Below, one piece after another: positions 1 through 64,000 of a stretch of DNA of 64,000 nt. The position numbers and the translations under genes are program-made. The notes below the pieces were generated by a model. That model saw nothing but the letters and a program-made list of their open reading frames with translations. It had not been told where the DNA came from and made no database searches. The stretch's first letter is position 1, and every line of letters starts with the position of its first letter. The stretch comes from Ectopseudomonas oleovorans (GTDB lineage Bacteria; Pseudomonadota; Gammaproteobacteria; Pseudomonadales; Pseudomonadaceae), in the NCBI RefSeq assembly GCF_003052605.1, contig NZ_QASO01000001.1, positions 24,425 to 88,424 on the forward strand. Reading direction: 5' to 3'.

Positions 1-22
1 CCCGCATGGTGGCGCTAAAGCT

Positions 23-46
23 CACCGGCTGAAAGCCGGTGGTTTT
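23..46 (+). terminator. Rho-independent terminator, plus strand
   Basis: The 8-bp stem CACCGGCT (23-30) pairs with AGCCGGTG (34-41) around a 3-nt loop and is followed by GTTTT. It would end transcription arriving from a plus-strand gene to the left of the window. It faces the minus-strand terminator at 61-96. Confidence 0.6.
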
Positions 47-60
47 AACCTTTCGATGGA

Positions 61-96
61 AAATAAAAAGCCGCTGGCGTTGGTTACACCAGCGGC
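61..96 (-). terminator. Rho-independent terminator closing the satellite operon
   Basis: GCCGCTGG (70-77) pairs with CCAGCGGC (89-96). On the minus strand the hairpin is followed by a T-rich run (positions 69 down to 61). It lies just beyond the last minus-strand gene of the satellite prophage (122-454) and so probably ends that operon. Confidence 0.75.
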
Positions 97-121
97 GAAT
101 AACAAGCGGACAGCGCTGGGG

Positions 122-454
122 CTAACCGGCTTGACGTTGCGCCAGCTCCAGCCGTTTGACCTCATCCATTGCCCAGGACTCGAAAGTGGTTAACTGTGAG
201 GCCTCGACAGGCTTGGCCAGCGGGTAGCAGTTAACCTCATACGCGCGCCCCGGATACTGCTTTGTGAGCACGTCTCTTGCCCAGTTCGCGTTTGCCTCGG
301 TGGATAGCGGGCGCACCATCGCATGGCTTGCCCCCTCGCTCACTGCGGCCCAGCATACGGCCTGCCATATCACCGGCAGGCCCTGTACGGTCTTAAAGCC
401 ATTACGCAGTTGACGTGAGACAGCGGCGCGATATGGGGTACTCATGCCGGCCAC
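122..454 (-). CDS. Hypothetical satellite-prophage protein
   Basis: A protein of about 110 residues with no motif I recognise. It is the last gene of the minus-strand satellite operon and directly abuts the stop codon of the upstream gene (455). The longest frame begins with GTG at 454; an in-frame ATG three codons later (445) is an equally good start, and neither has a strong Shine-Dalgarno sequence. The position, after the primase and before the terminator, fits an accessory gene of a P4-like satellite. Function unknown. Confidence 0.5.
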   Translation of the reverse strand: MAGMSTPYRAAVSRQLRNGFKTVQGLPVIWQAVCWAAVSEGASHAMVRPLSTEANANWARDVLTKQYPGRAYEVNCYPLAKPVEASQLTTFESWAMDEVKRLELAQRQAG

Positions 455-1103
455 TCAGAGACCCTGCGGCTGGGCGTTGGCACGGCCAGCCAACTCCACC
501 AGGTCATGCCGGCCCAGGCGCACACGGCTCCCACCTGACGAGAAGAACGGGATATTGAGGTCATTGGTCTCATGGTAGCCACCGTCACTCAGCAACTGCA
601 CAAGCGGAGCGCCGTACCTCGCCAACAGGTCAAGAGCGGCGTCATTCCACGCAGCCATGGCCAGCGCGGCCTTGGCACCTTGCACACGGGCTAGAGCCTT
701 AGCTGCCCTATTCTCGGCCTGCTCCATTTCAGCAGTGAGCATTTCCGCCTTGTTACGCAAAGCATCCATTAATCCAGCGTCATCAGCTACAGCCTGCCGG
801 GCAGTGGTGAGGGCACGCCGCGCATCAACTAGGCGAACTTCCAAAGCCTGAATAGCCTTATCCGGCGAACCATTTGCGAGTGCCTCGGCAATCTCCCGTG
901 CAATCTGGCCTTCAGATTGGGCGGCTTTATCAATGGCGGCGGCGCCATTCTCACTCAAAGCAGTGAGCCGGGGGGGCAACCGCCTGCAACTGCTTGGCAA
1001 CTTGTGCCACCTCAGAGTCGGCAACCTGCTGAGACTGCAGAGCATCGGCCAACGCGGCCTTGAGGGATTGATAAACGTCTTCCGAAGTCTTGGTATGAGT
1101 CAT
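455..1103 (-). pseudogene. Coiled-coil-like satellite protein split by a frameshift in a C7 run
   Basis: Two overlapping frames make one protein of about 215 residues. The first part starts at ATG 1103, with GGAG upstream, and begins MTHTKTSEDVYQSLK. It runs out of frame at a run of seven C on the minus strand (positions 970-976). The second frame continues with LTALSENGAAAIDKAAQSEG and then a long Ala/Glu/Arg-rich helical, probably coiled-coil stretch ending at 455. Removing one C joins the frames. This may be a true mutation, a sequencing error or slippage in the homopolymer. No family recognised. Confidence 0.55.
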
Positions 1104-1198
1104 CTCGTTAAATCTCCAATTCGATATAGGGTCTGTTCGTTCACGGGCGGGCCAGGCCCGAAGGCGGCCGGCACTCTCCTGCATGCGGCAGCCCTGGC

Positions 1199-4111
1199 TT
1201 ATGCGGCCTCGGTTGCTGCGTCTTCGGAGAACAGCGCGGCATTGCTCACCACATAGGTACGCGTGCTGCCCATGCCGGGCAACGCCGTAACCTGTGCGGC
1301 TTTGCCATCCTTGCCGGGCAGCAAAATCCCACGTGCGACCAGCTCCCTGTTCACGTTGCGGGCGTTCATGCCCTTGAACACCTCATTGCTCCAGGCAGTC
1401 GTCAGGAAGTAGTAAGTCTTGGTGGTGTAGAGAATATCTCCATAGCCGTGGCTGTCCGTGCGCTGGAAGCCGAGACGGTCAACCGTGCGCGGGCTGTGGT
1501 CGTCGACCTTGGCGGCGACGCTCTCCCAGCGGGTAAACCGGCTTTCGCCATAGCGCTCGATGGTCAGGCGCAGGCGCTGCACAATGGCGTCGCCTTCTAG
1601 GTTGCCAGCCCCGCCCCGCTCAGCGAGCCAGGCGCCCAGGCACACCCTGGCCGCGTGTGTGGCCGTGCCATCCGGCCAGCCCGTGACGCCCAGCGACGTG
1701 GCCAGTTCGCCGGCTGCAGCAGCCAGGCCAAAGCGCGCCGCAGCTCGCTGGGCCTGGCCGCTCGCGTCAGCCGGCAACGCCTCGGCAGTGAAGCGCTCCA
1801 CCGTACTGCGCACCACGGCCGCATAGCCGCGCAGCTTGCCCGGCTCGCAGAGGGCCGACAGGAAGGCCAGAGCCGGCGTGCCGTAGAACTTGCCTGCCCG
1901 GGCCTTGAGTGCATCCGACAGCGCGGCAGCATCCTCGAAGCCATGCAGCACCTCGAACAGCCCGAGACCCTTGCCAGCGTCTGCAGGTACGGCCAGCAGC
2001 CGAACCTCCATCCCTGCTTTCAGTTCCTTGTGTGCCTCGGCCATGTGCTGCGCTAGCGTCTTCTCCCCGGTGGAAAGGAACAGCAAACGCCACTCATGCA
2101 CCTGTCGACCGGCCTGTCCTCGATCATTGGCGCGAGCCTTGCCGGTGCCATTGCCAAGCATGTAGACCATCTCGCCGATAATGCGTGGCTCTGACTGGCC
2201 AATTTCGTCCAGGATCAACAGCGCATCAGACAGAGCGGCGGCAATGCTCTCCATCGCGTTGTCCGTCGCCCGCCACGGCATTACCAATCGGGGGCCACCC
2301 CACACCGAGGCAGCTACCTGCAAGTGCGTGGTCTTGCCGCCCGAGCTGTCGCCATAGAGGTGGAAGCCACCCGACTCGGCGCCCAACAGATGCAGCAGCG
2401 GGCCGGCGAAGGCCACGCACACCACGAACGCCAGCCGGTTGTTACCGACGCAAAGCGCGCCAACCTGCTGCCGCCATTGTTCCAGGGTGCCGGCCTGGCT
2501 GATCGGCGGGAGGCGTGCGCCGGCTTCGTAGAAGTGCAGGTGCTCTACGCTCTGCCCTATCTGGCGATCCGGCAGCAGGTAGGCATCGCCATGCCAGCCC
2601 AGGCGCGTGACCAGCCGAGCCCGCTCGGCACTGTCATAGCCCTGCAGGTAGCTCTGCAGGTCGTTGCGTGAATTGCGGGCGGTACGCACGGGAGCCAGGC
2701 GCAAGCCTGCGTCAACCAGTGGAGCGACCACCTCCTTTCCGAAGTCGCCAGCCATGGCACGGGCTGGGATGTTAAGCCGCTTCTTGTCGCCGTCCGGGTC
2801 GTCGAACTCCACCAGCAGACCCCAGCTCCCGCCGTTACCGTCTCGAGTGCGCGCCTTAATTTCCAGCCATGAACACACCGGCCGCGCCTCGCCATCCTCG
2901 CCGGCATAGAACACGCCATCGGCTGTGACGCGAAAGCCCGCCGGCAGGGGCGCGGGCTTCTCGGTTGGTGCCGGTTTGCTGCTGGCACTCCCCTTGGTGC
3001 TGGGCTTGCCGCCCTTACCTTTACTGGCAGGCGCTGCAGCCGGCGCCAGGGCGAACAGTTCCCCGGTGCGTTCCAGCTCGGCCAGGTGCGCCGCCGTCCA
3101 GCCCTTGGCCACTGCATCGGCGGCGTCGTCACCCTCGGCCCATTCGCCACCAGGGGCGAAGGTGGGCCGGTCGCCATCGAGGCCAGGGCGCTGGCTGAAC
3201 ACCGTCAGCGCTACCGAGCGCACGGAGGCCGCGCCAAGCTGGCGCAGGTGCTCGGCCAGGGCATCCATGCACTTGAGGCCCGGCGCGTCGTTGTCCGGCC
3301 ACAGCAGCACATGGCGACCGGCCACCGGGCCGAAGTCGGCTTTCTGCCAAGAGTTGGTGCCGTTGGGCCAGCAGGTAACGACGTAGCCCGGCAGCAGCTC
3401 GGCGGCAGCGTCTGCCGCTTTCTCGCCTTCGCACAGCACCACCGGGGCAGCCGCTCGGGTGGCCAGCTCATCGAGGCGCAGCAGCGGGCGCGGCTCGGGC
3501 AACACCTGCCAACGCCAGGACAGCGAGCCATTGCCCGAGTGCTTGCACCAGGTCAGTGGGGCGAACACCTTGCGCGGCGTGCCGCTTTCATCCGGCCCCA
3601 GGTCGAAGCGATACAGCACCATCAACGGTTGGCCATCGGCGGCACGGTAGATCCACACCTTCGACGGCTTGCCGTGCTGGCGGTGCGTCTGCAGCACCTT
3701 GCGCATGGCTTCATCAGGAATTGGCAGCACCGGCACCCACTCGGGCGCCTTGGGCTTGTTGCTGGCCGGCGCGCTGGCGCTGACAGTGCCTGGCGTAACA
3801 CCCAGGAAGTCCGCCAGCTTGTTGCAAGCGTCCACCTCGCTGCCGCCGTCCAGGTAGCGCACCAGGTCTATCAGGTCGCCGCCCTTGTCGCCGGTAGCAA
3901 AGTCGCTCCAAGTGCCCTTGGCCAGGCTCACCTTGAGCGAGCCAGCGCGCTTGTCGGCCCGCGTTGGGTTGGGTGCGGTGTATTCCTTGCCACCGTCCAC
4001 CCGCTTGCCACCGGGCAACCAGTGCGACAGCACCCGGTCGATGGCCTGCAGGGCGGCGCGCTTCACCTCGGCAAAGGTGGGGTACTTCTTGTGCTCTCGG
4101 GCGTCAGTCAT
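1199..4111 (-). CDS. P4-alpha-like primase-helicase (TOPRIM plus DUF927)
   Basis: A 970-residue protein. The N-terminal part looks like a DNA primase. TOPRIM-like elements are visible: CEGEKAADA near residue 225 and WPDNDAPG about 50 residues on. The middle is a low-complexity Lys/Pro/Ser linker. The C-terminal half is a DUF927-type helicase domain with Walker A GDSSGGKTT near residue 585 and Walker B LLILDEIG. In P4-like satellites this protein primes and unwinds at the element origin. It overlaps the DUF3077 gene upstream by 4 nt (ATGA), indicating translational coupling. Length and domain order agree with other Pseudomonas satellite replicases. Confidence 0.88.
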   Translation of the reverse strand: MTDAREHKKYPTFAEVKRAALQAIDRVLSHWLPGGKRVDGGKEYTAPNPTRADKRAGSLKVSLAKGTWSDFATGDKGGDLIDLVRYLDGGSEVDACNKLADFLGVTPGTVSASAPASNKPKAPEWVPVLPIPDEAMRKVLQTHRQHGKPSKVWIYRAADGQPLMVLYRFDLGPDESGTPRKVFAPLTWCKHSGNGSLSWRWQVLPEPRPLLRLDELATRAAAPVVLCEGEKAADAAAELLPGYVVTCWPNGTNSWQKADFGPVAGRHVLLWPDNDAPGLKCMDALAEHLRQLGAASVRSVALTVFSQRPGLDGDRPTFAPGGEWAEGDDAADAVAKGWTAAHLAELERTGELFALAPAAAPASKGKGGKPSTKGSASSKPAPTEKPAPLPAGFRVTADGVFYAGEDGEARPVCSWLEIKARTRDGNGGSWGLLVEFDDPDGDKKRLNIPARAMAGDFGKEVVAPLVDAGLRLAPVRTARNSRNDLQSYLQGYDSAERARLVTRLGWHGDAYLLPDRQIGQSVEHLHFYEAGARLPPISQAGTLEQWRQQVGALCVGNNRLAFVVCVAFAGPLLHLLGAESGGFHLYGDSSGGKTTHLQVAASVWGGPRLVMPWRATDNAMESIAAALSDALLILDEIGQSEPRIIGEMVYMLGNGTGKARANDRGQAGRQVHEWRLLFLSTGEKTLAQHMAEAHKELKAGMEVRLLAVPADAGKGLGLFEVLHGFEDAAALSDALKARAGKFYGTPALAFLSALCEPGKLRGYAAVVRSTVERFTAEALPADASGQAQRAAARFGLAAAAGELATSLGVTGWPDGTATHAARVCLGAWLAERGGAGNLEGDAIVQRLRLTIERYGESRFTRWESVAAKVDDHSPRTVDRLGFQRTDSHGYGDILYTTKTYYFLTTAWSNEVFKGMNARNVNRELVARGILLPGKDGKAAQVTALPGMGSTRTYVVSNAALFSEDAATEAA

Positions 4112-4377
4112 TGGCCGCCCTCCGCGTCAAACACCCCGCCGGCACTGGCATCTACCAATGCCTTGGCCATCTCGGCCAGGTACTGGATAGCGAAAATATC
4201 ACCGCCCCGGTTTGCCTCATCGCCAATCTGTACCGCCAGGTTCTCCACGCAGGCGAGTAGGTTGGATGCCTGCTCCAAGGCATCAGCGACCGGCATGCCT
4301 GCTTTAACGGCGAACAGCATGCCGGCGGGGAAGCGGCTGAACTCCTGAGGCTGGGTCAGAATGCGGCGGCGCTTCAT
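4108..4377 (-). CDS. DUF3077-like small protein
   Basis: An 89-residue protein. The pattern LFAVKAGMPVADALEQASNL followed by a helical stretch resembles the DUF3077 family found in Pseudomonas prophages and satellites. Its function is unknown. The start overlaps the stop of the upstream gene (4374) and its own stop overlaps the start of the primase, so the three genes form one translationally coupled operon. Confidence 0.65.
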   Translation of the reverse strand: MKRRRILTQPQEFSRFPAGMLFAVKAGMPVADALEQASNLLACVENLAVQIGDEANRGGDIFAIQYLAEMAKALVDASAGGVFDAEGGQ

Positions 4378-4607
4378 TTCGCACCCCCTTTCATTTTCTC
4401 GGCCTGCGCGTACAGCTCGAAGCCAGTCACGCGCACATAGTTTCCCAGCGCCATGACAGCCTGTTGCAAGCCGTTAACGTCATCGGCGTGCAGCTCGCTT
4501 TCATTCAAGAGCCGACCGATTGCCTCCAAGCCCATGCCGGCCGAGGTAAGGCCATCGGCACGCTGACTCAATTGATCCAACTCCCAACGCGAATCGAGGT
4601 TATCCAT
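4374..4607 (-). CDS. Hypothetical small satellite protein
   Basis: A 77-residue, largely helical protein with no recognised domain. The start at ATG 4607 has a near-perfect ribosome binding site (AAGGAGGTGA, 6 nt before the ATG). It overlaps the end of the gene upstream (stop at 4600-4602) and overlaps the DUF3077 gene downstream by 4 nt. Part of the satellite replication operon. Confidence 0.6.
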   Translation of the reverse strand: MDNLDSRWELDQLSQRADGLTSAGMGLEAIGRLLNESELHADDVNGLQQAVMALGNYVRVTGFELYAQAEKMKGGAK

Positions 4608-4857
4608 GGCTCACCTCCTTGGCCTTGAGGGCAGCTGCAATCTCTTCGCAGGCATCGGCCCAGGCGTCGCCCTCCAAGCTCTCCAGCCAATCGCAGGCAT
4701 TGGCTTGTGCTTCAAGAGAGCGCTGGATGGCGCGGTGGTGGTTGTAGCGGTTGAGCCGAACGGCAAGGGAGGAAGTGCTACGCAGTGCAGCAAGGGCCAT
4801 TGCCCGGTGAGCGGCGGCGCGTGCTTTGGACGGATTGAGGGCGTGCGGGTGCTTCAT
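4600..4857 (-). CDS. Hypothetical first gene after the immunity RNA
   Basis: An 85-residue basic, Ala-rich protein (MKHPHALNPSKARAAAHRAM...). I chose ATG 4857 because AAGGAGC lies at proper spacing. The longer open frame extends upstream through the structured RNA region and is unlikely to be translated. As in P4, this gene would be the first protected or silenced by premature termination driven by the antisense RNA upstream. Function unknown. Confidence 0.55.
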   Translation of the reverse strand: MKHPHALNPSKARAAAHRAMALAALRSTSSLAVRLNRYNHHRAIQRSLEAQANACDWLESLEGDAWADACEEIAAALKAKEVSHG

Positions 4858-4884
4858 GGGTGGTGCTCCTTTTGCTTGGTAGGA

Positions 4885-5077
4885 GCTGCCACGTACCGTC
4901 GCCAAACGGATAAGGGTGGCAGCCGTGCGCAGGTTGGCGAACCGGGGCAAAAGGAACCCGGCAGACCCGAAGGTCTCCCACGCACGGCCGCCATAACACG
5001 GCATTGCGGGCACAAAAAAAGCGCCTGCAATGGGGTCTATGGCGCCTGTGCGCCTTTTGCTGATCGGGTCGCCAAAC
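4885..5077 (-). ncRNA. P4 CI / C4-like antisense immunity RNA region
   Basis: The minus-strand leader carries interleaved complementary segments. TTGGCGA (4934-4940) can pair with TCGCCAA at 4899-4905 and with a second copy, TCGCCAAAC, at 5069-5077. GTGGCAGC (4916-4923) can pair with GCTGCCAC (4885-4892) close to the first gene's ribosome binding site. A hairpin AGACC-CGAA-GGTCT (4963-4976) lies in between. This is the layout of the P4 immunity system, where seqB in the CI RNA pairs with seqA upstream and seqC downstream, and of C4 antisense RNAs. The exact RNA ends are not visible; the assignment is inferred from layout. Confidence 0.6.
5014..5058. terminator. Bidirectional terminator inside the immunity leader
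   Basis: GCGCC (5021-5025) pairs with GGCGC (5041-5045). On the minus strand this is followed by seven T (5020-5014). The same GGCGC can instead pair with GCGCC (5050-5054), followed on the plus strand by TTTT. Sitting between the two TCGCCAAAC copies, it could be the early terminator that the immunity RNA controls. Confidence 0.55.
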
Positions 5078-5242
5078 CCGGCCGCTGGATTGACAGCGAC
5101 GGGCGCAGAGTAGCGCGGCCGATTGGCTCGCGCAAGGTTCAAGAGCGAGCGCATTGCTTGCGCGACACTCGGCCAAGGCATAGATTGATCGAACACAGTG
5201 CGTCACCTCTAACGCCCTCGGCTGCCACCGGGGGCGTTTTCA

Positions 5243-5584
5243 TTAGTGAATCGTGGTAGTCGGGCGCTGCAGATGCAGCCAGGCCAGGTGCTGGCCTTGC
5301 GTGGCATTGCGGTGCATCTGCTGCAGCGCCTCTGGATTGGCCATCAGGTTGGGGATGAGCTGCGCAGCGTCCTTGATCACCACGCCGGCCGGCACCTCGA
5401 CAGCGAGCAATGCCCACTCGAAGGTTGGCCAGAGCAACAGCAGCACATGCGCACCGTCTGCCAGGGCTCGGTCACGCAAAGTACAGAGACGGCTGCGCCC
5501 CTGTCGGGCAGTCTCGGGCAGCGCGGCGGCGCCCAGTTCGTCGATGGCATCAAGGGCCGTGTGCGGCAGGAATATCGGCGTCAT
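5243..5584 (-). CDS. Hypothetical satellite protein downstream of alpA
   Basis: A protein of about 113 residues, rich in Ala and Leu, starting at ATG 5584 (MTPIFLPHTALDAIDELG). The start overlaps the stop codon of the AlpA-like gene by ATGA, so the pair is translationally coupled. No domain recognised. The gene ends just before a hairpin AACGCCC/GGGCGTT (5210-5238) which may act as a terminator. Confidence 0.6.
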   Translation of the reverse strand: MTPIFLPHTALDAIDELGAAALPETARQGRSRLCTLRDRALADGAHVLLLLWPTFEWALLAVEVPAGVVIKDAAQLIPNLMANPEALQQMHRNATQGQHLAWLHLQRPTTTIH

Positions 5585-5892
5585 GCGGCAGCCTTCCCAC
5601 GCGCAGCGATGCGAGCCAGCACCCACTGATTAACCTCACCAAGAACCCATGCCACAGGCGCGCCACGGGCGGTGCTATCGCTCAGCTTTACCGGCTGGGG
5701 AAAGCCGCTCTCAGGTTGGCGCAGCAGCTTGTAGATGGTGGGGCGCGCCAAGCCGACAATGGCCACCACCTCATTGATACGAATCAGGGTGGTGGACGGG
5801 TCACGGGGGATGGCGCCGGCTGTCGCATCCATTGCAGAAGCAGGGCGACTGCCAGCAGAGAGCGCGGCAGGTTTTCGGGTCGGGTGATCCAT
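5581..5892 (-). CDS. AlpA-like transcriptional regulator of the satellite
   Basis: A 103-residue protein whose C-terminal 70 residues match the AlpA/MerR-like winged helix-turn-helix of prophage regulators: LIRINEVVAIVGLARPTIYK, then a GFPQPVKLS segment and a W-V-x-GEVNQWV stretch. The start at ATG 5892 is chosen for a perfect AGGAGG box. AlpA proteins activate excision or integrase expression in P4-like elements. Coupled by ATGA to the next gene. Confidence 0.82.
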   Translation of the reverse strand: MDHPTRKPAALSAGSRPASAMDATAGAIPRDPSTTLIRINEVVAIVGLARPTIYKLLRQPESGFPQPVKLSDSTARGAPVAWVLGEVNQWVLARIAARGKAAA

Positions 5893-5960
5893 GGGTAGCC
5901 TCCTGTAAATTGGTTCAGGCAGGAGGCTATTGGCGCGCGATTGACAGGGCGAAGCTGGCT

Positions 5961-6797
5961 TTACTTTTTCTTCGCGGGTGAACTGTGTAGGCCGTAGCGC
6001 TTGAGAATGGCGTTCATCGCCGGCTTGCTCAGAGATTTTCCGGTGCCCCGTAGCAGCCATCCACGCAACTTGCTGCTCAGGTTATGTAGCTTCGTGCCGG
6101 TTCTAATCAGCTCTAGCGCCTTGAGCCGGATTGCCTCATCGCGGGCATCTGTTCCGTCAAGCTGTCGCCGCCCTTCGACCAGCAAGCCGCCTACCGGCTG
6201 ATACCCTTCAATCCTTCGATAGCCGCTGGCAGAGCGCGTAGCTATCAGCGCTGCAGCGTCAGCAAGGTCGGCTATCTCAAAACAGGCATCTATCTCGCCG
6301 GCCGACAGCCCTGACGGATTAGGCGCCGTGTAACCATGCACCGCGCAGTCACGCACCGCGCCTACAGAGTCGAGAAAGACTTTATGCCACTCCCAGTCAT
6401 CCGCGCCGCCCCGCTCGCCCGCCAGGATCGGCAGCAGCGCCTGCAGAGCGTGCGCAGCGCATGCCAGCACGTACGCCGATATGGCCTCCATATCGCCGGC
6501 TTGCTCATAACCGGCAGCCCGCCTTACCTCACCGGGTAACACGCGCCCGCCGTAGCCTTCTGCCATCTGGTCAATTGCGTCATTGCGAGTGTAAGCAGCC
6601 TCGGCTAAGCGCCTGGCATGCGCGCCGTCCAGCCAAGGCCTGCAAGCCTCCACAATCGACAGGATGGAGCTGATTCGCGCTTCGCAATCGTCAAAGCGCC
6701 GGTAGTCAGCCAAGCGCGCCCGCACACCCTCAACTGGGTTTTCGACTGGTTCCAGATAACTGCCAACAAGAATCTTCCACCCTATGCGGTCATCCAA
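5961..6797 (-). CDS. Uncharacterised protein, 278 residues
   Basis: A long, well-formed reading frame of 278 residues between the integrase and alpA. The frame starts with TTG (6795-6797) preceded by a GGGGGGTGA purine tract. No upstream ATG in frame is seen, so the start is uncertain. The sequence is mixed helical and acidic-aromatic with a very basic C-terminus (HSSPAKKK). I recognise no domain. It could be a defence or accessory cargo of the satellite, since this hotspot between int and the regulator often carries such genes in P4-like elements; this is inference from position only. Confidence 0.6.
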   Translation of the reverse strand: MDDRIGWKILVGSYLEPVENPVEGVRARLADYRRFDDCEARISSILSIVEACRPWLDGAHARRLAEAAYTRNDAIDQMAEGYGGRVLPGEVRRAAGYEQAGDMEAISAYVLACAAHALQALLPILAGERGGADDWEWHKVFLDSVGAVRDCAVHGYTAPNPSGLSAGEIDACFEIADLADAAALIATRSASGYRRIEGYQPVGGLLVEGRRQLDGTDARDEAIRLKALELIRTGTKLHNLSSKLRGWLLRGTGKSLSKPAMNAILKRYGLHSSPAKKK

Positions 6798-6903
6798 TCA
6801 TCACCCCCCAGGCCCCGAAGTCGGCGACCATACCCGCGCTGGTTTGCTCATGCCGCAGCAGGCCAACAGGCAGGAACGGGGCCGTATCGTGTCGGACGAG
6901 GCA

Positions 6904-7025
6904 TTACACCGATGGTGTAAATTACACGTGGTGTACGCACTCCCCGTGCCTTGTGTAATTTCTCTGAAAGCCACGCCACGCAAGGCTTTCAGAGCTTTCA
7001 TTACACCTGTTACACCGATTACACC
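6904..7025. repeat. TTACACC/GGTGTAA iteron-like array with an 11-bp inverted repeat
   Basis: TTACACC occurs at 6904-6910, 7001-7007, 7010-7016 and 7019-7025. The last three form a direct array with a 9-bp period. GGTGTAA occurs at 6914-6920, with partial copies at 6922-6927 and 6953-6958. A perfect inverted repeat CTCTGAAAGCC (6962-6972) / GGCTTTCAGAG (6984-6994) lies between. In P4 the alpha replicase binds GGTGAACA iterons, so this could be the satellite origin; it could equally be an operator region of int. Confidence 0.5.
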
Positions 7026-7054
7026 GGATTTTTGAGGGGTACGGGTTCGCATAC

Positions 7055-8377
7055 TCAAACCACCTTGCCGAAGTTGACCGGCACCACGTTAGCGGCGCCC
7101 TCCCCTCGGTGAGCAAAATCATAGGGGGTGACGTGCTGCTGCCTGTTGGCATCGAGGTAGTCAGCCCACCACTGCACCATAAGCCGACGCTCCTCAAGGT
7201 GTTCAGCCTTGTGGATATAGGCGGCCCGCACCGTGTTGCGTTCTTGGTGGCTCATCTGCCGCTCTACCGCCTCGCGCGTCCACAGCCCTGACTCCACCAG
7301 GGCAGAACAGGCCATTGCCCGAAAGCCATGCCCGCATACCTCTGCCTTGGTGTCGTAACCCATGCGGCGTAGGGCAGCATTCACGGTGTTCTCACTCATG
7401 GGCTTGTGGTGGTAGTGGTCGCCAGGGAACACCAGCTCATAACGGCTGGACAGCATATGAACCTGCCCGAGCAACCCCAGCGCCTGGCGGCTCAGCGGCA
7501 CCAGGTGCGGCGTGCGCATCTTGGCCCCTCGGCTGGAGTGCTTGACGCCCTCGATAACCTCACGCTCACCCGGGATCGTCCAGAGGCTGGCTTGCATGTC
7601 GATCTCCCGCCACCGAGCAAAGCGCAGCTCGCTGGAGCGGATGAACACCTGCAGGGTGAGTGCCACGGCCAGCTTGGTCAGTGCGCGGCCGTTGTAGGTG
7701 TCGATCCGCTCCAGCAACTCGGGCAGCCGCTCCAGTGCGAGCGCCGGTCGGTGCTGCGCCTTGCGGGTCGCCGTAGCGCCCACCAGGTCACTCGCTGGGT
7801 TGGTTTCGATAAGCCCATGCTGGACGGCGTAGCGCATTACCCCAGTGGTGTACTGACGCAAACGGCCGGCCAGCTCCAGGGTATCGCGCTGCTCTGCCGC
7901 CTTGAGCGGTGCCAGCAGGTCACGCACCTTGAGGCTTGCCACCGCCCGGCTACCGAGCGCCGGGAACAGGTGCTGTTCGATGCGGCGCAGCACCTTGGCG
8001 GCATGATCCGGCGACCACTTGCGGGCACCGGCCGCATGCCAGTCCAATGCTACGGCCTTGAAGGTGTTGGTCTGCTCGGCCTGGGCGGTCGCCCTCGCCT
8101 GCTGTTCGTGCTCAATGGGATCAACACCTTCGGCCAGCAGCTCAAGGGCTGCAGCACGGCGACCACGCGCAGACTTTAGACCGAGGGCTGGGTAGTTGCC
8201 GAAGGTGGCCAATCCGGCGCGGCCATCAGGACGGGTGAACTTGAAGCGCCACACCTTGGAGCCATTGCGCTTCACAAGCAGGAACAACCCTTGACCATCA
8301 AACAGGGTGTAGTCCTTTTCCCGAGCCTTGGCGGCCTCGCATTTGGCGTCTGAAAGTGGGGTAACGGTACGCGCCAT
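7055..8377 (-). CDS. int: P4-type tyrosine integrase
   Basis: A 440-residue site-specific recombinase. The N-terminal DUF4102 arm-binding domain is clear (LSDAKCEAAK, LFDGQGLFLLV, GRAGLATFGNYPALGL). The catalytic domain has the first Arg in IRSSELRFARW, the H-x-x-R box in GHGFRAMAC and the nucleophilic Tyr in AAYIHKAEHLEERR. The start at ATG 8377 has GGGAGG upstream. It lies beside the 3' end of tRNA-Leu, the usual position for a P4-type integrase, and catalyses insertion at that tRNA. Repeated AGGTATATGCCT elements overlap its start. Confidence 0.95.
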   Translation of the reverse strand: MARTVTPLSDAKCEAAKAREKDYTLFDGQGLFLLVKRNGSKVWRFKFTRPDGRAGLATFGNYPALGLKSARGRRAAALELLAEGVDPIEHEQQARATAQAEQTNTFKAVALDWHAAGARKWSPDHAAKVLRRIEQHLFPALGSRAVASLKVRDLLAPLKAAEQRDTLELAGRLRQYTTGVMRYAVQHGLIETNPASDLVGATATRKAQHRPALALERLPELLERIDTYNGRALTKLAVALTLQVFIRSSELRFARWREIDMQASLWTIPGEREVIEGVKHSSRGAKMRTPHLVPLSRQALGLLGQVHMLSSRYELVFPGDHYHHKPMSENTVNAALRRMGYDTKAEVCGHGFRAMACSALVESGLWTREAVERQMSHQERNTVRAAYIHKAEHLEERRLMVQWWADYLDANRQQHVTPYDFAHRGEGAANVVPVNFGKVV

Positions 8378-8442
8378 AGGTATATGCCTCCCTTGCCGAA
8401 CCGGCGTATACCTAAACGTATACCCATTTTAGGTATATGCCT
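8376..8442 (-). promoter_or_regulatory. Repeated operator / arm sites before int
   Basis: AGGTATATGCCT occurs at 8378-8389, overlapping the int start, and again at 8431-8442. TATACCTAAA (8407-8416) is inverted at 8428-8437 (TTTAGGTATA). Such repeats may be operator sites for AlpA or the integrase itself, or integrase arm-binding sites near the att site. Confidence 0.5.
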
Positions 8443-8539
8443 AGAGACAAGAGTAGACAGCCATAAACAACAAAACCGGCCAAGAGTGCCGGTTTAGATG
8501 GGTTTCGTAGACTTATAGAGACTGCTAGAAACAGATGAA

Positions 8540-8626
8540 TGGTGCCCGAAGCCGGACTCGAACCGGCACGCCATTACTGGCGAGAGATTTTAAGTCTCCT
8601 GCGTCTACCGATTTCGCCATTCGGGC
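8540..8626 (-). tRNA. tRNA-Leu (anticodon UAA)
   Basis: An 87-nt gene with acceptor GCCCGAA/TTCGGGC, the long class II variable arm, the anticodon loop CTTAAAA and an encoded CCA (complement TGG at 8540-8542). The 3' end faces the satellite integrase and is its likely attachment site. The gene remains intact. Confidence 0.95.
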
Positions 8627-8705
8627 GGTAGCGCTGTGCAAAGGACCGGACTATATACAGCCCTCCCCGTCCTCGCAAGGTATGCCAAAGCACATCAGGG
8701 GTAAT

Positions 8706-8744
8706 GAAAAAGGCCTCGTAAATCATGGATCTACGAGGCCTTTT
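8706..8744. terminator. Bidirectional terminator between tRNA-Cys and tRNA-Leu
   Basis: AGGCCTCGTA (8711-8720) pairs perfectly with TACGAGGCCT (8732-8741). There are A and T runs on the two sides, so it can terminate in both directions. It lies just after tRNA-Cys in the minus direction. Confidence 0.75.
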
Positions 8745-8748
8745 AAAT

Positions 8749-8822
8749 TGGAGGCTGAGGTCGGAATCGAACCGGCGTTCACGGATTTGCAATCCGGTGC
8801 ATAACCACTCTGCAACTCAGCC
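8749..8822 (-). tRNA. tRNA-Cys (anticodon GCA)
   Basis: A 74-nt gene with acceptor GGCTGAG/CTCAGCC, the anticodon stem-loop CCGGATTGCAAATCCG and an encoded CCA (TGG at 8749-8751 on the plus strand). In Pseudomonas it normally follows tRNA-Gly; here it is separated from tRNA-Gly by the inserted ICE. Confidence 0.95.
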
Positions 8823-8860
8823 ATGAAGCAAACGAACCGCCTTGGCGACTCGTGTAAAGC

Positions 8861-8878
8861 TGGAGCGGGAAACGAGAC
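8861..8878 (-). other. ICE attachment site (tRNA-Gly 3'-end duplicate)
   Basis: On the minus strand this reads GTCTCGTTTCCCGCTCCA, the last 18 nt of a tRNA-Gly including CCA. The sequence upstream in the tRNA direction does not continue as a tRNA, so this is the duplicated half left at the distal ICE end. The intact tRNA-Gly and the ICE integrase should lie at the other end, beyond 64 kb. This 18-mer is the attachment core I remember for ICEclc. Confidence 0.85.
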
Positions 8879-9226
8879 GTTTACTAGGCGCGTAAGTCGT
8901 TGTTTCCCGAACACTTTCTTCGCCGAGGTGGCCAGCGAAGACCTAGATTGTAGCCTAGTTTTTCACCCCCGCCAACAAGATCGTCCAAAGAGTTCCACTG
9001 GCGTCCATAGACCCGCACTCAGCACACCGGCCCCACACTCGTCACAACGTCGTCAGCGACGGTCTCGAACTGGCGCCTGTCCCTGCTCTCGGCACCCGCA
9101 CCACTACCGCGATGACGTCCAGGCCGATTCTCTCGGTGCTGGCTCAGTTCGGATGTCAGCTACGAGCCGCATGCGCCGCGCATTGCGTAGCTCGTCCGCG
9201 CAAGTCGTGCGGGAAGAACGCACACC
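8879..9226. other. ICE terminal region without a clear gene
   Basis: About 350 bp inside the ICE end. Apart from the outward-facing promoter candidate at 8947-8975 I see no convincing gene; an open frame on the plus strand starts inside the tRNA and att sequences and looks spurious. Short CG-rich inverted repeats are present. Such ends usually hold integrase or excisionase arm sites. Confidence 0.4.
8947..8975 (-). promoter_or_regulatory. Outward-facing promoter at the ICE end (Pcirc-like)
   Basis: On the minus strand TTGGCG (8975-8970) is followed after exactly 17 bp by TACAAT (8952-8947), close to the sigma-70 consensus. It points out of the ICE across the att site. In ICEclc an outward constitutive promoter at this end drives the integrase once the element is circular. 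In the integrated state it could also transcribe tRNA-Cys and tRNA-Leu. Confidence 0.6.
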
Positions 9227-9625
9227 CTAGCCGTGGCGCGTCAGCGCGCGATTCTTTGTCGCTATATCAGGATGCTGGACAAGCATGACAGGCTGGGGTT
9301 TCACCGCGTCCTTGTGGACGTCGGGTAGCGATTGCGAGCCCTTCGCGCCTCGTGAAACCGCTGGCATATCAGGCCATACCCAAACGGTTTTGCGAAGATC
9401 GCCGCTACTTATGACGCTGCTACTGTGCGCGTCGCTTTCGAGCCTGCCAGCGAAGGCTCGACCATCTTGCGACTCACTGGATTCTTGCATATCGAGCACA
9501 CGACGGCTACCTGCAACACAAGCCGGTGAGAAGTACTCAGGCCCCATGACGAAGCGGACCTCGGGACCCGCTTCATGCACAGACAACACGCCGACCTTCA
9601 GGTTGGCACCAAAGGAGTCGGCCAT
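9227..9625 (-). CDS. Possible hypothetical protein at the ICE end
   Basis: A 132-residue frame starting at ATG 9625 with CCAGGAG at good spacing. The first 40 residues (MADSFGANLKVGVLSVHEAG...) look protein-like; the rest is low in recognisable structure. It is divergent from the bisR-like gene with only 27 bp between the start codons, so each promoter would have to lie inside the other gene. Either this gene is real and overlaps bisR control, or it is a chance frame. Confidence 0.35.
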   Translation of the reverse strand: MADSFGANLKVGVLSVHEAGPEVRFVMGPEYFSPACVAGSRRVLDMQESSESQDGRAFAGRLESDAHSSSVISSGDLRKTVWVWPDMPAVSRGAKGSQSLPDVHKDAVKPQPVMLVQHPDIATKNRALTRHG

Positions 9626-9652
9626 GTAGTTCTCCTGGAAGGAGATGGGAGC

Positions 9653-10399
9653 ATGAACAACAATGCACCAACATCAAAGGTGTTCTACCGCCCGATCGAA
9701 GCCTCCATACGCTGGGCCGGGCTGCTGCGATTCGAGCACGTCATCCTGGCCTCGATCTCGTCGCCGAGAGACCTGCCACAGTCGTTGGACTGCCCGCGCT
9801 GGGGCGAGTTACGGCTGTACACCGAACGCATCTACGACGGCATCCTCAATGGGGAACTGCCCTTCGGGCAGAACGGCATCACGACACGCGATACCGCACT
9901 GATCGACGCCCCTGATCTGACCGTGCGCCATGTCGATCTGAAGCGCTGGATGCACCAGCACTATCCCGAGCAGCGGCCCGCCTTTCTCTTCTCCCACAGC
10001 GAGCGCATCGCCCATCCCTTCATCTCGCTGGAGACCGGGCAAGCCATGCTGGTCGAAAGGCTGGCCCTCAAATCCGCCTTGGAGCAGTCCAAGCGTCAGC
10101 TTCGCGAGTTGCAGGAAAAGCACGACGCGCTGCTCAAGCAGTCCTCGGTGATCCCCGCATGCGCGCAATGCTCGATCAGCGACCGGGCCGAGACCACCTA
10201 CCTGAACATCATCGGGGGCATGCTGGAGTTGATACTCGGCCAGTCGCCCTCGGGCACGCCGTACTCCAGCTTCAAGACGCAGGAGGCCGTGGTCAGCGCA
10301 TTGGTCGCCCATCACCACGGCGTCATGGGGATCGCGGAGCGGACATTGAACGGCAAGTTCGCCACAGCCAAGCGCCGGCTGCATAGCGCCATCCTCTGA
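9653..10399 (+). CDS. BisR-like ICE activator (position and size)
   Basis: A 248-residue protein, first gene of the ICE and immediately upstream of alpA. ATG 9653 follows an AGGAGATGGG box. It has no domain I can name; a helical coiled-coil-like stretch (EQSKRQLRELQEKHDALLKQ) lies near the middle and a possible DNA-binding segment at the C-terminus (GIAERTLNGKFATAKRRLH). In ICEclc the gene at this place and of this size is bisR, which activates the alpA promoter in the transfer-competence cascade. The assignment rests on synteny and length. Confidence 0.55.
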   Translation: MNNNAPTSKVFYRPIEASIRWAGLLRFEHVILASISSPRDLPQSLDCPRWGELRLYTERIYDGILNGELPFGQNGITTRDTALIDAPDLTVRHVDLKRWMHQHYPEQRPAFLFSHSERIAHPFISLETGQAMLVERLALKSALEQSKRQLRELQEKHDALLKQSSVIPACAQCSISDRAETTYLNIIGGMLELILGQSPSGTPYSSFKTQEAVVSALVAHHHGVMGIAERTLNGKFATAKRRLHSAIL

Positions 10400-10418
10400 G
10401 ATTTTCCAGCTTGTTTAG

Positions 10419-10461
10419 GCAGCCGCGGAGATTGCATTGGCAATGTCTTTCCGCAGCCGCG
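10419..10461 (+). promoter_or_regulatory. alpA promoter region with paired repeats
   Basis: GCAGCCGCG is repeated directly at 10419-10427 and 10453-10461. The inverted repeat ATTGC-ATTG-GCAAT (10431-10444) sits between them. The block lies about 60-100 nt before alpA. By analogy with ICEclc this is where the BisR-type activator should act on the alpA promoter. Confidence 0.5.
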
Positions 10462-10517
10462 TCTATTGAATAGAGGTCACGCCAACAAACGCCACTGAGC
10501 GTTCAGGAGTGACCGCC

Positions 10518-10730
10518 ATGTCGCCAACACCTGCACTGCCGCCCAACGAGCGCCGCATCCTGCGCCTGGAAGAAGTCGAAGCGAAGTCCGGCTTCAAGCG
10601 TGCCCACCTCTACAACCTGATGCGCGCCGGCAAGTTCCCCAAGGCGCTGCGCCTGGGCGTGCGCGCCGTCGGCTGGGATTCCATCGAAATCGACCAGTGG
10701 ATCGCCGAGCGCGTCAACAACCGGGCCTGA
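10518..10730 (+). CDS. alpA: AlpA-family regulator of the ICE
   Basis: A 70-residue protein with the AlpA helix-turn-helix: RILRLEEVEAKSGFKRAHLY, then KFPKALRLGVRAVGWDSIEI and DQWIAERV. The upstream GTG at 10509 overlaps the AGGAG box, so ATG 10518 is the start. First gene of the ICE maintenance operon alpA-parA-shi-parB-bisC; it likely regulates element excision or this operon. Confidence 0.9.
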   Translation: MSPTPALPPNERRILRLEEVEAKSGFKRAHLYNLMRAGKFPKALRLGVRAVGWDSIEIDQWIAERVNNRA

Positions 10731-10772
10731 CCCGTTCTCCCACGGACTTCCCATCCTCACCCGGAGAACGCC

Positions 10773-11648
10773 ATGCAGGTTGTATCCATTGTCTCGACCA
10801 AAGGGGGCGTCGGTAAAACGACCACGGCCGCCAACCTGGGCGGGCTAGCCGCCGATGCGGGACTGCGCGTGCTGCTGCTCGATCTCGACGTGCAGCCCAC
10901 CTTGTCCTCTTACTACGAGCTGGCCCACCGCGCGCCCGGTGGCATCTATGAATTGCTGGCCTTCAACGAGCGTGACCTCGGCCAGCTCGTGTCCCGCACG
11001 ATCATCACAGGCCTGGACCTGGTGCTGTCCAACGACCATCGGGGCGAGCTGAACACCTTGCTGCTGCACGCGCCGGATGGGCGCCTGCGGCTGCGGCACC
11101 TGCTGCCGGTCCTGGCTCCCCTCTATGACCTGGTGCTGATCGACACCCAGGGCGCGCGCAGCGTGACCTTGGAGATGGCAGTACTGGCCTCCGACTTGGC
11201 GCTGTCGCCTGTCACCCCGGAAATCCTCGCCGCCCGAGAGCTGCGGCGCGGCACCATGCGGTTGCTGGAGGACATCGCGCCGTACCGGCACCTCGGCATC
11301 GAACCACCGCCGCTGCACCTCCTCATCAACCGCGTCCACCCGGTGTCAGCAAACGCCCGACTGATTCAGCAGGCCTTGCGCGACCTATTCCAGGACCACA
11401 CCGGCATCCGCGTGCTGGCCACCGACGTGCCGGCCATCGAAGCCTATCCGCGCGCCGCGACGCGCGGCCTGCCGGTGCATCGGGTCGAGTACCGCCAGCC
11501 ACCGGGCAGAGTCGCCCCCGCCGCGCTCGACACCATGCGCGGCCTCGCTGGCGAACTGTTCCCGCAATGGCAGCACCGATTTGCCACGGTGTCCGGCCGC
11601 CCGCCATTCCCTCTTGATACCGGGAGGTCCCATGGCGAACGCACATGA
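10773..11648 (+). CDS. parA: ParA family partition ATPase
   Basis: A 291-residue protein with the deviant Walker A KGGVGKTT at residues 9-16, LLLDLDVQPT (A' motif) and LVLIDTQGARS (Walker B). It probably segregates the excised or replicating ICE together with the ParB-like protein. In ICEclc parA also contributes, together with shi, to growth arrest of transfer-competent cells (recalled). The C-terminus overlaps the next gene by 17 nt. Confidence 0.92.
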   Translation: MQVVSIVSTKGGVGKTTTAANLGGLAADAGLRVLLLDLDVQPTLSSYYELAHRAPGGIYELLAFNERDLGQLVSRTIITGLDLVLSNDHRGELNTLLLHAPDGRLRLRHLLPVLAPLYDLVLIDTQGARSVTLEMAVLASDLALSPVTPEILAARELRRGTMRLLEDIAPYRHLGIEPPPLHLLINRVHPVSANARLIQQALRDLFQDHTGIRVLATDVPAIEAYPRAATRGLPVHRVEYRQPPGRVAPAALDTMRGLAGELFPQWQHRFATVSGRPPFPLDTGRSHGERT

Positions 11649-11880
11649 ACTGGCCCGAGGCCACAAACGGCTGCGCGCCCTGATCGAGTTCGCTGTCGGT
11701 GAAGGCTGGCACGTCAAGCGCACGCCGGGCGGCCACCTCAAATTCACCAAGGCAGGCTGCGCCGCGATCTACACCAGTTCGACGGCCAGTGACCACCGGG
11801 CCGCCCTCAACGCCCGCGCGCAGATCCGCCGCGCCGAGCGCGAGGCCGGGTCCCCAGCGCAGGGAGGCCGCCATGGCTGA
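11632..11880 (+). CDS. HicA-like small protein at the shi position
   Basis: An 82-residue protein starting at ATG 11632, with GGGAGG upstream inside parA. The sequence LIEFAVGEGWHVKRTPGGHLKF resembles the HicA mRNA-interferase fold, including the conserved His in GGHLKF. No HicB-like antitoxin is adjacent. The gene lies between parA and parB, as shi does in ICEclc, a factor implicated in arrest of transferring cells. It overlaps both neighbours, so it is translated within the operon. Confidence 0.6.
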   Translation: MANAHELARGHKRLRALIEFAVGEGWHVKRTPGGHLKFTKAGCAAIYTSSTASDHRAALNARAQIRRAEREAGSPAQGGRHG

Positions 11881-13507
11881 GATGACCTCCCAGCAGATGG
11901 CCGGCAAGCTGCTCGCGGCCGGATTCGAGCGCAGCGGCCCGTCCACCTCGGCCTTGAGCGACCCGATCGCCGACACGCCCATGGTCGTGACCCTGGACCA
12001 GTTGCGCCCCTACGACCACGATCCCAGGAAGAAGCGCAACCCGGCCTACGAGGACATCAAGGCGTCCATCCGTGAGCGCGGCCTGGACGCGGCACCGGCC
12101 ATCACCCGGCGCCCGGGCGAGGACCACTACATCATCCGCAACGGCGGCAACACGCGCCTGGCGATCCTGCGCGAACTGTGGTCGGAGACCAAGGACGAGC
12201 AGTTCTTCCGCATATCGTGCCTGTTCCGTCCGTGGCCCAGCCGCGGCGAAGTCGTGATGCTGACCGGCCACCTGGCCGAGAACGAACTGCGCGGGGGCCT
12301 GACGTTCATCGAGCGCGCCCTCGGCGTCGAGAAGGCGCGCGAGTTCTACGAGCAGGAAAGCGGCGCCGCGCTGAGCCAGTCCGAGCTGGCCCGCCGCCTC
12401 GCCGCCGATGGCTTCCCGGTCCAGCAGTCGCACATCAGCCGGATGAACGACGCGGTGCGCTACCTGCTGCCGGCGATCCCGACCGTGCTCTATGGTGGGC
12501 TCGGCCGCCACCAGGTCGAGCGCCTGTCGGTCATGCGCAAGGCCTGCATGCTCGCGTGGGAGCGCTACGCCAAGGGCCGCATGCTGGTACAGGACTTCGA
12601 CGACTTCTTTCAGGAGGTGCTGTCGCAGTTCGACACGCAGGCCGACGAGTTCGCCCCCCAGCGCGTGCAGGACGAGCTGATCGGCCAGATGTCCGAGCTG
12701 CTCGGCATCGACTACGACGTGCTGGCGCTCGACCTCACCGAATCCGAAAGCCGCCATCGCGCCCTGGTCAGCGATCCGACCCCGCCATCGGCGCCGCCCG
12801 CGCTGCCTGAGCCTGGCACCATGGCACGCCCGCCCGCCGCATCAGCCCCATCAGCCCCGACGCCGGCGGTCACGCCTGGGTCGCGCGACCGCGAGGCCGG
12901 CTCGGGGACGGACGGCTCGCCCGCAGGAAGCCCTGTGGCGGCTCCTGGTGATCTGCTGCAGGGGCACATCGTTTCGCCTGCACCGACGACGGAGCGGCTG
13001 CAATCCATTCAGCGGATGGTCGCCGACGAGCTGGGGGATGCGCTGCCCGATTTCTCGGCCAATGTCTTGCAGTCCATTCCCGTCCAGGCAGGCGGTCTCT
13101 ACCCGATTTCCGACGTCTGGCACATCGACGCGGGCCTGGACACGCCCGACCGCCTGCGCATCCACATCGCGCAGTTCGCACGCGAGATCGCGGGCGAGGC
13201 AGGACTCGATCAGTGCATCGAGGAACGCGCGGACGGTGTTGGCTTCGCATGCCATGCCAGCGCGCAGCCCCCATCACCGCAGGGCCGCGCCGTGCTGGCA
13301 TTGCTGGCGAGCCTGGCAGGCCAGGGCTTCACCGATGCCGATCTGGACGGCGGGCAGCTTGCCGCCGAGCTGCCGGCGCTGCTGCACGGCCAAGGCGATG
13401 CGACACACCGCTTGAGCGACACCGCGCTGGTCAAGCTGTTCCGATTGCTGCGCCTGGCCCGGCGCCTGCTGGACCTGGAATCCGGTGCCGCAGGCCCTGG
13501 GGCATAA
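11873..13507 (+). CDS. parB: ParB-like protein, BisD position
   Basis: A 544-residue protein starting at ATG 11873 with GGGAGG. The N-terminal ParB/Srx domain has LRPYDHDPRKK and IIRNGGNTRL (equivalent of the CTP-binding GERR/GNTR box), followed by a helix-turn-helix segment (LSQSELARRLAADGFPVQQS). A long Pro/Ala linker leads to a C-terminal domain. In ICEclc the ParB-like product here acts with its downstream partner as the BisDC activator of the transfer genes (from memory). It may bind parS-like palindromes, candidates for which lie at 14791-14946. Confidence 0.85.
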   Translation: MAEMTSQQMAGKLLAAGFERSGPSTSALSDPIADTPMVVTLDQLRPYDHDPRKKRNPAYEDIKASIRERGLDAAPAITRRPGEDHYIIRNGGNTRLAILRELWSETKDEQFFRISCLFRPWPSRGEVVMLTGHLAENELRGGLTFIERALGVEKAREFYEQESGAALSQSELARRLAADGFPVQQSHISRMNDAVRYLLPAIPTVLYGGLGRHQVERLSVMRKACMLAWERYAKGRMLVQDFDDFFQEVLSQFDTQADEFAPQRVQDELIGQMSELLGIDYDVLALDLTESESRHRALVSDPTPPSAPPALPEPGTMARPPAASAPSAPTPAVTPGSRDREAGSGTDGSPAGSPVAAPGDLLQGHIVSPAPTTERLQSIQRMVADELGDALPDFSANVLQSIPVQAGGLYPISDVWHIDAGLDTPDRLRIHIAQFAREIAGEAGLDQCIEERADGVGFACHASAQPPSPQGRAVLALLASLAGQGFTDADLDGGQLAAELPALLHGQGDATHRLSDTALVKLFRLLRLARRLLDLESGAAGPGA

Positions 13508-13522
13508 AGGAAGGAGACCCGC

Positions 13523-14083
13523 ATGTCCGCCCCGCACCCGCTCAATCAGGCCGTCATCGCCCAGGCGCTCTACGACCTGCGCAACGGCCAACTGCGCCGC
13601 TGCAAGGCGATGGGCTTCAGCGAGGCCGAGTTGGATGCGCTCAAGCATCCCGCCATGGTGAGCGTGCTGGCCAACGCCAATGTCTCGTGGTGTTCCGTGT
13701 CCGTAAACCGTGAGGTGCTCCGGCGTCTGCTTTCGCAGGCGCAGGACGTGGAGAAGGAAATAGCGACCGTCGATCGCATGTTGCGCCTGGGGGCCAGCAC
13801 GGAGATGGTCAGCCGCTTCTATGGCCTGACCCATCAGGAAGTCGCCCTGCGCCGTGAGGTGCTGGGCCTGCCCAAGCGCAAGGGGCGTCACCCTGTCCTG
13901 GACGAGAAACAGGACGTCGAACTGTGGCGGCGCTGGAAAGCCATCACCAGCAGCAGGAATGTGGACCCGGAGGACGAGACCTCGATTCTCGACGCGGCCA
14001 TGGACCTCGCCGAAGGCATGGATTTGCCGCTGTCGGTGGTCTGGGCCGCGATCAAGTCGTGGGTCGATCAGGGATTGGGTTGA
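13523..14083 (+). CDS. DUF2857 protein, BisC position
   Basis: A 186-residue protein of the DUF2857 type. Its centre (GASTEMVSRFYGLTHQEVAL) reads like the DNA-binding helix of FlhC-type activators. It follows parB by 15 nt with an AGGAGACC box. In ICEclc the protein at this position is BisC, partner of BisD in the master activator of transfer competence; assignment here is by synteny. Confidence 0.7.
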   Translation: MSAPHPLNQAVIAQALYDLRNGQLRRCKAMGFSEAELDALKHPAMVSVLANANVSWCSVSVNREVLRRLLSQAQDVEKEIATVDRMLRLGASTEMVSRFYGLTHQEVALRREVLGLPKRKGRHPVLDEKQDVELWRRWKAITSSRNVDPEDETSILDAAMDLAEGMDLPLSVVWAAIKSWVDQGLG

Positions 14084-14086
14084 GCC

Positions 14087-15337
14087 ATGGCCGTGGACGA
14101 CACCGCACCACGCCATGGCCCCGTCGCACTCGCTGACCTGTTCGACGCGGCGCTGAAAGACCTTGCGCCCAGGCCCAGCCCGCCCACAACCATACCTGCG
14201 CCGTCACCTGCGACACCGGCCGCATCCGGCGATGCGTTCCTCTTCAGCGGCAACCGGCATGAGACCGTACCGCGGCGGCTGTTCCTCGATCGCCGCCTGA
14301 CGCCGCTGGAGCGCAACGCCTGGCAGGTGTTCCGGCTGATGCTCAACGACGACGGCGTGACCGCATTCCCCACCTATGAGCAGTTGCGGCCCTGGCTGGC
14401 CTCGATGCCCTGCGCCGGGCAGGCCTCGCACGAAACCGTGGCGCGAGCCCTGACGCTGCTGCGGCTGACCCGATGGCTGAGCCTGGTGCGGCGACGGCGC
14501 GACGCCAAGACCGGCCGCATCCTCGGCAACCTCTATGTCCTGCACGACGAGCCGCTGACCCCCTTTGAAGCGATGCAGCTCGACCCGGACTACCTGCAAC
14601 TGGTCAGCCAGGCGCTCGGCCATTCGGCCAAAGCCGTGCAGATCGTGGGCCTGCACACCCTCAAGGAAATCGGCGAAGACCCGATGCTGGCCGGGCGCAC
14701 CCTGCCGTCGAGGCTGCAAGTCTTGGCCGAGCGCCTCGCCAGCCAGGGCGTCGGGGCGCACGAAGGTTATCCACAGGAGGATGCCACACACGAATCCGAA
14801 GAAGGGCCGACGAGCCTTCTTCGGAATCGTGATGACCCCACTTCGGAATCCGAAGCAGGGTCGAAACCCGCGCCAAACGCCTCTCTTCGGAATCCGAAGC
14901 AGGCCCGTACAGTACGTAGTAGTCGTATTAATGAAGTACGTACTACCGCGCATGCACAGGCGCAGGCGCGCGCGCTGGGCGACCTGCAATGGCCCAAACG
15001 CTTCGCGGAACTGAAGGCAGAGCAGCAGACAGGTGCGCGGGTGGCATTGCAGCAGGTCGATGCCGCGCTGAGGCAGGCCGTGCTGGACGAATGGGCCACG
15101 CGATGCAGCAGCCACGGCATCCGCAATCCTGCGGGGTATCTGTTCGGCATCATCCAGCGGGCCATCCATGGCGAGTTCAACGCCTGGGCCAAGAAAGACG
15201 CGCCATCGGCACACGCTCCGCCGAACGAGCGGCCACCACCAGCACCGCCAACATCCCAGCCGCAGGGCAAGCCGGTGCCACCAGAAGTCGCCAGGCAGCA
15301 CATCGAGCGGCTGCGCAACCTGCTCGCCAGCAAGTGA
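14087..15337 (+). CDS. STY4528-family island replication protein
   Basis: A 416-residue protein starting 4 nt after bisC. The conserved part SGNRHETVPRRLFLDRRLTPLERNAWQ with a following winged-helix-like segment is typical of the STY4528 family of pathogenicity-island replication proteins. The middle (about residues 235-290) is Ser/Arg-rich and coded by a stretch of DNA palindromes (14791-14946), which may be an origin or centromere embedded in the gene. Last gene of the alpA operon. Confidence 0.8.
   Translation: MAVDDTAPRHGPVALADLFDAALKDLAPRPSPPTTIPAPSPATPAASGDAFLFSGNRHETVPRRLFLDRRLTPLERNAWQVFRLMLNDDGVTAFPTYEQLRPWLASMPCAGQASHETVARALTLLRLTRWLSLVRRRRDAKTGRILGNLYVLHDEPLTPFEAMQLDPDYLQLVSQALGHSAKAVQIVGLHTLKEIGEDPMLAGRTLPSRLQVLAERLASQGVGAHEGYPQEDATHESEEGPTSLLRNRDDPTSESEAGSKPAPNASLRNPKQARTVRSSRINEVRTTAHAQAQARALGDLQWPKRFAELKAEQQTGARVALQQVDAALRQAVLDEWATRCSSHGIRNPAGYLFGIIQRAIHGEFNAWAKKDAPSAHAPPNERPPPAPPTSQPQGKPVPPEVARQHIERLRNLLASK
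14791..14946. repeat. Palindrome cluster inside the replication gene (parS/ori candidate)
   Basis: CTTCGGAATCCGAAG, a palindrome with a central base, occurs at 14841-14855 and 14885-14899. A 15-bp inverted repeat of the same core (one mismatch) spans 14791-14829. AGTACGTAGTAG (14911-14922) and AGTACGTACTAC (14935-14946) follow as direct repeats. The density is unusual for coding DNA. It could be a ParB (BisD) binding site or a replication origin. Confidence 0.5.
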
Positions 15338-15653
15338 GCGGACCTGCAAGGCGGTGAAGTGGATGCCGGTGGCTTCCAGTAGAGCTATCCCCTGGGGATA
15401 GTTCCACTGACGGCTACGACGTCGAACCGCTGCACGCCAGGCCTAGATCGCCAGCCGCGGGATCGGCCTTGTCCACGCTGATCTGGGCGTGCAGCGTTCC
15501 TTGGCGCTCCATGGCGCTATCCCCAGGGGATAGCTCGCGACGCATTCGACCGCCGCGCCCTGAACCGGGGACGGGCGGGTTTCGGTTTGTTGACTGACTG
15601 CCTTCCGCCACCTGCCGAAGCTGTCCGCTCTTTTCCAACAACGAGCGGACACC
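15338..15653 (+). promoter_or_regulatory. Promoter region of the PFL_4669-DUF3158-ssb operon
   Basis: A 316-bp intergenic stretch with two copies of a 17-bp palindrome: CTATCCCCTGGGGATAG at 15385-15401 and CTATCCCCAGGGGATAG at 15517-15533. GGTTTGTTGACTG starts at 15584, about 60 nt before the start codon, and resembles the TTGTTTGYTG motif seen before other ICE operons. In ICEclc the inrR promoter, a target of the BisDC cascade, lies here. Confidence 0.6.
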
Positions 15654-16433
15654 ATGGCAACCACCAACGAACCCCTGCAACTGAATCTCGGCTCCTTGCG
15701 CAGCGCGATGTCGCTGACGCTGCACACGCATCACGCCTCGCGCATCTGGCACGGCCGCGCCGCCGCCGAGGGGCGACCGGGCATCGTCGGCCTGAATGGC
15801 TACATCGCCCAGATGAACAAGATGCGGCGCGGCTCGGAGCAGGACGACCCATACAGCGACTTCTGGATGCTGCGCATCGAGGACAAGCTCGACCAGACGA
15901 AGGCCACGCTGCAATCGCTGCGCGAGCAGGTGGACCAGGCCCTGGCGAGCGTGCCGCCTGCACTCACCCTGGGCGAAAACCTCAACGTCCAGCCCGTCAA
16001 GCTGCCGCTGTTCGTCAATGCGCAGTTGGGCTTTGCCGCGGTGTATCTGCTTGCCGACTACGACGACATCGCCCGCAAGCTGATCCTCGCGCACCACACC
16101 GCGCTGATCGATCGCTCGACACTCGAACGCTGGCTCAACGAAGGCGCACATGCGCTGCGCAGTCTTTTCAGCCTGGCCCAGCAGTACCGCTACTCGGGCT
16201 GCACCCGCGATGACTTCGCCGCCAAGAATGCCGCAGCACGGGCGGCGCTGGAGAAGTTCGGCGAACTGCCGCAGGACGTGCTGGAAGGCACGCGCCGCTC
16301 GAAGTTCGCGCCGCCCATCGTGCGCCGTGGCCTGCAGCAGCGCGGCGACGGTCCTGCCGCAGCCGCATCCCCCAGCGACGAGGCCGCCGCCGAGGCCCCC
16401 GAAGCGACGGCCGGAGAGGACTCGCAGGCATGA
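15654..16433 (+). CDS. PFL_4669-family ICE protein (TIGR03761)
   Basis: A 259-residue protein matching the PFL_4669 family of ICE proteins (LNLGSLRSAMSLTLHTHHAS, GRPGIVGLNGY, FWMLRIEDKLDQ). Its function is unknown; it is encoded in nearly all ICEclc/PAGI-2/SPI-7-type elements between the replication protein and ssb. It overlaps the next gene by ATGA. The C-terminus is Ala/Glu-rich and disordered. Confidence 0.85.
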   Translation: MATTNEPLQLNLGSLRSAMSLTLHTHHASRIWHGRAAAEGRPGIVGLNGYIAQMNKMRRGSEQDDPYSDFWMLRIEDKLDQTKATLQSLREQVDQALASVPPALTLGENLNVQPVKLPLFVNAQLGFAAVYLLADYDDIARKLILAHHTALIDRSTLERWLNEGAHALRSLFSLAQQYRYSGCTRDDFAAKNAAARAALEKFGELPQDVLEGTRRSKFAPPIVRRGLQQRGDGPAAAASPSDEAAAEAPEATAGEDSQA

Positions 16434-16957
16434 GCGCCCCGAACCGCGACACCCGCTACTTCCGCCCCCTGCAACAGACCGCCTTCATGCGGCTGGAACA
16501 CGCAGGCTCTCAAAAAGGCCTTTTAAGGCCTTTTAAGGGTAAAGGGGACTTGGAGGCCTGGGCCAGCCAGTGCTTCGCCATGCGCGACGAGTTGATTGGC
16601 TTGGCGCAGCGACAGGTGCTGCAACAGGCCGTCGGGCATCCCTTCCACCTGCTGCCCATCGAGTTGGCCCAACAAACCACTGGCGCAGGCACGGCGTTTC
16701 TTCGCTGGCGCAAGCACGACCGCTCGGCCATGGGCGTCACCTTGTGGCAAGAGCTGATGGAGAGCACCAGCACGCCGGTCAACCTGCTGGCCGACCTGCA
16801 CGCGATCGAGCTTCAGCGCATCACGCTGAACATGCAGATCAGCCTGTTGCACACCTTGGGCAGGCAGGCCCAGGAGTGCGCCAGCAAGGCCGCCGAGGCG
16901 GAAGACGCCTACCTGCGCCGGCTCAAGTCCACGCCACCCGCCATGCGTGATCGGTGA
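16430..16957 (+). CDS. DUF3158 protein, inrR position
   Basis: A 175-residue DUF3158-type protein. By distance from the ICE end and its place before ssb it corresponds to inrR of ICEclc, a factor needed for full bistable expression of the integrase promoter (recalled). No DNA-binding motif is evident. Coupled to the upstream gene. A short repeat, AAGGCCTTTTAAGGCCTTTTAA (16515-16536), lies within the gene. Confidence 0.75.
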   Translation: MSAPNRDTRYFRPLQQTAFMRLEHAGSQKGLLRPFKGKGDLEAWASQCFAMRDELIGLAQRQVLQQAVGHPFHLLPIELAQQTTGAGTAFLRWRKHDRSAMGVTLWQELMESTSTPVNLLADLHAIELQRITLNMQISLLHTLGRQAQECASKAAEAEDAYLRRLKSTPPAMRDR

Positions 16958-17030
16958 TCGCGCAGGGCATCCCAGCACGCGCCCGCCGCCGACCCGGTGC
17001 GGGTATCTCAACCACCACGGAGATTGCAAC

Positions 17031-17471
17031 ATGAGCACCTTCTTTTCGGGCGAGGGCAACATCGGATCACCCCCCGAATTCCATGAATATCCCAATGGCA
17101 ACGAGGAACCCCGTCGGGTGCTGCGCCTCAATGTGTATTTCGACAACCCGGTTCCCGGCAAGAACAACACCTACGAAGACCGCGGTGGCTTCTGGCGGCC
17201 AATCGACTGGTGGCACCGCGATGCCGAGCACTTCGCCACCCTCTTTCAGAAGGGAATGCGGATCACCGTACAGGGACGCGAGGAACGTGACGACTGGACC
17301 GATGACGAGGGCAACCCGCGTACAACTTATCGGATCAATGCGCGCAGTGTCGGCATCCTGCCGTACCGCATCGAGTCCGTGACGCTTAGCCCGAAGCCGC
17401 AGGAGACCGAGCCCAAGGCCCAAGCCGCCGAGGAGCCGGCCGCACCGAAAGAGTCCAAGCGCAGGAAGTGA
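17031..17471 (+). CDS. ssb: ICE-encoded single-stranded DNA-binding protein
   Basis: A 146-residue OB-fold SSB: LRLNVYFDNPVPGKN, YEDRGGFWRPIDWW and FQKGMRITVQGREERDDWTD are typical strands. ATG 17031 is chosen over the longer frame because SSB homology starts there. It lacks the acidic C-terminal DDDIPF tip of host SSB and ends in a basic tail (KESKRRK). In conjugation it would protect transferred single strands. Confidence 0.85.
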   Translation: MSTFFSGEGNIGSPPEFHEYPNGNEEPRRVLRLNVYFDNPVPGKNNTYEDRGGFWRPIDWWHRDAEHFATLFQKGMRITVQGREERDDWTDDEGNPRTTYRINARSVGILPYRIESVTLSPKPQETEPKAQAAEEPAAPKESKRRK

Positions 17472-17746
17472 AGCGGCATGGAGGGCGGCCGAGGTCTTCG
17501 TCGCCCTCCTTGAGCCGCAAACTATCCCCAGGGGATAGCTCCATCAACGTCCACCGACTTCCACGCGCTCCCAAAAATCGCGGCTCCCGGCCCGCACACC
17601 CCCGGCCGCACGCCACTTCCGTCCTCACCATTCCATCCCGTGAAAGTGGCCGCCACCGCATGCGGCTTGTTTGCTGCTGCCCCTGGTGGTGCTCGGCATC
17701 CTCGATTCCAGCAACTCAATGAACCACGGAATTCGGATGGACGGAC
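17472..17746 (+). promoter_or_regulatory. Promoter region of topB with shared motifs
   Basis: A 275-bp gap holding the third copy of the 17-bp palindrome, CTATCCCCAGGGGATAG, at 17522-17538, and TTGTTTGCTG at 17667-17676, 70 nt before topB. Both are shared with other ICE operon promoters, pointing to common activation. Confidence 0.55.
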
Positions 17747-19759
17747 ATGCGGCTGTTTTTGTGCGAGAAGCCCTCCCAGGGCAAAGACATTGGCCGGATT
17801 CTCGGCGCGACTCAGCGCGGTGAAGGCTGTCTCAGCGGCTCCGGCGTCACCGTTACCTGGTGCATCGGCCATCTCGTAGAAGCGGCAGCTCCCGAGGTCT
17901 ATGACGCGGCGCTCAAACGCTGGTCGCTTGAGCAGTTGCCCATCATTCCCCAGCAGTGGCGGGTCGATGTCAAACTGAAGACCGCCACGCAATTCAAGGT
18001 CGTCAAGGCGCTTCTGGCGAAGGCGACCCATCTGGTCATCGCCACCGATGCCGACCGTGAGGGCGAGCTGATCGCCCGCGAGATCATCGACCTGTGCGGC
18101 TACCGCGGCCCCATCGAGCGGCTGTGGCTGTCGGCGCTCAACGATGCGTCGATCCGCACCGCGCTCGGCAAGTTGCGGCCGTCCTCCGACACGCTGCCGA
18201 TGTACTACTCGGCGCTTGCGCGCTCACGCGCCGACTGGCTCGTGGGCATGAACCTCAGCCGGTTGTTCACGGTGCTGGGCCGGCAGGCGGGCTACGACGG
18301 CGTGCTATCCGTCGGGCGCGTCCAGACGCCGACCTTGAAGCTGGTCGTGGACCGCGACCGCGAAATCGCGGCCTTCAAGTCGGTGCCGTTCTGGGCCATC
18401 GACGTATCCCTGTCCGCAGGTGGACAGGCTTTCAGCGCGCAGTGGGTTCCGCCAGATGGCTGCACCGACGATGCCGGCCGCTGCCTGCAGCAGCCCATCG
18501 CCCAGCAGGCCGCGCAGCAGATCCGCGCTGCGAGCAGCGCCCAGGTCGTGTCAGTCGAGACCGAGCGCGTGCGCGAAGGTCCGCCGCTGCTGTTCGACCT
18601 GGGAACGCTTCAGGAGGTTTGTTCCAAGCAGCTTGGGCTGGATGTGCAGGAGACGCTGGAGATCGCCCAGGCCCTGTATGAGACCCATAAAGCCACCACG
18701 TACCCGCGTTCCGATTCGGGCTACCTGCCCGAAAGCATGTTCGCCGAGGTGCCGACTGTTCTGGACAGCCTGCTCAAGACCGACCCCTCGCTGCGCCCGA
18801 TCATGGGCCAGCTCGACCGCTCCCAGCGCTCGCGCGCCTGGAACGACGGGAAAGTGACGGCGCACCACGGCATCATTCCCACCTTGGAACCCGCGAACCT
18901 CTCGGCCATGAGCGAGAAGGAACTGGCGGTGTACCGGCTGATCCGCGCGCACTACCTGGCGCAGTTCCTCCCTCACCACGAGTTCGACCGCACGACCGCC
19001 GAGCTGTCCTGCGGCCAGCAGAAGCTGGTGGCCACCGGAAAGCAGGTGGCCGCCCAGGGTTGGCGCCTGGTGCTGGCCGAGCCGCAAGCGGACGAGGACG
19101 GGGAAACCACCGCGCGCAGCCAGGTACTCCCCGCGCTGCGCCAGGGCATGGCGTGCCAGGTGGCCGAGGCCGAGATCAAGGCGCTCAAGACGATGCCGCC
19201 CAAGCCCTACACGCAAGGCGAACTGGTCAAATCCATGAAGGGGGTCGCCAAGCTGGTGACAGACCCGCGCCTGAAGCAGAAGCTCAAGGATACGGTCGGC
19301 ATCGGCACCGAGGCGACACGGGCCAACATCATCAGCGGGCTGATCACCCGCGGCTACATCGTGAAGAAGGGGCGCTCCATTCGCGCATCGGATGCGGCGT
19401 TCACCTTGATCGATGCCGTACCCGCGGCGATTGCCGACCCCGGAACCACCGCCGTGTGGGAGCAGGCGCTCGACATGATCGAGGCCGGACAGCTCACCCT
19501 GGACGTGTTCATCGCCAAGCAGGCGAATTGGATCTCGCAGTTGATTGCGCAGTACGGCAGCACCTCGCTGTCCATCAAGGTTCCCCAGGGACCCGCTTGC
19601 CCGCAGTGCGGCGCACCCACGCGCCAGCGCACCGGAAAGACCGGCCCCTTCTGGTCGTGCAGTCGCTACCCCGACTGCAAAGGCACGCTGCCGGTCGAAT
19701 CCGGCACGTCCAAGCGCGGTGCCTCGCGCCCGCGCACTAGCGGCCGCAAGGGCTCCTGA
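17747..19759 (+). CDS. topB: DNA topoisomerase III
   Basis: A 670-residue type IA topoisomerase. It has the TOPRIM start RLFLCEKPSQGKDI, the acidic DADREGE motif, VGRVQTPTL, and the active-site Tyr in TTYPRSDSGYLPES. A C-terminal zinc ribbon CPQC...CSRYPDC follows. It is standard in this ICE family and probably resolves intermediates of ICE replication or transfer. Confidence 0.95.
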   Translation: MRLFLCEKPSQGKDIGRILGATQRGEGCLSGSGVTVTWCIGHLVEAAAPEVYDAALKRWSLEQLPIIPQQWRVDVKLKTATQFKVVKALLAKATHLVIATDADREGELIAREIIDLCGYRGPIERLWLSALNDASIRTALGKLRPSSDTLPMYYSALARSRADWLVGMNLSRLFTVLGRQAGYDGVLSVGRVQTPTLKLVVDRDREIAAFKSVPFWAIDVSLSAGGQAFSAQWVPPDGCTDDAGRCLQQPIAQQAAQQIRAASSAQVVSVETERVREGPPLLFDLGTLQEVCSKQLGLDVQETLEIAQALYETHKATTYPRSDSGYLPESMFAEVPTVLDSLLKTDPSLRPIMGQLDRSQRSRAWNDGKVTAHHGIIPTLEPANLSAMSEKELAVYRLIRAHYLAQFLPHHEFDRTTAELSCGQQKLVATGKQVAAQGWRLVLAEPQADEDGETTARSQVLPALRQGMACQVAEAEIKALKTMPPKPYTQGELVKSMKGVAKLVTDPRLKQKLKDTVGIGTEATRANIISGLITRGYIVKKGRSIRASDAAFTLIDAVPAAIADPGTTAVWEQALDMIEAGQLTLDVFIAKQANWISQLIAQYGSTSLSIKVPQGPACPQCGAPTRQRTGKTGPFWSCSRYPDCKGTLPVESGTSKRGASRPRTSGRKGS

Positions 19760-20286
19760 CCGACCCCGCTCCCCGAGAGCCGTGCCCGCCATCGGCGGCA
19801 TGGCCCATGTCCCGCATGCCCTGCGGGACGCCCAGCGCGCAACGCCTTCTCTTGTCCGTGTGCGCGTCCCGCCCGGCCGTCCCCGGCCGCGGGACCTGAA
19901 GGCAGCTTCTCCGCGAACCATGTCCGGATTTCCCGGCGCGTTCTGCTGATCCGCTTTTTTCCGCCTCTGCGAAGGGTCCCCCGATGGCTTGCCAGCCCGC
20001 GAGCCACCCGGAGACCCTTCGTGGTCAGCGGTATTCGATGCCGTGCCCAACGGCGAAAAAATGGGCTCCTTTTGTGCGCGGATGTGCGCCAGAAGATGCC
20101 GGCGCCAACCACGACATGCGCCGGGTGCGATTGCTGACAGCAGACGGTTCTAGCGACGACCGGGCCTGCCAATCAGCCCACGGGTGGTTCCGTCCTCCCG
20201 AGCCGAAGGCCGCAAGGCCTTCGGCGCCTTTCTCCTGCCGATCAATGTCCCGGCCCGCCCTGGGCCACACGAACAGGAGACCCGAC
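19760..20286 (+). other. 527-bp gap with hairpins before the methyltransferase
   Basis: No convincing gene. It contains an inverted repeat CGAAGGGTC (about 19970) / GACCCTTCG (about 20014), and CCGAAGGCC-gcaa-GGCCTTCGG at 20200-20221, a 9-bp stem closed by a GNRA tetraloop and followed by a T-rich stretch. The latter resembles the leader hairpins of the next gene cluster. The methyltransferase frame stays open through part of this gap but has no ribosome binding site there. Confidence 0.45.
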
Positions 20287-21903
20287 ATGAACCCGCAACC
20301 TCGCACCCCACGCGGTGCGCCCCAGGCCGCGCCACTGCTGTACGGCAGCGTGTGCAGCGGCATCGAGGCCGCAAGCCTCGCCTGGCAACCCCTCGGCCTC
20401 GAAGCCGCATGGTTCGCCGAGATCGAGCCGTTCCCGAGCGCCGTGCTCGCCCACCGCTATCCCCGCGTGCCCAACCTGGGCGACATGACCGCGATCGCCG
20501 GCCAGGTGCGCGCCGGCACCGTGCCGGCACCCGACATCCTGGTCGGCGGCACGCCGTGCCAGTCGTTCAGCGTTGCAGGTAGCCGTCGTGGGCTGGACGA
20601 CCCGCGCGGAGCCCTTTCCCTTGCCTATGTGGAGCTTGCCAATGCCATCGACCAAACCCGCCAACAAGACCGCCGCCCGGCGGCCACGCTCGTCTGGGAA
20701 AACGTCCCCGGCGTCCTCAACGACCGCAGCAATGCCTTCGGGCATTTCCTGGGGGCACTGGCCGGAGAAAGCCGTGCGCTCCAGCCGCCAGGGGAAAAAT
20801 GGGCGCACGCTGGTTGTGTGTCTGGACCCCGCCGCCGCATCGCCTGGCGCGTGCTCGACGCTCAATATTTCGGTGTCGCGCAACGCCGCAAGCGCGTGTT
20901 TCTTGTGGCAAGTGGTGGAGATGACTTCGATCCCGCAGAAGTACTTTTTGAGCGCGACGGCCTGCGCGGGGATTCTTGTGCGGGCTGCGCGCCGTGGCAA
21001 GAAGCTGCCCGCGCTGTTGGATCGGGTGCTGACGCAGCAGGCGCATGCGCAGGACTTGCAGGATTCGCAGGACTGAAGCAGCCCTACGGCAAGGTCACGA
21101 CGACGTTCGGATTCAGCGGCGGCATTGGCCCCGTCGATGTGGCGGCATGCCTGATGGCCGCTGGGCCCAAGCACGACATCCGCACCGAGACGTTCATGGT
21201 GCAGTCGGTCGCCGGCAGCATCGCCCACACCCTCGACACCGCCAACAACGGCAAGGGCAGCAGCGAGGACGGCACCGGCAAGGGCGTTCCGATCATCGCC
21301 TTCACCGCGCAGGGCAGCGGCGCGGATGCCACGCTCGACCTGACGCCGACGCTGCGCGCTGGCGGCCATCGCAACAGCCATGCGAACGCCGGGGTCGTGC
21401 CCGCCATCGCGTTCGCGCAGAACAACCGCGGTGAAGTGCGCTTCGAGTCGGGCCATGGCCAGGTCGCTTGCACCGTCCTGTCCAACGGCAAGCCGGGCTA
21501 CGGCGTGCCGATGGTGGCCTGCGTGTCTCTGCGCGGCCGCGAGCAGGGTCTTGCCGCCGAGCTGGCCGGCAGCGTAGCGGGCGCACTGCGCACCAGCGGC
21601 GGCGGCGCGGACAAGCCCCATGTCCTGGCTCCCGACTTCGAGGCGCATTTCCGCTACGACTGGAACGACCCTTGCCCCGGCGACTGGTCGCACTGGCGGG
21701 TGCGGCGGCTGATGCCCGTAGAGTGCGAGCGGCTGCAAGGCATGCCCGACGACTACACGCTGATCCCGTACCGCGGCAAGCCCGCCGCGGATGCGCCGCG
21801 CTACAAAGCAATCGGCAACTCCATGGCCGTCCCGTGCATGGCATGGCTGGGGCAGCGGCTCGTGCAGTGCCTGCACAAGGCGGGCTCGACCGTTTCGGAT
21901 TGA
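20287..21903 (+). CDS. C5-cytosine DNA methyltransferase
   Basis: A 538-residue Dcm-type enzyme. Motif I is LYGSVCSGIEAASLAW, motif IV is GGTPCQSFSVAG with the catalytic Cys, ENVPGVL is motif VI, and QRRKRVFLVAS motif VIII. A long low-complexity insert of about 200 residues precedes the C-terminal RRLMPVECERLQGMPDDYT and AIGNSMAVPCMAW (motifs IX-X), as in phage-encoded enzymes. No cognate restriction gene is nearby. It probably protects the ICE from host restriction. Confidence 0.9.
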   Translation: MNPQPRTPRGAPQAAPLLYGSVCSGIEAASLAWQPLGLEAAWFAEIEPFPSAVLAHRYPRVPNLGDMTAIAGQVRAGTVPAPDILVGGTPCQSFSVAGSRRGLDDPRGALSLAYVELANAIDQTRQQDRRPAATLVWENVPGVLNDRSNAFGHFLGALAGESRALQPPGEKWAHAGCVSGPRRRIAWRVLDAQYFGVAQRRKRVFLVASGGDDFDPAEVLFERDGLRGDSCAGCAPWQEAARAVGSGADAAGACAGLAGFAGLKQPYGKVTTTFGFSGGIGPVDVAACLMAAGPKHDIRTETFMVQSVAGSIAHTLDTANNGKGSSEDGTGKGVPIIAFTAQGSGADATLDLTPTLRAGGHRNSHANAGVVPAIAFAQNNRGEVRFESGHGQVACTVLSNGKPGYGVPMVACVSLRGREQGLAAELAGSVAGALRTSGGGADKPHVLAPDFEAHFRYDWNDPCPGDWSHWRVRRLMPVECERLQGMPDDYTLIPYRGKPAADAPRYKAIGNSMAVPCMAWLGQRLVQCLHKAGSTVSD

Positions 21904-21970
21904 TCTGCGACGCAGCCTGCGGGCCGCGCCATTCTCCCTCCTGCATTGCCGACGTATCGGCAGCAGCCCG

Positions 21971-22146
21971 CAGCCAGGGTGTCAAGGCTGCCGCGAGTTT
22001 CACCCGCGCCACCCACCAGTTCGCTTCGGCATCTCACCGGCGAACGCTGCCCACCGGGGCATCGATGCCTCTCTTCTCCAACCCACGGGATGGCCGCCAC
22101 GTCCCGTCGGGGGCATGTCGCCACCCGGTCGATTTCAGGACTTCCC
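21971..22146 (+). ncRNA. Structured leader RNA, copy 1 of 4
   Basis: P1: CAGCC (21971-21975)/GGCTG (21986-21990). P2: CGCG (21992-21995)/CGCG (22005-22008). P3: GTTCGC (22019-22024)/GCGAAC (22040-22045). P4: GCCC/GGGC (22049-22060). The P3 loop GGCATC (22028-22033) can pair with GATGCC (22064-22069), forming a pseudoknot. A further hairpin ACGGGA/TCCCGT follows before the gene start. Three other copies share the fold with compensatory changes. Confidence 0.75.
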
Positions 22147-22704
22147 ATGGACAACATCACCAAGCAAGACCGCATCACGCTGAAGAACCTCAAAGTGGCC
22201 GACTTCGCCAGCGAGGAAACGATGTGCTTCAGCGCCACCGTCGTGTTCGACGGCACTCCCATCGCCGAGGCCCGCAACGACGGCCACGGCGGCTCGACGT
22301 TCCTCCACGCGCTCAGCGGCAAGGCGGCGCTGCTGGCGCAGGCCGAAGCCTTCGCCAAGGGCCTGCCGCCTGCGCCGCTCGACCTCGGCCAGGAGGGTGA
22401 AGACCCTCACTACATCGACATGACGCTCGACTTCCTGGTCGATGAACTGGCCGATGCCATGCACGCCGAACGCAAGGTGCGAGCCGCGTTCAACCGCGAC
22501 ATCGGCAACAAGGTGCTGTTCATCAAGGGCGGCAAACTGCTGTTCATCAAGGGCATCAAGCTCAAGGCCATCGCCGACCGCAAAGCGTACTTCGCTTCGC
22601 TGCGCGCCCGGCAGGCCCAGCCCATCGTCATCCTCGCAGAGCTTGCGCCCGAGCAGGCATTCGACCTGTGGAAGCAGCATGTCCTGGGCGACAAGCCCGA
22701 CTGA
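22147..22704 (+). CDS. Uncharacterised ICE protein behind the structured RNA
   Basis: A 185-residue protein starting at ATG 22147 with CAGGAC upstream. No domain is recognised. Two adjacent similar stretches, VLFIKGGK and LLFIKGIK, form a short internal repeat. It is preceded by copy 1 of the structured RNA and followed by a terminator at 22730, so it is a single-gene unit. Orthologues occur in this ICE family without known function, as far as I recall. Confidence 0.65.
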   Translation: MDNITKQDRITLKNLKVADFASEETMCFSATVVFDGTPIAEARNDGHGGSTFLHALSGKAALLAQAEAFAKGLPPAPLDLGQEGEDPHYIDMTLDFLVDELADAMHAERKVRAAFNRDIGNKVLFIKGGKLLFIKGIKLKAIADRKAYFASLRARQAQPIVILAELAPEQAFDLWKQHVLGDKPD

Positions 22705-22729
22705 CCCAGCACCACCGCACCCTCCTGAC

Positions 22730-22760
22730 AGCCCTGCACTCGTGCGGGGCTTTTTCTTTT
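22730..22760 (+). terminator. Rho-independent terminator
   Basis: AGCCC-t-GCAC (22730-22739) pairs with GTGC-g-GGGC (22742-22750) and is followed by TTTTTCTTTT. It ends the single-gene unit at 22147. Confidence 0.85.
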
Positions 22761-22870
22761 CCCCGTGTCCATCAATCGGGGCGAGGCCGGATGCCGTTTT
22801 CCAACTGACGCGGCGCGGCCCGCGCACGAAGCTGCCCGCATGTTCGCTGATTCCGATCAGCACATGCCAG

Positions 22871-23023
22871 CAGCCAGGGTTCCAGGCTGCCGCGGGTCTC
22901 TCCCGCGTTGCCCACCAGTCCGCATCGCATCAATTCCGCGGACGCGCGTCCTCGTGACGTCGATGCTTTTTATCAACCGCGTGCGGGAGCTGCCATCCCG
23001 TGAGGGACGAGGCCCCGCTTTTT
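22871..23023 (+). ncRNA. Structured leader RNA, copy 2 of 4, with attenuator-like tail
   Basis: P1: CAGCC (22871-22875)/GGCTG (22885-22889). P2: CGCGGG (22891-22896)/CCCGCG (22902-22907). P3: GTCCGC (22918-22923)/GCGGAC (22938-22943), a compensatory change relative to copy 1. P4: CGTC/GACG (22947-22959). Pseudoknot: GCATC (22927-22931) with GATGC (22962-22966). Downstream, GCGGGA (22983-22988) can pair with TCCCGT (22996-23001), or GCGGG with CCCGC (23014-23018) followed by TTTTT, right before the ribosome binding site. Confidence 0.75.
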
Positions 23024-23038
23024 CCAAGGAGCCCGTCC

Positions 23039-23251
23039 ATGTCCCAGCAAGCGTCTTTCGGCCAATTGGCCTCGACCTACTGCGGCAAGTTCCTGCCGCT
23101 CGAAGTCCTGCAAAGCGCCGCCGGTCACTACATCGGCACGCGCGATACCGAAGGTCCCGTTTCGCGGGAATCCCGCGAGTATTTCCGCAGCTATGCCGCG
23201 GCTCAACGTGCCCTCGAAAGAGGCGGCTGGTCCCAGCTCGCCATTCCCTGA
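23039..23251 (+). CDS. Small ICE protein, 70 residues
   Basis: Starts at ATG 23039 with AAGGAG. A 70-residue protein (MSQQASFGQLASTYCGKFLP...) with no recognised domain. It follows copy 2 of the structured RNA and is separated by 21 nt from the next gene, with which it probably forms a two-gene unit. Confidence 0.6.
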   Translation: MSQQASFGQLASTYCGKFLPLEVLQSAAGHYIGTRDTEGPVSRESREYFRSYAAAQRALERGGWSQLAIP

Positions 23252-23272
23252 TCCAACTGGAGGAATCACGTC

Positions 23273-23665
23273 ATGAACCAGCTTCTACCGCGGGAAGTCG
23301 TCGATCAGATCATGCGGGAAGAGCAGCATTTCGCTGCCGCGCCCCAAGCCTTTTTCGAGGCCTGGAAGCGCGGTGTCGAGATCGCTGGCCCCGAGTGGTT
23401 CGGCGACGGCACCCGTGAAGGTCTGAACCAGGCCAAGAGCAAGTGGGATCTGCGTCCCAACATGCTGCGGCTCAACGATGCCCTCGGCGTCCTGAGCAGC
23501 GGGGAACGCATGTTCCTGTCCGCCATGGTCAGCTTCTACAACGCGCGCGAGGGTGGTGCCATGCTCAAGCGCTGCCACTTCCACGGGCTGTCGGACTTCG
23601 ACGGTCTCGACCTGCAACGCCGCAAGGTCATCGCCGACCTGCTAGTGAACTACAACGGTTGGTGA
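23273..23665 (+). CDS. Uncharacterised ICE protein, 130 residues
   Basis: Starts at ATG 23273 with GGAGG. The 130-residue protein is mostly helical (LNDALGVLSSGERMFLSAMV), with no known domain. Probably cotranscribed with the 70-residue gene upstream and ended by the hairpin at 23708. Confidence 0.6.
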   Translation: MNQLLPREVVDQIMREEQHFAAAPQAFFEAWKRGVEIAGPEWFGDGTREGLNQAKSKWDLRPNMLRLNDALGVLSSGERMFLSAMVSFYNAREGGAMLKRCHFHGLSDFDGLDLQRRKVIADLLVNYNGW

Positions 23666-23707
23666 GCCGGTCTCCGGCACACCATTGCGTTCTCGTTCAC
23701 TCCCCCA

Positions 23708-23750
23708 CGAGGGACATGCGCCCCGAGGCCATGTCCCTCGATTTATTTCC
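23708..23750 (+). terminator. Terminator-like hairpin
   Basis: CGAGGGACATG (23708-23718) pairs perfectly with CATGTCCCTCG (23730-23740) and is followed by ATTTATTTCC. Two more hairpins lie before the next gene: GACAACGC/GCGTTGTC (23770-23793) and CCACCGGG/CCCGGTGG (23815-23837). Confidence 0.65.
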
Positions 23751-23874
23751 CGTCGTCCAGCGCAGTGCTGACAACGCCAAGGTCAGCGTTGTCTGACGCA
23801 TTTCCATTTTCAACCCACCGGGTCCAGTTCCCGGTGGCGGGAATTGGCTCCATTATTCAATCTGGAGAGTTCCC

Positions 23875-24612
23875 ATGTCTCAGAAACCTAATCCCTTTCT
23901 TCGCGGCTACTGGAATCTGAAAATCGTCCGCACGCTGAGCATCAGCTACGAGGACGGAAGCCCGCATGTCTGGCGCAACATCCATGCGAGCCAGCAACAC
24001 CTCTCCGACGAGGAACTGGTTTCATCCTCCTGCATCGTCACCAACGATTTCGCCGTGGTCAGCAATGGCCCCGAACCCGTGAGCACCGAGGTACTGGCCG
24101 AATGCGATGCCGGCGAAGGCGTCAGCGGCGAAGGCGTGATCGGCGCCGTGGTCTATGCCATCCGTGGGGACGACTTCGACGGCCGCCCGGTCCACGTCGG
24201 TGACACCTATTCGGCCGAGGCCGCCCAGGAAGTCGTGCAGCGGCTGAGCTTCGAGACCGGCTACTACAGCCGGTGCTGGGAAATCAGTCGTGAGCACATC
24301 ACCGTCGATACCTGGCACTACCTCGCCAACCTGGCAGACCTTGCCACGCCGGAGGCCTTCCTGTTCATCGCGTTCCGGGTTCCATACAGCCCGGCGATCG
24401 GCATCAAGCTGATCTCCACCCCCTGGACGGACGAGAACCTGGAACATGCCGAAGGCATCAGCGCGGACCAGCTCCGGCAGGAGCACAGGGGAAAGGGTAT
24501 GCCGGAGGACCTGGCGAACATCCTTGAACTGGCTGGCCAGGCCGATGTGCGCATCCTGATCCTCGATGCCGACGCACCCGCGCTGCTGGGCCTGCCACTG
24601 GCCGAGTCCTAG
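23875..24612 (+). CDS. DUF5983-like ICE protein
   Basis: A 245-residue acidic protein. The C-terminal VRILILDADAPALLGLP resembles the DUF5983 family of plasmid and ICE proteins; homologues are sometimes mislabelled as ABC transporter substrate-binding proteins, but no signal peptide is present. Starts at ATG 23875 with GGAGAG. Function unknown. Confidence 0.6.
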   Translation: MSQKPNPFLRGYWNLKIVRTLSISYEDGSPHVWRNIHASQQHLSDEELVSSSCIVTNDFAVVSNGPEPVSTEVLAECDAGEGVSGEGVIGAVVYAIRGDDFDGRPVHVGDTYSAEAAQEVVQRLSFETGYYSRCWEISREHITVDTWHYLANLADLATPEAFLFIAFRVPYSPAIGIKLISTPWTDENLEHAEGISADQLRQEHRGKGMPEDLANILELAGQADVRILILDADAPALLGLPLAES

Positions 24613-24652
24613 CAGCCGCGCGACGCGCCAGCCTTCCTCTTTGTCCCCCATG

Positions 24653-24693
24653 CCAGCCCGTCTCCTCGCCAGGAGTCGGGCTGGTGCATTTTC
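24653..24693 (+). promoter_or_regulatory. Terminator-like leader hairpin before 24708
   Basis: CCAGCCCG (24653-24660) pairs with CGGGCTGG (24677-24684), with an inner CTCC/GGAG hairpin. It is followed by TGCATTTTCG and the TAGGAG ribosome binding site, so a termination-like structure abuts the translation start. Confidence 0.55.
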
Positions 24694-24707
24694 GTAGGAG
24701 CAACCTC

Positions 24708-24986
24708 ATGTTTCCCGATCTCATTTCCCGCGCACCCGACTTCGAGCACCAGCTCGGGGCCTGCGTCACCGCCATGGGCCAGGACGACGCCATCGGCCAG
24801 ATCCTGGTATTCGAGCGCACGCACGGCACGCTGCACATGCGCCATATCGCCAGCGCCGACCTGGTGGACACCGACATTGACGACTACGAGATGGTCGTGT
24901 TCGACGGTGGCAACACCAGCGGCGACACGTGGAAGCATGTCTTCTTCCCGCGTCAGCGCGAGCACTACTTCGTGTACGAAGCCTGA
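24708..24986 (+). CDS. Uncharacterised acidic ICE protein, 92 residues
   Basis: Starts at ATG 24708 with TAGGAG. The 92-residue acidic protein (ADLVDTDIDDYEMVVFDGGN) has no recognised family. It has its own leader hairpin and is followed directly by a strong terminator, so it is a one-gene unit. Confidence 0.6.
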   Translation: MFPDLISRAPDFEHQLGACVTAMGQDDAIGQILVFERTHGTLHMRHIASADLVDTDIDDYEMVVFDGGNTSGDTWKHVFFPRQREHYFVYEA

Positions 24987-24993
24987 CCCGACC

Positions 24994-25019
24994 AGCCCCT
25001 TTCGAGGGGCTTTTTCTTT
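24994..25019 (+). terminator. Rho-independent terminator
   Basis: AGCCCCT (24994-25000) pairs with AGGGGCT (25005-25011) around a short loop and is followed by a TTTTCTTT tract, immediately after the 92-residue gene. Confidence 0.85.
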
Positions 25020-25058
25020 CCACTGCCTACTGGAAAGACGGGGGAGACCGGATGCGCA

Positions 25059-25068
25059 TTGTTTGCTG
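25059..25068 (+). promoter_or_regulatory. Shared ICE promoter motif TTGTTTGCTG
   Basis: Part of GATGCGCATTGTTTGCTG, nearly identical to the element before 33129 and 48607. It sits upstream of the structured RNA copy 3 and the DUF3577 gene, so the RNA would be in the transcribed leader. Confidence 0.5.
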
Positions 25069-25133
25069 TCAGGCACACGAGGCCCGGCCATGCTGACCCC
25101 ATGCCTCGCTGACAGTCGTCAGCAGCATCCCAG

Positions 25134-25296
25134 GTAGCCACGATCTTCAAGGCTACGGCGCTGTTTCTACTGCGTTGATCACCCAGTTCGCACCGGCATC
25201 CCTGCGCGAACGACCATCGGTTTCCGATGGTGATGCCACCCAACTGTTCCATCAACCCACGCGGGGGTTCCACACCTTCCCCGCCTGGGTCGCGTG
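25134..25296 (+). ncRNA. Structured leader RNA, copy 3 of 4
   Basis: P1: GTAGCC (25134-25139)/GGCTAC (25151-25156), compensatory to CAGCC/GGCTG. P2: weak CGC/GCG (25159-25174). P3: GTTCGC (25186-25191)/GCGAAC (25206-25211). P4: ACCATCGG (25213-25220)/CCGATGGT (25224-25231). Pseudoknot: GGCATC (25195-25200) with GATGCC (25232-25237). The tail has the alternatives GCGGGG/CCCCGC (25261-25284) or CACGCG/CGCGTG (25258-25296). Confidence 0.78.
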
Positions 25297-25329
25297 TGTC
25301 TCCGCTCTTTGTCCTACTGGAGATTCACC

Positions 25330-25872
25330 ATGACCACTTCCAACGAAAAGACCTATTTCGACCTGCACGCCACTGGCCTGGGCTACCTCAATCGCATCCG
25401 CGATGTGAAGCCCAAGAAAGCCGAACCCTTCCTCGCCTGCGACATCGCAGCGCTCAACGGTCCCAGCGACGACGTTTCATATACGCGATTCGACACCCGT
25501 GTTTCGGGCAGCGAGGCGCAACACCTCGTTCGCCGCTGCGAGGCTGCGGTCAAGGCTGAAAAGAAGGTCCTGATCGGTTTTCGTCTGGGCGACCTCTGGC
25601 CCAACGCCTTCACCTACACCAAGGGGAAGCGTGCTGGCGAGCAGGGCTTGAACATCAAGGCCCACCTGCTGTTCATCTCTTGGATCAAGGTCGATGGCGA
25701 GCTTGTCTACAAAGCCGAGCCCAAGCCAACCGACTCCGACGACCGCGAGAGCGACGTTCCGGCCCCCACCGAAGCGACCGCTCCGCAGGAAGCTCCGGCC
25801 CAGGCACCCCCCGCGCCGGCCGATGAAGCTGACGTCGAAGCCCCCGAACTGGAGGCCGCCGAGTCGTTCTGA
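25330..25872 (+). CDS. DUF3577 (STY4534-family) ICE protein
   Basis: A 180-residue protein matching the DUF3577/STY4534 family of ICE replication-associated proteins: TYFDLHATGLGYLNRIRDVK, PFLACDIAALNG, FDTRVSG, and IGFRLGDLWP, with a single-stranded-DNA-binding-like beta pattern. The last 50 residues are Pro/Glu/Ala-rich. ATG 25330 has GGAG. The structured RNA lies in its 5' leader; I recall an RNA motif in Rfam named after DUF3577, which may or may not be the same. Confidence 0.82.
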   Translation: MTTSNEKTYFDLHATGLGYLNRIRDVKPKKAEPFLACDIAALNGPSDDVSYTRFDTRVSGSEAQHLVRRCEAAVKAEKKVLIGFRLGDLWPNAFTYTKGKRAGEQGLNIKAHLLFISWIKVDGELVYKAEPKPTDSDDRESDVPAPTEATAPQEAPAQAPPAPADEADVEAPELEAAESF

Positions 25873-25884
25873 CCCGCTGATCCA

Positions 25885-25916
25885 CAAGGCCTCGTACTCC
25901 GGGGCCTTGTTCTTCT
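25885..25916 (+). terminator. Rho-independent terminator
   Basis: CAAGGCC (25885-25891) pairs with GGCCTTG (25903-25909) and is followed by TTCTTCT. It closes the DUF3577 unit. Confidence 0.7.
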
Positions 25917-25988
25917 CCCTGCAGTCATCCCGTCGCCGGCCATGTAGCCAACGACGGATGGCTGCTCTTTCATCCGCAGGAGCCTCCT

Positions 25989-26600
25989 ATGATTACCCTT
26001 CCTGGCCAACTGGCTATCAAGACCATCCATGGCCGCAACGGCGACTTCAATGTCGGCCGCCTGGCCACCTCCATTGGCGAGTTCGTCGTCAAGAACGCCG
26101 AACTCGATCAGTACGCCGAAGGCAAGTACGAGGGCGACTTCGCCATCGCGGAGATCCGCCCGTCCACGTACACCGCCAATGGCCGCATGGTCATCGAAAT
26201 CCGCGCCCTCCTGGGCGGCATGACGTTGTCCAACATCGACGCACTGAGCGGCGACGAAGCCCGTCAACTGAGCCCGCAGGAAGTCGATCCGATCGACGAG
26301 GAAGCGCAAGTCCCCGCACCGGCCAAGCCCAAGGCTCCGGCCAAGGCGAAGGCCCGCAGCCCGCACGATCCCCTGGTCGATACCACGCCATTCGGCAGCG
26401 AACCCACCAACGTCACTCCCGAGGCTTCGGCCGAGGCGGACGACGTGGCGCTGTTCGGTGTGCTCTGGCCGCTGGGCGAGATCGTCAAGCTCGACGCCAC
26501 CGTCGATCGTCGTGTCCTGCGTCAACAGCGCGACCGTCTGGGGACGCTGGGCTATGCCTTCGAGCCGTTGTCCCAGGACTGGCACCTCGCCAAAGCCTGA
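25989..26600 (+). CDS. DUF3275 ICE protein
   Basis: A 203-residue protein of the DUF3275 type: MITLPGQLAIKTIHGRNGDF at the start, FVVKNAELDQYAEGKYEGDF and AEIRPSTYTANGRMVIEIRA. The middle is a Pro/Ala/Lys linker and the C-terminus is VKLDATVDRRVLRQQRDRLG. Found in most ICEclc-type elements beside DUF3577. ATG 25989 is preceded by GGAG and a CATCC/GGATG leader hairpin. Function unknown. Confidence 0.78.
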   Translation: MITLPGQLAIKTIHGRNGDFNVGRLATSIGEFVVKNAELDQYAEGKYEGDFAIAEIRPSTYTANGRMVIEIRALLGGMTLSNIDALSGDEARQLSPQEVDPIDEEAQVPAPAKPKAPAKAKARSPHDPLVDTTPFGSEPTNVTPEASAEADDVALFGVLWPLGEIVKLDATVDRRVLRQQRDRLGTLGYAFEPLSQDWHLAKA

Positions 26601-26635
26601 TCCCCTGCGTCGCATCCACGACGTTCATCCACCCA

Positions 26636-26676
26636 CCGGGGCCGCTTCCCCGATGGGGAGGCCCCCGGCTTTTTCT
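26636..26676 (+). promoter_or_regulatory. Mutually exclusive leader hairpins before 26689
   Basis: CGGGG (26637-26641) can pair with CCCCG (26648-26652), or CCGGGGCC (26636-26643) with GGCCCCCGG (26660-26668). The second form is followed by a T tract and then the CTGAGG ribosome binding site. This looks like an attenuator. Confidence 0.55.
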
Positions 26677-26688
26677 GAGGTCTCCACT

Positions 26689-27030
26689 ATGTCCACCATC
26701 GCATGCGACCCCCACCGTTCCACGCTGGATGAAACCGCTTGGCAGGCTGTTTGCAAGACGGCCGCCGAGCACGCCCAGCGTGGTTGCGGTTTGTCCTGGG
26801 ATCACTGGGTCACGCTTTTCAGTTCGGAAATCGACGCGCAAGCCAGTCGGTTGCCGGAAAGCCAGCGGGCTCAGGCCCTGGAAATCGCCACCCAGGAATG
26901 GGACTACGCAACGCCTGCCGAACGGCAGGAAACCCAGGACTGGAATGCGGAGCATGGCTACTGCTCGCATGGCATCGAGTTCGGCTACTGCCCGGCCGGT
27001 TGTGATCGCGACGATGACGACTGGGACTGA
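26689..27030 (+). CDS. Cys-rich uncharacterised ICE protein
   Basis: A 113-residue protein with a Cys/His-rich C-terminus (HGYCSHGIEFGYCPAGC) that could bind a metal, ending in an acidic tail. ATG 26689. No known family. Has its own attenuator-like leader. Confidence 0.6.
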   Translation: MSTIACDPHRSTLDETAWQAVCKTAAEHAQRGCGLSWDHWVTLFSSEIDAQASRLPESQRAQALEIATQEWDYATPAERQETQDWNAEHGYCSHGIEFGYCPAGCDRDDDDWD

Positions 27031-27133
27031 GGGCAAAACATAGGTTCCTTCGCCGCACACGCGGCATTCCATCACCCGCTGGGGGTTCTCCCCCACGGGG
27101 AGGCCTCCGGCTCCATTCTTCAGGAGGCCTCTC

Positions 27134-27541
27134 ATGGGCTGGTATTTCTCCCCCCAATCGCGGTCTGAACTGATCGCGGAACTGATAGCACCGCAAGAGA
27201 CCGAGCGCGCCAGCGTCAAGGTCATCGCCCACGCGCTGCGCGGCAACGTCCTCTGGTCCGTCGCGGAAGTGACGGCCAAGGTCGGAGGTGTGCATCGTCA
27301 TCTGGCGCCGGGCCAATCCCTGCGCTACATCCGTTGCGATCTGCTCGAACGCAGCGGCAACCAGTGGGGCTACAAGCCACTGGACGAGTCCATGCACCCG
27401 TACTACTACACGTGCCCGCTGTCCTATCTGGACCTCGCACCAGAGCAGTCCGCCGACTGGCGTGCAGGCGTTCGCGCCTACCACGCGCGGCGGCGCACAC
27501 CCACGGCACCTGCGGCACCCACCGCAGCGCTGATGGCCTGA
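27134..27541 (+). CDS. Uncharacterised ICE protein, 135 residues (DUF6927-like?)
   Basis: Starts at ATG 27134 with AGGAGG. MGWYFSPQSRSELIAELIAP and a Tyr/Cys-rich segment PYYYTCPLSYLDLAP are its notable features; a match to DUF6927 is possible but I am unsure. The leader carries GGGGG/CCCCC and GGAGGCCTCC hairpins. It is followed after 16 nt by the next gene. Confidence 0.6.
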   Translation: MGWYFSPQSRSELIAELIAPQETERASVKVIAHALRGNVLWSVAEVTAKVGGVHRHLAPGQSLRYIRCDLLERSGNQWGYKPLDESMHPYYYTCPLSYLDLAPEQSADWRAGVRAYHARRRTPTAPAAPTAALMA

Positions 27542-27557
27542 GCCAGGAGGAACCGAC

Positions 27558-27818
27558 ATGGACCCGATCCTGGCTGCGCTCCCGCCCTCGCTGTTGAAGC
27601 TCGTTGAAGGGAGTTTGTCCAACGACGAAGTTTCTTCCGACGAGGAAATGCTGGAGTACTTCATCAGCAACGGCCTCACCGAGGAACAGGCGCGGCAGGC
27701 ACTGACCTACCGCGACCAGTACCTCAACAACATCTACCTGGAGGGCTTCACGCCAATCACTTCGGTAGATGAGGCGCTTCACTTCAACCCGCACACCCGG
27801 CAGTTCGAGCCGGACTGA
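27558..27818 (+). CDS. Small acidic ICE protein, 86 residues
   Basis: Starts at ATG 27558 with AGGAGG, 16 nt after the previous gene, so probably the same transcript. The 86-residue acidic protein (SNDEVSSDEEMLEYFI) has no recognised domain. Confidence 0.6.
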   Translation: MDPILAALPPSLLKLVEGSLSNDEVSSDEEMLEYFISNGLTEEQARQALTYRDQYLNNIYLEGFTPITSVDEALHFNPHTRQFEPD

Positions 27819-27895
27819 GCGGCTTTCTTCCACCCCCTTGGGGCAGTACTTGCCCCAGCGGGCGGTGCTGTTCCCGTTCATCCGAGGACACCACC

Positions 27896-28546
27896 ATGCC
27901 CGCAAACACTTCTTCCACCACGCTGTATCGCATCGACGAATGCTCCGACGTGATGGCCGACGCTTGCGTCGGCGATGACCAGGGCAATCTGATCTTCCTG
28001 TCGATCTGGGCGCGGGATACTGCCGTCCAGCAGTTCCTCGCTCGTCTGACCCTCGGGCGCGACGAACAAGGCCTGGACCAGTTCCACGTCATCACCGACC
28101 AGGGCGGCAGCGTCCCGGTGTTCGTCAGCAACGTCGATCGCCTGGAAAAGCGCATGACCCGCGCCTACCGGCGAACGCTGTTCGGTTCGCTGTCCAACGT
28201 GTGGCTGTTCGACCGCCGCTGCGTCAAGCCCGACAAGGCCAACGCCAGCGCATTGGCATTGCTGCCCAAGGGCAGCGCCCACCGGCTTGACCGCCTGTGG
28301 ATGCTGGTACGGGACACCTGCCCACTGCCACTGCTCGACCACTGGCGCGAACCCGTGCTGGAACTGCTACAGACCCGCGAGATGCTGTCCCGCCTTCCGT
28401 TCGCCCTCGGGCCCCTGGAAGGCCATCGGCTCGCCATCGACGTGCCGGCGCTGACCCTGGCGCTGGGCTCCCTGATCCGCAGTGACGTGCTCACCGCCTA
28501 TCCCTATCCGGCCAAGATTTGGACGCCGGAAGCGGTAGCGGCTTGA
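27896..28546 (+). CDS. Uncharacterised ICE protein, 216 residues
   Basis: Starts at ATG 27896. No domain recognised; the first 90 residues (DQGNLIFLSIWARDTAVQQF) look globular and the C-terminal part is Leu-rich helical. A leader hairpin GGGGCA/TGCCCC lies at about 27840-27856. Its orthologues travel with this ICE family. Confidence 0.6.
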   Translation: MPANTSSTTLYRIDECSDVMADACVGDDQGNLIFLSIWARDTAVQQFLARLTLGRDEQGLDQFHVITDQGGSVPVFVSNVDRLEKRMTRAYRRTLFGSLSNVWLFDRRCVKPDKANASALALLPKGSAHRLDRLWMLVRDTCPLPLLDHWREPVLELLQTREMLSRLPFALGPLEGHRLAIDVPALTLALGSLIRSDVLTAYPYPAKIWTPEAVAA

Positions 28547-28610
28547 CCCACCCGCGAGGGCACGCCCTGGCGTGCTTTCGCCCTTCATCCCCGCCAACCA
28601 GGAGACTTCC

Positions 28611-29720
28611 ATGGCCCTCATGTTCCCGCGGCTCGCCCGCAATTTCGCCAAGAACGGGTACTACCCGACCGACGAACCCACGCTCGAAAGAGCCCTCAAC
28701 GCACTGATGCCCAGCGATGGGCCGATGTGCATCCTCGATCCCTGCGCCGGTGAAGGCGTGGCGATCGCCGAAGCCGCTCATGCCCTCGGGCGCGAGCAGG
28801 CCAAGGCGTTCGCCGTCGAGTTCGACGCGGAGCGGGCACGCCATGCCCGCGGCCTGGTCGATCACTGCCTGCACGCCGACCTGATGGACACGATGATCTC
28901 CAAGCAGTCCTTCGGGCTGCTCTGGCTCAACCCGCCGTATGGCGATCTGTCCAAGGACGTCAACGGCAACATCGGCTATCAAGGCCAAGGTCGCGCCCGC
29001 TTCGAGAAGCTGTTCTATCAGCGCAGCCTATCGCTGCTTCAGTACGGCGGTGTGCTGGTCTTCATCGTCCCCAGCTATGTGCTCGACGCGGAACTGGTCG
29101 GCTGGCTGACGCGCCACTACATGGACCTGCGGATCTACCGAGCGGTGGAAACGCAGTTCAAGCAGGTGGTGATCTTCGGCCGTAGGGTACGCCAGCGCGA
29201 GCAGGCACCCGATGGCGTCAAGGCCGTGCGCAATCTGCTGCTGCAGATTGGGCTCGGCGAAGTCGAAGCCGAGGAACTGCCGAGCGAATGGCCGTTCCTG
29301 CCGTACATCGTCCCCGCCAGTCCGGCCGAGCCGGAGCATTTCTTCCGCGTGACGATGGAGCCGGAGCAGTTCGCCGATGAAGTCGGCCGGCTCCAAGGCC
29401 TCTGGCCGTCGCAGGACACGCACTTGGGGGCCGCGCAGCAGTCGCTGCGTCCGCCGGCGCGTGCCTTGTCCCACTGGCATCTCGCCCTGGCTCTGGCTGC
29501 GGGCGCGATCTCGGGGGTTGTGCGCTCCAAGACCGGGCGCGTGCTCGTCGTCAAAGGTGACACCCATAAAGACAAGACGCTCCAGCGGGAATTCACCGAA
29601 CGCGAGGACGGCTCGATCGCCGAGACCCGCATCCTCACCGACAAGTTCGTGCCTGTCATCCGCGCGTGGGACATGACGCCCGGCTCCGCTACACGGGGCG
29701 AGGTCCTGACCATCCGTTAA
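28611..29720 (+). CDS. DUF6094-like adenine-specific methyltransferase-fold protein
   Basis: A 369-residue protein. ILDPCAGEGVAIAEAA is an S-adenosylmethionine-binding motif I and LLWLNPPYGDLS the N6-adenine catalytic NPPY motif. The C-terminal half has no recognised fold (DUF6094-like). ATG 28611 with AGGAG is used; the longer frame lacks a binding site. No restriction partner nearby. With the cytosine methyltransferase it may provide anti-restriction modification. Confidence 0.78.
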   Translation: MALMFPRLARNFAKNGYYPTDEPTLERALNALMPSDGPMCILDPCAGEGVAIAEAAHALGREQAKAFAVEFDAERARHARGLVDHCLHADLMDTMISKQSFGLLWLNPPYGDLSKDVNGNIGYQGQGRARFEKLFYQRSLSLLQYGGVLVFIVPSYVLDAELVGWLTRHYMDLRIYRAVETQFKQVVIFGRRVRQREQAPDGVKAVRNLLLQIGLGEVEAEELPSEWPFLPYIVPASPAEPEHFFRVTMEPEQFADEVGRLQGLWPSQDTHLGAAQQSLRPPARALSHWHLALALAAGAISGVVRSKTGRVLVVKGDTHKDKTLQREFTEREDGSIAETRILTDKFVPVIRAWDMTPGSATRGEVLTIR

Positions 29721-29771
29721 TCCACCGGACGCGCTGCCGTCCTGCTGTACCACCTCGAAGGAGAAACACCC

Positions 29772-30092
29772 ATGTTCTCAAGCCTGTTCAAGCGGCCCGC
29801 GCCGCAGAAGCAACCGTTGTTCGCACCAGGCACGTTGCAGTTGAGCGAGAAGGTGCATTGGCTGGCCCGCAAAGGCCTGATCGACCCCTTGGCTCTTGTC
29901 CAGCGCCATGTGCGCGGTGACTGGGGCGAGACCGATGAGGCAACCCGTCAAGCCAACGATGTCGCAATCCGTGGGGACGATCCGATGATCTCCCACTTCA
30001 GGATCACGTCCGAACTGGTGTTGATCGTCAAAACCGGCGAGGACCACCAGACCACGGTGATCCAGCTTCCCGAAGAACGGGACATGATCTGA
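29772..30092 (+). CDS. RHxRGDWG-motif small protein, paralogue A
   Basis: A 106-residue protein with the motif RHVRGDWGETDEATRQAND and the C-terminal TVIQLPEER. Clearly homologous to the next gene (30181): shared R-H-x-R-G-D-W-G, Q-A-N and a terminal beta strand. This motif occurs in many plasmid-related proteins of unknown function. ATG 29772 with AAGGAG. Confidence 0.65.
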   Translation: MFSSLFKRPAPQKQPLFAPGTLQLSEKVHWLARKGLIDPLALVQRHVRGDWGETDEATRQANDVAIRGDDPMISHFRITSELVLIVKTGEDHQTTVIQLPEERDMI

Positions 30093-30180
30093 CAGCACCA
30101 TCGTCGTCTTCATCCACCTGCCGGAGCCACTTCACTCTGCCAGGGGTGTCGTGGCTCAATGACTCATCAAGGAGGAGCCC

Positions 30181-30486
30181 ATGGCATCACATCGCATTGA
30201 AACCTACTGCCACAGGCTCGCGTTTCCAATCGGTGCGCTCATCTTCAGCAGGGGCATCGATCGCCTGGTCCGCACGGGTCGCCTCGACCCGATCCCGTAC
30301 TTCAGGCGCCACACCCGTGGCGACTGGGGCGACGTCAACCTCCAGCAATGGCAGGCCAACAGCACTGCACTGCAATCCGGTGCATCGCTGGAATCCCACT
30401 ACGTGATCCATCCGGGGCTGGCCATCCGCATCGTCACCGATGCGCAGCGCAGCGCCACCGTCATCGTGCTGCCGTCCGAAGACTGA
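30181..30486 (+). CDS. RHxRGDWG-motif small protein, paralogue B
   Basis: A 101-residue homologue of the gene at 29772 (RHTRGDWGDVNLQQWQANST and TVIVLPSED). The two probably arose by tandem duplication followed by divergence. ATG 30181 with AAGGAGG; a GAGCCAC/GTGGCTC leader hairpin lies at about 30124-30157. Confidence 0.65.
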   Translation: MASHRIETYCHRLAFPIGALIFSRGIDRLVRTGRLDPIPYFRRHTRGDWGDVNLQQWQANSTALQSGASLESHYVIHPGLAIRIVTDAQRSATVIVLPSED

Positions 30487-30559
30487 GCACGATTCACCAG
30501 CAGGCCGCCACGGCCGGCAACTTCGACCACCTCGGCCAAGCGCCGATTTCCTTCCCACT

Positions 30560-30607
30560 GCGGGGCATGCCATTGCCCCGCTGGGGGTGGTGCATGCCCC
30601 ATTTTTC
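30560..30607 (+). promoter_or_regulatory. Mutually exclusive leader hairpins before the SNF2-like helicase
   Basis: GCGGGGCA (30560-30567) can pair with TGCCCCGC (30574-30581), or GGGGCATG (30562-30569) with CATGCCCC (30593-30600). The second form is followed by ATTTTTCATT and then the GGAG ribosome binding site. Classic antiterminator/terminator geometry. Confidence 0.6.
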
Positions 30608-30621
30608 ATTGGAGCATCACC

Positions 30622-32901
30622 ATGTCCCTCGATCTCGAAACCACTGCCGCTGAAGCCGCGCCCGTACAGGGCGAACTGCTCGATGCGGAATCTTCCCCTC
30701 TGACCCTGAGCCTTCAGGATTTCGTCGGCGAGTTCGGCGACGAACTGCTCGACGCCCTCAATAGCGCGAACCCGCCGGTCTATAACGGCCAGCCGCAGGC
30801 GCACCGGCAACTCGTCGTCGCCAGCCTCAAGCGCAAGCTGTTCCCGGCCCAAGCCGAAGTCGTCCATGCCGCCGCCGAGCTGCTGATCGACTGTGGCGAA
30901 CGCGCCGCGATCGTCAATGGCGAAATGGGCTGCGGCAAGACGACCGTCGGCATCGCCACGGCCGCCGTGCTCAACGCCGAAGGCTACCGCCGCACGCTGG
31001 TTCTTTCGCCGCCGCACCTTGTTTACAAGTGGCGGCGTGAGATCCAGGAGACGGTGGCAGGCGCCAAGGTGTGGGTGCTCAACGGGCCTGACACGCTCGT
31101 CAAGCTCATCAAGCTGCGCGAGCAGTTGAATGTCCAGCCCACGGGCCAGGAGTTCTTTGTCCTGGGCCGGGTCAGGATGCGGATGGGGTTCCACTGGAAG
31201 CCCGTCTTCACCCAGCGGCGCACCCGTCACGGCAACGTGGCGGCGTGCCCGGACTGCGGCACGGTCATCACCGACCTCGACGGCGAGCCGGTCAACCCGG
31301 TCGCGCTCCAAGCCGAGGAATACCGCAGGAAGTGCAGCCATTGCGCCGCGCCCCTGTGGACGCTGATCCGCCCGCGCAGCCTGTCCGGCAGCGACCAGTC
31401 CTCGGCCGTGCTGAAAGCCCTCAAGCGCATCCCGACGATCGGGGAAGTCACCGCGCAGAAGCTGATGCAGAAGTTCGGCGACGGGTTCCTGGCGTCGATG
31501 CTGGGCGACAACATCCATGAGTTCATCAACCTCATGGACGGCAACGGCGAGCTGGTGTTTTCCGACCGTCAGGCCACGCGCATGGAGCGTGCGATGGCCA
31601 ACATGGAGTTCGGCTTTGGCGAGGGCGGCTATCAGCCGTCCGAGTTCATCAAGCGCTACCTGCCGCAAGGCACGTTCGACCTGTGCATCGCAGACGAGGC
31701 ACACGAGTACAAGAACGGTGGCAGTGCCCAGGGTCAGGCTATGGGCGTGCTGGCGGCGAAGGCTCGCAAAACCTTGCTGCTGACAGGCACGCTGATGGGC
31801 GGCTACGGGGACGACCTGTTCTACCTGCTGTTCCGAGCCCTGCCTGGGCGGATGATCGAAGACGGCTACCGCCCGACCACGAGCGGCAGCATGACCTCGG
31901 CGGCCATGGCTTTCATGAGGGACCACGGGGTCCTCAAGGACATCTACTCCGAAAGCACTGGCACGGCGCACAAGACGGCCAGGGGCACCAAGGTATCGGT
32001 GCGCACGGTCAAAGCGCCGGGTTTTGGTCCCAAGGGCGTCTTGCGGTGCATCCTCCCGTTCACGATCTTCCTCAAGCTCAAGGACATCGGCGGCAACGTC
32101 CTGCCGCCATATGACGAGGAGTTCCGTGAAGTCGCAATGGACACGGCGCAAGCCGCGGCCTACCGCGACCTGGCGGGTCGGCTGACCGCGGAGCTGAAAC
32201 AGGCTCTGGCGCGACGCGATACGACCCTGCTGGGTGTGGTGCTCAACGTGCTGCTGGCCTGGCCGGACTGCTGCTTCCGGTCGGAAACCGTGGTGCATCC
32301 GCGCACGCGCAACACCTTGGCGTTCGTCCCGGCTCAGTTCAACGAGTTCGAGGTGACGCCGAAAGAGCGCGAGCTGATCGACATCTGCAAGGAAGAGAAG
32401 GCGCAGGGCCGCAAGGTCCTGGCCTACACGGTCTATACCGGCACGCGCGACACCACGTCGCGCTTGAAGGTGCTGCTGGAGCAGGAGGGTTTTCGGGTGG
32501 CGGTGCTGCGCGCAAGCGTGGATGCCAGCCGCCGCGAGGACTGGATCGCCGAGCAATTGGACCGTGGCATCGACGTGCTCATCACCAACCCCGAGCTGGT
32601 CAAGACGGGCTTGGACCTGTTGGACTTCCCGACGATCGTTTTCATGCAGTCGGGCTACAACGTTTACTCGCTCCAGCAGGCGGCCCGCCGCTCCTGGCGC
32701 ATCGGACAGAAACAGCCGGTGCGCGTGATCTACCTCGGCTACGCCGGTTCCTCGCAGATGACCTGCCTGGAGCTGATGGCCAAGAAGATCATGGTCTCGC
32801 AGTCCACCTCGGGCGACGTACCCGAATCGGGCCTGGATGTGCTCAACCAGGACGGTGATTCCGTCGAGGTCGCACTGGCCCGGCAACTTGTCGCGGCCTG
32901 A
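30622..32901 (+). CDS. SNF2-like superfamily 2 helicase
   Basis: A 759-residue protein. Walker A GEMGCGKTT (motif I), LVLSPPHLVYKWRREI (motif Ia), CIADEAHEYKN (motif II), LLLTGTLMGGY (motif III) and a C-terminal RecA-like domain with QAARRSWRIGQKQPVRV (motif VI). A zinc ribbon CPDCG...CSHCAA sits near residues 210-250. Helicases of this type are conserved in ICEclc-like elements. ATG 30622 with GGAG. Confidence 0.88.
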   Translation: MSLDLETTAAEAAPVQGELLDAESSPLTLSLQDFVGEFGDELLDALNSANPPVYNGQPQAHRQLVVASLKRKLFPAQAEVVHAAAELLIDCGERAAIVNGEMGCGKTTVGIATAAVLNAEGYRRTLVLSPPHLVYKWRREIQETVAGAKVWVLNGPDTLVKLIKLREQLNVQPTGQEFFVLGRVRMRMGFHWKPVFTQRRTRHGNVAACPDCGTVITDLDGEPVNPVALQAEEYRRKCSHCAAPLWTLIRPRSLSGSDQSSAVLKALKRIPTIGEVTAQKLMQKFGDGFLASMLGDNIHEFINLMDGNGELVFSDRQATRMERAMANMEFGFGEGGYQPSEFIKRYLPQGTFDLCIADEAHEYKNGGSAQGQAMGVLAAKARKTLLLTGTLMGGYGDDLFYLLFRALPGRMIEDGYRPTTSGSMTSAAMAFMRDHGVLKDIYSESTGTAHKTARGTKVSVRTVKAPGFGPKGVLRCILPFTIFLKLKDIGGNVLPPYDEEFREVAMDTAQAAAYRDLAGRLTAELKQALARRDTTLLGVVLNVLLAWPDCCFRSETVVHPRTRNTLAFVPAQFNEFEVTPKERELIDICKEEKAQGRKVLAYTVYTGTRDTTSRLKVLLEQEGFRVAVLRASVDASRREDWIAEQLDRGIDVLITNPELVKTGLDLLDFPTIVFMQSGYNVYSLQQAARRSWRIGQKQPVRVIYLGYAGSSQMTCLELMAKKIMVSQSTSGDVPESGLDVLNQDGDSVEVALARQLVAA

Positions 32902-32997
32902 TCCCCACGCCAACGTCGGCCTCGCGCCGCCGGCTTTCCATTGTTCCCACCTTGCAGCCACGCCCACGGTCTCCGTGGACGTGGCTGCATCTTCACT

Positions 32998-33023
32998 GGC
33001 CCCTTCGGGGGCCTTTTTCTTTG
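32998..33023 (+). terminator. Rho-independent terminator after the helicase
   Basis: GGCCCC-TTC-GGGGGCC is followed by a T tract. A second hairpin, GCAGCCACG/CGTGGCTGC, lies just upstream (about 32954-32988). It separates the helicase from the transfer operon. Confidence 0.85.
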
Positions 33024-33063
33024 GAGGGAGGCTGCCGGGAAATCGGGCGCTGCCTGGTTCGCA

Positions 33064-33073
33064 TTGTTTGCTG
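33064..33073 (+). promoter_or_regulatory. Shared promoter motif before the transfer operon
   Basis: TTCGCATTGTTTGCTG lies 56 nt before the first transfer gene, after the terminator. The same motif is at 17667, 25059, 39188 and 48540. Probably the activated promoter of the first T4SS operon. Confidence 0.55.
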
Positions 33074-33128
33074 CCGCTCGTGGCCCGAGCGGCGATGGTG
33101 AGGGCTCGATGTTTCAGGACGACGCGCC

Positions 33129-33728
33129 ATGTGCCCCTCTCCACCTTGGTTTCACCATCCCGAACGCCGCCTGCTGGCGGGTTTTCTCGGCCTGCTTTGG
33201 TCGGTGCTGGCTGGCGGCTGCGCGACGACGAACACGCCGGTCGCGCCCGACACCATCGAGGAAGTCTCGGCGGCTCCCGCACCCGAGGCCCCCGAGTACA
33301 TCCCCGTCGTGCGCTACGGCCGCTACACCCTCGTGGAACTGGCACCGACAGCAGCGCAGCGCGACCTGCTGTTGCAGACCATTGACGTGTCGATGCCCGA
33401 GGATGCACGCGCCACGGTCGGCGACGGGCTACGGCATGTGCTCAAGCGCAGCGGTTACGGCTTGTGCCAGACGGCGCACGCGGTGATCGAGCTGTACGCA
33501 CTGCCGCTGCCGGCGGCGCACCTGCACCTCGGCCCCATGACCCTGCGCGATGCGCTGCTCACGCTGGCTGGTCCGGCCTGGGAACTGCACGCGGATGACC
33601 GCGCGCGGCAAATCTGCTTCGAGCGGCCCGGCGACAGCATGACCGCCGACAACACACCCGCGCCGCCCGCCACCGAGGCGGTGCAGACGTCCCCGCTGGC
33701 ACCCGCGGCATCGGGAGGCCAGCCATGA
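33129..33728 (+). CDS. PilL-N / TIGR03748-family lipoprotein
   Basis: A 199-residue precursor with a lipoprotein signal (LLAGFLGLLWSVLAGGC, Cys near residue 31). The body contains RYGRYTLVELAP and GDGLRHVLKRSGYGLC, typical of the PilL N-terminal domain of ICE transfer regions (TIGR03748). First gene of the transfer operon; overlaps the next by 4 nt. Likely an outer-membrane component of the pilus or secretion channel. Confidence 0.8.
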   Translation: MCPSPPWFHHPERRLLAGFLGLLWSVLAGGCATTNTPVAPDTIEEVSAAPAPEAPEYIPVVRYGRYTLVELAPTAAQRDLLLQTIDVSMPEDARATVGDGLRHVLKRSGYGLCQTAHAVIELYALPLPAAHLHLGPMTLRDALLTLAGPAWELHADDRARQICFERPGDSMTADNTPAPPATEAVQTSPLAPAASGGQP

Positions 33729-34366
33729 ACAGCCCGCAGCCCGCCCATCGTTCAACGGCCGCCGTGGTGGTGCAGAGCCTGATGTGGCTCTGGCTGATCG
33801 GCCTCAGTGTTCTTGTGGCCCTGGGCTACCAGGCCATGAACGACCAGGCCGACCAGGATCGCCTCGATTCCCGCCTGCAACGCCTCGAAGCGCAGGCAAC
33901 GGGCCTGGCCGAGACCGTCGAGGCCATCCAGCAGCGTCCGGCCGTCGCCACGGCGGCAGACCTCAAAGACACCCGCCAAATCCTGGAAGCACGCGCGGCC
34001 CAGGTCGAGAAATCGCTGAGCGCCTATGCCGCTGCCGACGACCTTCAGGCACTGCGCGCCGAAGTCGAGCAGGTCAAGGCGCGCCAGACCGCCGCACGCG
34101 CCGCAGTACCCGCCCAGCCGCGCGCACCGAGCAAGTCAGCCGCCAAGTCTGAACCCCCGCCGCTCCCGTTCCGCATCGTCGGTGCCGAACTGCGCGCCGG
34201 CGAGCGCAGCGTGTCCGTCGCGCCGAGCAGTGGCGACTTCACGCCCGACCAGCTTCAGGTGCTGCTACCCGGCGATGCCGTCGGCCCGTGGCGCTTGCAG
34301 GTCGTCGAGGGCAACACCGCGGTGTTCCAGGCCGGCGACCAGACCCGCCGCGTGGCGATTCCCTGA
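33725..34366 (+). CDS. Membrane-anchored coiled-coil ICE protein
   Basis: A 213-residue protein with one N-terminal membrane segment (SLMWLWLIGLSVLVALGY), a long coiled coil (residues about 40-125), a Pro/Ala linker and a small C-terminal beta domain. It is a conserved gene in this place but I cannot name its family. Bitopic inner-membrane topology suggests a scaffold role in the transfer apparatus. Confidence 0.65.
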   Translation: MNSPQPAHRSTAAVVVQSLMWLWLIGLSVLVALGYQAMNDQADQDRLDSRLQRLEAQATGLAETVEAIQQRPAVATAADLKDTRQILEARAAQVEKSLSAYAAADDLQALRAEVEQVKARQTAARAAVPAQPRAPSKSAAKSEPPPLPFRIVGAELRAGERSVSVAPSSGDFTPDQLQVLLPGDAVGPWRLQVVEGNTAVFQAGDQTRRVAIP

Positions 34367-34380
34367 CCGGAGCAGGTCGC

Positions 34381-35106
34381 ATGAAGCCATCGATCTTCCT
34401 TTCCGCGCTCCTGCTGGCGTCCGCCCAGTGGCCCGTCTGGGCGCAGCAGCCGCCTGCGGCACCCGCCCGCAATGCACAGAGCCAGGAGCGCCCGCTGGTC
34501 GCTCGCGTTCTGGATGACCGGGTGGCGAGCGACTGGGGCCTGCAGCCGCAGGAGTGGGCGCGCTACCGCGAACTGATGGACGGGCCACTGGGCATCTACT
34601 CGCCCAACCTGGACCCGCTGTCGGCCCTGGGCATCGAGGCGCGCACCGATGAAGAACGGCGCCGCTACGCCGAGCTGCAGGTGCAGGTCGAAGCGCGCCG
34701 CGTGGAGAAGCTGCTCGCCTACCAGAGGGCTTACGACGAGGCCTGGCAGCGTCTGAACCCCGGCATGCAGCGGGTGAACTTGCCCGACGACAAGCCGATC
34801 GCCGGAGCCACGCGCGGCTCCGGCCGCACGGCGGTGTTCGTCAAGGACGGCTGCGAAGCCTGCGGGCAGCTCGTACAGCGCCTGCAATCCTCGGGGACCG
34901 AGTTCGACCTGTACATGGTCGGCAGCCGCCAGGACGATGCGCGCATCCGCGACTGGGCCAAACGCGCGAACGTCGATCCGGCGCGCGTGCGCAGCGGCAC
35001 CATCACGCTCAACCACGACGGCGGCCGCTGGCTGTCGCTGGGCCTGCCCGGCGACTTGCCCGCGGTCGTGCGCGAGGTGAACGGCCAATGGCAGCGCCAG
35101 CCATAG
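34381..35106 (+). CDS. TIGR03759-family ICE protein (PFL_4693)
   Basis: A 241-residue periplasmic protein with a signal peptide (MKPSIFLSALLLASAQWPVWA). DWGLQPQEWARYRELMDGPLG is the family signature; the C-terminal half is thioredoxin-like, with VFVKDGCEACGQLV carrying a C-x-x-C pair. It may have a disulfide or redox role in assembling the transfer apparatus. ATG 34381; overlaps the transglycosylase gene. Confidence 0.8.
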   Translation: MKPSIFLSALLLASAQWPVWAQQPPAAPARNAQSQERPLVARVLDDRVASDWGLQPQEWARYRELMDGPLGIYSPNLDPLSALGIEARTDEERRRYAELQVQVEARRVEKLLAYQRAYDEAWQRLNPGMQRVNLPDDKPIAGATRGSGRTAVFVKDGCEACGQLVQRLQSSGTEFDLYMVGSRQDDARIRDWAKRANVDPARVRSGTITLNHDGGRWLSLGLPGDLPAVVREVNGQWQRQP

Positions 35107-35678
35107 CCGCACTCCCGCGCGCACTGGTGCTCGCCGCTGGCCTGTGCGCCTGCGTCGCCCAGGCCCAGGAGGTTCCGCCACCTGCCTACCAGCTCGCCGC
35201 ACAGCGCGCAGGCATCCCCTCGACGGTGCTCTACGCCGTGGCCTTGCAGGAAAGCGGCATCCGGCGCAACGGGCGCATCGTCCCATGGCCGTGGTCGCTC
35301 AACGTCGCCGGCCAGTCGCGCCGCTATGCGACCCGCGCCGATGCCTGCGCGGGCTTGCAGCAGGTGATGCGCTCCACGCCGCACACGCGCATCGACGCGG
35401 GCCTGGGCCAGATCAACCTCGGCTACCACCAGCAGCGCTACGCCAGCGCGTGCGACCTGCTGGACCCGTACCGCAACCTCGCCATCGCTGCCGAGATCCT
35501 GCGCGAGCAGCACACCCCCGGCGAGGACTGGTTGCTGGCGATCGGCCGCTACCACCGTCCTGCGGGCGGCGAGCCTGCCGCCCGCTACCGGCGCAGCGTG
35601 TCGCGCCACCTCGCCCGGGTGCGGGGCGCACGCCCAACCGCCGCGGTTCTCGCCGCACGCCAGGAGACATCCCCATGA
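35088..35678 (+). CDS. Lytic transglycosylase (VirB1-like)
   Basis: A 196-residue protein with signal peptide and SLT domain: VALQESGIRRNG contains the catalytic Glu; the DAGLGQINLGYH and AIGRYHRPAG boxes follow. It opens the peptidoglycan for the secretion channel. It overlaps neighbours on both sides. Confidence 0.88.
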   Translation: MAAPAIAALPRALVLAAGLCACVAQAQEVPPPAYQLAAQRAGIPSTVLYAVALQESGIRRNGRIVPWPWSLNVAGQSRRYATRADACAGLQQVMRSTPHTRIDAGLGQINLGYHQQRYASACDLLDPYRNLAIAAEILREQHTPGEDWLLAIGRYHRPAGGEPAARYRRSVSRHLARVRGARPTAAVLAARQETSP

Positions 35679-36214
35679 CGACATCGCATCTGGCCTTGCG
35701 GGGCCTGCTCGTACTGCTGGCGGGCCTGCCGCTGGCCTCGCTTGCCGGCGAGCCGCTGATCGTGGTCGAAGACCGTGGCGGCGCGTCGGCGCTGCCGTAC
35801 TACGAAGCCCTGAACCTCCAGCCGCGCGCCAACGCGCCGGCCCGGCCGCCGATCCCGACACCCCAGGTTCCCGCCACGCCGGCGGACGAGGCCGCGATGC
35901 TACCCGTGCGCAGCGCCAAGCTCACGCCCGGCACCGTCGCGCGGCGGGTGATCGAGGCCCCGGGCCTGCGGCCTTTCGTGGTCGTCGGCGACGACGAGGC
36001 GTCCCGGGCCTGGCTGCGCCGCCAGGCGGCAGCACTGCACGAGCGCGGCGCGGTCGGCCTGGTGGTCAACGTCGAGACCGTGCAGGGCCTGGCGCGGCTG
36101 CGCGCCCTGGTGCCCGGTGTGCCGCTCGCGCCTGTGTCCGGCGACGACTTGGCCGAGCGTCTGGGCCTGCGGCACTACCCGGCGCTGATCACGGCCACCG
36201 GCATCGAGCAATGA
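35675..36214 (+). CDS. PFL_4695-family ICE protein (TIGR03765)
   Basis: A 179-residue secreted protein with a signal peptide (residues 1-25). IVVEDRGGASALPYYEAL and FVVVGDDEASRAWL... are family features, and the C-terminal LGLRHYPALITATGIEQ is conserved. ATG 35675 overlaps the transglycosylase stop. Function unknown; part of the transfer operon. Confidence 0.8.
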   Translation: MTTSHLALRGLLVLLAGLPLASLAGEPLIVVEDRGGASALPYYEALNLQPRANAPARPPIPTPQVPATPADEAAMLPVRSAKLTPGTVARRVIEAPGLRPFVVVGDDEASRAWLRRQAAALHERGAVGLVVNVETVQGLARLRALVPGVPLAPVSGDDLAERLGLRHYPALITATGIEQ

Positions 36215-36218
36215 AGCC

Positions 36219-38411
36219 ATGTCGGGGAAACAGCCGGTCGAGGTACTGCTACGCCCAGCGGTGGAGCTATACACCGTTGCCGCATGCGCGGGCGCCGCGT
36301 TTCTGTCCCTGGTGGCCCCATGGTCGCTCGCGCTGAGCCCGTCGATGGGCGTCGGCAGCGCGCTGGCGTTCGGTGCCTACGGTGCGATCCGCTACCGCGA
36401 TGCCCGCGTCATCCTGCGCTACCGGCGCAACATCCGCCGCCTGCCTCGGTACGTGATGACCAGCAAGGATGTGCCGGTCAGCCAGCAACGGCTGTTCGTG
36501 GGGCGCGGGTTCCTGTGGGAGCAGAAGCACACCCATAGGCTGATGCAGACGTACCGGCCGGAGTTCCGCCGCTATGTCGAACCGACACCCGCGTACCGGC
36601 TGGCGCGGCGCCTGGAGGAACGGCTGGAGTTCGCTCCGTTCCCGCTGTCCAGCCTGGCCCGGCTCACGAGCTGGGATGTGCCGCTCAACCCAGTGCGGCC
36701 GCTTCCGCCAGTGGGCGGCCTGCCGCGCCTGCACGGCATCGAACCCGAAGAGGTGGACGTCAGCCTGCCACTCGGCGAGCGCGTCGGCCACTCACTGGTA
36801 CTGGGCACCACGCGCGTCGGCAAGACCCGGCTGGCCGAACTGTTCGTGACCCAGGACATCCGGCGCGTGAACGCCGCGGGCGAGCACGAGGTCGTGATCG
36901 TCATTGACCCCAAGGGTGATGCCGATCTCCTGAAGCGGATGTACGTCGAGGCCAAGCGCGCGGGCCGCGAAGGCGAGTTCTACGTCTTTCATTTGGGCTG
37001 GCCGGACATTTCCGCGCGCTACAACGCCGTGGGGCGCTTCGGCCGCATCAGCGAGGTGGCCACCCGCGTCGCGGGGCAGCTTTCCGGCGAAGGCAACAGC
37101 GCGGCGTTCCGCGAGTTCGCCTGGCGCTTCGTCAACATCATCGCCCGCGCCCTGGTGGAGCTGGGGCAGCGCCCAGACTACATGCTGATCCAGCGGCACG
37201 TCATCAACATCGACGCACTGTTCATCGAATACGCCCAGCACTACTTCGCCAAGACGGAGCCCAAGGCCTGGGAGGTGATCGTCCAGATCGAGGCCAAGCT
37301 CAACGAGAAGAACATCCCGCGCAACATGATCGGGCGCGAGAAGCGCGTGGTGGCGCTGGAGCAGTACCTCTCGCAGGCGCGCAACTATGACCCGGTGCTG
37401 GATGGCCTGCGCTCCGCCGTCCGCTACGACAAGACGTACTTCGACAAGATCGTCGCCAGCCTCCTGCCGCTGCTGGAGAAGCTCACCAGCGGCAAGATTT
37501 CGCAGCTCCTGGCTCCCAACTATTCAGACCTCAACGACCCCAGGCCGATCTTCGACTGGATGCAGGTCATCCGTAAGAGGGCCATCGTCTATGTCGGCCT
37601 GGATGCACTGTCCGACGCCGAGGTCGCCGCTGCGGTCGGCAACTCGATGTTCAGCGATCTCGTGTCGGTCGCCGGGCACATCTACAAGCACGGGATTGAC
37701 GATGGCCTGCCGAGCGCATCGGCCGGTGCGCGCGTGCCGATCAATGTCCACGCGGACGAATTCAACGAACTCATGGGTGATGAATTCGTGCCGTTGATCA
37801 ACAAGGGGGGCGGTGCCGGCCTGCAAGTCACCGCGTACACACAGACCCTCTCGGACATCGAGGCCCGCATCGGCAACCGCGCGAAAGCCGGCCAGGTGAT
37901 CGGGAATTTCAACAACCTTTTCGTGCTGCGCGTGCGCGAGACCGCGACCGCTGAACTGCTGACCCGGCAACTACCGAAGGTCGAGGTCTATACGACCACC
38001 ATCGTGAGCGGCGCGACGGATAGCTCGGACATCCGCGGGGCGACGGACTTCACCAGCAACACCCAGGATCGCATCAGCATGTCCAGCGTGCCGATGATCG
38101 AGCCGTCGCATGTCGTCGGCCTGCCCAAGGGCCAGTGCTTCGCACTGCTGCAGGGCGGCCAGCTTTGGAAAGTGCGCATGCCGCTGCCGGCGCCGGACCC
38201 GGACGAGGTGATGCCGGCAGACTTGCAGCAACTGGCCGGGCACATGCGCCAGAGCTACAGCGAAGCGACGCAGTGGTGGGAGTTCACCAGTTCCCCGGTC
38301 TTGCAGGACGCAGCCTTGCCCGACGACCTGCTGGACGATGCCGCTGCGCCCGGGCCAGACGTGGTGGCCACCACCACGGGCGACAGCGCCGCCGACGAGG
38401 CTTCGCCATGA
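36219..38411 (+). CDS. traD: TraD coupling protein (SXT/TOL subfamily)
   Basis: A 730-residue type IV coupling protein. Two N-terminal membrane segments (residues about 14-60) are followed by Walker A GTTRVGKTR near residue 200 and Walker B VIVIDPKGD. A later NVHADEFNELM is the second acidic motif. It pumps the relaxase-bound strand into the T4SS. Stop overlaps the next start (ATGA). Confidence 0.95.
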   Translation: MSGKQPVEVLLRPAVELYTVAACAGAAFLSLVAPWSLALSPSMGVGSALAFGAYGAIRYRDARVILRYRRNIRRLPRYVMTSKDVPVSQQRLFVGRGFLWEQKHTHRLMQTYRPEFRRYVEPTPAYRLARRLEERLEFAPFPLSSLARLTSWDVPLNPVRPLPPVGGLPRLHGIEPEEVDVSLPLGERVGHSLVLGTTRVGKTRLAELFVTQDIRRVNAAGEHEVVIVIDPKGDADLLKRMYVEAKRAGREGEFYVFHLGWPDISARYNAVGRFGRISEVATRVAGQLSGEGNSAAFREFAWRFVNIIARALVELGQRPDYMLIQRHVINIDALFIEYAQHYFAKTEPKAWEVIVQIEAKLNEKNIPRNMIGREKRVVALEQYLSQARNYDPVLDGLRSAVRYDKTYFDKIVASLLPLLEKLTSGKISQLLAPNYSDLNDPRPIFDWMQVIRKRAIVYVGLDALSDAEVAAAVGNSMFSDLVSVAGHIYKHGIDDGLPSASAGARVPINVHADEFNELMGDEFVPLINKGGGAGLQVTAYTQTLSDIEARIGNRAKAGQVIGNFNNLFVLRVRETATAELLTRQLPKVEVYTTTIVSGATDSSDIRGATDFTSNTQDRISMSSVPMIEPSHVVGLPKGQCFALLQGGQLWKVRMPLPAPDPDEVMPADLQQLAGHMRQSYSEATQWWEFTSSPVLQDAALPDDLLDDAAAPGPDVVATTTGDSAADEASP

Positions 38412-39157
38412 AAGATGCCGCCTCGACTGCGCAGCGGGAGCAGAACCAGCGCCAGGGCCTGATCGTCGGCACCATCACCTTGCCGTTCCGGCTGCTCGGG
38501 GTGCTGATCGGCTCGCTGCTGTTCTCGATCGTGATCGAGTGCGTCGGCATGCACCTGTTCTGGCAGGACCAGGGCTGGCGCCATTCCCAGCAGATGTTGC
38601 AGTACGAGCTGGGGCACCTGTCCAGCCACTTCACGCGCAGCGTGGTCGTGCAGGAGCCGGGCCGCACGGCGCACGATCTGGTGGACACCGGCTACGAATG
38701 GGTGTTCGTGCGTTCCGGGCTGCTGGAGCGCATGAGCCAGACCGCCGAGCGCGCCCGCGCGCCCAGCCACGAGCAGACGCGCAACTTCCGCTACTACGTC
38801 AGCCAGGTCTATGTCTGGACCGAGAGCTACCTGATTGCCGCGGCCTTCACGACGCTCACATTCCTCGTGCGCCTGCTGGTCCTGGTGCTCACGCTGCCGC
38901 TGATCTTCACCGCGGCATTCGTCGGCCTGATCGACGGCCTGGTGCGGCGCGACGTGCGCCGGTTCGGGGCAGGCCGCGAATCCGGCTTCATCTACCACCG
39001 CGCGAAGGCGAGCCTGATGCCGCTGGCCGTACTGCCGTGGGTCACGTACCTGGCCTTGCCGATCTCTGTGCATCCACTGCTGATCCTGCTGCCCAGCGCC
39101 GCCTTGCTGGGACTGGCCGTGAGCCTGACCGCAGGCAGCTTCAAGAAGTATCTCTAG
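38408..39157 (+). CDS. TIGR03747-family ICE membrane protein
   Basis: A 249-residue inner-membrane protein with about four transmembrane segments (near residues 20-45, 140-180, 200-240). GLLERMSQTAERAR and FGAGRESGFIYHRAKA are conserved family patches. ATG 38408 overlaps the traD stop. Likely a T4SS inner-membrane component. Confidence 0.82.
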   Translation: MKDAASTAQREQNQRQGLIVGTITLPFRLLGVLIGSLLFSIVIECVGMHLFWQDQGWRHSQQMLQYELGHLSSHFTRSVVVQEPGRTAHDLVDTGYEWVFVRSGLLERMSQTAERARAPSHEQTRNFRYYVSQVYVWTESYLIAAAFTTLTFLVRLLVLVLTLPLIFTAAFVGLIDGLVRRDVRRFGAGRESGFIYHRAKASLMPLAVLPWVTYLALPISVHPLLILLPSAALLGLAVSLTAGSFKKYL

Positions 39158-39187
39158 CTCATCAATCCGGTCATCCGCGGATTCCTA

Positions 39188-39197
39188 TTGTTTGCGG
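39188..39197 (+). promoter_or_regulatory. Shared promoter motif before the pilin-like operon
   Basis: CCTATTGTTTGCGG, 58 nt before the RAQPRD gene, matches the TTGTTTGYTG motif with one change. It suggests a second T4SS promoter starting here. Confidence 0.5.
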
Positions 39198-39255
39198 CCT
39201 AAAAGCCCCTCGCTGCCCACGATCAAGCCATTGCTGATCACACAGGAATGGCGCG

Positions 39256-39636
39256 ATGTTGGCTCCGATCTGGCAGCGCGCCGCGCATCGCGGCGTGCCC
39301 ATTTTTCTCGTGACGGCCCTCCTGCTGGGTCAGTCCCCGATGGCGTTGGCCGAATCCCCCGCACAGCGCCAGGAGCTGGTCGCCGCGCTGCGCCAGCTCG
39401 ACGCGCTGGAGCGCACCGTCGCCGACAGCGCCGCGCATGCCCCCATCCAGCCAGGCGAGCGCTACCACTTCGATTACCCGCGGCTGCTGGCTGACCTGGC
39501 GCGCATGCGCGCAGGCATCCAGGCCCATCTCACACCGTCGCGTGCCCAGCCGCGCGACCCCTCCGAACTGGCCGGCGACTACCGCACCGAGCGGTCCGCT
39601 TCGCCATCGCCGACGACTACGGAAGCCAAGCAATGA
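39256..39636 (+). CDS. RAQPRD-family ICE protein (TIGR01690)
   Basis: A 126-residue exported protein with a signal peptide and the eponymous motif SRAQPRDPSEL. Conserved in ICE-type T4SS; function unknown. Overlaps the next gene by ATGA. Confidence 0.88.
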   Translation: MLAPIWQRAAHRGVPIFLVTALLLGQSPMALAESPAQRQELVAALRQLDALERTVADSAAHAPIQPGERYHFDYPRLLADLARMRAGIQAHLTPSRAQPRDPSELAGDYRTERSASPSPTTTEAKQ

Positions 39637-39866
39637 ACGGCGCCCAGGTCTCGGCATTTCAAGCCAACAGCGGCATCGCGCCTTCGGCGATGGCGACCGT
39701 CCTGGTCGGCGTCGTGTTCGCGGTCCTGCTCGTGTGGGGCGTCTGGGCCATCCGAACGGCCTACGTGGGGTGGTCCGAGAGCCGCCTCAACCAGCGCCAG
39801 TTCCTCGGCGTCTGCATCCGCTTCGTCGCGATGTACCTCGTCCTGAGCTTCTTCCTCCTCTCCTGA
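39633..39866 (+). CDS. TIGR03758-family ICE protein (DUF3262)
   Basis: A 77-residue protein with two membrane segments (residues about 20-42 and 60-77), MNGAQVSAFQANSGIAPSAM at the start. A small pilin- or TraQ-like T4SS membrane protein by context. Confidence 0.82.
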   Translation: MNGAQVSAFQANSGIAPSAMATVLVGVVFAVLLVWGVWAIRTAYVGWSESRLNQRQFLGVCIRFVAMYLVLSFFLLS

Positions 39867-39882
39867 CCTGAAAGGCACGACC

Positions 39883-40242
39883 ATGCAAAACCGCATCCTC
39901 CATTCCCGTCTTGCCCAGCGCGCCGCCGTGGCGCTGGGCGCCGCCGCGCTGCCCGCGCTGTCGTTCGCGCAAGGCTTGCCGCAGTTGGAAAACCCAACCC
40001 GCGGCACCGGCAACGGCATCATGGAAACGATCAGGAACTACGGCTACGACATCATCATGCTCGTGGCCCTCCTGGTCGTGGCGTCGATGTTTATCGGCGT
40101 CTGCTACCACGCCTACGGCACCTACGCCGAAATCCACACCGGCCGCAAGACCTGGGGGCAGTTCGGTCTCACGGTCGCCATCGGCGCCGTCCTGCTCGTG
40201 ATCGGCATCTGGCTGCTCACCGAAGCCACCGGCATCCTGTAA
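39883..40242 (+). CDS. TIGR03745-family ICE membrane protein (pilin-like)
   Basis: A 119-residue protein with a signal-like N-terminus (AALPALSFAQ) and two hydrophobic segments, IIMLVALLVVASMFIGV and FGLTVAIGAVLLVIGIWL. Position and topology fit a VirB2/TraA-like pilin. Followed by traL-like and traE-like genes. Confidence 0.82.
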   Translation: MQNRILHSRLAQRAAVALGAAALPALSFAQGLPQLENPTRGTGNGIMETIRNYGYDIIMLVALLVVASMFIGVCYHAYGTYAEIHTGRKTWGQFGLTVAIGAVLLVIGIWLLTEATGIL

Positions 40243-40254
40243 GGCGAGGCCGGT

Positions 40255-40665
40255 ATGTCCGAGCAGCAGCACGTCCGTGCGGACGGGACGGTCACGTTCC
40301 TTCCGCACCGGCTCAACCGCCATCCCGTTGTCGTGCGCGGCCTCACCGCCGACGAACTGTGGATCTGCTGCGGCCTGTCCGGCGCCGCCGGCCTGCTGGT
40401 CGGCGCGCCGCTGTCCTGGGTGTTCCGCACGATCGCCATCGCGCCGACGTTCGTCGTCCTGGGCGTGGCCCTGGGCGTCTTCATCGGCGGCGGCATCCTG
40501 CGCCGGCTCAAGCGCGGGCGTCCCGATACCTGGCTGTACCGGCAACTGCAATGGCGCATCGCCACGCGCCATCCGCTGATGGCGGGCTGGGTAGGCGGAC
40601 ACGTGCTGATCTCGCGCTCCGGCTTCTGGTCCACCCGAAGGTCCGTTGCAAGGAGCGCACGATGA
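40255..40665 (+). CDS. TIGR03750-family transfer protein (TraL-like, DUF3487)
   Basis: A 136-residue protein with two adjacent membrane segments (residues about 40-85). FLPHRLNRHPVVVRGLTADE is the family signature. VirB3/TraL-like by place. Overlaps the next gene by 4 nt. Confidence 0.82.
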   Translation: MSEQQHVRADGTVTFLPHRLNRHPVVVRGLTADELWICCGLSGAAGLLVGAPLSWVFRTIAIAPTFVVLGVALGVFIGGGILRRLKRGRPDTWLYRQLQWRIATRHPLMAGWVGGHVLISRSGFWSTRRSVARSAR

Positions 40666-41354
40666 GCCGCTTCAAGAACGAGATCACCCACCTGCAGGCG
40701 CACATCAAGACGCTTCGCCTGGGCGCTGGCGCGCTGGTGATCGTCGCCCTGGTCATGGGCGGCGGCTGGTGGAGCGCGCCGCGCGACCTGACCATCCACG
40801 TCCCGCCCGACCTGCGCTCCGGCAGTACCCGCAAGTGGTGGGAAGTGCCGCCCGAATCGGTCTATGCGTTCACGTTCTACGTGTTCCAGACCCTGAACCG
40901 CTGGCCGACGAACGGCGAAGAGGACTACGCACGCAACCTCCACACGCTCTCGCCGTACCTCACCCCGTCCTGCCAGGCCTTCCTGCGCGCGGACTACGAC
41001 TACCGCCGCAGCACGGGCGAGCTGCGCCAGCGCGTGCGCGGCATCTACGAAATCCCCGGCCGCGGCTACGGCGACGACCCCACGGCACGCGTGCGCGTGG
41101 TCTCCGACCGCGACTGGGTGGTGACGCTCGACATCACCGCCGACGAGTACTACGGCGCCGAGCAGGTCAAGCGCGCGCTCGTGCGCTACCCGGTGAAAGT
41201 CACGCGGGTGGACGTCGATCCCGCCCGCAACCCGTTCGGCCTGGCGCTGGACTGCTACGACGGTGCGCCCCAGCGCATCAGCGCCCCGGAGCCGACGCGC
41301 CCGGCACCTGGCGGCCTGTCTCCGCAAGCGCCCCAAGGAGGAAACACCCCATGA
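40662..41354 (+). CDS. PFL_4703-family ICE protein (VirB8/TraE-like)
   Basis: A 230-residue bitopic protein with one N-terminal membrane segment (ALVIVALVMGGGWW) and a periplasmic domain containing ESVYAFTFYVFQTLNRWP and LDITADEYYG. Corresponds to TIGR03746. Likely VirB8/TraE equivalent. ATG 40662 overlaps the upstream stop. Confidence 0.82.
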   Translation: MSRFKNEITHLQAHIKTLRLGAGALVIVALVMGGGWWSAPRDLTIHVPPDLRSGSTRKWWEVPPESVYAFTFYVFQTLNRWPTNGEEDYARNLHTLSPYLTPSCQAFLRADYDYRRSTGELRQRVRGIYEIPGRGYGDDPTARVRVVSDRDWVVTLDITADEYYGAEQVKRALVRYPVKVTRVDVDPARNPFGLALDCYDGAPQRISAPEPTRPAPGGLSPQAPQGGNTP

Positions 41355-42268
41355 AGCATCCTGTACTCGTGCTGCTGGGGCTGCTGGCCGCGGCCGCGGC
41401 ACCCGTCTCCCATGCTGTGGAGATTCTGCGCTGGGAACGCATGCCGCTCGCGGTGCCGCTGAAGGTGGGCCAGGAGCGCATCGTGTTCATCGACCGGAAC
41501 GTCCGCGTGGGCGTGCCCGCAGGCGTGGGCGAACGCCTGCGCGTGCAGAGCGCGGGTGGCGCGGTGTACCTGCGCGCCAGCGAGCCGATCGAGCCCACGC
41601 GGCTGCAACTGCAGGACGCCGACACGGGCGCGCTGATCCTGCTCGACATCGCGGCCGAGCCGCCCAAGGACGGCGAAGCCGAGCTGGAGCCGGTGCGCAT
41701 CGTCGAGGGCAGCAGCACCCCGGCGCGCTATGGCGATCAGGCAGGCGGTGCCGATGAGGCCCCAGCACGCGCCCAGGATCAGGCAGGTACGCGGGCAGCG
41801 CGGCGCGAGACGCCGGTTTCGGTCGTCCTGACGCGCTTCGCCGCGCAGAACCTCTACGCGCCCCTGCGCACCGTGGAGCCGCTGCCGGGCGTCATGCGGG
41901 TGAACCTGCGCCGCGACCTCGACCTGGGCACGCTGATGCCGACGCTGCCGGTGCGCGCGGTCGCGCTCGCGTCGTGGCGTCTGGAAGACCAGTGGGTCAC
42001 CGCCGTGCGTCTGACCAACAGCAGCGGCGGCTGGGTCACGCTCGACCCGCGCGTGCTGCAAGGCGATTTCCTCACCGCCACCTTCCAGCACGAAGCGCTC
42101 GGCCCCCGCGGGACGCCCGAGGACACGACCGTCCTGTACCTGGTGACGCGCGGGCGCGGCCTCGCGCAGTCGCTGCTGCCGGCGATCCACCGCTTCGACC
42201 CGGCCGTGCATCTGCCGCAGCCGGACGCGAAAGCCGACGATGGCAAGGAGGCCCGCCATGCGCAGTAA
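41351..42268 (+). CDS. TIGR03749-family ICE protein (TraK/VirB9-like)
   Basis: A 305-residue secreted protein with a signal peptide (residues 1-22) and many beta strands: EILRWERMPLAVPLKVGQER, VNLRRDLDLGTLMPTLPV. Likely the outer-membrane ring VirB9/TraK equivalent. Overlaps the next gene by 11 nt. Confidence 0.82.
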   Translation: MKHPVLVLLGLLAAAAAPVSHAVEILRWERMPLAVPLKVGQERIVFIDRNVRVGVPAGVGERLRVQSAGGAVYLRASEPIEPTRLQLQDADTGALILLDIAAEPPKDGEAELEPVRIVEGSSTPARYGDQAGGADEAPARAQDQAGTRAARRETPVSVVLTRFAAQNLYAPLRTVEPLPGVMRVNLRRDLDLGTLMPTLPVRAVALASWRLEDQWVTAVRLTNSSGGWVTLDPRVLQGDFLTATFQHEALGPRGTPEDTTVLYLVTRGRGLAQSLLPAIHRFDPAVHLPQPDAKADDGKEARHAQ

Positions 42269-43673
42269 CGGCTTGCTCAAGTGGCTGATGATCCCGGTCG
42301 CCTTGCTGGTGTTGTTTGTTGCCATCCGGCTGTTCTCCGGTGGAAGCACGTCGGCACCGCCCGCGGCGGATGCAGGCGCCAAGCTCACGCCCGAGGAAAT
42401 GAAGGCGCTGGGCATCGAAGGCGATACCCCGCGCGACACCGTTGCAACCCTGGTGGCCCAGGTGAAGCAATTGCGCACCGAGCTTCAGACCGCGCTGACC
42501 GACAACAAGTCGCAGCGCGAGGAGAACCAGCGGCTACGCCAGCGCGAAAACTCCATCGACCAGCGCATCAATTCGGCCCTCGAATCCGAGCGCTCGAACC
42601 TGCGCCGCGACCAGGAACAGGCGGCCAGTGCGCGCCAGCAGACCGAAGGGCTGCTCGCCGACCTGCAGCGGCGTCTGGACAGCATCGGCGGGCGCGGCGG
42701 CGGCCATGCCGATCTGCCCGTGGGCCTGGGGCTGCGCGATGGCGACGAGGCCGGCATGGAAGGCGGCATGCGGTGGGTCGAGCCGGACGACGCGAAGACC
42801 GAGGGGCGCAACGGCAGTCGTGGCGCGGGCAGCGGCGTGAGCTTCCCGACGAGCTTCGGCTCCGCGCAAAGCACGCTGGAAACGACCGCGGAAACCGTGG
42901 CGAACGCCGGCGCACGTGCTGCAGGCGTCAAGAGCGCCACGCCGGTCTATACCGTGCCGACAGACTCGACGCTCATGGGCTCCGTGGCGATGACGGCACT
43001 GATTGGGCGGGTGCCGATCGACGGCACCGTGAACGACCCGTATCCCTTTAAAGTCCTGGTCGGCGCCGACAACCTGACCGCCAACGGCATTGACATTCCC
43101 GACGTGGCCGGCGCCGTGTTCAGCGGAACCGCATCGGGCGACTGGACGCTCTCGTGCGTGCGCGGCCAGGTGCGCAGCATCACCTTCGTCTTCAACGACG
43201 GCACGATCCGCACGATCCCCGAAGACCGCGAAGGCAACCAGCAGAACAACCAGCAACGCGACGGCTTGGGCTGGATCAGCGATCCGCACGGCATCCCCTG
43301 CGTCAGCGGCGAGCGGCGCAGCAACGCCCAGCAGTACCTCGGCTCCCAGGCCCTGATCACGGCCGCCGGTGCCGGCGTGGCCTCGCTCATCGAGAGCGAC
43401 AGCGGCCGCATGTCCTACGTCGGCTCGGACGGCTCCATCGGCACCGTGGGCATCAGCGGCCAGGAAGCGGTCGGACAGATCCTCGCGGGCGGCGTGCGGG
43501 ACATGTCGGCCTGGGTCAACAAGCTTTACGGCCAGGCGTTCGCCGCCGTCTATGTGCAGCCCGGCGCCAAGGTCGCCGTTCATCTCGAAAAGCCGCTCGC
43601 CATCGATCACGACCCCGAAGGTCGCAAGGTCGATCACCGTGCAGGAGAAAGCCATGCGCTCGAACTTGACTAA
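42258..43673 (+). CDS. TIGR03752-family ICE protein (TraB/VirB10-like)
   Basis: A 471-residue protein with an N-terminal membrane anchor (LMIPVALLVLFVAIRLF), a coiled coil (residues about 60-130) and a C-terminal VirB10-type domain (IPVDG-like RVPIDGTVNDPYPFKVLVGA). ATG 42258 is preferred over the upstream in-frame ATG because AAGGAGG precedes it. Channel-spanning scaffold. Confidence 0.85.
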   Translation: MRSNGLLKWLMIPVALLVLFVAIRLFSGGSTSAPPAADAGAKLTPEEMKALGIEGDTPRDTVATLVAQVKQLRTELQTALTDNKSQREENQRLRQRENSIDQRINSALESERSNLRRDQEQAASARQQTEGLLADLQRRLDSIGGRGGGHADLPVGLGLRDGDEAGMEGGMRWVEPDDAKTEGRNGSRGAGSGVSFPTSFGSAQSTLETTAETVANAGARAAGVKSATPVYTVPTDSTLMGSVAMTALIGRVPIDGTVNDPYPFKVLVGADNLTANGIDIPDVAGAVFSGTASGDWTLSCVRGQVRSITFVFNDGTIRTIPEDREGNQQNNQQRDGLGWISDPHGIPCVSGERRSNAQQYLGSQALITAAGAGVASLIESDSGRMSYVGSDGSIGTVGISGQEAVGQILAGGVRDMSAWVNKLYGQAFAAVYVQPGAKVAVHLEKPLAIDHDPEGRKVDHRAGESHALELD

Positions 43674-44091
43674 GGGCCTGGCGCTGGCCCTCGCCGTCGC
43701 GGTGCTCGGCGGCTGCGCCACCAGCAAGGAAAAACTGCTGACCCATAGCGACCGCACCATGATGGACATCTGGCAGCAGGAAACAGGCGGCAGCGGTGGC
43801 ACCGGCCAGGTCGCACGCCGGCAGTTGCTCGACGCGCGCCAGAGCCTGCGCCGGCCGCTGACCGACGCCGACGTGCAGGCCACGCCCGCTGAGCAGATGC
43901 GCTACACGCGCACGGCGCGCAACGAGGTCTATCGCCAGTTCCACCGGCTGCCGAATCCCGATCTCGTCATGTACGTGTATCCGCACCTGGCGGGCACCGA
44001 CCCCGTTCCCGTGCCGGGCTACACGACGGTTTTCCCGCTATACCAGCGCGTGCAATACGCCATGCCGGGCGAGCGCGTGGAGGACTACTGA
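43654..44091 (+). CDS. TIGR03751-family transfer lipoprotein
   Basis: A 145-residue lipoprotein with a signal ending at LGGC (Cys near residue 21). LPNPDLVMYVYPHLAG is conserved. Likely VirB7/TraV equivalent. Overlaps the upstream gene and shares 1 nt with the ATPase start. Confidence 0.85.
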   Translation: MRSNLTKGLALALAVAVLGGCATSKEKLLTHSDRTMMDIWQQETGGSGGTGQVARRQLLDARQSLRRPLTDADVQATPAEQMRYTRTARNEVYRQFHRLPNPDLVMYVYPHLAGTDPVPVPGYTTVFPLYQRVQYAMPGERVEDY

Positions 44092-46970
44092 TGCGCTGGA
44101 AGCTCCCTTGGCCAAAGCTGGCCGCATCCGGCGCTGGCGGTGACGAGCAGCCGGACGGCTGGCAGCGCCACGTCGAGGCCTTGCGCCAGGCCGGCATCCC
44201 CGAACCCGGCGCGGCGGTCCTGGGCCGCAGGCCGGCGACCGTGGCCGACGAGCAAGCGCTGTACGACGTCGCACCGTCGTTCGCGGAACTGCTGCCTTGG
44301 GTGGAGTTCCTGCCGCAGTCGAAGTCCATGCTGCTGGAGGATGGGCAGTCGGTCGCTGCCTTCTACGAGCTGGTGCCGCTGGGCACCGAGGGCCGGGAAC
44401 CCGGCTGGCTCGCGCATGCCCGCGATGCCTTGGAGAACGCGCTCCAGGACTCGTTCGATGAGCTGGACGAAAACCCCTGGGTGCTCCAGCTCTACGCCCA
44501 GGACGAGCCCAGCTTCGACCAGTACATACAGACCCTGCGCGACTACGTGCAGCCGCGCGCCCGCGACACCGCGTTCACCGAGTTCTACCTGCGCTTCTTC
44601 GGCCACCACCTGCGCGCGGTCGCCAAGCCGGGCGGCCTGTTCGAGGACACGGTGGTCACGCGGCTGCGCTGGCGCGGCCAGACGCGGCGGGTGCGCATGG
44701 TGATCTATCGCCGTGCCACCGGGCAGGCAAGCCGCCGCGGCCAGACGCCCGAGCAGATGCTGAACATCGTTTGCGACCGCCTGTGCGGCGGCCTGGCGAA
44801 CGCCGGCATCCAGGCACGGCGCATAGTCGCAGCCGACGTCCACGACTGGCTGCTGCGCTGGTTCAATCCGCGCCCCGCGATGCTCGGGCCGAGTGCAGAG
44901 GACCGGGAGCGCTTCTACGCGCTGGCGCGCTACCCCGACGAGGCCGAGGACGGCGAAATCGAGCTGGCGAGCGGGCGGGATTTCAGCCAGCGGTTGTTCT
45001 TCGGTCAGCCACGCTCCGACGTGGAGCACGGCACCTGGTACTTCGACGGCATGCCGCACCGCGTGCTGATCACCGACCGGCTGCGCATGCCGCCCGGCAC
45101 CGGACACCTGACCGGCGAGACCCGCAAAGGGGATGCCATCAACACGCTGTTCGACCAGATGCCGGAAGACACCTTGCTTTGTCTCACGATGGTCGCCACG
45201 CCGCAGGATGTCCTGGAAGCGGATCTCAACCACCTGGCGAAGAAGGCCGTGGGCGAGACGCTGGCGTCGGAGCAGACGTTGAAGGACGTGCAGGAAGCCC
45301 GCTCCCTCATCGGCAGCGCGCACAAGCTCTACCGGGGGACGCTGGCGTTCTACCTGCGCGGACGCGACGAAGCCGAACTGGACCGGCGCGGCCTGGACCT
45401 GGCGAACGTGATGCTCAACGCCGGCTTGCAGCCGGTGCGCGAGGACGACGAGGTGGCACCGCTCAACAGCTACTTGCGCTGGCTGCCGTGCTGCTACAAC
45501 CCCGGCCAGGATCGGCGCAGGTGGTACACCCAACTGATGTTCGCGCAGCACATCGCGAACGTGTCGCCGGTGTGGGGCCGCGCCCAGGGCACGGGGCACC
45601 CCGGCATCACGATGTTCAACCGTGGTGGCGGCCCGATTACGTTTGACCCCTTGAACAGGTTGGACCGGCAGATGAACGCCCATCTCTTCCTGTTCGGTCC
45701 CACCGGCTCGGGCAAGTCCGCGACGCTCAACAACCTCTTGAACCAGATCACGGCGATATACCGCCCGCGGCTGTTCATCGTGGAGGCCGGCAACAGCTTC
45801 GGCCTGTTCAGCGATTTCGCCAAGCGCTTGGGTCTCACCGTGAACCGGGTCAAGCTGGCCCCTGGCTCAGGCATCAGCCTCGCGCCGTTCGCCGATGCGC
45901 GCCGGCTGATCGAAACGCCGAGCGACATGCAGACGCTCGATGCCGACGCGCTGGACGAGGACCTTCCCCCGGATGCCTCGGCCATGGAGGCGGACGAGCA
46001 GCGCGACGTGCTCGGCGAATTGGAGATCACGGCGCGGCTGATGATCACCGGCGGCGAGGACAAGGAAGAAGCCCGGATGACGCGGGCCGACCGCTCGCTG
46101 ATCCGCCAGTGCATCCTCGACGCCGCCGAGCACTGCCACGGTGGAGGTGGTAGCGAGAAGCGCACGGTGCTCACGCGCGACGTGCGCAACGCGCTGCGCA
46201 CTCGCGGCCAGGACCCGACGCTGCCCGAGATGCGGCGCGTGCGGCTGCTGGAGATGGCGGACGCGATGGATATGTTCTGCCAAGGCACGGACGGCGAGAT
46301 GTTCGACCGCGACGGCACACCATGGCCGGAAGCCGACATCACCCTGGTCGATCTGGCGACCTACGCCCGCGAGGGTTACAACGCGCAGCTCTCCATCGCC
46401 TACATCAGCCTGATCAGCACGGTGAACAACATCGCCGAACGCGACCAGTATTTGGGGCGCCCGATCATCAATGTGACCGACGAAGGTCACGTGATCACCA
46501 AGAATCCGCTGCTCGCGCCCTATGTGGTCAAGATCACGAAGATGTGGCGCAAGTTGGGGGCCTGGTTCTGGCTTGCTACGCAAAATATCGACGATCTGCC
46601 GCGCGCCGCAGAGCCCATGTTGAACATGATCGAGTGGTGGATCTGTCTCAGCATGCCGCCCGATGAAGTCGAGAAGATCGCGCGGTTCCGCGAACTCTCG
46701 CCCGCGCAGAAGGCGCTGATGCTTTCGGCGCGCAAAGAGGCGGGGAAATTCACCGAGGGCGTCATTCTCTCCAAGAGCATGGAAGTGCTGTTCCGTGCCG
46801 TGCCGCCGAGCCTGTACCTCGCCCTCGCACAGACAGAACCCGAGGAGAAGGCCGAACGCTACCAGCTCATGCAGCAATACGGCTGCACCGAACTGGAGGC
46901 GGCCTTCCGGGTCGCCGAGAAGATCGACCAGGCGCGCGGCATCGAGTCGCCGGCCCTGGAACTGTCGTAA
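44091..46970 (+). CDS. VirB4/TraC-type conjugative ATPase (PFL_4706)
   Basis: A 959-residue ATPase. Walker A LFGPTGSGKSATLNN near residue 540 and Walker B INVTDEGHVI near residue 797; ATQNIDDLPRAAEPMLNMIE is the C-terminal motif of VirB4 proteins. Energises pilus assembly and secretion. TIGR03744 family. Confidence 0.93.
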   Translation: MRWKLPWPKLAASGAGGDEQPDGWQRHVEALRQAGIPEPGAAVLGRRPATVADEQALYDVAPSFAELLPWVEFLPQSKSMLLEDGQSVAAFYELVPLGTEGREPGWLAHARDALENALQDSFDELDENPWVLQLYAQDEPSFDQYIQTLRDYVQPRARDTAFTEFYLRFFGHHLRAVAKPGGLFEDTVVTRLRWRGQTRRVRMVIYRRATGQASRRGQTPEQMLNIVCDRLCGGLANAGIQARRIVAADVHDWLLRWFNPRPAMLGPSAEDRERFYALARYPDEAEDGEIELASGRDFSQRLFFGQPRSDVEHGTWYFDGMPHRVLITDRLRMPPGTGHLTGETRKGDAINTLFDQMPEDTLLCLTMVATPQDVLEADLNHLAKKAVGETLASEQTLKDVQEARSLIGSAHKLYRGTLAFYLRGRDEAELDRRGLDLANVMLNAGLQPVREDDEVAPLNSYLRWLPCCYNPGQDRRRWYTQLMFAQHIANVSPVWGRAQGTGHPGITMFNRGGGPITFDPLNRLDRQMNAHLFLFGPTGSGKSATLNNLLNQITAIYRPRLFIVEAGNSFGLFSDFAKRLGLTVNRVKLAPGSGISLAPFADARRLIETPSDMQTLDADALDEDLPPDASAMEADEQRDVLGELEITARLMITGGEDKEEARMTRADRSLIRQCILDAAEHCHGGGGSEKRTVLTRDVRNALRTRGQDPTLPEMRRVRLLEMADAMDMFCQGTDGEMFDRDGTPWPEADITLVDLATYAREGYNAQLSIAYISLISTVNNIAERDQYLGRPIINVTDEGHVITKNPLLAPYVVKITKMWRKLGAWFWLATQNIDDLPRAAEPMLNMIEWWICLSMPPDEVEKIARFRELSPAQKALMLSARKEAGKFTEGVILSKSMEVLFRAVPPSLYLALAQTEPEEKAERYQLMQQYGCTELEAAFRVAEKIDQARGIESPALELS

Positions 46971-46983
46971 GCCGGAGAACGCC

Positions 46984-47769
46984 ATGGAACCGAAACGTCC
47001 TTCCATCCCGATGCAGGTCCAGGCGTTCCGCCGCCGCACTCGGCGGCCTCGCTGGCCCTGGGTATTGGCTGCTGCACTGGTCGCGCTGCTGCTGATCTGG
47101 CTGGTGTTCCGGTCGCCCGGCGAATCCCCGCCGCAGCCGCCCGCGCCGGCCAGCATGACGCAGCCTTCCGGGCCGCCCTGGCAGATGGGCAATCCGGAGG
47201 GCCGCTTCACGCTGACGCTCTATGCCGACCTGGAATGCCCGTTCTGCCGGGAGTACTTCCCGCAGCTCAAGCGCTGGGTCGGCAACAACACCGACGTGGC
47301 GCTGCAATGGCACCACCAGCCGCTGGCCGCGCACGAGCCGGCCGCGTCGGCCGAGGCTCGTCTGGCCGAGTGCGCCGCTGAAGCTGGCGGGCATGCTGCG
47401 TTCTGGCAAGCCGTCGAATGGGTCTATGCCCACACGCGCAGCGACGGCCAGGGCTTGCCCGATGGCTTGCGTTACCCCGAAACAACGTCAGCCATCGAGC
47501 AGTGCATGGCGAGCGAGCGGCCCAACGCGGCCATCCGCGCCCAGGCCGCAGAAGCCACCAAGAGCGGCGTGACCGCCACACCGTCGCTGCGGCTGCTCGA
47601 TCGCCAGACGGGCCAGGCCATCCTGCTGCAGGGGCCTATCGAGGGCGATGCCTTGCTGTCGGCCATGGACATGCTGGCGGCTGGGGGCATGGCCAGCGAC
47701 GCGGCGGCTTCACCCGCCACCGCCACATCCGAAATGCCTGCCGACGTTGTCGGTGACATGCCCAGGTAG
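46984..47769 (+). CDS. DsbA-family thioredoxin-fold protein
   Basis: A 261-residue protein with a single N-terminal membrane anchor (VLAAALVALLLIWLVF) and a DsbA/thioredoxin domain with active site ECPFCREYFPQLK. Likely introduces or isomerises disulfides in T4SS proteins. The structured RNA copy 4 begins at its stop codon. Confidence 0.85.
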   Translation: MEPKRPSIPMQVQAFRRRTRRPRWPWVLAAALVALLLIWLVFRSPGESPPQPPAPASMTQPSGPPWQMGNPEGRFTLTLYADLECPFCREYFPQLKRWVGNNTDVALQWHHQPLAAHEPAASAEARLAECAAEAGGHAAFWQAVEWVYAHTRSDGQGLPDGLRYPETTSAIEQCMASERPNAAIRAQAAEATKSGVTATPSLRLLDRQTGQAILLQGPIEGDALLSAMDMLAAGGMASDAAASPATATSEMPADVVGDMPR

Positions 47770-47915
47770 CCCTCGGTCTTGGAGGCTACGGCGCGGCTTG
47801 CCGCGCTGACCGCGACCCGTTCGCTTCGCATCCTGGCTGCGAACAATCACCGCTGCGCGGTGGTGGATGCACCTTGTTCCGCTGTTTCATCCCCAGGAGG
47901 GCTTGCCCTCCCAGG
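47766..47915 (+). ncRNA. Structured leader RNA, copy 4 of 4
   Basis: P1: GTAGCC (47766-47771)/GGCTAC (47784-47789). P2: GCGCGG (47791-47796)/CCGCGC (47801-47806) closed by CTTG. P3: GTTCGC (47819-47824)/GCGAAC (47839-47844). P4: CACCGC (47848-47853)/GCGGTG (47857-47862). Pseudoknot: GCATC (47828-47832) with GATGC (47866-47870). A terminal hairpin of GGAGGG/CCCTCC type lies just before the radC start region. Confidence 0.78.
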
Positions 47916-47949
47916 GCGGCGTCCTCCGTTCACATTCTGGAGGTTCGCC

Positions 47950-48444
47950 ATGTCTCTCGTCGTCAACGACTCCTGCGTGGAGCCACGTTTTTCCCCTGCG
48001 TCCCAATCCGATGACTGGATCATCCGGCAAGCGATCGTGCTGCTGGAGCAGCGGGTCTTCAAGAAGGGGCCATCCCTGGATCAGCCTGCGGCCGTCAAGG
48101 ACTACCTGCGCCTGAAACTGGCCGCCGAGCCGAACGAAATCTTCGCCGTCGTGTTTCTCAACAGCATGCACGAGGTGCTGGCCTATGAGCCGATGTTCAA
48201 GGGTACGGTCCATTCGACCACGGTGCATGCGCGCCCAATCGTGCAGCGCGCCCTGGAACTTAACGCCGCTGCGGTCATTTTTTCGCACCAACACCCTTCG
48301 GGCTGCACGGAGCCGTCAAGCGCGGACCGCGCGTTGACCCAGACGCTGAAGACCGCGCTGGCGCTGATCGACGTGAGGGTGCTGGATCACCTCATCGTCG
48401 GCCAGGGCACGCCGTACTCGTTCGCGGAATCCGGCCTGCTGTAG
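47950..48444 (+). CDS. radC: RadC/JAB-domain protein
   Basis: A 164-residue RadC-type MPN/JAMM protein. VFLNSMHEVLAYEPMFKGTV and the metal motif FSHQHPSGCTEPSSAD are present (HQHPSG in place of the common HNHPSG). It is conserved in ICEs and plasmids; its role is unclear, perhaps antirestriction or repair. ATG 47950 with GGAGG. Preceded by the structured RNA and followed by a terminator. Confidence 0.92.
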   Translation: MSLVVNDSCVEPRFSPASQSDDWIIRQAIVLLEQRVFKKGPSLDQPAAVKDYLRLKLAAEPNEIFAVVFLNSMHEVLAYEPMFKGTVHSTTVHARPIVQRALELNAAAVIFSHQHPSGCTEPSSADRALTQTLKTALALIDVRVLDHLIVGQGTPYSFAESGLL

Positions 48445-48471
48445 CGACGGCATCGGCTTGCTAATCCAAGT

Positions 48472-48494
48472 GGAGGCTTCGGCCTCCGCTTTTT
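48472..48494 (+). terminator. Rho-independent terminator after radC
   Basis: GGAGGC-TTCG-GCCTCC is followed by GCTTTTTC. It closes the radC unit before the TTGTTTGTTG motif at 48540. Confidence 0.85.
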
Positions 48495-48539
48495 CATTGG
48501 CGCGAGACAAGCAGGTATGCGGGCAGTGCGCGATGCGCA

Positions 48540-48549
48540 TTGTTTGTTG
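48540..48549 (+). promoter_or_regulatory. Shared promoter motif before the traU-like operon
   Basis: GATGCGCATTGTTTGTTG, 57 nt before the start at 48607 and after the radC terminator. The match to the copy before 25059 extends over 14 nt. Confidence 0.55.
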
Positions 48550-48606
48550 GGGCCGCGTCGGCTTCGCGTTTGACTACGGCTCTGATCAACTTCAAGGGCA
48601 CGCGAC

Positions 48607-49053
48607 ATGCCAGCACCTCTTTCCAGGTTCGCGCCGGGCTGGGGAACCCTCGGCCTGGCCGTAGCGCTGCCGGCAGCCCTGGCCGTTTTCAGCCCGGCCA
48701 CCTTCGCCGCCGACGTGGTGGTCGTCACCGACAGCCGCCACCCGGTCAAGACCATGGGTGGCGAGCGGCTGATCGAGCTGGACGAAGCCCACAGGATTGA
48801 AGCGGAGCTTTCCGTGGGACTGCCCACCGACCCCGAACAGGCGATGGCCATCGTCAAGCGCCGGTTGAATGGCGGCGGTGCCGATCTACAGCGACGCATT
48901 GCTTCTGCATACCAAGGCGTCACCGACGCATGGAGCCTCGGCATCACCAGCCTCCCGGCCGTCGTTGTGGACCAGCGCTACGTGGTCTATGGCGAGCCGG
49001 ACGTGGCTCGCGCCGTCGCGCGCATCGAGCAGCACCGGAGGGCGCAGCCGTGA
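48607..49053 (+). CDS. TIGR03757-family ICE protein (DUF1525)
   Basis: A 148-residue secreted protein with a signal peptide (to about residue 35). VVVVTDSRHPVKTMGGERLIELDEA and ITSLPAVVVDQRYVVYG are family signatures; thioredoxin-like in context. Overlaps the next gene (GTGA). Confidence 0.85.
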   Translation: MPAPLSRFAPGWGTLGLAVALPAALAVFSPATFAADVVVVTDSRHPVKTMGGERLIELDEAHRIEAELSVGLPTDPEQAMAIVKRRLNGGGADLQRRIASAYQGVTDAWSLGITSLPAVVVDQRYVVYGEPDVARAVARIEQHRRAQP

Positions 49054-49997
49054 TCCGTCCATTCGACCTGTTGCGCCGCCTGCGCGTTGCCGTGGCCTCG
49101 CTGCTGCTGTTCAGTGCCACCGGCAGCTACGCCCTCAACACCGCCACCATCGTCGGCTCGGTGGCGTCGCCCGACTGCCTCGAATACCGCGTCGTCGGCA
49201 TCTGCTATTGGCTCTACTGCACCTGGACGGGCTGCACGGTGCGCACGTCGATCAAGGTGCGCCACTACATCCCCGATGCAGTGGTGTCGTCGTACTCGAA
49301 TACCGGCGAAAACCCCTGGATCGAAGTCCGGGCAATGAGCACGCCCAATCCGTCCGCTCATGCAGGCGGCGACGGGACGACGAACGAGGACCACGAAAAC
49401 AACCTCGCGAAATTCAAGAACGCGGATGTCATCGGCCACCCCGGCGCCGAGGTGTTCAACCAGTTCGTCTCGTCCTCGGGCTACTTCTGCGAGGGCGCGG
49501 GCACGGCGTTCATGCCGTATCTGCTCAGCACCCTGGATACGCTGGCCTGGCGCTACAACGTGCCCGAGATGGCCTACCCGGAAGCGCTGATTCCGGGCCG
49601 GCGCGAGGTTGGCGCACGCACCACGATGAACCTTTGGGGCAACGTGTATCCCCGCGGCGGCTTCCTGCACCAAACCGACGACTTCAAGGCCGGCGCAGTG
49701 GTGGCCCAGCGTGCGGGCGATGTCGTCACGCGCCGCGGGCAGATCCACGTCTATCAGCCGTTGCTTGCCAACTCCCGCGACGGCTACTGGCCGGCCGGCG
49801 CGCTGATGGAAGGCGATGCCTCCACCGGCAAGTGGCAAGAACTCACGCCCGTCCTGTCCTCGTCCTGCACGGTTTTCCCGCGCAGCGGCTTCCTTACCCA
49901 GGCGCAGCAAGGCGACTACGCATGGGCGCTGTGGCGGCCGTATGCCTGCTGCGAGCGCCGGGGCCAGGTTTTCCTGGGCAGCGTCGATTTCCTCTGA
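49050..49997 (+). CDS. TIGR03756-family ICE protein (TraU-like)
   Basis: A 315-residue secreted protein. The start is a GTG at 49050 overlapping the previous stop, with GGAGG upstream. Cys-rich: PDCLEYRVVGICYWLYCTWT, as in TraU-like proteins of the SXT/ICE systems. Conserved in all MPF-G systems. Confidence 0.85.
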   Translation: MIRPFDLLRRLRVAVASLLLFSATGSYALNTATIVGSVASPDCLEYRVVGICYWLYCTWTGCTVRTSIKVRHYIPDAVVSSYSNTGENPWIEVRAMSTPNPSAHAGGDGTTNEDHENNLAKFKNADVIGHPGAEVFNQFVSSSGYFCEGAGTAFMPYLLSTLDTLAWRYNVPEMAYPEALIPGRREVGARTTMNLWGNVYPRGGFLHQTDDFKAGAVVAQRAGDVVTRRGQIHVYQPLLANSRDGYWPAGALMEGDASTGKWQELTPVLSSSCTVFPRSGFLTQAQQGDYAWALWRPYACCERRGQVFLGSVDFL

Positions 49998-50006
49998 GGT
50001 GGTGCC

Positions 50007-51404
50007 ATGAAGTTCCGTCCTGCATTCAATCCGTTCTCCCGCCGGGCACGCCGCACGGAGATCGTCCTGGCGCTGGCCGGCGCGCTCGCGCTGGGCAGCG
50101 GCGTGGCCTGGGGTCAACTGGGATACCAGACCAGCGGCAGCGTCATCGGCGATGACGTCATGTACTCGATTGGCGGCGGCAACGCCGTGTCGATGGGACG
50201 TGCGGCCGGCATGCGCTCCATCGGCGTCGGCGTGGGCTGGAACAGCAACTTGATCTGCGGTGACATGAGCATCCAGACCACGTTGAGGAATCAACTCAAT
50301 GGCATCACCAACGGTTTTCAGCAGATCATGAGCAACGTCATTCAGAGCGCCACGAGCGCCGTGGCATCTCTGCCCGCGTTGATCATCCAGCGGGCCGATC
50401 CCGGTCTGTACAACCTGCTCACCAATGGCGTGCTGCAGGCGCGACTCGATTTCGACCGCAGCAAGCTGACGTGCCGTGCCATGGCCGAGAAGATGGCCGA
50501 AACGGCGGGCGGCCAGCTCGGCTGGAGCCAGATGGCCGAAGGCCTGGCGCTGCGCGATGCCGTGTCGAGCACGGATGCAGTCTCGGCCATCGAGCAGGCC
50601 GAAACACGCCGCGGCAATGACGGCGTGCCGTGGGTCGGGGGCAGCAACGCGGGCGGCTCCGGACAGCCCGCAATCAGGGTCGTTGGCGATGTCACCCGCG
50701 CCGGCTACAACCTGGTCAACGGCCGCGGCGTGACCGACACCTCGTCCATCGCGCCGTCCAGTTGCGGCAGCCTCTCATGCCAGACCTGGACCTCGCCGCA
50801 GGCCGCCGTCGAGTGGGCTACGCGCGTGCTCGGCGAGAAGGAGCAGCGCACGTGCGATGCCTGCACCAAGACCGAGACGACGCCCGGCGTCGGGCTCACG
50901 CCGCTGATCCAGGAAGAGTACGACACCAAGCTGCAAGCGCTCCAGGATCTTGTCTCCAAGGCGAAGAACACGACGCCAGAGAACCTGCGCGAGGCCGGCA
51001 GCGCGTCGCTGCCCATCACGCGCGGCGTGATCGAGGCGCTGCGCGACGAGCCCGACCAGCACCTGCTGTCGCAGCGCCTGGCGTCCGAGGTCGCGCTGGC
51101 GTCCGTGCTGGAGAAGGCGCTGCTGCTGCAGCGCACGCTGCTCACGGGGAAGAAGGAGCCCAACGTCGCGGCCAACGAGCTTGCCGTTGAGGCGGTGAAC
51201 CACGAGAGCGACACGCTCGACCGCGAGATTCGCAACCTCAAGACCGAACTGGAGCTGCGGCGCGAGCTGGCGAACAACTCGCCCATGGCGATCATCCAGC
51301 GCCACGGCACGCGCGCGGCCGGCTCGCGCGGCATCTACGAGGGCGATCCTGTGCCGGATCGTCTCGACCAGCTCCAGAAGGGCAATCCGGGGAGTCGGCC
51401 ATGA
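50007..51404 (+). CDS. TIGR03755-family ICE protein (TraH-like)
   Basis: A 465-residue secreted protein with a signal peptide (LALAGALALGSGVAWG). SVIGDDVMYSIGGGNAVSMGRA is the family signature and the C-terminal part is coiled-coil. TraH/TraN-like role is inferred. Overlaps the next gene by 4 nt. Confidence 0.83.
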   Translation: MKFRPAFNPFSRRARRTEIVLALAGALALGSGVAWGQLGYQTSGSVIGDDVMYSIGGGNAVSMGRAAGMRSIGVGVGWNSNLICGDMSIQTTLRNQLNGITNGFQQIMSNVIQSATSAVASLPALIIQRADPGLYNLLTNGVLQARLDFDRSKLTCRAMAEKMAETAGGQLGWSQMAEGLALRDAVSSTDAVSAIEQAETRRGNDGVPWVGGSNAGGSGQPAIRVVGDVTRAGYNLVNGRGVTDTSSIAPSSCGSLSCQTWTSPQAAVEWATRVLGEKEQRTCDACTKTETTPGVGLTPLIQEEYDTKLQALQDLVSKAKNTTPENLREAGSASLPITRGVIEALRDEPDQHLLSQRLASEVALASVLEKALLLQRTLLTGKKEPNVAANELAVEAVNHESDTLDREIRNLKTELELRRELANNSPMAIIQRHGTRAAGSRGIYEGDPVPDRLDQLQKGNPGSRP

Positions 51405-51772
51405 GCCCGGCGCGCATGGCCTGGCGGCCGCTGCGCTGGTTGTTCAGCCGGCGCGCGACGAAGACGCTGCTGTGGCTGGTGCTGATCGTTGCCGCTGCCG
51501 TGGGGGCCAACGTCGCGGGCATCTACCTGGTCGGCAGCGTTGCAGGCTGGGAACGGTGGCTGGCGGCCTCCGCAGGGTATTTCTTCATCTGGCGGCTGTG
51601 CGTGTACGCGGCAACGGCCTATGGATGGTTCTGGATGCGCCGCCGGGTGCTGGCCCGCGAAGACCAAAGCGGGACGGGTGGGGAGGCGCGGCGCCGGCTG
51701 ATCCGCACCGAGGTCGCCGGCGTCGTCGCCATCGTCGCGCTGGAAGCCAGCCTGTTGATGCAGGCCGCTTGA
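51401..51772 (+). CDS. Small T4SS-linked membrane protein
   Basis: A 123-residue protein with about three membrane segments (residues 23-47, 52-75, 103-122). No family name recognised; conserved in place between TIGR03755 and traG. Confidence 0.65.
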   Translation: MSPARMAWRPLRWLFSRRATKTLLWLVLIVAAAVGANVAGIYLVGSVAGWERWLAASAGYFFIWRLCVYAATAYGWFWMRRRVLAREDQSGTGGEARRRLIRTEVAGVVAIVALEASLLMQAA

Positions 51773-51787
51773 GGGGAGATCGGGGCC

Positions 51788-53308
51788 ATGACGCTCTTCA
51801 CGACCGACTATCTGGAGTACTACCTCACCCTCGTGTCCTGGATCGTCAACAACGGCATCTGGGCCGTGCTGGTGTCCAGCGGGGTGTTCGCGCTGCCTTT
51901 CGTTGCCATCGTCGTGCAGGAGTGGCTAAAGGCCCGTGCGGAAGGCGCTGACGAGGGCAACAAGGGGGTGCTCTCTGCCGCGCGCATCGAGAACCGGGTC
52001 TTCGTTGCGATCGTGGTGGTGATGTTCGCGGGCATTCCGTTCATCGACGTGGACCTCAGCACCATCCAGTACGACGGTTCGCGCTCGGCCCAGTGCCAGG
52101 TCAGCGTGCCGCAGCCCGCGGAAACCGGCTGGTCGCAGTCTTTCAGCACCATCAACAACCAGTCGGCAAAGGTGCCGGTCTGGTGGGCCTTCATGCACGC
52201 ACTCTCGCGCGCTGTCACGAGCGCCTCGGTAGCGGCGATCCCGTGCGGTACGGACCTGCGACAGATGAGGATGGAGATCGACGCGACCCGCATTGACGAC
52301 CCGGTACTGGCTCAGGAGGTCGCGGACTTCTCCCGGGATTGCTATGGGCCTGCGCGGGCCAAACTGTTCATGCAGCGCCCGGATCTCGATGAGCAGCAGA
52401 TGCACGACGTGACCTGGATCGGCTCGCGCTTTTTCACGGACACGGGTGGCTACTACGACAGCTATCGCTCCAGCACGGCGCGCGAGGGCTGGCCCTACGA
52501 CGACACCCGCGATGCTGGCCTCGCTCAGGTTGCCAATGGCGGCGGCTACCCGACTTGCAGGCAGTGGTGGTCAGACGGCAGCAACGGCCTGCGGGCACGC
52601 CTGCTGGGTCAGGTGGACCCGAGCCTGCTGAATCGCCTGGCGGGCTGGGCCGGGTTCCTCAGCCGGGCCGAGGTGGACGACTCGGTGATCCGCGCCATTG
52701 CTTCCCCGCGGCAGCAGAAGTTGAACCAGGGCAGCATCTATACGGACTACGGCGGCCAGATCGACAAGACCCTGCCGAACATCGTGACGCGCGCCACAGG
52801 CGACGTCGGGATGGCAGTAGGCGCGATTGCCGCGTTTCCCGCCATGGACGTTGTGAGACAGTCTCTGCCCATGGTCCTGGCCTTGCTCAAGATGGCGCTG
52901 GTCATCTGTATTCCGCTCGTGCTGGTCATCGGCACTTATGATCTAAAGACGGTCATCACCGTCAGCGTCGTGCAGTTCGCGCTATTCTTCGTGGACTTCT
53001 GGTTCCAGCTCGCCCGCTGGATCGATAGCACCATCCTCGATGCGCTTTACGGCTGGGGCTTCGGGTGGAACCGGCCGCACACCAACTTCGACCCGCTGGT
53101 GGGATTGAACAATGCCTTTGGCGACATGCTTCTGATGTTCGTCATGGGCACCATGTTCATCGTCCTGCCTACGTTCTGGATTGGCGCACTCACCTGGGTC
53201 GGTGTACGTGCCGGTGCGATCGCCAACACCTTCGCCACTGCCACAAAGGATGCAGGAAGTGCTGGCGGCAAAGGAGCAGGTGCTGTCTCAGGCGGCAAGC
53301 TCAAATGA
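51788..53308 (+). CDS. traG: TraG N-terminal-domain protein
   Basis: A 506-residue inner-membrane protein with several membrane segments and a large periplasmic loop; TTDYLEYYLTLVSWIVNNG is the TraG_N signature. In F-like systems TraG stabilises mating pairs and pilus assembly. Last plus-strand gene of the T4SS cluster. Confidence 0.88.
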   Translation: MTLFTTDYLEYYLTLVSWIVNNGIWAVLVSSGVFALPFVAIVVQEWLKARAEGADEGNKGVLSAARIENRVFVAIVVVMFAGIPFIDVDLSTIQYDGSRSAQCQVSVPQPAETGWSQSFSTINNQSAKVPVWWAFMHALSRAVTSASVAAIPCGTDLRQMRMEIDATRIDDPVLAQEVADFSRDCYGPARAKLFMQRPDLDEQQMHDVTWIGSRFFTDTGGYYDSYRSSTAREGWPYDDTRDAGLAQVANGGGYPTCRQWWSDGSNGLRARLLGQVDPSLLNRLAGWAGFLSRAEVDDSVIRAIASPRQQKLNQGSIYTDYGGQIDKTLPNIVTRATGDVGMAVGAIAAFPAMDVVRQSLPMVLALLKMALVICIPLVLVIGTYDLKTVITVSVVQFALFFVDFWFQLARWIDSTILDALYGWGFGWNRPHTNFDPLVGLNNAFGDMLLMFVMGTMFIVLPTFWIGALTWVGVRAGAIANTFATATKDAGSAGGKGAGAVSGGKLK

Positions 53309-53325
53309 TCGAATGACCTTCGGCG

Positions 53326-53697
53326 TCAGTCGTCCTGGTACATCTCGTGGGATGTATCGTTGTACAGGTTGGGATCGTAGCCAGGCGTGGCCCGCAGTTC
53401 CTCAATGGTTGGGTACTGCAGTTCAAACCCTTCTTCATCGGAATGGTGCTGATTCATAGCCCATCCTGCCACCACCACTCCCAGCAGCACGAGTGCGAAC
53501 CAGAAAGCAACGTAGAGCAACACGCCGAGCAGAGCCAGCTTGCAGACCCACACAAATGCAGTAGCACCAGTTCGCGGCGCGCCCTTGGATACCAACCAGT
53601 TCGACGCCCGCAGTTCGCCACGCGCATAGGCACGCCATCCGCGGCCAAAGGCGCGGCCGAGGCGTTCTGCAGTGCTGGTGCGGGTCGTGGTGTTCAT
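53326..53697 (-). CDS. DUF3742 membrane protein
   Basis: A 123-residue protein with a hydrophobic segment (LALLGVLLYVAFWFALVLLGVVVAGW) and an acidic C-terminus. ATG 53697 with AGGAG. Convergent with traG. DUF3742 proteins are typical of ICEclc-like elements; function unknown. Confidence 0.8.
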   Translation of the reverse strand: MNTTTRTSTAERLGRAFGRGWRAYARGELRASNWLVSKGAPRTGATAFVWVCKLALLGVLLYVAFWFALVLLGVVVAGWAMNQHHSDEEGFELQYPTIEELRATPGYDPNLYNDTSHEMYQDD

Positions 53698-53781
53698 GGT
53701 CGTCTCCTGCTGTTGAGGAATGCCTATTCCAGTTTGCTCCAATTCATTCGGTTTGAGGCTTCAATGCGCTTTCTTGCTGCT

Positions 53782-54414
53782 TCAGGACGCTTCATCCTCC
53801 GGCTCCACCGGGCCGGGATCGGGTGCCACGCCGATGCGGTAGGTGGCAACGAACCGCGGCCAGTCCACATGGTCAACCAGGTCGATGTCCTCGACAACGC
53901 TGATCTTGGCTCCCGCACGCTCGAACAGGGCGATGCTCTTGGCGGGATAGTTGTTGCGCGACGGGTAGAGCACCCCGTCGAACAGGGGCTGGCCGTCGTT
54001 TCCAAGCATCGCATGCACCTGGGCGGACACCTGCTGCGTGTGCGTGTAGTCGCGGCTGGCCAACTGCTCCAGATTCAGGCCGAAGTAGCCCGCCATGACG
54101 CCCGGCGCCGTGAGGTCGGCCAGGAGCACGTCGTCCAGTACGCCTACTGCGCGCACCATCCGGGCGTGGACCTCCTTCAGGGCGATGGAGCGCCTCGTGT
54201 CTTCAAGCCATTGATGCTTGTGGAACACCGACTCCATCAGCGCCGTGGGCAAGTCGCGCCCCAAGTAGAGCACGCCGTAGGCCCCTGCCGGGTCATCGTA
54301 GCGATTCGTGCTGCTGCGGCCATAGTACAGCGGGCTGCCCCGATAGACGACGCGGCTCACATGCTGGAGCAGTTCACCGGCATCGATCAGGAACGAAGGC
54401 AGCTCGTGGCTCAT
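53782..54414 (-). CDS. RES-domain toxin
   Basis: A 210-residue RES-family protein: VVYRGSPLYYGRSSTNRYDD and GVLYLGRDLPTALMES are the RES motifs (Arg, Tyr, Ser positions). RES toxins degrade NAD+. It follows its antitoxin by 12 nt. Addiction role would stabilise the ICE. Confidence 0.88.
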   Translation of the reverse strand: MSHELPSFLIDAGELLQHVSRVVYRGSPLYYGRSSTNRYDDPAGAYGVLYLGRDLPTALMESVFHKHQWLEDTRRSIALKEVHARMVRAVGVLDDVLLADLTAPGVMAGYFGLNLEQLASRDYTHTQQVSAQVHAMLGNDGQPLFDGVLYPSRNNYPAKSIALFERAGAKISVVEDIDLVDHVDWPRFVATYRIGVAPDPGPVEPEDEAS

Positions 54415-54426
54415 GGCGATCTCGCT

Positions 54427-55053
54427 TCAATGCACCTGGACGCCCAGCACGTTGAACACGGCCTCGGCCACGTCATCGATCGTGCCATGCGTCACCGCAT
54501 CCACCGGCGAGCGACCACCCAAGCCTTCGAGCGGTTCGGACAGCGCGCGGTAGATCGTCCAGTGGTCGATGCCCTCGACCTCCTGGAGCACGGTTTGGGT
54601 CAACTGCTGCTTCACCGGGTCGAGCTGCCAGTCGGGCAGCTTCTGGCCGCGCGGCCCCACGTTCAGCGCCAGCAGCCGACGGGCGAGGATGTCCTTGTAG
54701 ATTTGCTGGCGCGACTTGTCCGCCAGCTTGGCGAATTCGGCAGGCGGCAGGTTGTCCGGCTGGTTGAAGGCTTCCAGCAGCGCGGCGCGGCCTCTCTGGA
54801 CGTCGGTTTCAGCCGGTGCCCAGCGCGTGTCGGCGCGCAGCGCGGCCGCCTTGCGCTGCAAGGCCTGCGCCACCGTTTCACCTTCCAGGTTGGCGGGCAG
54901 CTTCACCGCCTCCACGCGCTCGTGGATGAACGCCTGCAACTCGGCCGCGAACGCCGGAGCATCCCGGATTTCGACGGTATCCGCGAAGCGGCGCACATCC
55001 TCCACCGTGACGCGCGGTAGACGGTCGGCAATGAATTCGATGGCAGTGGGCAT
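54427..55053 (-). CDS. Xre/MbcA-like antitoxin (DUF2384-type C-terminus)
   Basis: A 208-residue antitoxin. The middle has a helix-turn-helix (LPPAEFAKLADKSRQQIYKD); the C-terminal LGGRSPVDAVTHGTIDDVAE is the toxin-binding MbcA/ParS-like part. Start at ATG 55053 (GGGAG 6 nt upstream) is preferred over ATG 55059. The operator with TTTGTCGCC repeats lies upstream. Confidence 0.82.
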   Translation of the reverse strand: MPTAIEFIADRLPRVTVEDVRRFADTVEIRDAPAFAAELQAFIHERVEAVKLPANLEGETVAQALQRKAAALRADTRWAPAETDVQRGRAALLEAFNQPDNLPPAEFAKLADKSRQQIYKDILARRLLALNVGPRGQKLPDWQLDPVKQQLTQTVLQEVEGIDHWTIYRALSEPLEGLGGRSPVDAVTHGTIDDVAEAVFNVLGVQVH

Positions 55054-55062
55054 GATCATCTC

Positions 55063-55144
55063 CCAGGTAGGTTTGAGACAGGATTCACTCTAGTCGTCTT
55101 TGTCGCCCTTGTCAACTTTGTCGCCTAAGTGAAAACCTACCTGG
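55063..55144 (-). promoter_or_regulatory. Toxin-antitoxin operator region with 12-bp inverted repeat
   Basis: TTTGTCGCC repeats at 55099-55107 and 55117-55125, with a related CTTGTCAAC between, at 9-bp spacing. A perfect 12-bp inverted repeat, CCAGGTAGGTTT (55063-55074) and AAACCTACCTGG (55133-55144), flanks them. Probably the autorepression site of the antitoxin. Confidence 0.55.
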
Positions 55145-55368
55145 CGGGGTAGCGTCTTGGGAGCATAGGCCGGGGCCAGCGCCGGGTAGCCGTCCAATCC
55201 ATTAATGCGGGTTCCCCATTGACGCTGGAGCCGCAGCCCAGGCCCCGCTATACCGAAACGGTTAAAGGCCAAAGGGTCGAAACGGCAAGGGAATGGGGTG
55301 CAAGGGGAAAGGCCCTACCTCGAAAAGGCCAAAAGGCCTCCCGCCCGGCCCGCCATCAGGACACCGAC
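55145..55368 (+). other. oriT candidate region upstream of the relaxase
   Basis: A non-coding gap with direct repeats CGAAACGG at 55254-55261 and 55278-55285 and about five AAAGGCC copies between 55264 and 55340. In ICEclc an oriT lies just upstream of the relaxase gene. No nick site can be identified by eye. Confidence 0.45.
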
Positions 55369-57219
55369 ATGCTCTCCCTGTTCCAGCGAAAACGGCCCCC
55401 GGTCGCTGCCGCGCCGTCGCCAGCACCCGCCACCGACCTCCCGAAAGGGTTGATGCGGCCGGAGTCGGCCGCATCGCTGCTGGCCACCCCGCGCCGGCAG
55501 AAGCTGATGGAACACATCTGGCAGCGCACCTCGCTCTCGCGCAGGCAGTTCGCCACCCTCTACCGCGCGCCACTGGAGCGCTACGCCGAGCTGGTCCAGG
55601 TCTTCCCGGCCTCCGAAGCGCACCACCACGCATACCCGGGCGGCATGCTCGACCATGGCCTGGAAATCGTCGCCTACAGCCTGAAGCTGCGACAGTCCCA
55701 TCTGCTGCCCATCGGCGCCAGCCCCGAAGACCAGGCGGCGCAGGCCGAAGCCTGGACCGCGGCCGTCGCCTATGCCGCGCTGCTCCATGACATCGGCAAG
55801 GTGGCGGTCGATCTGCACGTCGAGCTGGCCGACGGCAGCACCTGGCACCCGTGGCACGGCCCCCTGCGTCAGCCGTACCGCTTCCGCTACAACCCCGACC
55901 GCGAGTACCGGCTCCACAGCGCCGCAACAGGCTTGCTCTACCGGCAACTGCTCGACCGCGATCTGCTGGACTGGCTCAGCGGCTATCCGTATCTCTGGGC
56001 GCCGCTGCTCTACGTCCTGGCCGGGCAGTACGAGCACGCCGGGGTGCTGGGCGAGCTGGTCGTGCAGGCCGATCGCGCCTCCGTCGCCCAGGAGCTGGGC
56101 GGCGATCCCGCGCGCGCCATGGCCGCGCCCAAGCACGCGCTGCAGCGCAAGCTGCTCGACGGGCTGCGCTACCTGCTCAAGGAAGAGTTGCGCCTGAACC
56201 AGGCGGAAGCCTCGGATGGCTGGCTCACGGATGATGCGCTGTGGCTGGTGAGCAAGACGGTCTCGGACAAGCTCCGCGCGCACCTGCTGTCCCAGGGCGT
56301 CGATGGCATCCCTGCGAACAACACCGCGGTGTTCAACGTTCTCCAGGACCACGGCATGTTGCAGCCGACGCCCGATGGCAAGGCGATCTGGCGCGCGACC
56401 GTGACCAGCTCCATCGGCTGGTCCCACTCGTTCACCCTGTTACGGCTGGCACCTGCGCTGATTTGGGAGCCTAGCGAGCGGCCGGCACCGTTCGCCGGGA
56501 CGGTGGCGATCGACACGACGCCGGCCGACAAAGATGCCGATGCTTCGGTGCAATCGCCGGCAATCGCGGCAATGCCTCCTGCCGAAGATCAGCAGTCCGC
56601 TCCGTGGACGGACGCCAGCGACGGCGCTGCCACGCTTCAACCGACCGCTGCCCAGGCCGTGCCCGATGTCATGGAAGACATGCTCGCGATGGTGGGAATG
56701 GGTGATTCGCCTGCCGTACGGCACGATGCAGAAGCCGCCTCGGGCAAAGCGCCTGCCGCAGGCCTCGAAACTCTTGCACCGCCCCTAGCTAACGCTTTGC
56801 CTCCGTCACCGGCGCCCGCGCTCACAGCCGCGCAGCCATCGGGCGAACACTTCATGGCATGGCTGCAACAGGGCGTCGCCTCGCGGCGGCTCATCATCAA
56901 CGACGCCAAGGCGCTCGTGCACACTGTGGGCGACACCGCGTACCTGGTCAGCCCCGGCGTCTTCCAGCGCTACGCGCAGGAGCACCCGCAAGTTGGCACG
57001 CTGGCGAAGCAGGAAAGCCAGCAGGATTGGCAGTGGGTTCAGAAGCGCTTCGAGAAGCTGGGCTTGCACCGAAAGCACTCCAATGGGCTGAACATTTGGA
57101 CCTGCGAAGTCACCGGCCCGAGGAAAACGCGGCGCTTGCATGGCTATTTGCTCGAAGAGCCGTCTCGGCTGCTACATGACGTCCCTCCTAACAATCCCTA
57201 CTTGTCTCTCCACCATTGA
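55369..57219 (+). CDS. traI: MobH-family relaxase (TraI)
   Basis: A 616-residue TraI_2/MobH relaxase. HHHAYPGGMLDHGLEIVAYS and ALLHDIGKVAVDLHVEL carry the HHH and HD signatures. A Pro/Ala-rich linker leads to a C-terminal winged-helix domain (SGEHFMAWLQQGVASRRLII). ATG 55369 fits the family start; the longer frame covers the oriT candidate. Nicks oriT and is passed to TraD. Confidence 0.92.
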   Translation: MLSLFQRKRPPVAAAPSPAPATDLPKGLMRPESAASLLATPRRQKLMEHIWQRTSLSRRQFATLYRAPLERYAELVQVFPASEAHHHAYPGGMLDHGLEIVAYSLKLRQSHLLPIGASPEDQAAQAEAWTAAVAYAALLHDIGKVAVDLHVELADGSTWHPWHGPLRQPYRFRYNPDREYRLHSAATGLLYRQLLDRDLLDWLSGYPYLWAPLLYVLAGQYEHAGVLGELVVQADRASVAQELGGDPARAMAAPKHALQRKLLDGLRYLLKEELRLNQAEASDGWLTDDALWLVSKTVSDKLRAHLLSQGVDGIPANNTAVFNVLQDHGMLQPTPDGKAIWRATVTSSIGWSHSFTLLRLAPALIWEPSERPAPFAGTVAIDTTPADKDADASVQSPAIAAMPPAEDQQSAPWTDASDGAATLQPTAAQAVPDVMEDMLAMVGMGDSPAVRHDAEAASGKAPAAGLETLAPPLANALPPSPAPALTAAQPSGEHFMAWLQQGVASRRLIINDAKALVHTVGDTAYLVSPGVFQRYAQEHPQVGTLAKQESQQDWQWVQKRFEKLGLHRKHSNGLNIWTCEVTGPRKTRRLHGYLLEEPSRLLHDVPPNNPYLSLHH

Positions 57220-57276
57220 AAGTGGTCTGCCAGCGCTGTTCCTGAAGGTATCTCGCCCAGGAGTGAAGCGCACGCC

Positions 57277-58479
57277 TCAAAGCCACCTGAAGAAATCACA
57301 GACTGCCTGCCGTTGTGCCAACGTGTCGCGCTCACCCAGCGCCATTACCTCCTGGGTGAAAGGAGCCTCGAACAACAGGTAGCTCGCCAGAGCGGAACCG
57401 CTCAGGTCACTGCTCGCGCTGGACGAACCCACGCCGCGCAACAGCGCGCGCACCGTTCGCGGCAGGTGCTTCTGGTGCCGAGCCGCGATGTCGTCAATGC
57501 GCTCGCTTGGCGCGATCACCAGCGCCTTCACCGACCGCAGTGAGGTGGCCAGGCGCTGCCCCAGCGTCATCATTTCCAGGGTACGGTTGACACGCTCCAT
57601 ACGCTCGATGTCCACCGCGAGCGAATCGAGAAAGACGTTCGACAGCACGTGCCCACCAACTTGAGCCAGTGTCGGGTAACCGCCATCACGCACGATTCGC
57701 CCACGCGGTTCATGCAGCCGACCGACACCAACGATGAGCATACGCTGCGCACCGAGATGGATCGCCGGCGAGATCGGTGAGGTTTGCCGCATCGAGCCGT
57801 CGCCGTACCAGCCGGCGTGCTCCGCATGCTCGATACGCTGTGCTGGAAATACGAAGGGGATCGCCGCCGAAGCGAGCAGGTGCTCCAGCCCCAGTCGCAT
57901 GGGTACGGCCAGCCGCTGCGAGCGTTCGTAGCCCGTCATGTCGCCGGTGGCCTCAAAGAAGGTGAGGTGTTCGCCGCTGGTGTAGCTGGACGCGCCTAGC
58001 GCCAGCGCGTGCAGATGACGCTCGGCCAGCATGCGCGGTAGCAGTTCCAGCGGCGCCCAATGTCGCAGCAGTTCGGCCAAAGGTTCATTGTCCAGCAGCG
58101 AACGTGGCCCTTCTTTGCGCCAGCGCGCCAACATCCAGCCTACCGAAATCGCGCTCAGCCACTGTGCACCGCTGCGGGCGATACCAAGCGCATCGGTGCG
58201 ATACACCTGATCAGCGCGAAAGTTTCGCCAAACTGCGGCGATTGTCTCCACGCCCGCATCAAAGGAGTCTGCTCGGCAGGCTAAAGCGGCGGCATTGATT
58301 GCGCCTGCCGAAGTGCCACATAGGATGCCAAATGGGTTGGGCGCGCCGTCGCCCAGACGTTCGCGACGCAACTTCACCAGGCCCTGCAACACGCCAACCT
58401 GGTAGGCGGCGCGCGCACCGCCTCCGGACAGAACCAGCGCCGTCTTTTCAACGCTAGTGACTGGCTTAATGTGTGCCAT
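57277..58479 (-). CDS. Patatin-like phospholipase
   Basis: A 400-residue patatin: LVLSGGGARAAYQVGVL has the oxyanion-hole glycines (19-21), GTSAG carries the nucleophile Ser57, and YGDGSMR provides the Asp. Hydrolyses acyl esters of phospholipids. Start at ATG 58479; a GTG at 58506 overlapping the upstream stop (GTGA) is an alternative. First member (distal in reading order) of the cargo lipid cluster. Confidence 0.88.
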   Translation of the reverse strand: MAHIKPVTSVEKTALVLSGGGARAAYQVGVLQGLVKLRRERLGDGAPNPFGILCGTSAGAINAAALACRADSFDAGVETIAAVWRNFRADQVYRTDALGIARSGAQWLSAISVGWMLARWRKEGPRSLLDNEPLAELLRHWAPLELLPRMLAERHLHALALGASSYTSGEHLTFFEATGDMTGYERSQRLAVPMRLGLEHLLASAAIPFVFPAQRIEHAEHAGWYGDGSMRQTSPISPAIHLGAQRMLIVGVGRLHEPRGRIVRDGGYPTLAQVGGHVLSNVFLDSLAVDIERMERVNRTLEMMTLGQRLATSLRSVKALVIAPSERIDDIAARHQKHLPRTVRALLRGVGSSSASSDLSGSALASYLLFEAPFTQEVMALGERDTLAQRQAVCDFFRWL

Positions 58480-58502
58480 CGCAGGCCCCCATGGACACTG
58501 AC

Positions 58503-59564
58503 TCACTCATAGACGAGCATGATGCTGGCGTAGTTGACCGACGGCGGGTTCGGCATGTCAGGCGCGGAAAACTCGGCACCGCGCCATGCCATCAGATATG
58601 TGATCGTCCATCGGCCCATGCCGTAACTGAAGCCTGTGCGCAACTCGCCAACCAGGTGCTTGGAACGGACGTGGGAAGCGCCTCGGCGTGGCCGCCCGTC
58701 GATCACTTCGTTCCAGGCCAATGCCCTGATATCGACGCCTATAAAGCCGAAGTAGCGCGCCGCATTGGAGGCACGCTGACAGCCTCCCACCTCGGACACG
58801 CGAAGAATGTGGCTGACAACGCCTGGCGTCGCAATCTCACAGCCGAAGCTGCCATACCGCAAGGTAGCCCCAGCATGCGCATAGCCTTGAAGCGTGCCCA
58901 GCATGCCGCCGGCGTGCGCGACAAAATCGGCATGGTCATCGCCCCAGCGTCTGCGCTCTAGAACACGAATCGCGGCCGCAACGCGGTTGTGAATCTGGTT
59001 GTCCCAGCCCTTGGGACTGTCAGACCCCGTAACACGATGAACCCGCTCCTGCGCCTGACGCGCCAGCGAAGCATCGCCGACGAAACCGACGCCCATTTCG
59101 ATACGCCTTGCCGCCAGTGCATCCCCACGCCGACCAATAGCCTCCCAACTGCGCCCTACGTACAAGACCCCTGCCCAAGGCCGATCATCGGGTTGCGGCT
59201 CCGCAACCTGAATGGATGCTGGCGTGTAGATTTCCTGAGCGATAAACCAGGAATGCAGCCCGTGTCCGCCAGCATCGACGGTCACACACGGATCGCCGAT
59301 TCCCGAACCTGCGATCCTGTCAACCAATTCGTCGATCGGCGTCGAATGCCGTAACAACTTGCCAAAAGTCTCAATTCGAATCCCGCTGGTATAGCCCCCG
59401 TCGATGTTGCGAGAGGTCATCAGGTCGTTGTCGAACCTCACAAGATGGGCCTGCGTACCAACCGCACACATGCTGAACGCCTCAGCGGGCAGGGAACAAA
59501 GAACCGCCGCCGCAATAACGACGATGGCCCAAGCAGTTCGGCGTCGGAGCGAATTCAAGGGCAT
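58503..59564 (-). CDS. LpxR-like lipid A 3'-O-deacylase (DUF2219)
   Basis: A 353-residue outer-membrane protein with signal peptide (to about residue 29). RFDNDLMTSRNIDGGYTSGI and PDDRPWAGVLYVGRSW are the LpxR/DUF2219 signatures, including the Asn-Asp pair near residues 46-47. In Salmonella and Vibrio LpxR removes the 3'-acyl chains of lipid A. Overlaps the patatin GTG alternative start. Confidence 0.85.
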   Translation of the reverse strand: MPLNSLRRRTAWAIVVIAAAVLCSLPAEAFSMCAVGTQAHLVRFDNDLMTSRNIDGGYTSGIRIETFGKLLRHSTPIDELVDRIAGSGIGDPCVTVDAGGHGLHSWFIAQEIYTPASIQVAEPQPDDRPWAGVLYVGRSWEAIGRRGDALAARRIEMGVGFVGDASLARQAQERVHRVTGSDSPKGWDNQIHNRVAAAIRVLERRRWGDDHADFVAHAGGMLGTLQGYAHAGATLRYGSFGCEIATPGVVSHILRVSEVGGCQRASNAARYFGFIGVDIRALAWNEVIDGRPRRGASHVRSKHLVGELRTGFSYGMGRWTITYLMAWRGAEFSAPDMPNPPSVNYASIMLVYE

Positions 59565-59592
59565 CGGCCTGAACTAATGGTGACCATCGCGT

Positions 59593-60237
59593 TCACCATG
59601 GGAGAGAGAGACGCAAGAACATGAAGTTCTCACCCGGGTTTGGCTTCTTGATGCCGGCATTCGAGAAATGCTGTACACGCAAGGAAACCTCATAGGCCTT
59701 TTCAGGCCCAAAGCGGTAGCCCACTGCCAGCACTTCCGTGAACTGGAAGGCCGTGCTGAATCGACGCTCCCCTGAGTTGTAGAGGCCGTCCGTTACGCTT
59801 CCTCCTAGGCCTGCCTCAAAGAACCAAGGAGATTGCGGCCCTGCGGGCTGGTAACGCCAAGCGATCAGGGCCCCAAGCTGGGAATAGCCGCCTGTTGTGT
59901 TATCAGCATGGTGCGACCTCCAATGGCTGCCCCATAGATCCCAATGCAAGGTCAGCGGACCCGCATCGCGCCCGATGCCTTTCAAGAGGTTGGAAGGCAC
60001 CATCACGCCCACGTTCATTGCATGCGTGGCATCGCCCTGCAGAGAAGTTGCGCCAGCCTGTACGTACATCTTCGCGTCGGCAAAACGACCTTGAGCTGCC
60101 GACACGGATGGCAGAGCACCCAGAGCCAAGCCCAACAGAATGCACATACCGCGCCCTGCGGCCATAACGCCAGGCGCGTCCTGGGCGCACGCCATTGATG
60201 TGGCCCGACTTCTCACCACGTCTGGACACGATGTCAT
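59593..60237 (-). CDS. PagL-like lipid A deacylase
   Basis: A protein of about 214 residues. The C-terminus has VQHFSNAGIKKPNPGENFMF, with His and Ser two apart and Glu 11 on, matching the PagL catalytic arrangement. A signal peptide lies before AQGRF. Start uncertain: ATG 60237 overlaps the phasin stop (ATGA), but ATG 60195 or 60165 would place the signal peptide nearer the N-terminus. PagL removes the 3-O-acyl chain of lipid A. Confidence 0.82.
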   Translation of the reverse strand: MTSCPDVVRSRATSMACAQDAPGVMAAGRGMCILLGLALGALPSVSAAQGRFADAKMYVQAGATSLQGDATHAMNVGVMVPSNLLKGIGRDAGPLTLHWDLWGSHWRSHHADNTTGGYSQLGALIAWRYQPAGPQSPWFFEAGLGGSVTDGLYNSGERRFSTAFQFTEVLAVGYRFGPEKAYEVSLRVQHFSNAGIKKPNPGENFMFLRLSLPW

Positions 60238-60707
60238 CTGGACGAGCGGCCCTTCTTCTCCGTAGCTACATGGGCACCTGGCCACATCTGCGAGAACTGA
60301 TTTAGATAGGCCGTCCATTGAGGGGGTGAGCCCGACGACTTGATGGCGTCGGCCACGATCCGCGACACTTGCTGATTCCAGTCAATGAAGGCTTCCGCCA
60401 GTTCGCCCGTGACCTTGGCCGGATTACCCGAATCGGACTGCAGCACCTTCTGAATTGCGGCTTGCCGCTTCTCCCAGCGGCGGCGGGTGAGTTCGAGCTG
60501 AACCGCGATCAATGCCGGAACGTCGGTAACTGCCATCAGCGCCTGAATTTCCTCGCCTGACTCGGCGAGTGCGGCTAATGTCAATTGCTGGCTATGGCCC
60601 ACACCCTGCGACACAGCCTGCTGAGACAACTCGACGAGACGTTGAAGGTATTGCGCATTGGCCTGAAAAAGTTGCACTACGACATTTCCGTTAGTTTCAT
60701 GGCTCAT
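60234..60707 (-). CDS. Phasin family protein
   Basis: A 157-residue amphipathic helical protein matching phasins (FQANAQYLQRLVELSQQAVS, WEKRQAAIQKVL). Phasins coat polyhydroxyalkanoate granules. ATG 60707 with AGGAGAG overlaps the upstream stop (ATGA). Its presence among lipid-acting enzymes is notable. Confidence 0.83.
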   Translation of the reverse strand: MSHETNGNVVVQLFQANAQYLQRLVELSQQAVSQGVGHSQQLTLAALAESGEEIQALMAVTDVPALIAVQLELTRRRWEKRQAAIQKVLQSDSGNPAKVTGELAEAFIDWNQQVSRIVADAIKSSGSPPQWTAYLNQFSQMWPGAHVATEKKGRSSR

Positions 60708-63073
60708 GATGACTCTCCTGAAAGAAGGAAAGGCCGGACGATGGTGCTAAGCGAAGACAGCATGCGCGCATGTTCGGCCTGCACCGCTTGGCAACGCCCG
60801 CCGGCCAAACCGGGCGATGCCAAGGTTGATTTCGCCAAGGCATAGCCCTGAGTCTGGTTGCTTCGGATGGCCACATCGGAGAAGTCGTAGTCGCGCGAGG
60901 GCACCTCGTCAGAAGGTGGCCTGCGCACGAAGCGCGTGATCTGCGTGGGTACACCGTTGCCCATGAGTTGGATGTAGCGCGGCAGCCTCCTTATGCGATC
61001 GCGTTGATCTGGACCAATCTCTTGCATTAGGTGGCCGATCAAATCGCGGTAGGCTTCTGCCATCTCTCGCACATGAAGATCGCTGCGCACGCGCTCGGCG
61101 TAGATGATCTCGTCGCGTCTTGCCAACACTTCAGTGATGTTGGTGGGCAGATCCCTCTGGCTTGCGAATAAATCAACAATGAATACCCGCTTCCCATCCG
61201 GCCCACAGCGGTCGATCACCAAGTCCAGTGGCGAGTTGCTGACAATTCCCCCGTCCCAGTACGGTTTGCCATCGATAAATGTCCAGGAAAATCCAGGTGG
61301 CAGGCTTCCGCTGGCAATGATGTGATCGGCGGTGAAATCGTCAACATAGCTGTCGAAGGTCTCGAACTCCGCAGTGAGGACGTTGACGGCACCGACCAGC
61401 AGTCGCACGGGGCTGGTCTTGAGTGCAGGAAAGTCCACGTACTGAGCCAGCAAGTGCCGCATGGGCGAGGTGTCATAGAAGCTGGTCCAGTTCCACGGCG
61501 GTTGCACAAACGCCTCCCATGGGGCGTCCATCGGCGGAATCCAACGGGGCCGGAAGAACTTCTCCACGCCGAAGCCCACGATCTGCGCTGCGGAGATCGC
61601 ATGTCGCATCGGTTCAGTCGGAGCCATCGGCGACGCCACTTGAATGTCGGACCAGAACGCTTCGAGCGCTTCGGTGGCATGCTCGGGATGGCTGGCGATG
61701 ATCGCTCCATTGAACGCGCCGATTGAGATGCCAGCGACGATGTCCGGAAATATCCGCTGCTCCTCAAGCGCTTTGACGACGCCACACTCAAAGGCACCCA
61801 ACGCGCCACCGCCCTGAAGGATCAGCACGTTCTGCATCGGCAGCGATTGGAGCGCGAACGTGGGGTTCTCCAAGTGGCGCTTGTCTTTGCGAAGGTTGGT
61901 TCGATATCGGATTAGGCTTTCTGCGGCGCGTATCTCACCCGCTGGACGGCCGAGCGTGAAGACCGCACGGGGGATATCGTTGTTGAGGTAGTAGAGGGAA
62001 AACGAACGATCCTGCAGCGATCCCTGGGAGATGCTCTCGTCCGCGTGCGAAGGGTCTCCCACGACATTGAAGCCCACGTCTCCAATCTCGCAGAAAAAGC
62101 AGGAGACCTCGTCGTAGCGCCGCCGGCGTCCGGCCATGTTGCGCGCGGCAAGTTGCCCCTGCTTGATCGCGTTGTCCCAGTGCTCGATATGCCGTCGCCG
62201 CGCAAACACGGGGTCGTAGAAGTACGCCACGTCGCCGGCTGCGTAAACATTCTGCGTGTTGGTCTGCAAACGATCATCGACGACGACATAGCCATTTTCC
62301 AACTGGATATCGGTGTCTCGCAGAAACGCCGTAGCGGGCTCAACACCGATGCAAACGATCGCTAGGTCGCAAGGCACTCTGGTGCCGTTGGCAGTCTCCA
62401 CTTCCCCGACCGTTTTTCGCCCGTGGAAGGCGACCACTGACTCAGTGGTCATGATCGATATGCCGTGAGCAGACTCGACCTGGCGGCGAATGAAGTCCGA
62501 AAGCACCGCCGATTCGAGATGTCTCAGAATCCGATCCTGGGCTTCGATAACGACAACCGCTATGCCAAGCTCCCTCATCGAGAGGGCAACTTCCATTCCA
62601 AGAAAGCCACCACCAACAATGACCACACGCCTGGCTCCTGCCGCAGCCTGTCGGATGGCTTCTGAATCAGCCTGGGTTCTTAGCGTATAGACACCGCCAA
62701 GCGATGCCCCAGGGACGGCAAGGGCCCTCGGAATCGAGCCCGTGGCAATCAGTAGCTTGCCGTAGTGAATCACCGAGCGGCTTGACGTTCGGACGCATTG
62801 CCTCGTCGTGTCGATACCGACAGCCCTGGTGTTCAAAGCCACTTCGATTCGGTGTTCGCGATAGAAATCTTCAGGATGGACGAGAATTCGTGTTTCGCTT
62901 ACCGATCCCAGCAGGTATCTTTTGGAAAGGAAGGGCCTGTGGTAAGGCAACTTCGGCTCTGCCGACAGAATCTGGACGGAACCCGCTACACCCTCCTGGC
63001 GCAAAGTCTCTGCGGCCTGAGCGCTAGCGAGGCCGCCGCCGATAAGAAGGAAGTCGATTTCCTGCAGCGACAC
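60704..63073 (-). CDS. Fusion: FAD-dependent oxidoreductase + patatin-like hydrolase
   Basis: A 789-residue fusion. Residues 1-400: ferredoxin/rubredoxin-reductase type with FAD motif DFLLIGGGLASAQAA, NAD motif VVIVGGGFLGMEVAL and VYAAGDVAYF. Residues 413-789: patatin with VLILQGGGALGAFECGV, GISIG (Ser450) and YWDGGIVSNSPLDL (catalytic Asp), followed by a DUF3734-like tail. No ribosome binding site precedes Met413, so the fusion is likely genuine. Overlaps phasin by 4 nt. Confidence 0.88.
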   Translation of the reverse strand: MSLQEIDFLLIGGGLASAQAAETLRQEGVAGSVQILSAEPKLPYHRPFLSKRYLLGSVSETRILVHPEDFYREHRIEVALNTRAVGIDTTRQCVRTSSRSVIHYGKLLIATGSIPRALAVPGASLGGVYTLRTQADSEAIRQAAAGARRVVIVGGGFLGMEVALSMRELGIAVVVIEAQDRILRHLESAVLSDFIRRQVESAHGISIMTTESVVAFHGRKTVGEVETANGTRVPCDLAIVCIGVEPATAFLRDTDIQLENGYVVVDDRLQTNTQNVYAAGDVAYFYDPVFARRRHIEHWDNAIKQGQLAARNMAGRRRRYDEVSCFFCEIGDVGFNVVGDPSHADESISQGSLQDRSFSLYYLNNDIPRAVFTLGRPAGEIRAAESLIRYRTNLRKDKRHLENPTFALQSLPMQNVLILQGGGALGAFECGVVKALEEQRIFPDIVAGISIGAFNGAIIASHPEHATEALEAFWSDIQVASPMAPTEPMRHAISAAQIVGFGVEKFFRPRWIPPMDAPWEAFVQPPWNWTSFYDTSPMRHLLAQYVDFPALKTSPVRLLVGAVNVLTAEFETFDSYVDDFTADHIIASGSLPPGFSWTFIDGKPYWDGGIVSNSPLDLVIDRCGPDGKRVFIVDLFASQRDLPTNITEVLARRDEIIYAERVRSDLHVREMAEAYRDLIGHLMQEIGPDQRDRIRRLPRYIQLMGNGVPTQITRFVRRPPSDEVPSRDYDFSDVAIRSNQTQGYALAKSTLASPGLAGGRCQAVQAEHARMLSSLSTIVRPFLLSGESS

Positions 63074-63117
63074 GCGATTTCTCCGGTGACTATCCCCGCT
63101 GGAGCGGGAGGCTCAAG

Positions 63118-63420
63118 TCATTCGCCCATCTTGGAACCAGCCTTGAGTTCTTTTACGAACTGATATAGGTGCGGCAGAAATGAAGAGAACAGCGGGTTGT
63201 CCTTGTTATCTAGCAGGACGCCTCCAAGCAGTTTCAGCCCGACACCAAGGGCCGCTGCTGATTCCTTGTCGCTGAAATCTCCTCTTTCACGAAGCCACGT
63301 TACGACGGCGATGATGTCGTCGTGGTTCATGACTTCAAATTGCAGCGGCTTGTTGTGAACAGGGCCGCCTCTGGAATCGGAAATGTGCTCCACGGTCAAG
63401 CGATAGCGATGTCTCTTCAT
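63118..63420 (-). CDS. DUF3861 protein
   Basis: A 100-residue protein starting at ATG 63420: MKRHRYRLTVEHISDSRGGP is the DUF3861 signature. Function unknown. An upstream ATG (63435) in frame has no ribosome binding site. It precedes the oxidoreductase-patatin gene by 45 nt and may be cotranscribed. Confidence 0.78.
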   Translation of the reverse strand: MKRHRYRLTVEHISDSRGGPVHNKPLQFEVMNHDDIIAVVTWLRERGDFSDKESAAALGVGLKLLGGVLLDNKDNPLFSSFLPHLYQFVKELKAGSKMGE

Positions 63421-63567
63421 GTCACATAGTCCCATCTGTTAGTAATTGAAGCTGGGTTTCATAGGCCGACATGGCTGACCCTTGGTTTCCGCTCTCCATG
63501 GGTGCCTCGGACCCGGGTGCGCACTTGCACACCCGTTCCTTGAATTACAGTTGCAGTCTCGCCGGCA
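63421..63567. other. Gap between DUF3861 and DUF4148 genes
   Basis: About 150 bp. I see no gene or clear terminator; it must hold the promoter of the DUF3861-led operon on the minus strand. Confidence 0.35.
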
Positions 63568-63954
63568 TCAAGGCTCATTCACAACATGGGTGCCTTCCTG
63601 GCGAGCTTGCTCAAGTTCGCGCAACACTTCGGCACGTGTTCTCCCCGGACCTGTATCGCGCGGGAATTCGCCCGGATACTCGCCCTCATGGAGATACAGC
63701 AAGCCCTGCTCACGAGCTTCCTGAAGCTCTTGCAGCACCTCTGCGCGCGTTTTGCTGCGGCCTGTTGTCGGCATCTCAACTGGATAAACATCACCTTCCA
63801 TCAGCAGACCTTGGCGGCGTGCCTCCTCCAGTTCAGCCCTCACTTGTTCGCGGGTTAGTGACTGACCTCCTGTGGCCTGGTTGCTGGAGCCTGCCCAACA
63901 TAGTGACGAGCTCGCCAGAATGACAAAACCGATTAGCGCTGTTTGTGCTTTCAT
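63568..63954 (-). CDS. DUF4148 exported protein with three repeats
   Basis: A 128-residue exported protein with a signal peptide (MKAQTALIGFVILASSSLCW) and three repeats of the form TR-x-E/Q-V-x-x-E-L-x-x-A-R (LTREQVRAELEEARRQGLL, KTRAEVLQELQEAREQGLL, RTRAEVLRELEQARQEG). DUF4148 family, common in Burkholderiales and Pseudomonas; function unknown. ATG 63954 with GGAGG. Confidence 0.83.
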   Translation of the reverse strand: MKAQTALIGFVILASSSLCWAGSSNQATGGQSLTREQVRAELEEARRQGLLMEGDVYPVEMPTTGRSKTRAEVLQELQEAREQGLLYLHEGEYPGEFPRDTGPGRTRAEVLRELEQARQEGTHVVNEP

Positions 63955-64000
63955 GATTCAACCTCCGTGTAAACGCACAGACAAATATCGATTCGCTTTC

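Follow-up and report, generated by a model that had tools for sequence, protein, structure and literature searches.

The genes at positions 57277-63073 of the window (the whole 64-kb stretch of DNA analysed here) raise the question of why two lipid A deacylase families, two patatin domains and a phasin lie together beside the relaxase gene of an ICE, and whether they act as one pathway. The features concerned are listed below.

55219..57219, plus strand: MobH/TraI relaxase of the ICE (TIGR03760 292 bits, cut-off 161; MobH NF041494 365 bits, cut-off 200)
57277..58506, minus strand: second patatin, 409 aa (PF01734 96.8 bits, cut-off 27.7)
58503..59564, minus strand: predicted LpxR-type lipid A 3'-O-deacylase (PF09982 206.1 bits, cut-off 26)
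59593..60195, minus strand: predicted PagL-type lipid A 3-O-deacylase (PF09411 103.5 bits, cut-off 23)
60234..60707, minus strand: Phasin_2-type protein, 157 aa (PF09361 27.7 bits, cut-off 24.9; weak)
60704..63073, minus strand: fusion protein, 789 aa (PF07992, PF01734, PF12536)
63118..63435, minus strand: DUF3861 protein (PF12977 100.5 bits), 44 bases upstream of the fusion
63568..63954, minus strand: DUF4148 protein (PF13663 90 bits)

The cluster consists of five intact minus-strand genes in the order fusion, phasin, PagL, LpxR and second patatin. Domains were called using Pfam models against the curated cut-offs, and all the domains named in the first-pass annotation exceeded them, the phasin weakly. 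The five genes were therefore as named, except that the FAD reductase half of the 60704-63073 fusion had been overlooked. The description of most starts and stops as overlapping holds for two of the four junctions (fusion/phasin and LpxR/second patatin, 4 bases each). PagL and LpxR are separated by a 28-base gap, and the phasin/PagL overlap of 85 bases exists only with the PagL start at 60318, to which the long open reading frame (59593-60318) reaches. This overlap is doubtful because a signal-peptide-like stretch begins near the ATGs at 60195 or 60165, downstream of the phasin stop. It is probably an artefact of a start placed too early, the PagL start probably being 60195 or 60165. Judged by eye, PagL and LpxR have signal-peptide-like N termini, while both patatins and the phasin have none.

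The same-strand run extends upstream of the fusion through the DUF3861 and DUF4148 genes to HlyD, MFS and outer-membrane-factor genes, which lie just beyond the window. The promoter scan gave a count at the shuffle mean and the terminator scan one about 1 standard deviation above it. On the other side, the second patatin and the relaxase gene stand tail to tail, with 57 bases from the relaxase stop to the patatin end. The placement of the cluster on an ICE was upheld: the PFGI-1-class models TIGR03760, TIGR03754, TIGR03744, TIGR03764 and TIGR03755 (relaxase, TraD, TraC, ParB and TIGR03755) all scored above cut-off, which supports the cluster as accessory cargo of a PFGI-1-class ICE. The contig continues for 4.2 kb beyond the window and then stops. 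No tRNA was found in its first 20 kb, and a plasmid DNA search with the cluster gave no near DNA match.

The same five genes, in the same order and free of stops, were found in Variovorax sp. WDL1, where dN/dS is 0.10-0.20 at dS 0.45-0.52 for all five. Since the gene order recurs with such dN/dS values, the cluster is, as far as sequence can tell, a real, selected unit and not a chance assembly. The WDL1 contig also holds a relaxase gene 82% identical to the ICE relaxase here, with 11 kb of other genes between it and the cargo; upstream of the fusion it keeps the end of a DUF3861 gene, where the contig stops.

The fusion joins a ferredoxin-reductase-like FAD/NAD region (residues ~1-411; Pyr_redox_2, PF07992, 212.9 bits) to a patatin/DUF3734 region (~412-757; patatin, PF01734, 106 bits; DUF3734, PF12536, 65.3 bits). 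The best solved relatives of the reductase half are 3lxd, 3fg2 and putidaredoxin reductase. The structure model has a mean pLDDT of 82 and a pTM of 0.80, with residues 638-670 and 755-789 below 50. In the fold search, 50 of the 50 matches listed were reductase-type proteins, none of them informative on the patatin half. Relatives over nearly the whole length were found at 37 genome loci (L003-L039, L024 in two pieces), which by their record titles belong to alpha- and betaproteobacteria. The patatin motifs (GGG 421-423, Ser450 in GISIG, Asp607-Gly608) are invariant in the 34 aligned fusions, namely this copy and 33 of the 37. No NCBIfam model reached its cut-off for the fusion among 25 of 76 listed, and no paper in the open-licence literature searched mentions DUF3734. 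The fusion patatin matches the second patatin of the cluster at E 2.5e-4 or 2.3e-8, depending on direction, and is nearer to PhaZh1, a patatin-type PHA depolymerase from Haloferax mediterranei, to which it is 27.6% identical across 286 aa (E 1e-20).

The neighbours of the fusion relatives point to PHB-type metabolism. For the count, one representative was taken per 90%-identity fusion cluster, giving 33 non-redundant loci, 16 of which have PHB-type genes within 1 kb of the fusion. This near zone holds 25 such genes over 63 kb, or 3.97 per 10 kb, and the zone at 5-10 kb holds 5 over 235 kb, or 0.21 per 10 kb, a difference of about 19-fold; as the reference PHB genes were drawn from recurrent neighbours of the same loci, this distance control alone is independent. 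Within 2.5 kb, 26 of the 29 PHB-type genes lie on the strand of the fusion. This count superseded a first one in which near-duplicates were kept among the 43 loci (35 genes over 81 kb vs 6 over 284 kb; 35/40 on the same strand; 17/33 clusters with any positive member). In three of the 16 positives (L007, L008 and L038, the last being the WDL1 copy) a phasin-like gene is the sole PHB-type neighbour, and in each case it scores below the Pfam cut-off. A BDH-type gene lies within 5 kb in 14 of the 43 homologous loci. Where tested, the neighbours exceeded their cut-offs: 3-hydroxybutyrate dehydrogenase in 9/9 (of the 14 loci), acetoacetate decarboxylase in 4/4 (of 9 loci), PhaZ-type in 3/3 (of 5) and PhaC_N in 3/3. 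PGAP annotation agrees on PHB-type neighbours in the Sphingopyxis, Tardibacter and Cupriavidus plasmids. For seventeen of the 33 representatives, none of the PHB gene types tested turned up within 5 kb of the fusion; ten of these loci have 7 kb or more of sequence in each direction. The present cluster has no BDH, ADC, PhaC or PhaZ gene. The host's own PHA synthase-type genes lie elsewhere, two on contig C143 and one on C75.

Two further observations concern these neighbourhoods. At L018, a locus left out of the count, the fusion neighbour is an acetoacetyl-CoA reductase by NCBIfam. Of the four annotated plasmid records viewed, only those from Sphingopyxis and Tardibacter have an oxygenase set next to the fusion.

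A phasin-related gene follows the fusion in 5 of the 43 loci (L003, L004, L007, L008, L038). Four of these phasins were scanned, and L003 is above the Pfam cut-off and the others below, that of WDL1 just under it (24.3 bits against 24.9). The phasin of the present cluster had no NCBIfam match. Taken together, the sequences of the fusion and phasin look like those of a PHB module. Elsewhere in the host genome, a second phasin gene is directly followed by PagL, on a contig that carries another ICE-type relaxase gene. Such adjacency was rejected as a general rule, being seen in 0 of 38 other PagL loci (flanks of ~1.5 kb, a few shorter, with phasins detectable only through the reference phasins). 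No open-licence paper found joins a phasin with lipid A 3-O-deacylase.

When aligned to P. aeruginosa PagL (2erv), PagL retains the His-x-Ser motif (HFS here, HYS there), which we take to hold the catalytic His126 and Ser128; in the ungapped alignment a Glu stands one column off the presumed catalytic Glu140, and a one-residue shift is needed to match them. In the alignment of LpxR to 3fid (E 8e-9), a His falls on residue 122 of the 3fid chain, counted along the alignment, presumably the catalytic His122. Both proteins should deacylate lipid A. PagL is already present in 386 of 398 genomes of the host genus, and because it is near-universal there, the altered immunogenicity or phage receptors proposed in the first-pass annotation are less likely to follow from PagL alone; LpxR is the remaining possible candidate for a lipid A change in the host. 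PagL relatives occur in 19 plasmid records; in four of the 11 neighbourhoods viewed, an efflux system lies directly beside PagL (tbtABM then PagL; tbtM-PagL; RND-PagL; outer-membrane factor-PagL). According to the part of the literature consulted, the ColR regulon of P. putida includes PagL, and phenol enhances the effect of ColR on its targets (PMC2865465).

The second patatin carries the GGG oxyanion loop, the G-x-S-x-G serine and the Asp-Gly motif, as read from the sequence, and is ~41% identical to a P. aeruginosa patatin adjoining a lipid A lauroyl acyltransferase gene. Of 99 genomes of the genus, 91 have a relative, and in 29/29 of the best-scoring other loci examined it adjoins a lipid A lauroyl acyltransferase gene. 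In one genome (G269), an RND system lies near a split relative.

How, then, do the parts belong together? The single pathway first proposed, in which acyl chains of outer-membrane lipids are released and handled with changes in LPS immunogenicity, phage receptors or mating, is in our estimate unlikely. It draws support from two lipid A deacylases and two patatins in one conserved block, from the acyltransferase neighbours of the second patatin and from an OMPLA-type phospholipase close to the fusion in two near-identical Sphingopyxis loci. The part that stands is the two lipid A deacylase families and the second patatin with its acyltransferase-linked relatives, all intact and under purifying selection. 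A role of the fusion patatin and the phasin in handling these chains is not supported: beyond WDL1 the fusion accompanies PHB-type genes (16 of 33 loci), whereas PagL/LpxR were found at 1 of the 43 fusion loci, that of WDL1 (by tblastn, many loci being cut by contig ends). Moreover, only the deacylases have signal-peptide-like N termini, so a continuous pathway would have to include an import step not seen here, and the ubiquity of PagL in the genus means that an extra copy would change little. A redox-controlled version spread by conjugation, in which (R)-3-hydroxyacyl-type chains of lipid A, chemically PHA-type monomers, are freed by PagL/LpxR and stored or burned by the phasin and the patatin-reductase as one circuit, seems to us highly improbable.

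It is conceivable, if on the whole doubtful, that two unrelated sets (fusion-phasin and PagL-LpxR-second patatin) were gathered in a relaxase-side cargo hotspot and share no joint function. Fusion and phasin do occur apart from PagL/LpxR in L003, L007 and L008 (a fourth case, L004, is cut inside the phasin gene), the 11-kb interval in WDL1 indicates that the site takes insertions, and no phasin was found next to PagL in the 38 other PagL loci. Against this speak the fixed order, the 4-base overlaps, purifying selection acting on each of the five genes (dS ~0.5) and the second phasin-PagL pair on another ICE-type contig. Phage defence by the patatins, as effectors of CBASS or a similar lipase system, was also considered, given that the second patatin weakly resembles CBASS lipase (33.9 bits) and DS2_1 anti-phage (28.5 bits) models and that PADLOC phospholipase-effector models match it at 30.9 bits (E 4e-8) at best and the fusion at 27.5 bits. 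This role was rejected and its probability is close to negligible: the NCBIfam cut-offs of 200 (CBASS lipase) and 400 bits (DS2_1) are far above the scores, the PADLOC matches are weak, no sensor or cyclase domain is among the cluster's Pfam assignments, and the frequency of second-patatin relatives in the genus suggests general patatin similarity.

We lean towards a cargo that joins PHB turnover to outer-membrane remodelling, the most likely selected trait being that cells tolerate starvation and hydrophobic or membrane stress. The sequences show the domains, catalytic motifs, gene order, conservation and selection, and that some members of the fusion family are linked to PHB genes; what we infer are the activities of all the enzymes, co-transcription, the location in the cell and the role in stress. 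The fusion and phasin would be cytosolic and act on granules of polyhydroxyalkanoate (PHB-type), with the phasin coating the granules or recruiting to them. Like PhaZh1, the fusion patatin would cut ester bonds of the granule, whether in the polymer, in oligomers or in the surface lipid, and the FAD/NADH reductase joined to it could be coupled to, or sense, the redox state altered by PHB turnover. The other three proteins would remodel the envelope: PagL may remove the 3-O and LpxR the 3'-O acyl chain of lipid A, and the second patatin may attack membrane lipid from the cell interior. The upstream HlyD-MFS-outer-membrane-factor pump might act with both halves in stress tolerance. The fusion family offers a candidate, open to testing, for a PHB-linked enzyme that has not been studied and has an NADH reductase built in. 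The cargo also suggests that bacteria pass on the turnover of storage polymer together with the remodelling of outer-membrane lipid. If true, this co-transfer would help to account for the way soil bacteria tolerate stress.

Among known systems, the fusion shares the FAD, NAD and C-terminal domains of the putidaredoxin/BphA4/TodA-type ferredoxin reductases (27-31% identity to the top solved members, target-normalised TM 0.88-0.94) and differs from them in being joined to a patatin. With PhaZh1 it shares the patatin fold and, in part of its family, the association with PHB genes; PhaZh1 itself has one domain only, of 321 aa, lacks the FAD reductase half and gives no match to DUF3734. As described in the parts of the sources consulted, PhaZh1 is a granule-associated PHA depolymerase encoded near bdhA (PMC11205408, PMC4823750), and its knockout did not significantly affect PHA mobilisation in vivo. 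The phaZh1 gene was picked out by its neighbours. In the present cluster no 3-hydroxybutyrate dehydrogenase gene stands beside the fusion, which was not assigned to the PhaZh1 type. A constant pairing of PhaZh1-like patatins with BDH was rejected, as none is annotated within 3 kb in 3/3 plasmid cases viewed. Pseudomonas PagL and Salmonella LpxR are matched in family model and aligned active-site residues (His/Ser and His, respectively), but here both lie on one ICE, next to a phasin and patatins. The Pseudomonas extremaustralis PHB island (phbFPX/phbRBAC) likewise places PHB-type genes on horizontally acquired DNA and, in the portion of the report consulted, combines them with a phasin, a synthase and a membrane-fusion protein (PMC4041789); a similar gene set is present on contig C75 of the host. 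That island makes PHB, whereas the cluster here lacks a synthase and adds lipid A deacylases. The component types are thus known, while the fused reductase-patatin enzyme and the gene combination look new against the open-licence literature searched.

Five open reading frames make up the cluster, and further genes of the same orientation lie upstream of it:

57277–63073, minus strand: five open reading frames, from ORF reading, among them the second patatin (patatin 2, 57277–58506) and the longest frame (789 aa, 60704–63073)
Upstream of the longest frame, same strand as the cluster: DUF3861 and DUF4148 genes, from Pfam
Further upstream, outside the window, same strand: HlyD-type gene (HlyD_3, 73.6 bits)
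Further upstream, outside the window, same strand: MFS gene and outer-membrane efflux gene

We presume the last three to be EmrA, EmrB and NodT, respectively, which are our own labels. The Pfam search found patatin, LpxR, PagL and, as a weak match, phasin_2 across the five frames, in agreement with the domains that the first-pass annotation had named. The longest frame carried Pyr_redox_2 followed by patatin and DUF3734; its product is therefore a fusion protein, which that annotation had missed. The overlapping starts and stops described earlier were retained at the fusion/phasin and LpxR/patatin 2 junctions (4 bases each) but not at the PagL/LpxR junction, where a gap of 28 bases was found. 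The phasin/PagL overlap exists only with the earliest PagL ATG, at 60318. As the signal-peptide-like stretch of PagL begins after the ATGs at 60195 and 60165, this overlap is probably an artefact of the early start. Upstream, the gaps are 44 (fusion–DUF3861), 132 (DUF3861–DUF4148), 113 (DUF4148–HlyD) and 7 bases (HlyD–MFS), followed by a 4-base overlap. The numbers of promoter- and terminator-like sites in the cluster were close to those in shuffled sequences, so it is by inference that we place the cluster genes on one transcript.

The cluster ends 57 bases from the stop codon of the MobH/TraI relaxase gene. The PFGI-1-class models of the relaxase, TraD, TraC, ParB and TIGR03755 were all matched above the cut-off, which supports the proposal that the cluster is carried by an integrative conjugative element (ICE). 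At 53782–55059, flanked by the ICE transfer genes and the relaxase gene, a RES-domain ORF follows a same-strand ORF of 210 aa that has no Pfam match, and the two look like a RES-type toxin–antitoxin pair. Also inside the ICE, a 639-aa ORF (19984–21903) adjoining topoisomerase III scored barely above the cytosine DNA methyltransferase cut-off.

All five genes are present in identical order in Variovorax sp. WDL1, where the DNA is 85% identical to the window cluster. The same WDL1 contig bears a relaxase gene 82% identical to that of the window, with approximately 11 kb of other genes between the relaxase and the cargo. A codon comparison of the two copies gave dN/dS values of 0.10 for patatin 2, 0.18 for LpxR, 0.20 for PagL, 0.15 for the phasin and 0.13 for the fusion, at dS of 0.45–0.52 and with no stop codons in the five genes. 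Thus, the genes are intact and have been under selection since the two copies split. Among the matches listed (at most six candidates scored per genome), a full-length fusion was found in one of 149 genomes of the genus, namely the window's own, and the next-best match by score covered only residues 9–392. The cluster is therefore probably foreign to the genus.

PagL and LpxR matched the expected family models with their active-site residues aligned, the PagL glutamate being one column off. PagL occurs in 386 of 398 genomes of the host genus and a patatin 2 relative in 91 of 99, so that with these two genes the cargo brings in duplicates of genus-core functions, and LpxR besides; of 12 fusion-carrier genomes tested, two had LpxR-type genes. 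In all 29 of the best-scoring other loci, the patatin 2 relative stands beside a lipid A lauroyl acyltransferase gene. As this is a conserved synteny within one genus (minC–lpxL–patatin), the loci do not represent 29 independent events. In genome G269, a patatin 2 relative near an RND system is split into two ORFs (L093:11021–12269), which seems to reflect either a damaged gene copy or an error in sequencing.

The surroundings of the fusion gene were studied in its homologues. The scan of GTDB contigs yielded 43 loci: 37 near-full-length (L003–L039), L040, where the match was ended by the contig edge after ~410 residues, and five with the reductase half only (L041–L045). For the tally of neighbours, L003–L040 were combined with five plasmid records (of 1801) having a coverage of at least 80%, which again gave 43 loci. 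A gene of polyhydroxybutyrate (PHB) type was found by phmmer against reference neighbours within 5 kb of the fusion in 22 of them: 3-hydroxybutyrate dehydrogenase in 14, acetoacetate decarboxylase in nine, PhaC in three, PHB depolymerases in five and phasins of three types in 13. The reference genes were drawn from the recurrent neighbours of the same loci, which counts against the PHB link. When the loci were collapsed at 90% fusion identity into 33 clusters with one representative each, a PHB-type gene lay within 1 kb in 16 representatives (17 if any cluster member counts). The density was 25 such genes per 63 kb within 1 kb versus five per 235 kb at 5–10 kb, a difference of ~19-fold, and 26 of the 29 within 2.5 kb share the strand of the fusion.

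Gene-name checks placed above the cut-off all those tested: 9/9 3-hydroxybutyrate dehydrogenases (out of 14 loci), 4/4 acetoacetate decarboxylases (out of nine loci), 3/3 PhaZ (out of five loci) and 3/3 PhaC_N. The single PHB synthase scanned with NCBIfam fell under the class I cut-off (542.6 vs 622.65 bits). The PGAP annotation agrees with the assignments, listing phasin, acetoacetate decarboxylase, fusion and 3-hydroxybutyrate dehydrogenase in Sphingopyxis and Tardibacter, and phaZ adjoining the fusion in Cupriavidus; the Variovorax PDNC026 record carries no annotation. In Xanthobacter pXAUT01, an export system takes the place of the PHB genes. The tested PHB gene types were absent within 5 kb in 17 of the 33 representatives, and since 10 of these have flanks of 7 kb or more in each direction, contig ends account for only a part. 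Three of the 16 positives (L007, L008 and L038, the last being the WDL1 cargo itself) depend on a phasin-like gene alone, below the Pfam cut-off. In L018, which was not counted, the gene beside the fusion is an acetoacetyl-CoA reductase by NCBIfam (381.5 bits against a cut-off of 302.1) and would count further towards the PHB link.

Two Sphingopyxis indica loci (L066, L011) have, near the fusion, an OMPLA-type outer-membrane phospholipase A gene between the phasin and acetoacetate decarboxylase genes, a further case of an envelope lipase neighbouring PHB genes. In L066 and L069, the fusion adjoins anthranilate dioxygenase and chlorocatechol genes, and its reductase half could serve these neighbouring oxygenases.

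The window (G000:C1:24425–88424) belongs to a genome of 5.2 Mb in 143 contigs, and its own contig stops 4.2 kb beyond it. Another contig, C75, carries a relaxase gene 86% identical to that of the window. At ~8–30 kb from it lie a PHB_acc regulator, PagL, phasin, DUF3141, pta/ack-type genes, a PhaC-type synthase and an exporter. Two more phaC-type genes are on C143; these, the minC–lpxL–patatin synteny and a genus with 398 or more sampled genomes make Pseudomonas the probable host. The C75 region (L091/L092) holds a PHB synthesis island near a second ICE-type relaxase gene, with the exporter, of ABC type, downstream. Judged by size and gene order, its DUF3141 gene may correspond to PhbX of the Pseudomonas extremaustralis PHB island; a passage of PMC4041789 places PhbX and a membrane-fusion protein on granules. 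By ORF coordinates, the C75 phasin is followed by PagL after 17 bases. This PagL is only 29% identical to that of the window, and the two phasins have no significant similarity. No phasin was found near PagL in the 38 other PagL loci. Finding the pairing twice in a single genome, to all appearance independently, hints at a link but does not prove it.

PagL relatives occurred in 19 plasmid records, and 11 neighbourhoods were viewed. An efflux system directly adjoins PagL in four (an Acidovorax RND system, the LM8 outer-membrane factor, tbtM and tbtABM), an MFS gene lies 0.9–1.9 kb away in three, and in four, one of them cut on one side, no efflux annotation was in view. A section of PMC2865465 places PagL of P. 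putida in the ColR regulon and describes the effect of ColR on its targets as enhanced by phenol. From the efflux neighbours and the ColR regulon, hydrophobic-stress tolerance is, with moderate confidence, our leading guess as to what was selected. The tbtM and tbtABM cases are on a Pseudomonas and a Stutzerimonas plasmid (L107, L108), where PagL follows the efflux genes so annotated.

The first-pass description of the cluster is correct apart from the points amended above, but the view of it as one pathway for acyl chains is supported only in part. A better reading divides it into a PHB-linked half and an envelope half, selected together on a conjugative element. Within the PHB-linked half, the patatin domain of the fusion would likely hydrolyse at PHB granules, with the phasin as its granule partner. 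No description of the fusion or of this gene combination was found among the open-licence papers searched, while the parts of the cluster belong to known families. The first half of the fusion resembles ferredoxin reductases that belong to oxygenase systems (3lxd, 3fg2, putidaredoxin reductase and BphA4). The structure predicted with 34 homologues had a mean pLDDT of 82 and a pTM of 0.80; within the patatin half, pLDDT falls under 50 in places. Across 34 fusions, there is no variation at the catalytic residues GGG, Ser450 and Asp607.

PhaZh1-like patatins of Azospirillum and Ancylobacter (L182, L183) stand in a row with GntP permease and RND efflux genes. PhaZh1 of Haloferax mediterranei itself is described, in the parts of PMC11205408 and PMC4823750 that concern it, as a granule patatin PHA depolymerase encoded near bdhA, which degrades PHB in vitro and whose knockout did not significantly alter mobilisation. 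A gene with such neighbours was located on pHME505, and from these we infer that it is PhaZh1. It matched the patatin half of the fusion across 286 aa at 27.6% identity (E 1e-20) and patatin 2 more weakly (E 4e-7 to 1e-10, depending on the direction). This gene has neither a DUF3734 match nor a reductase.
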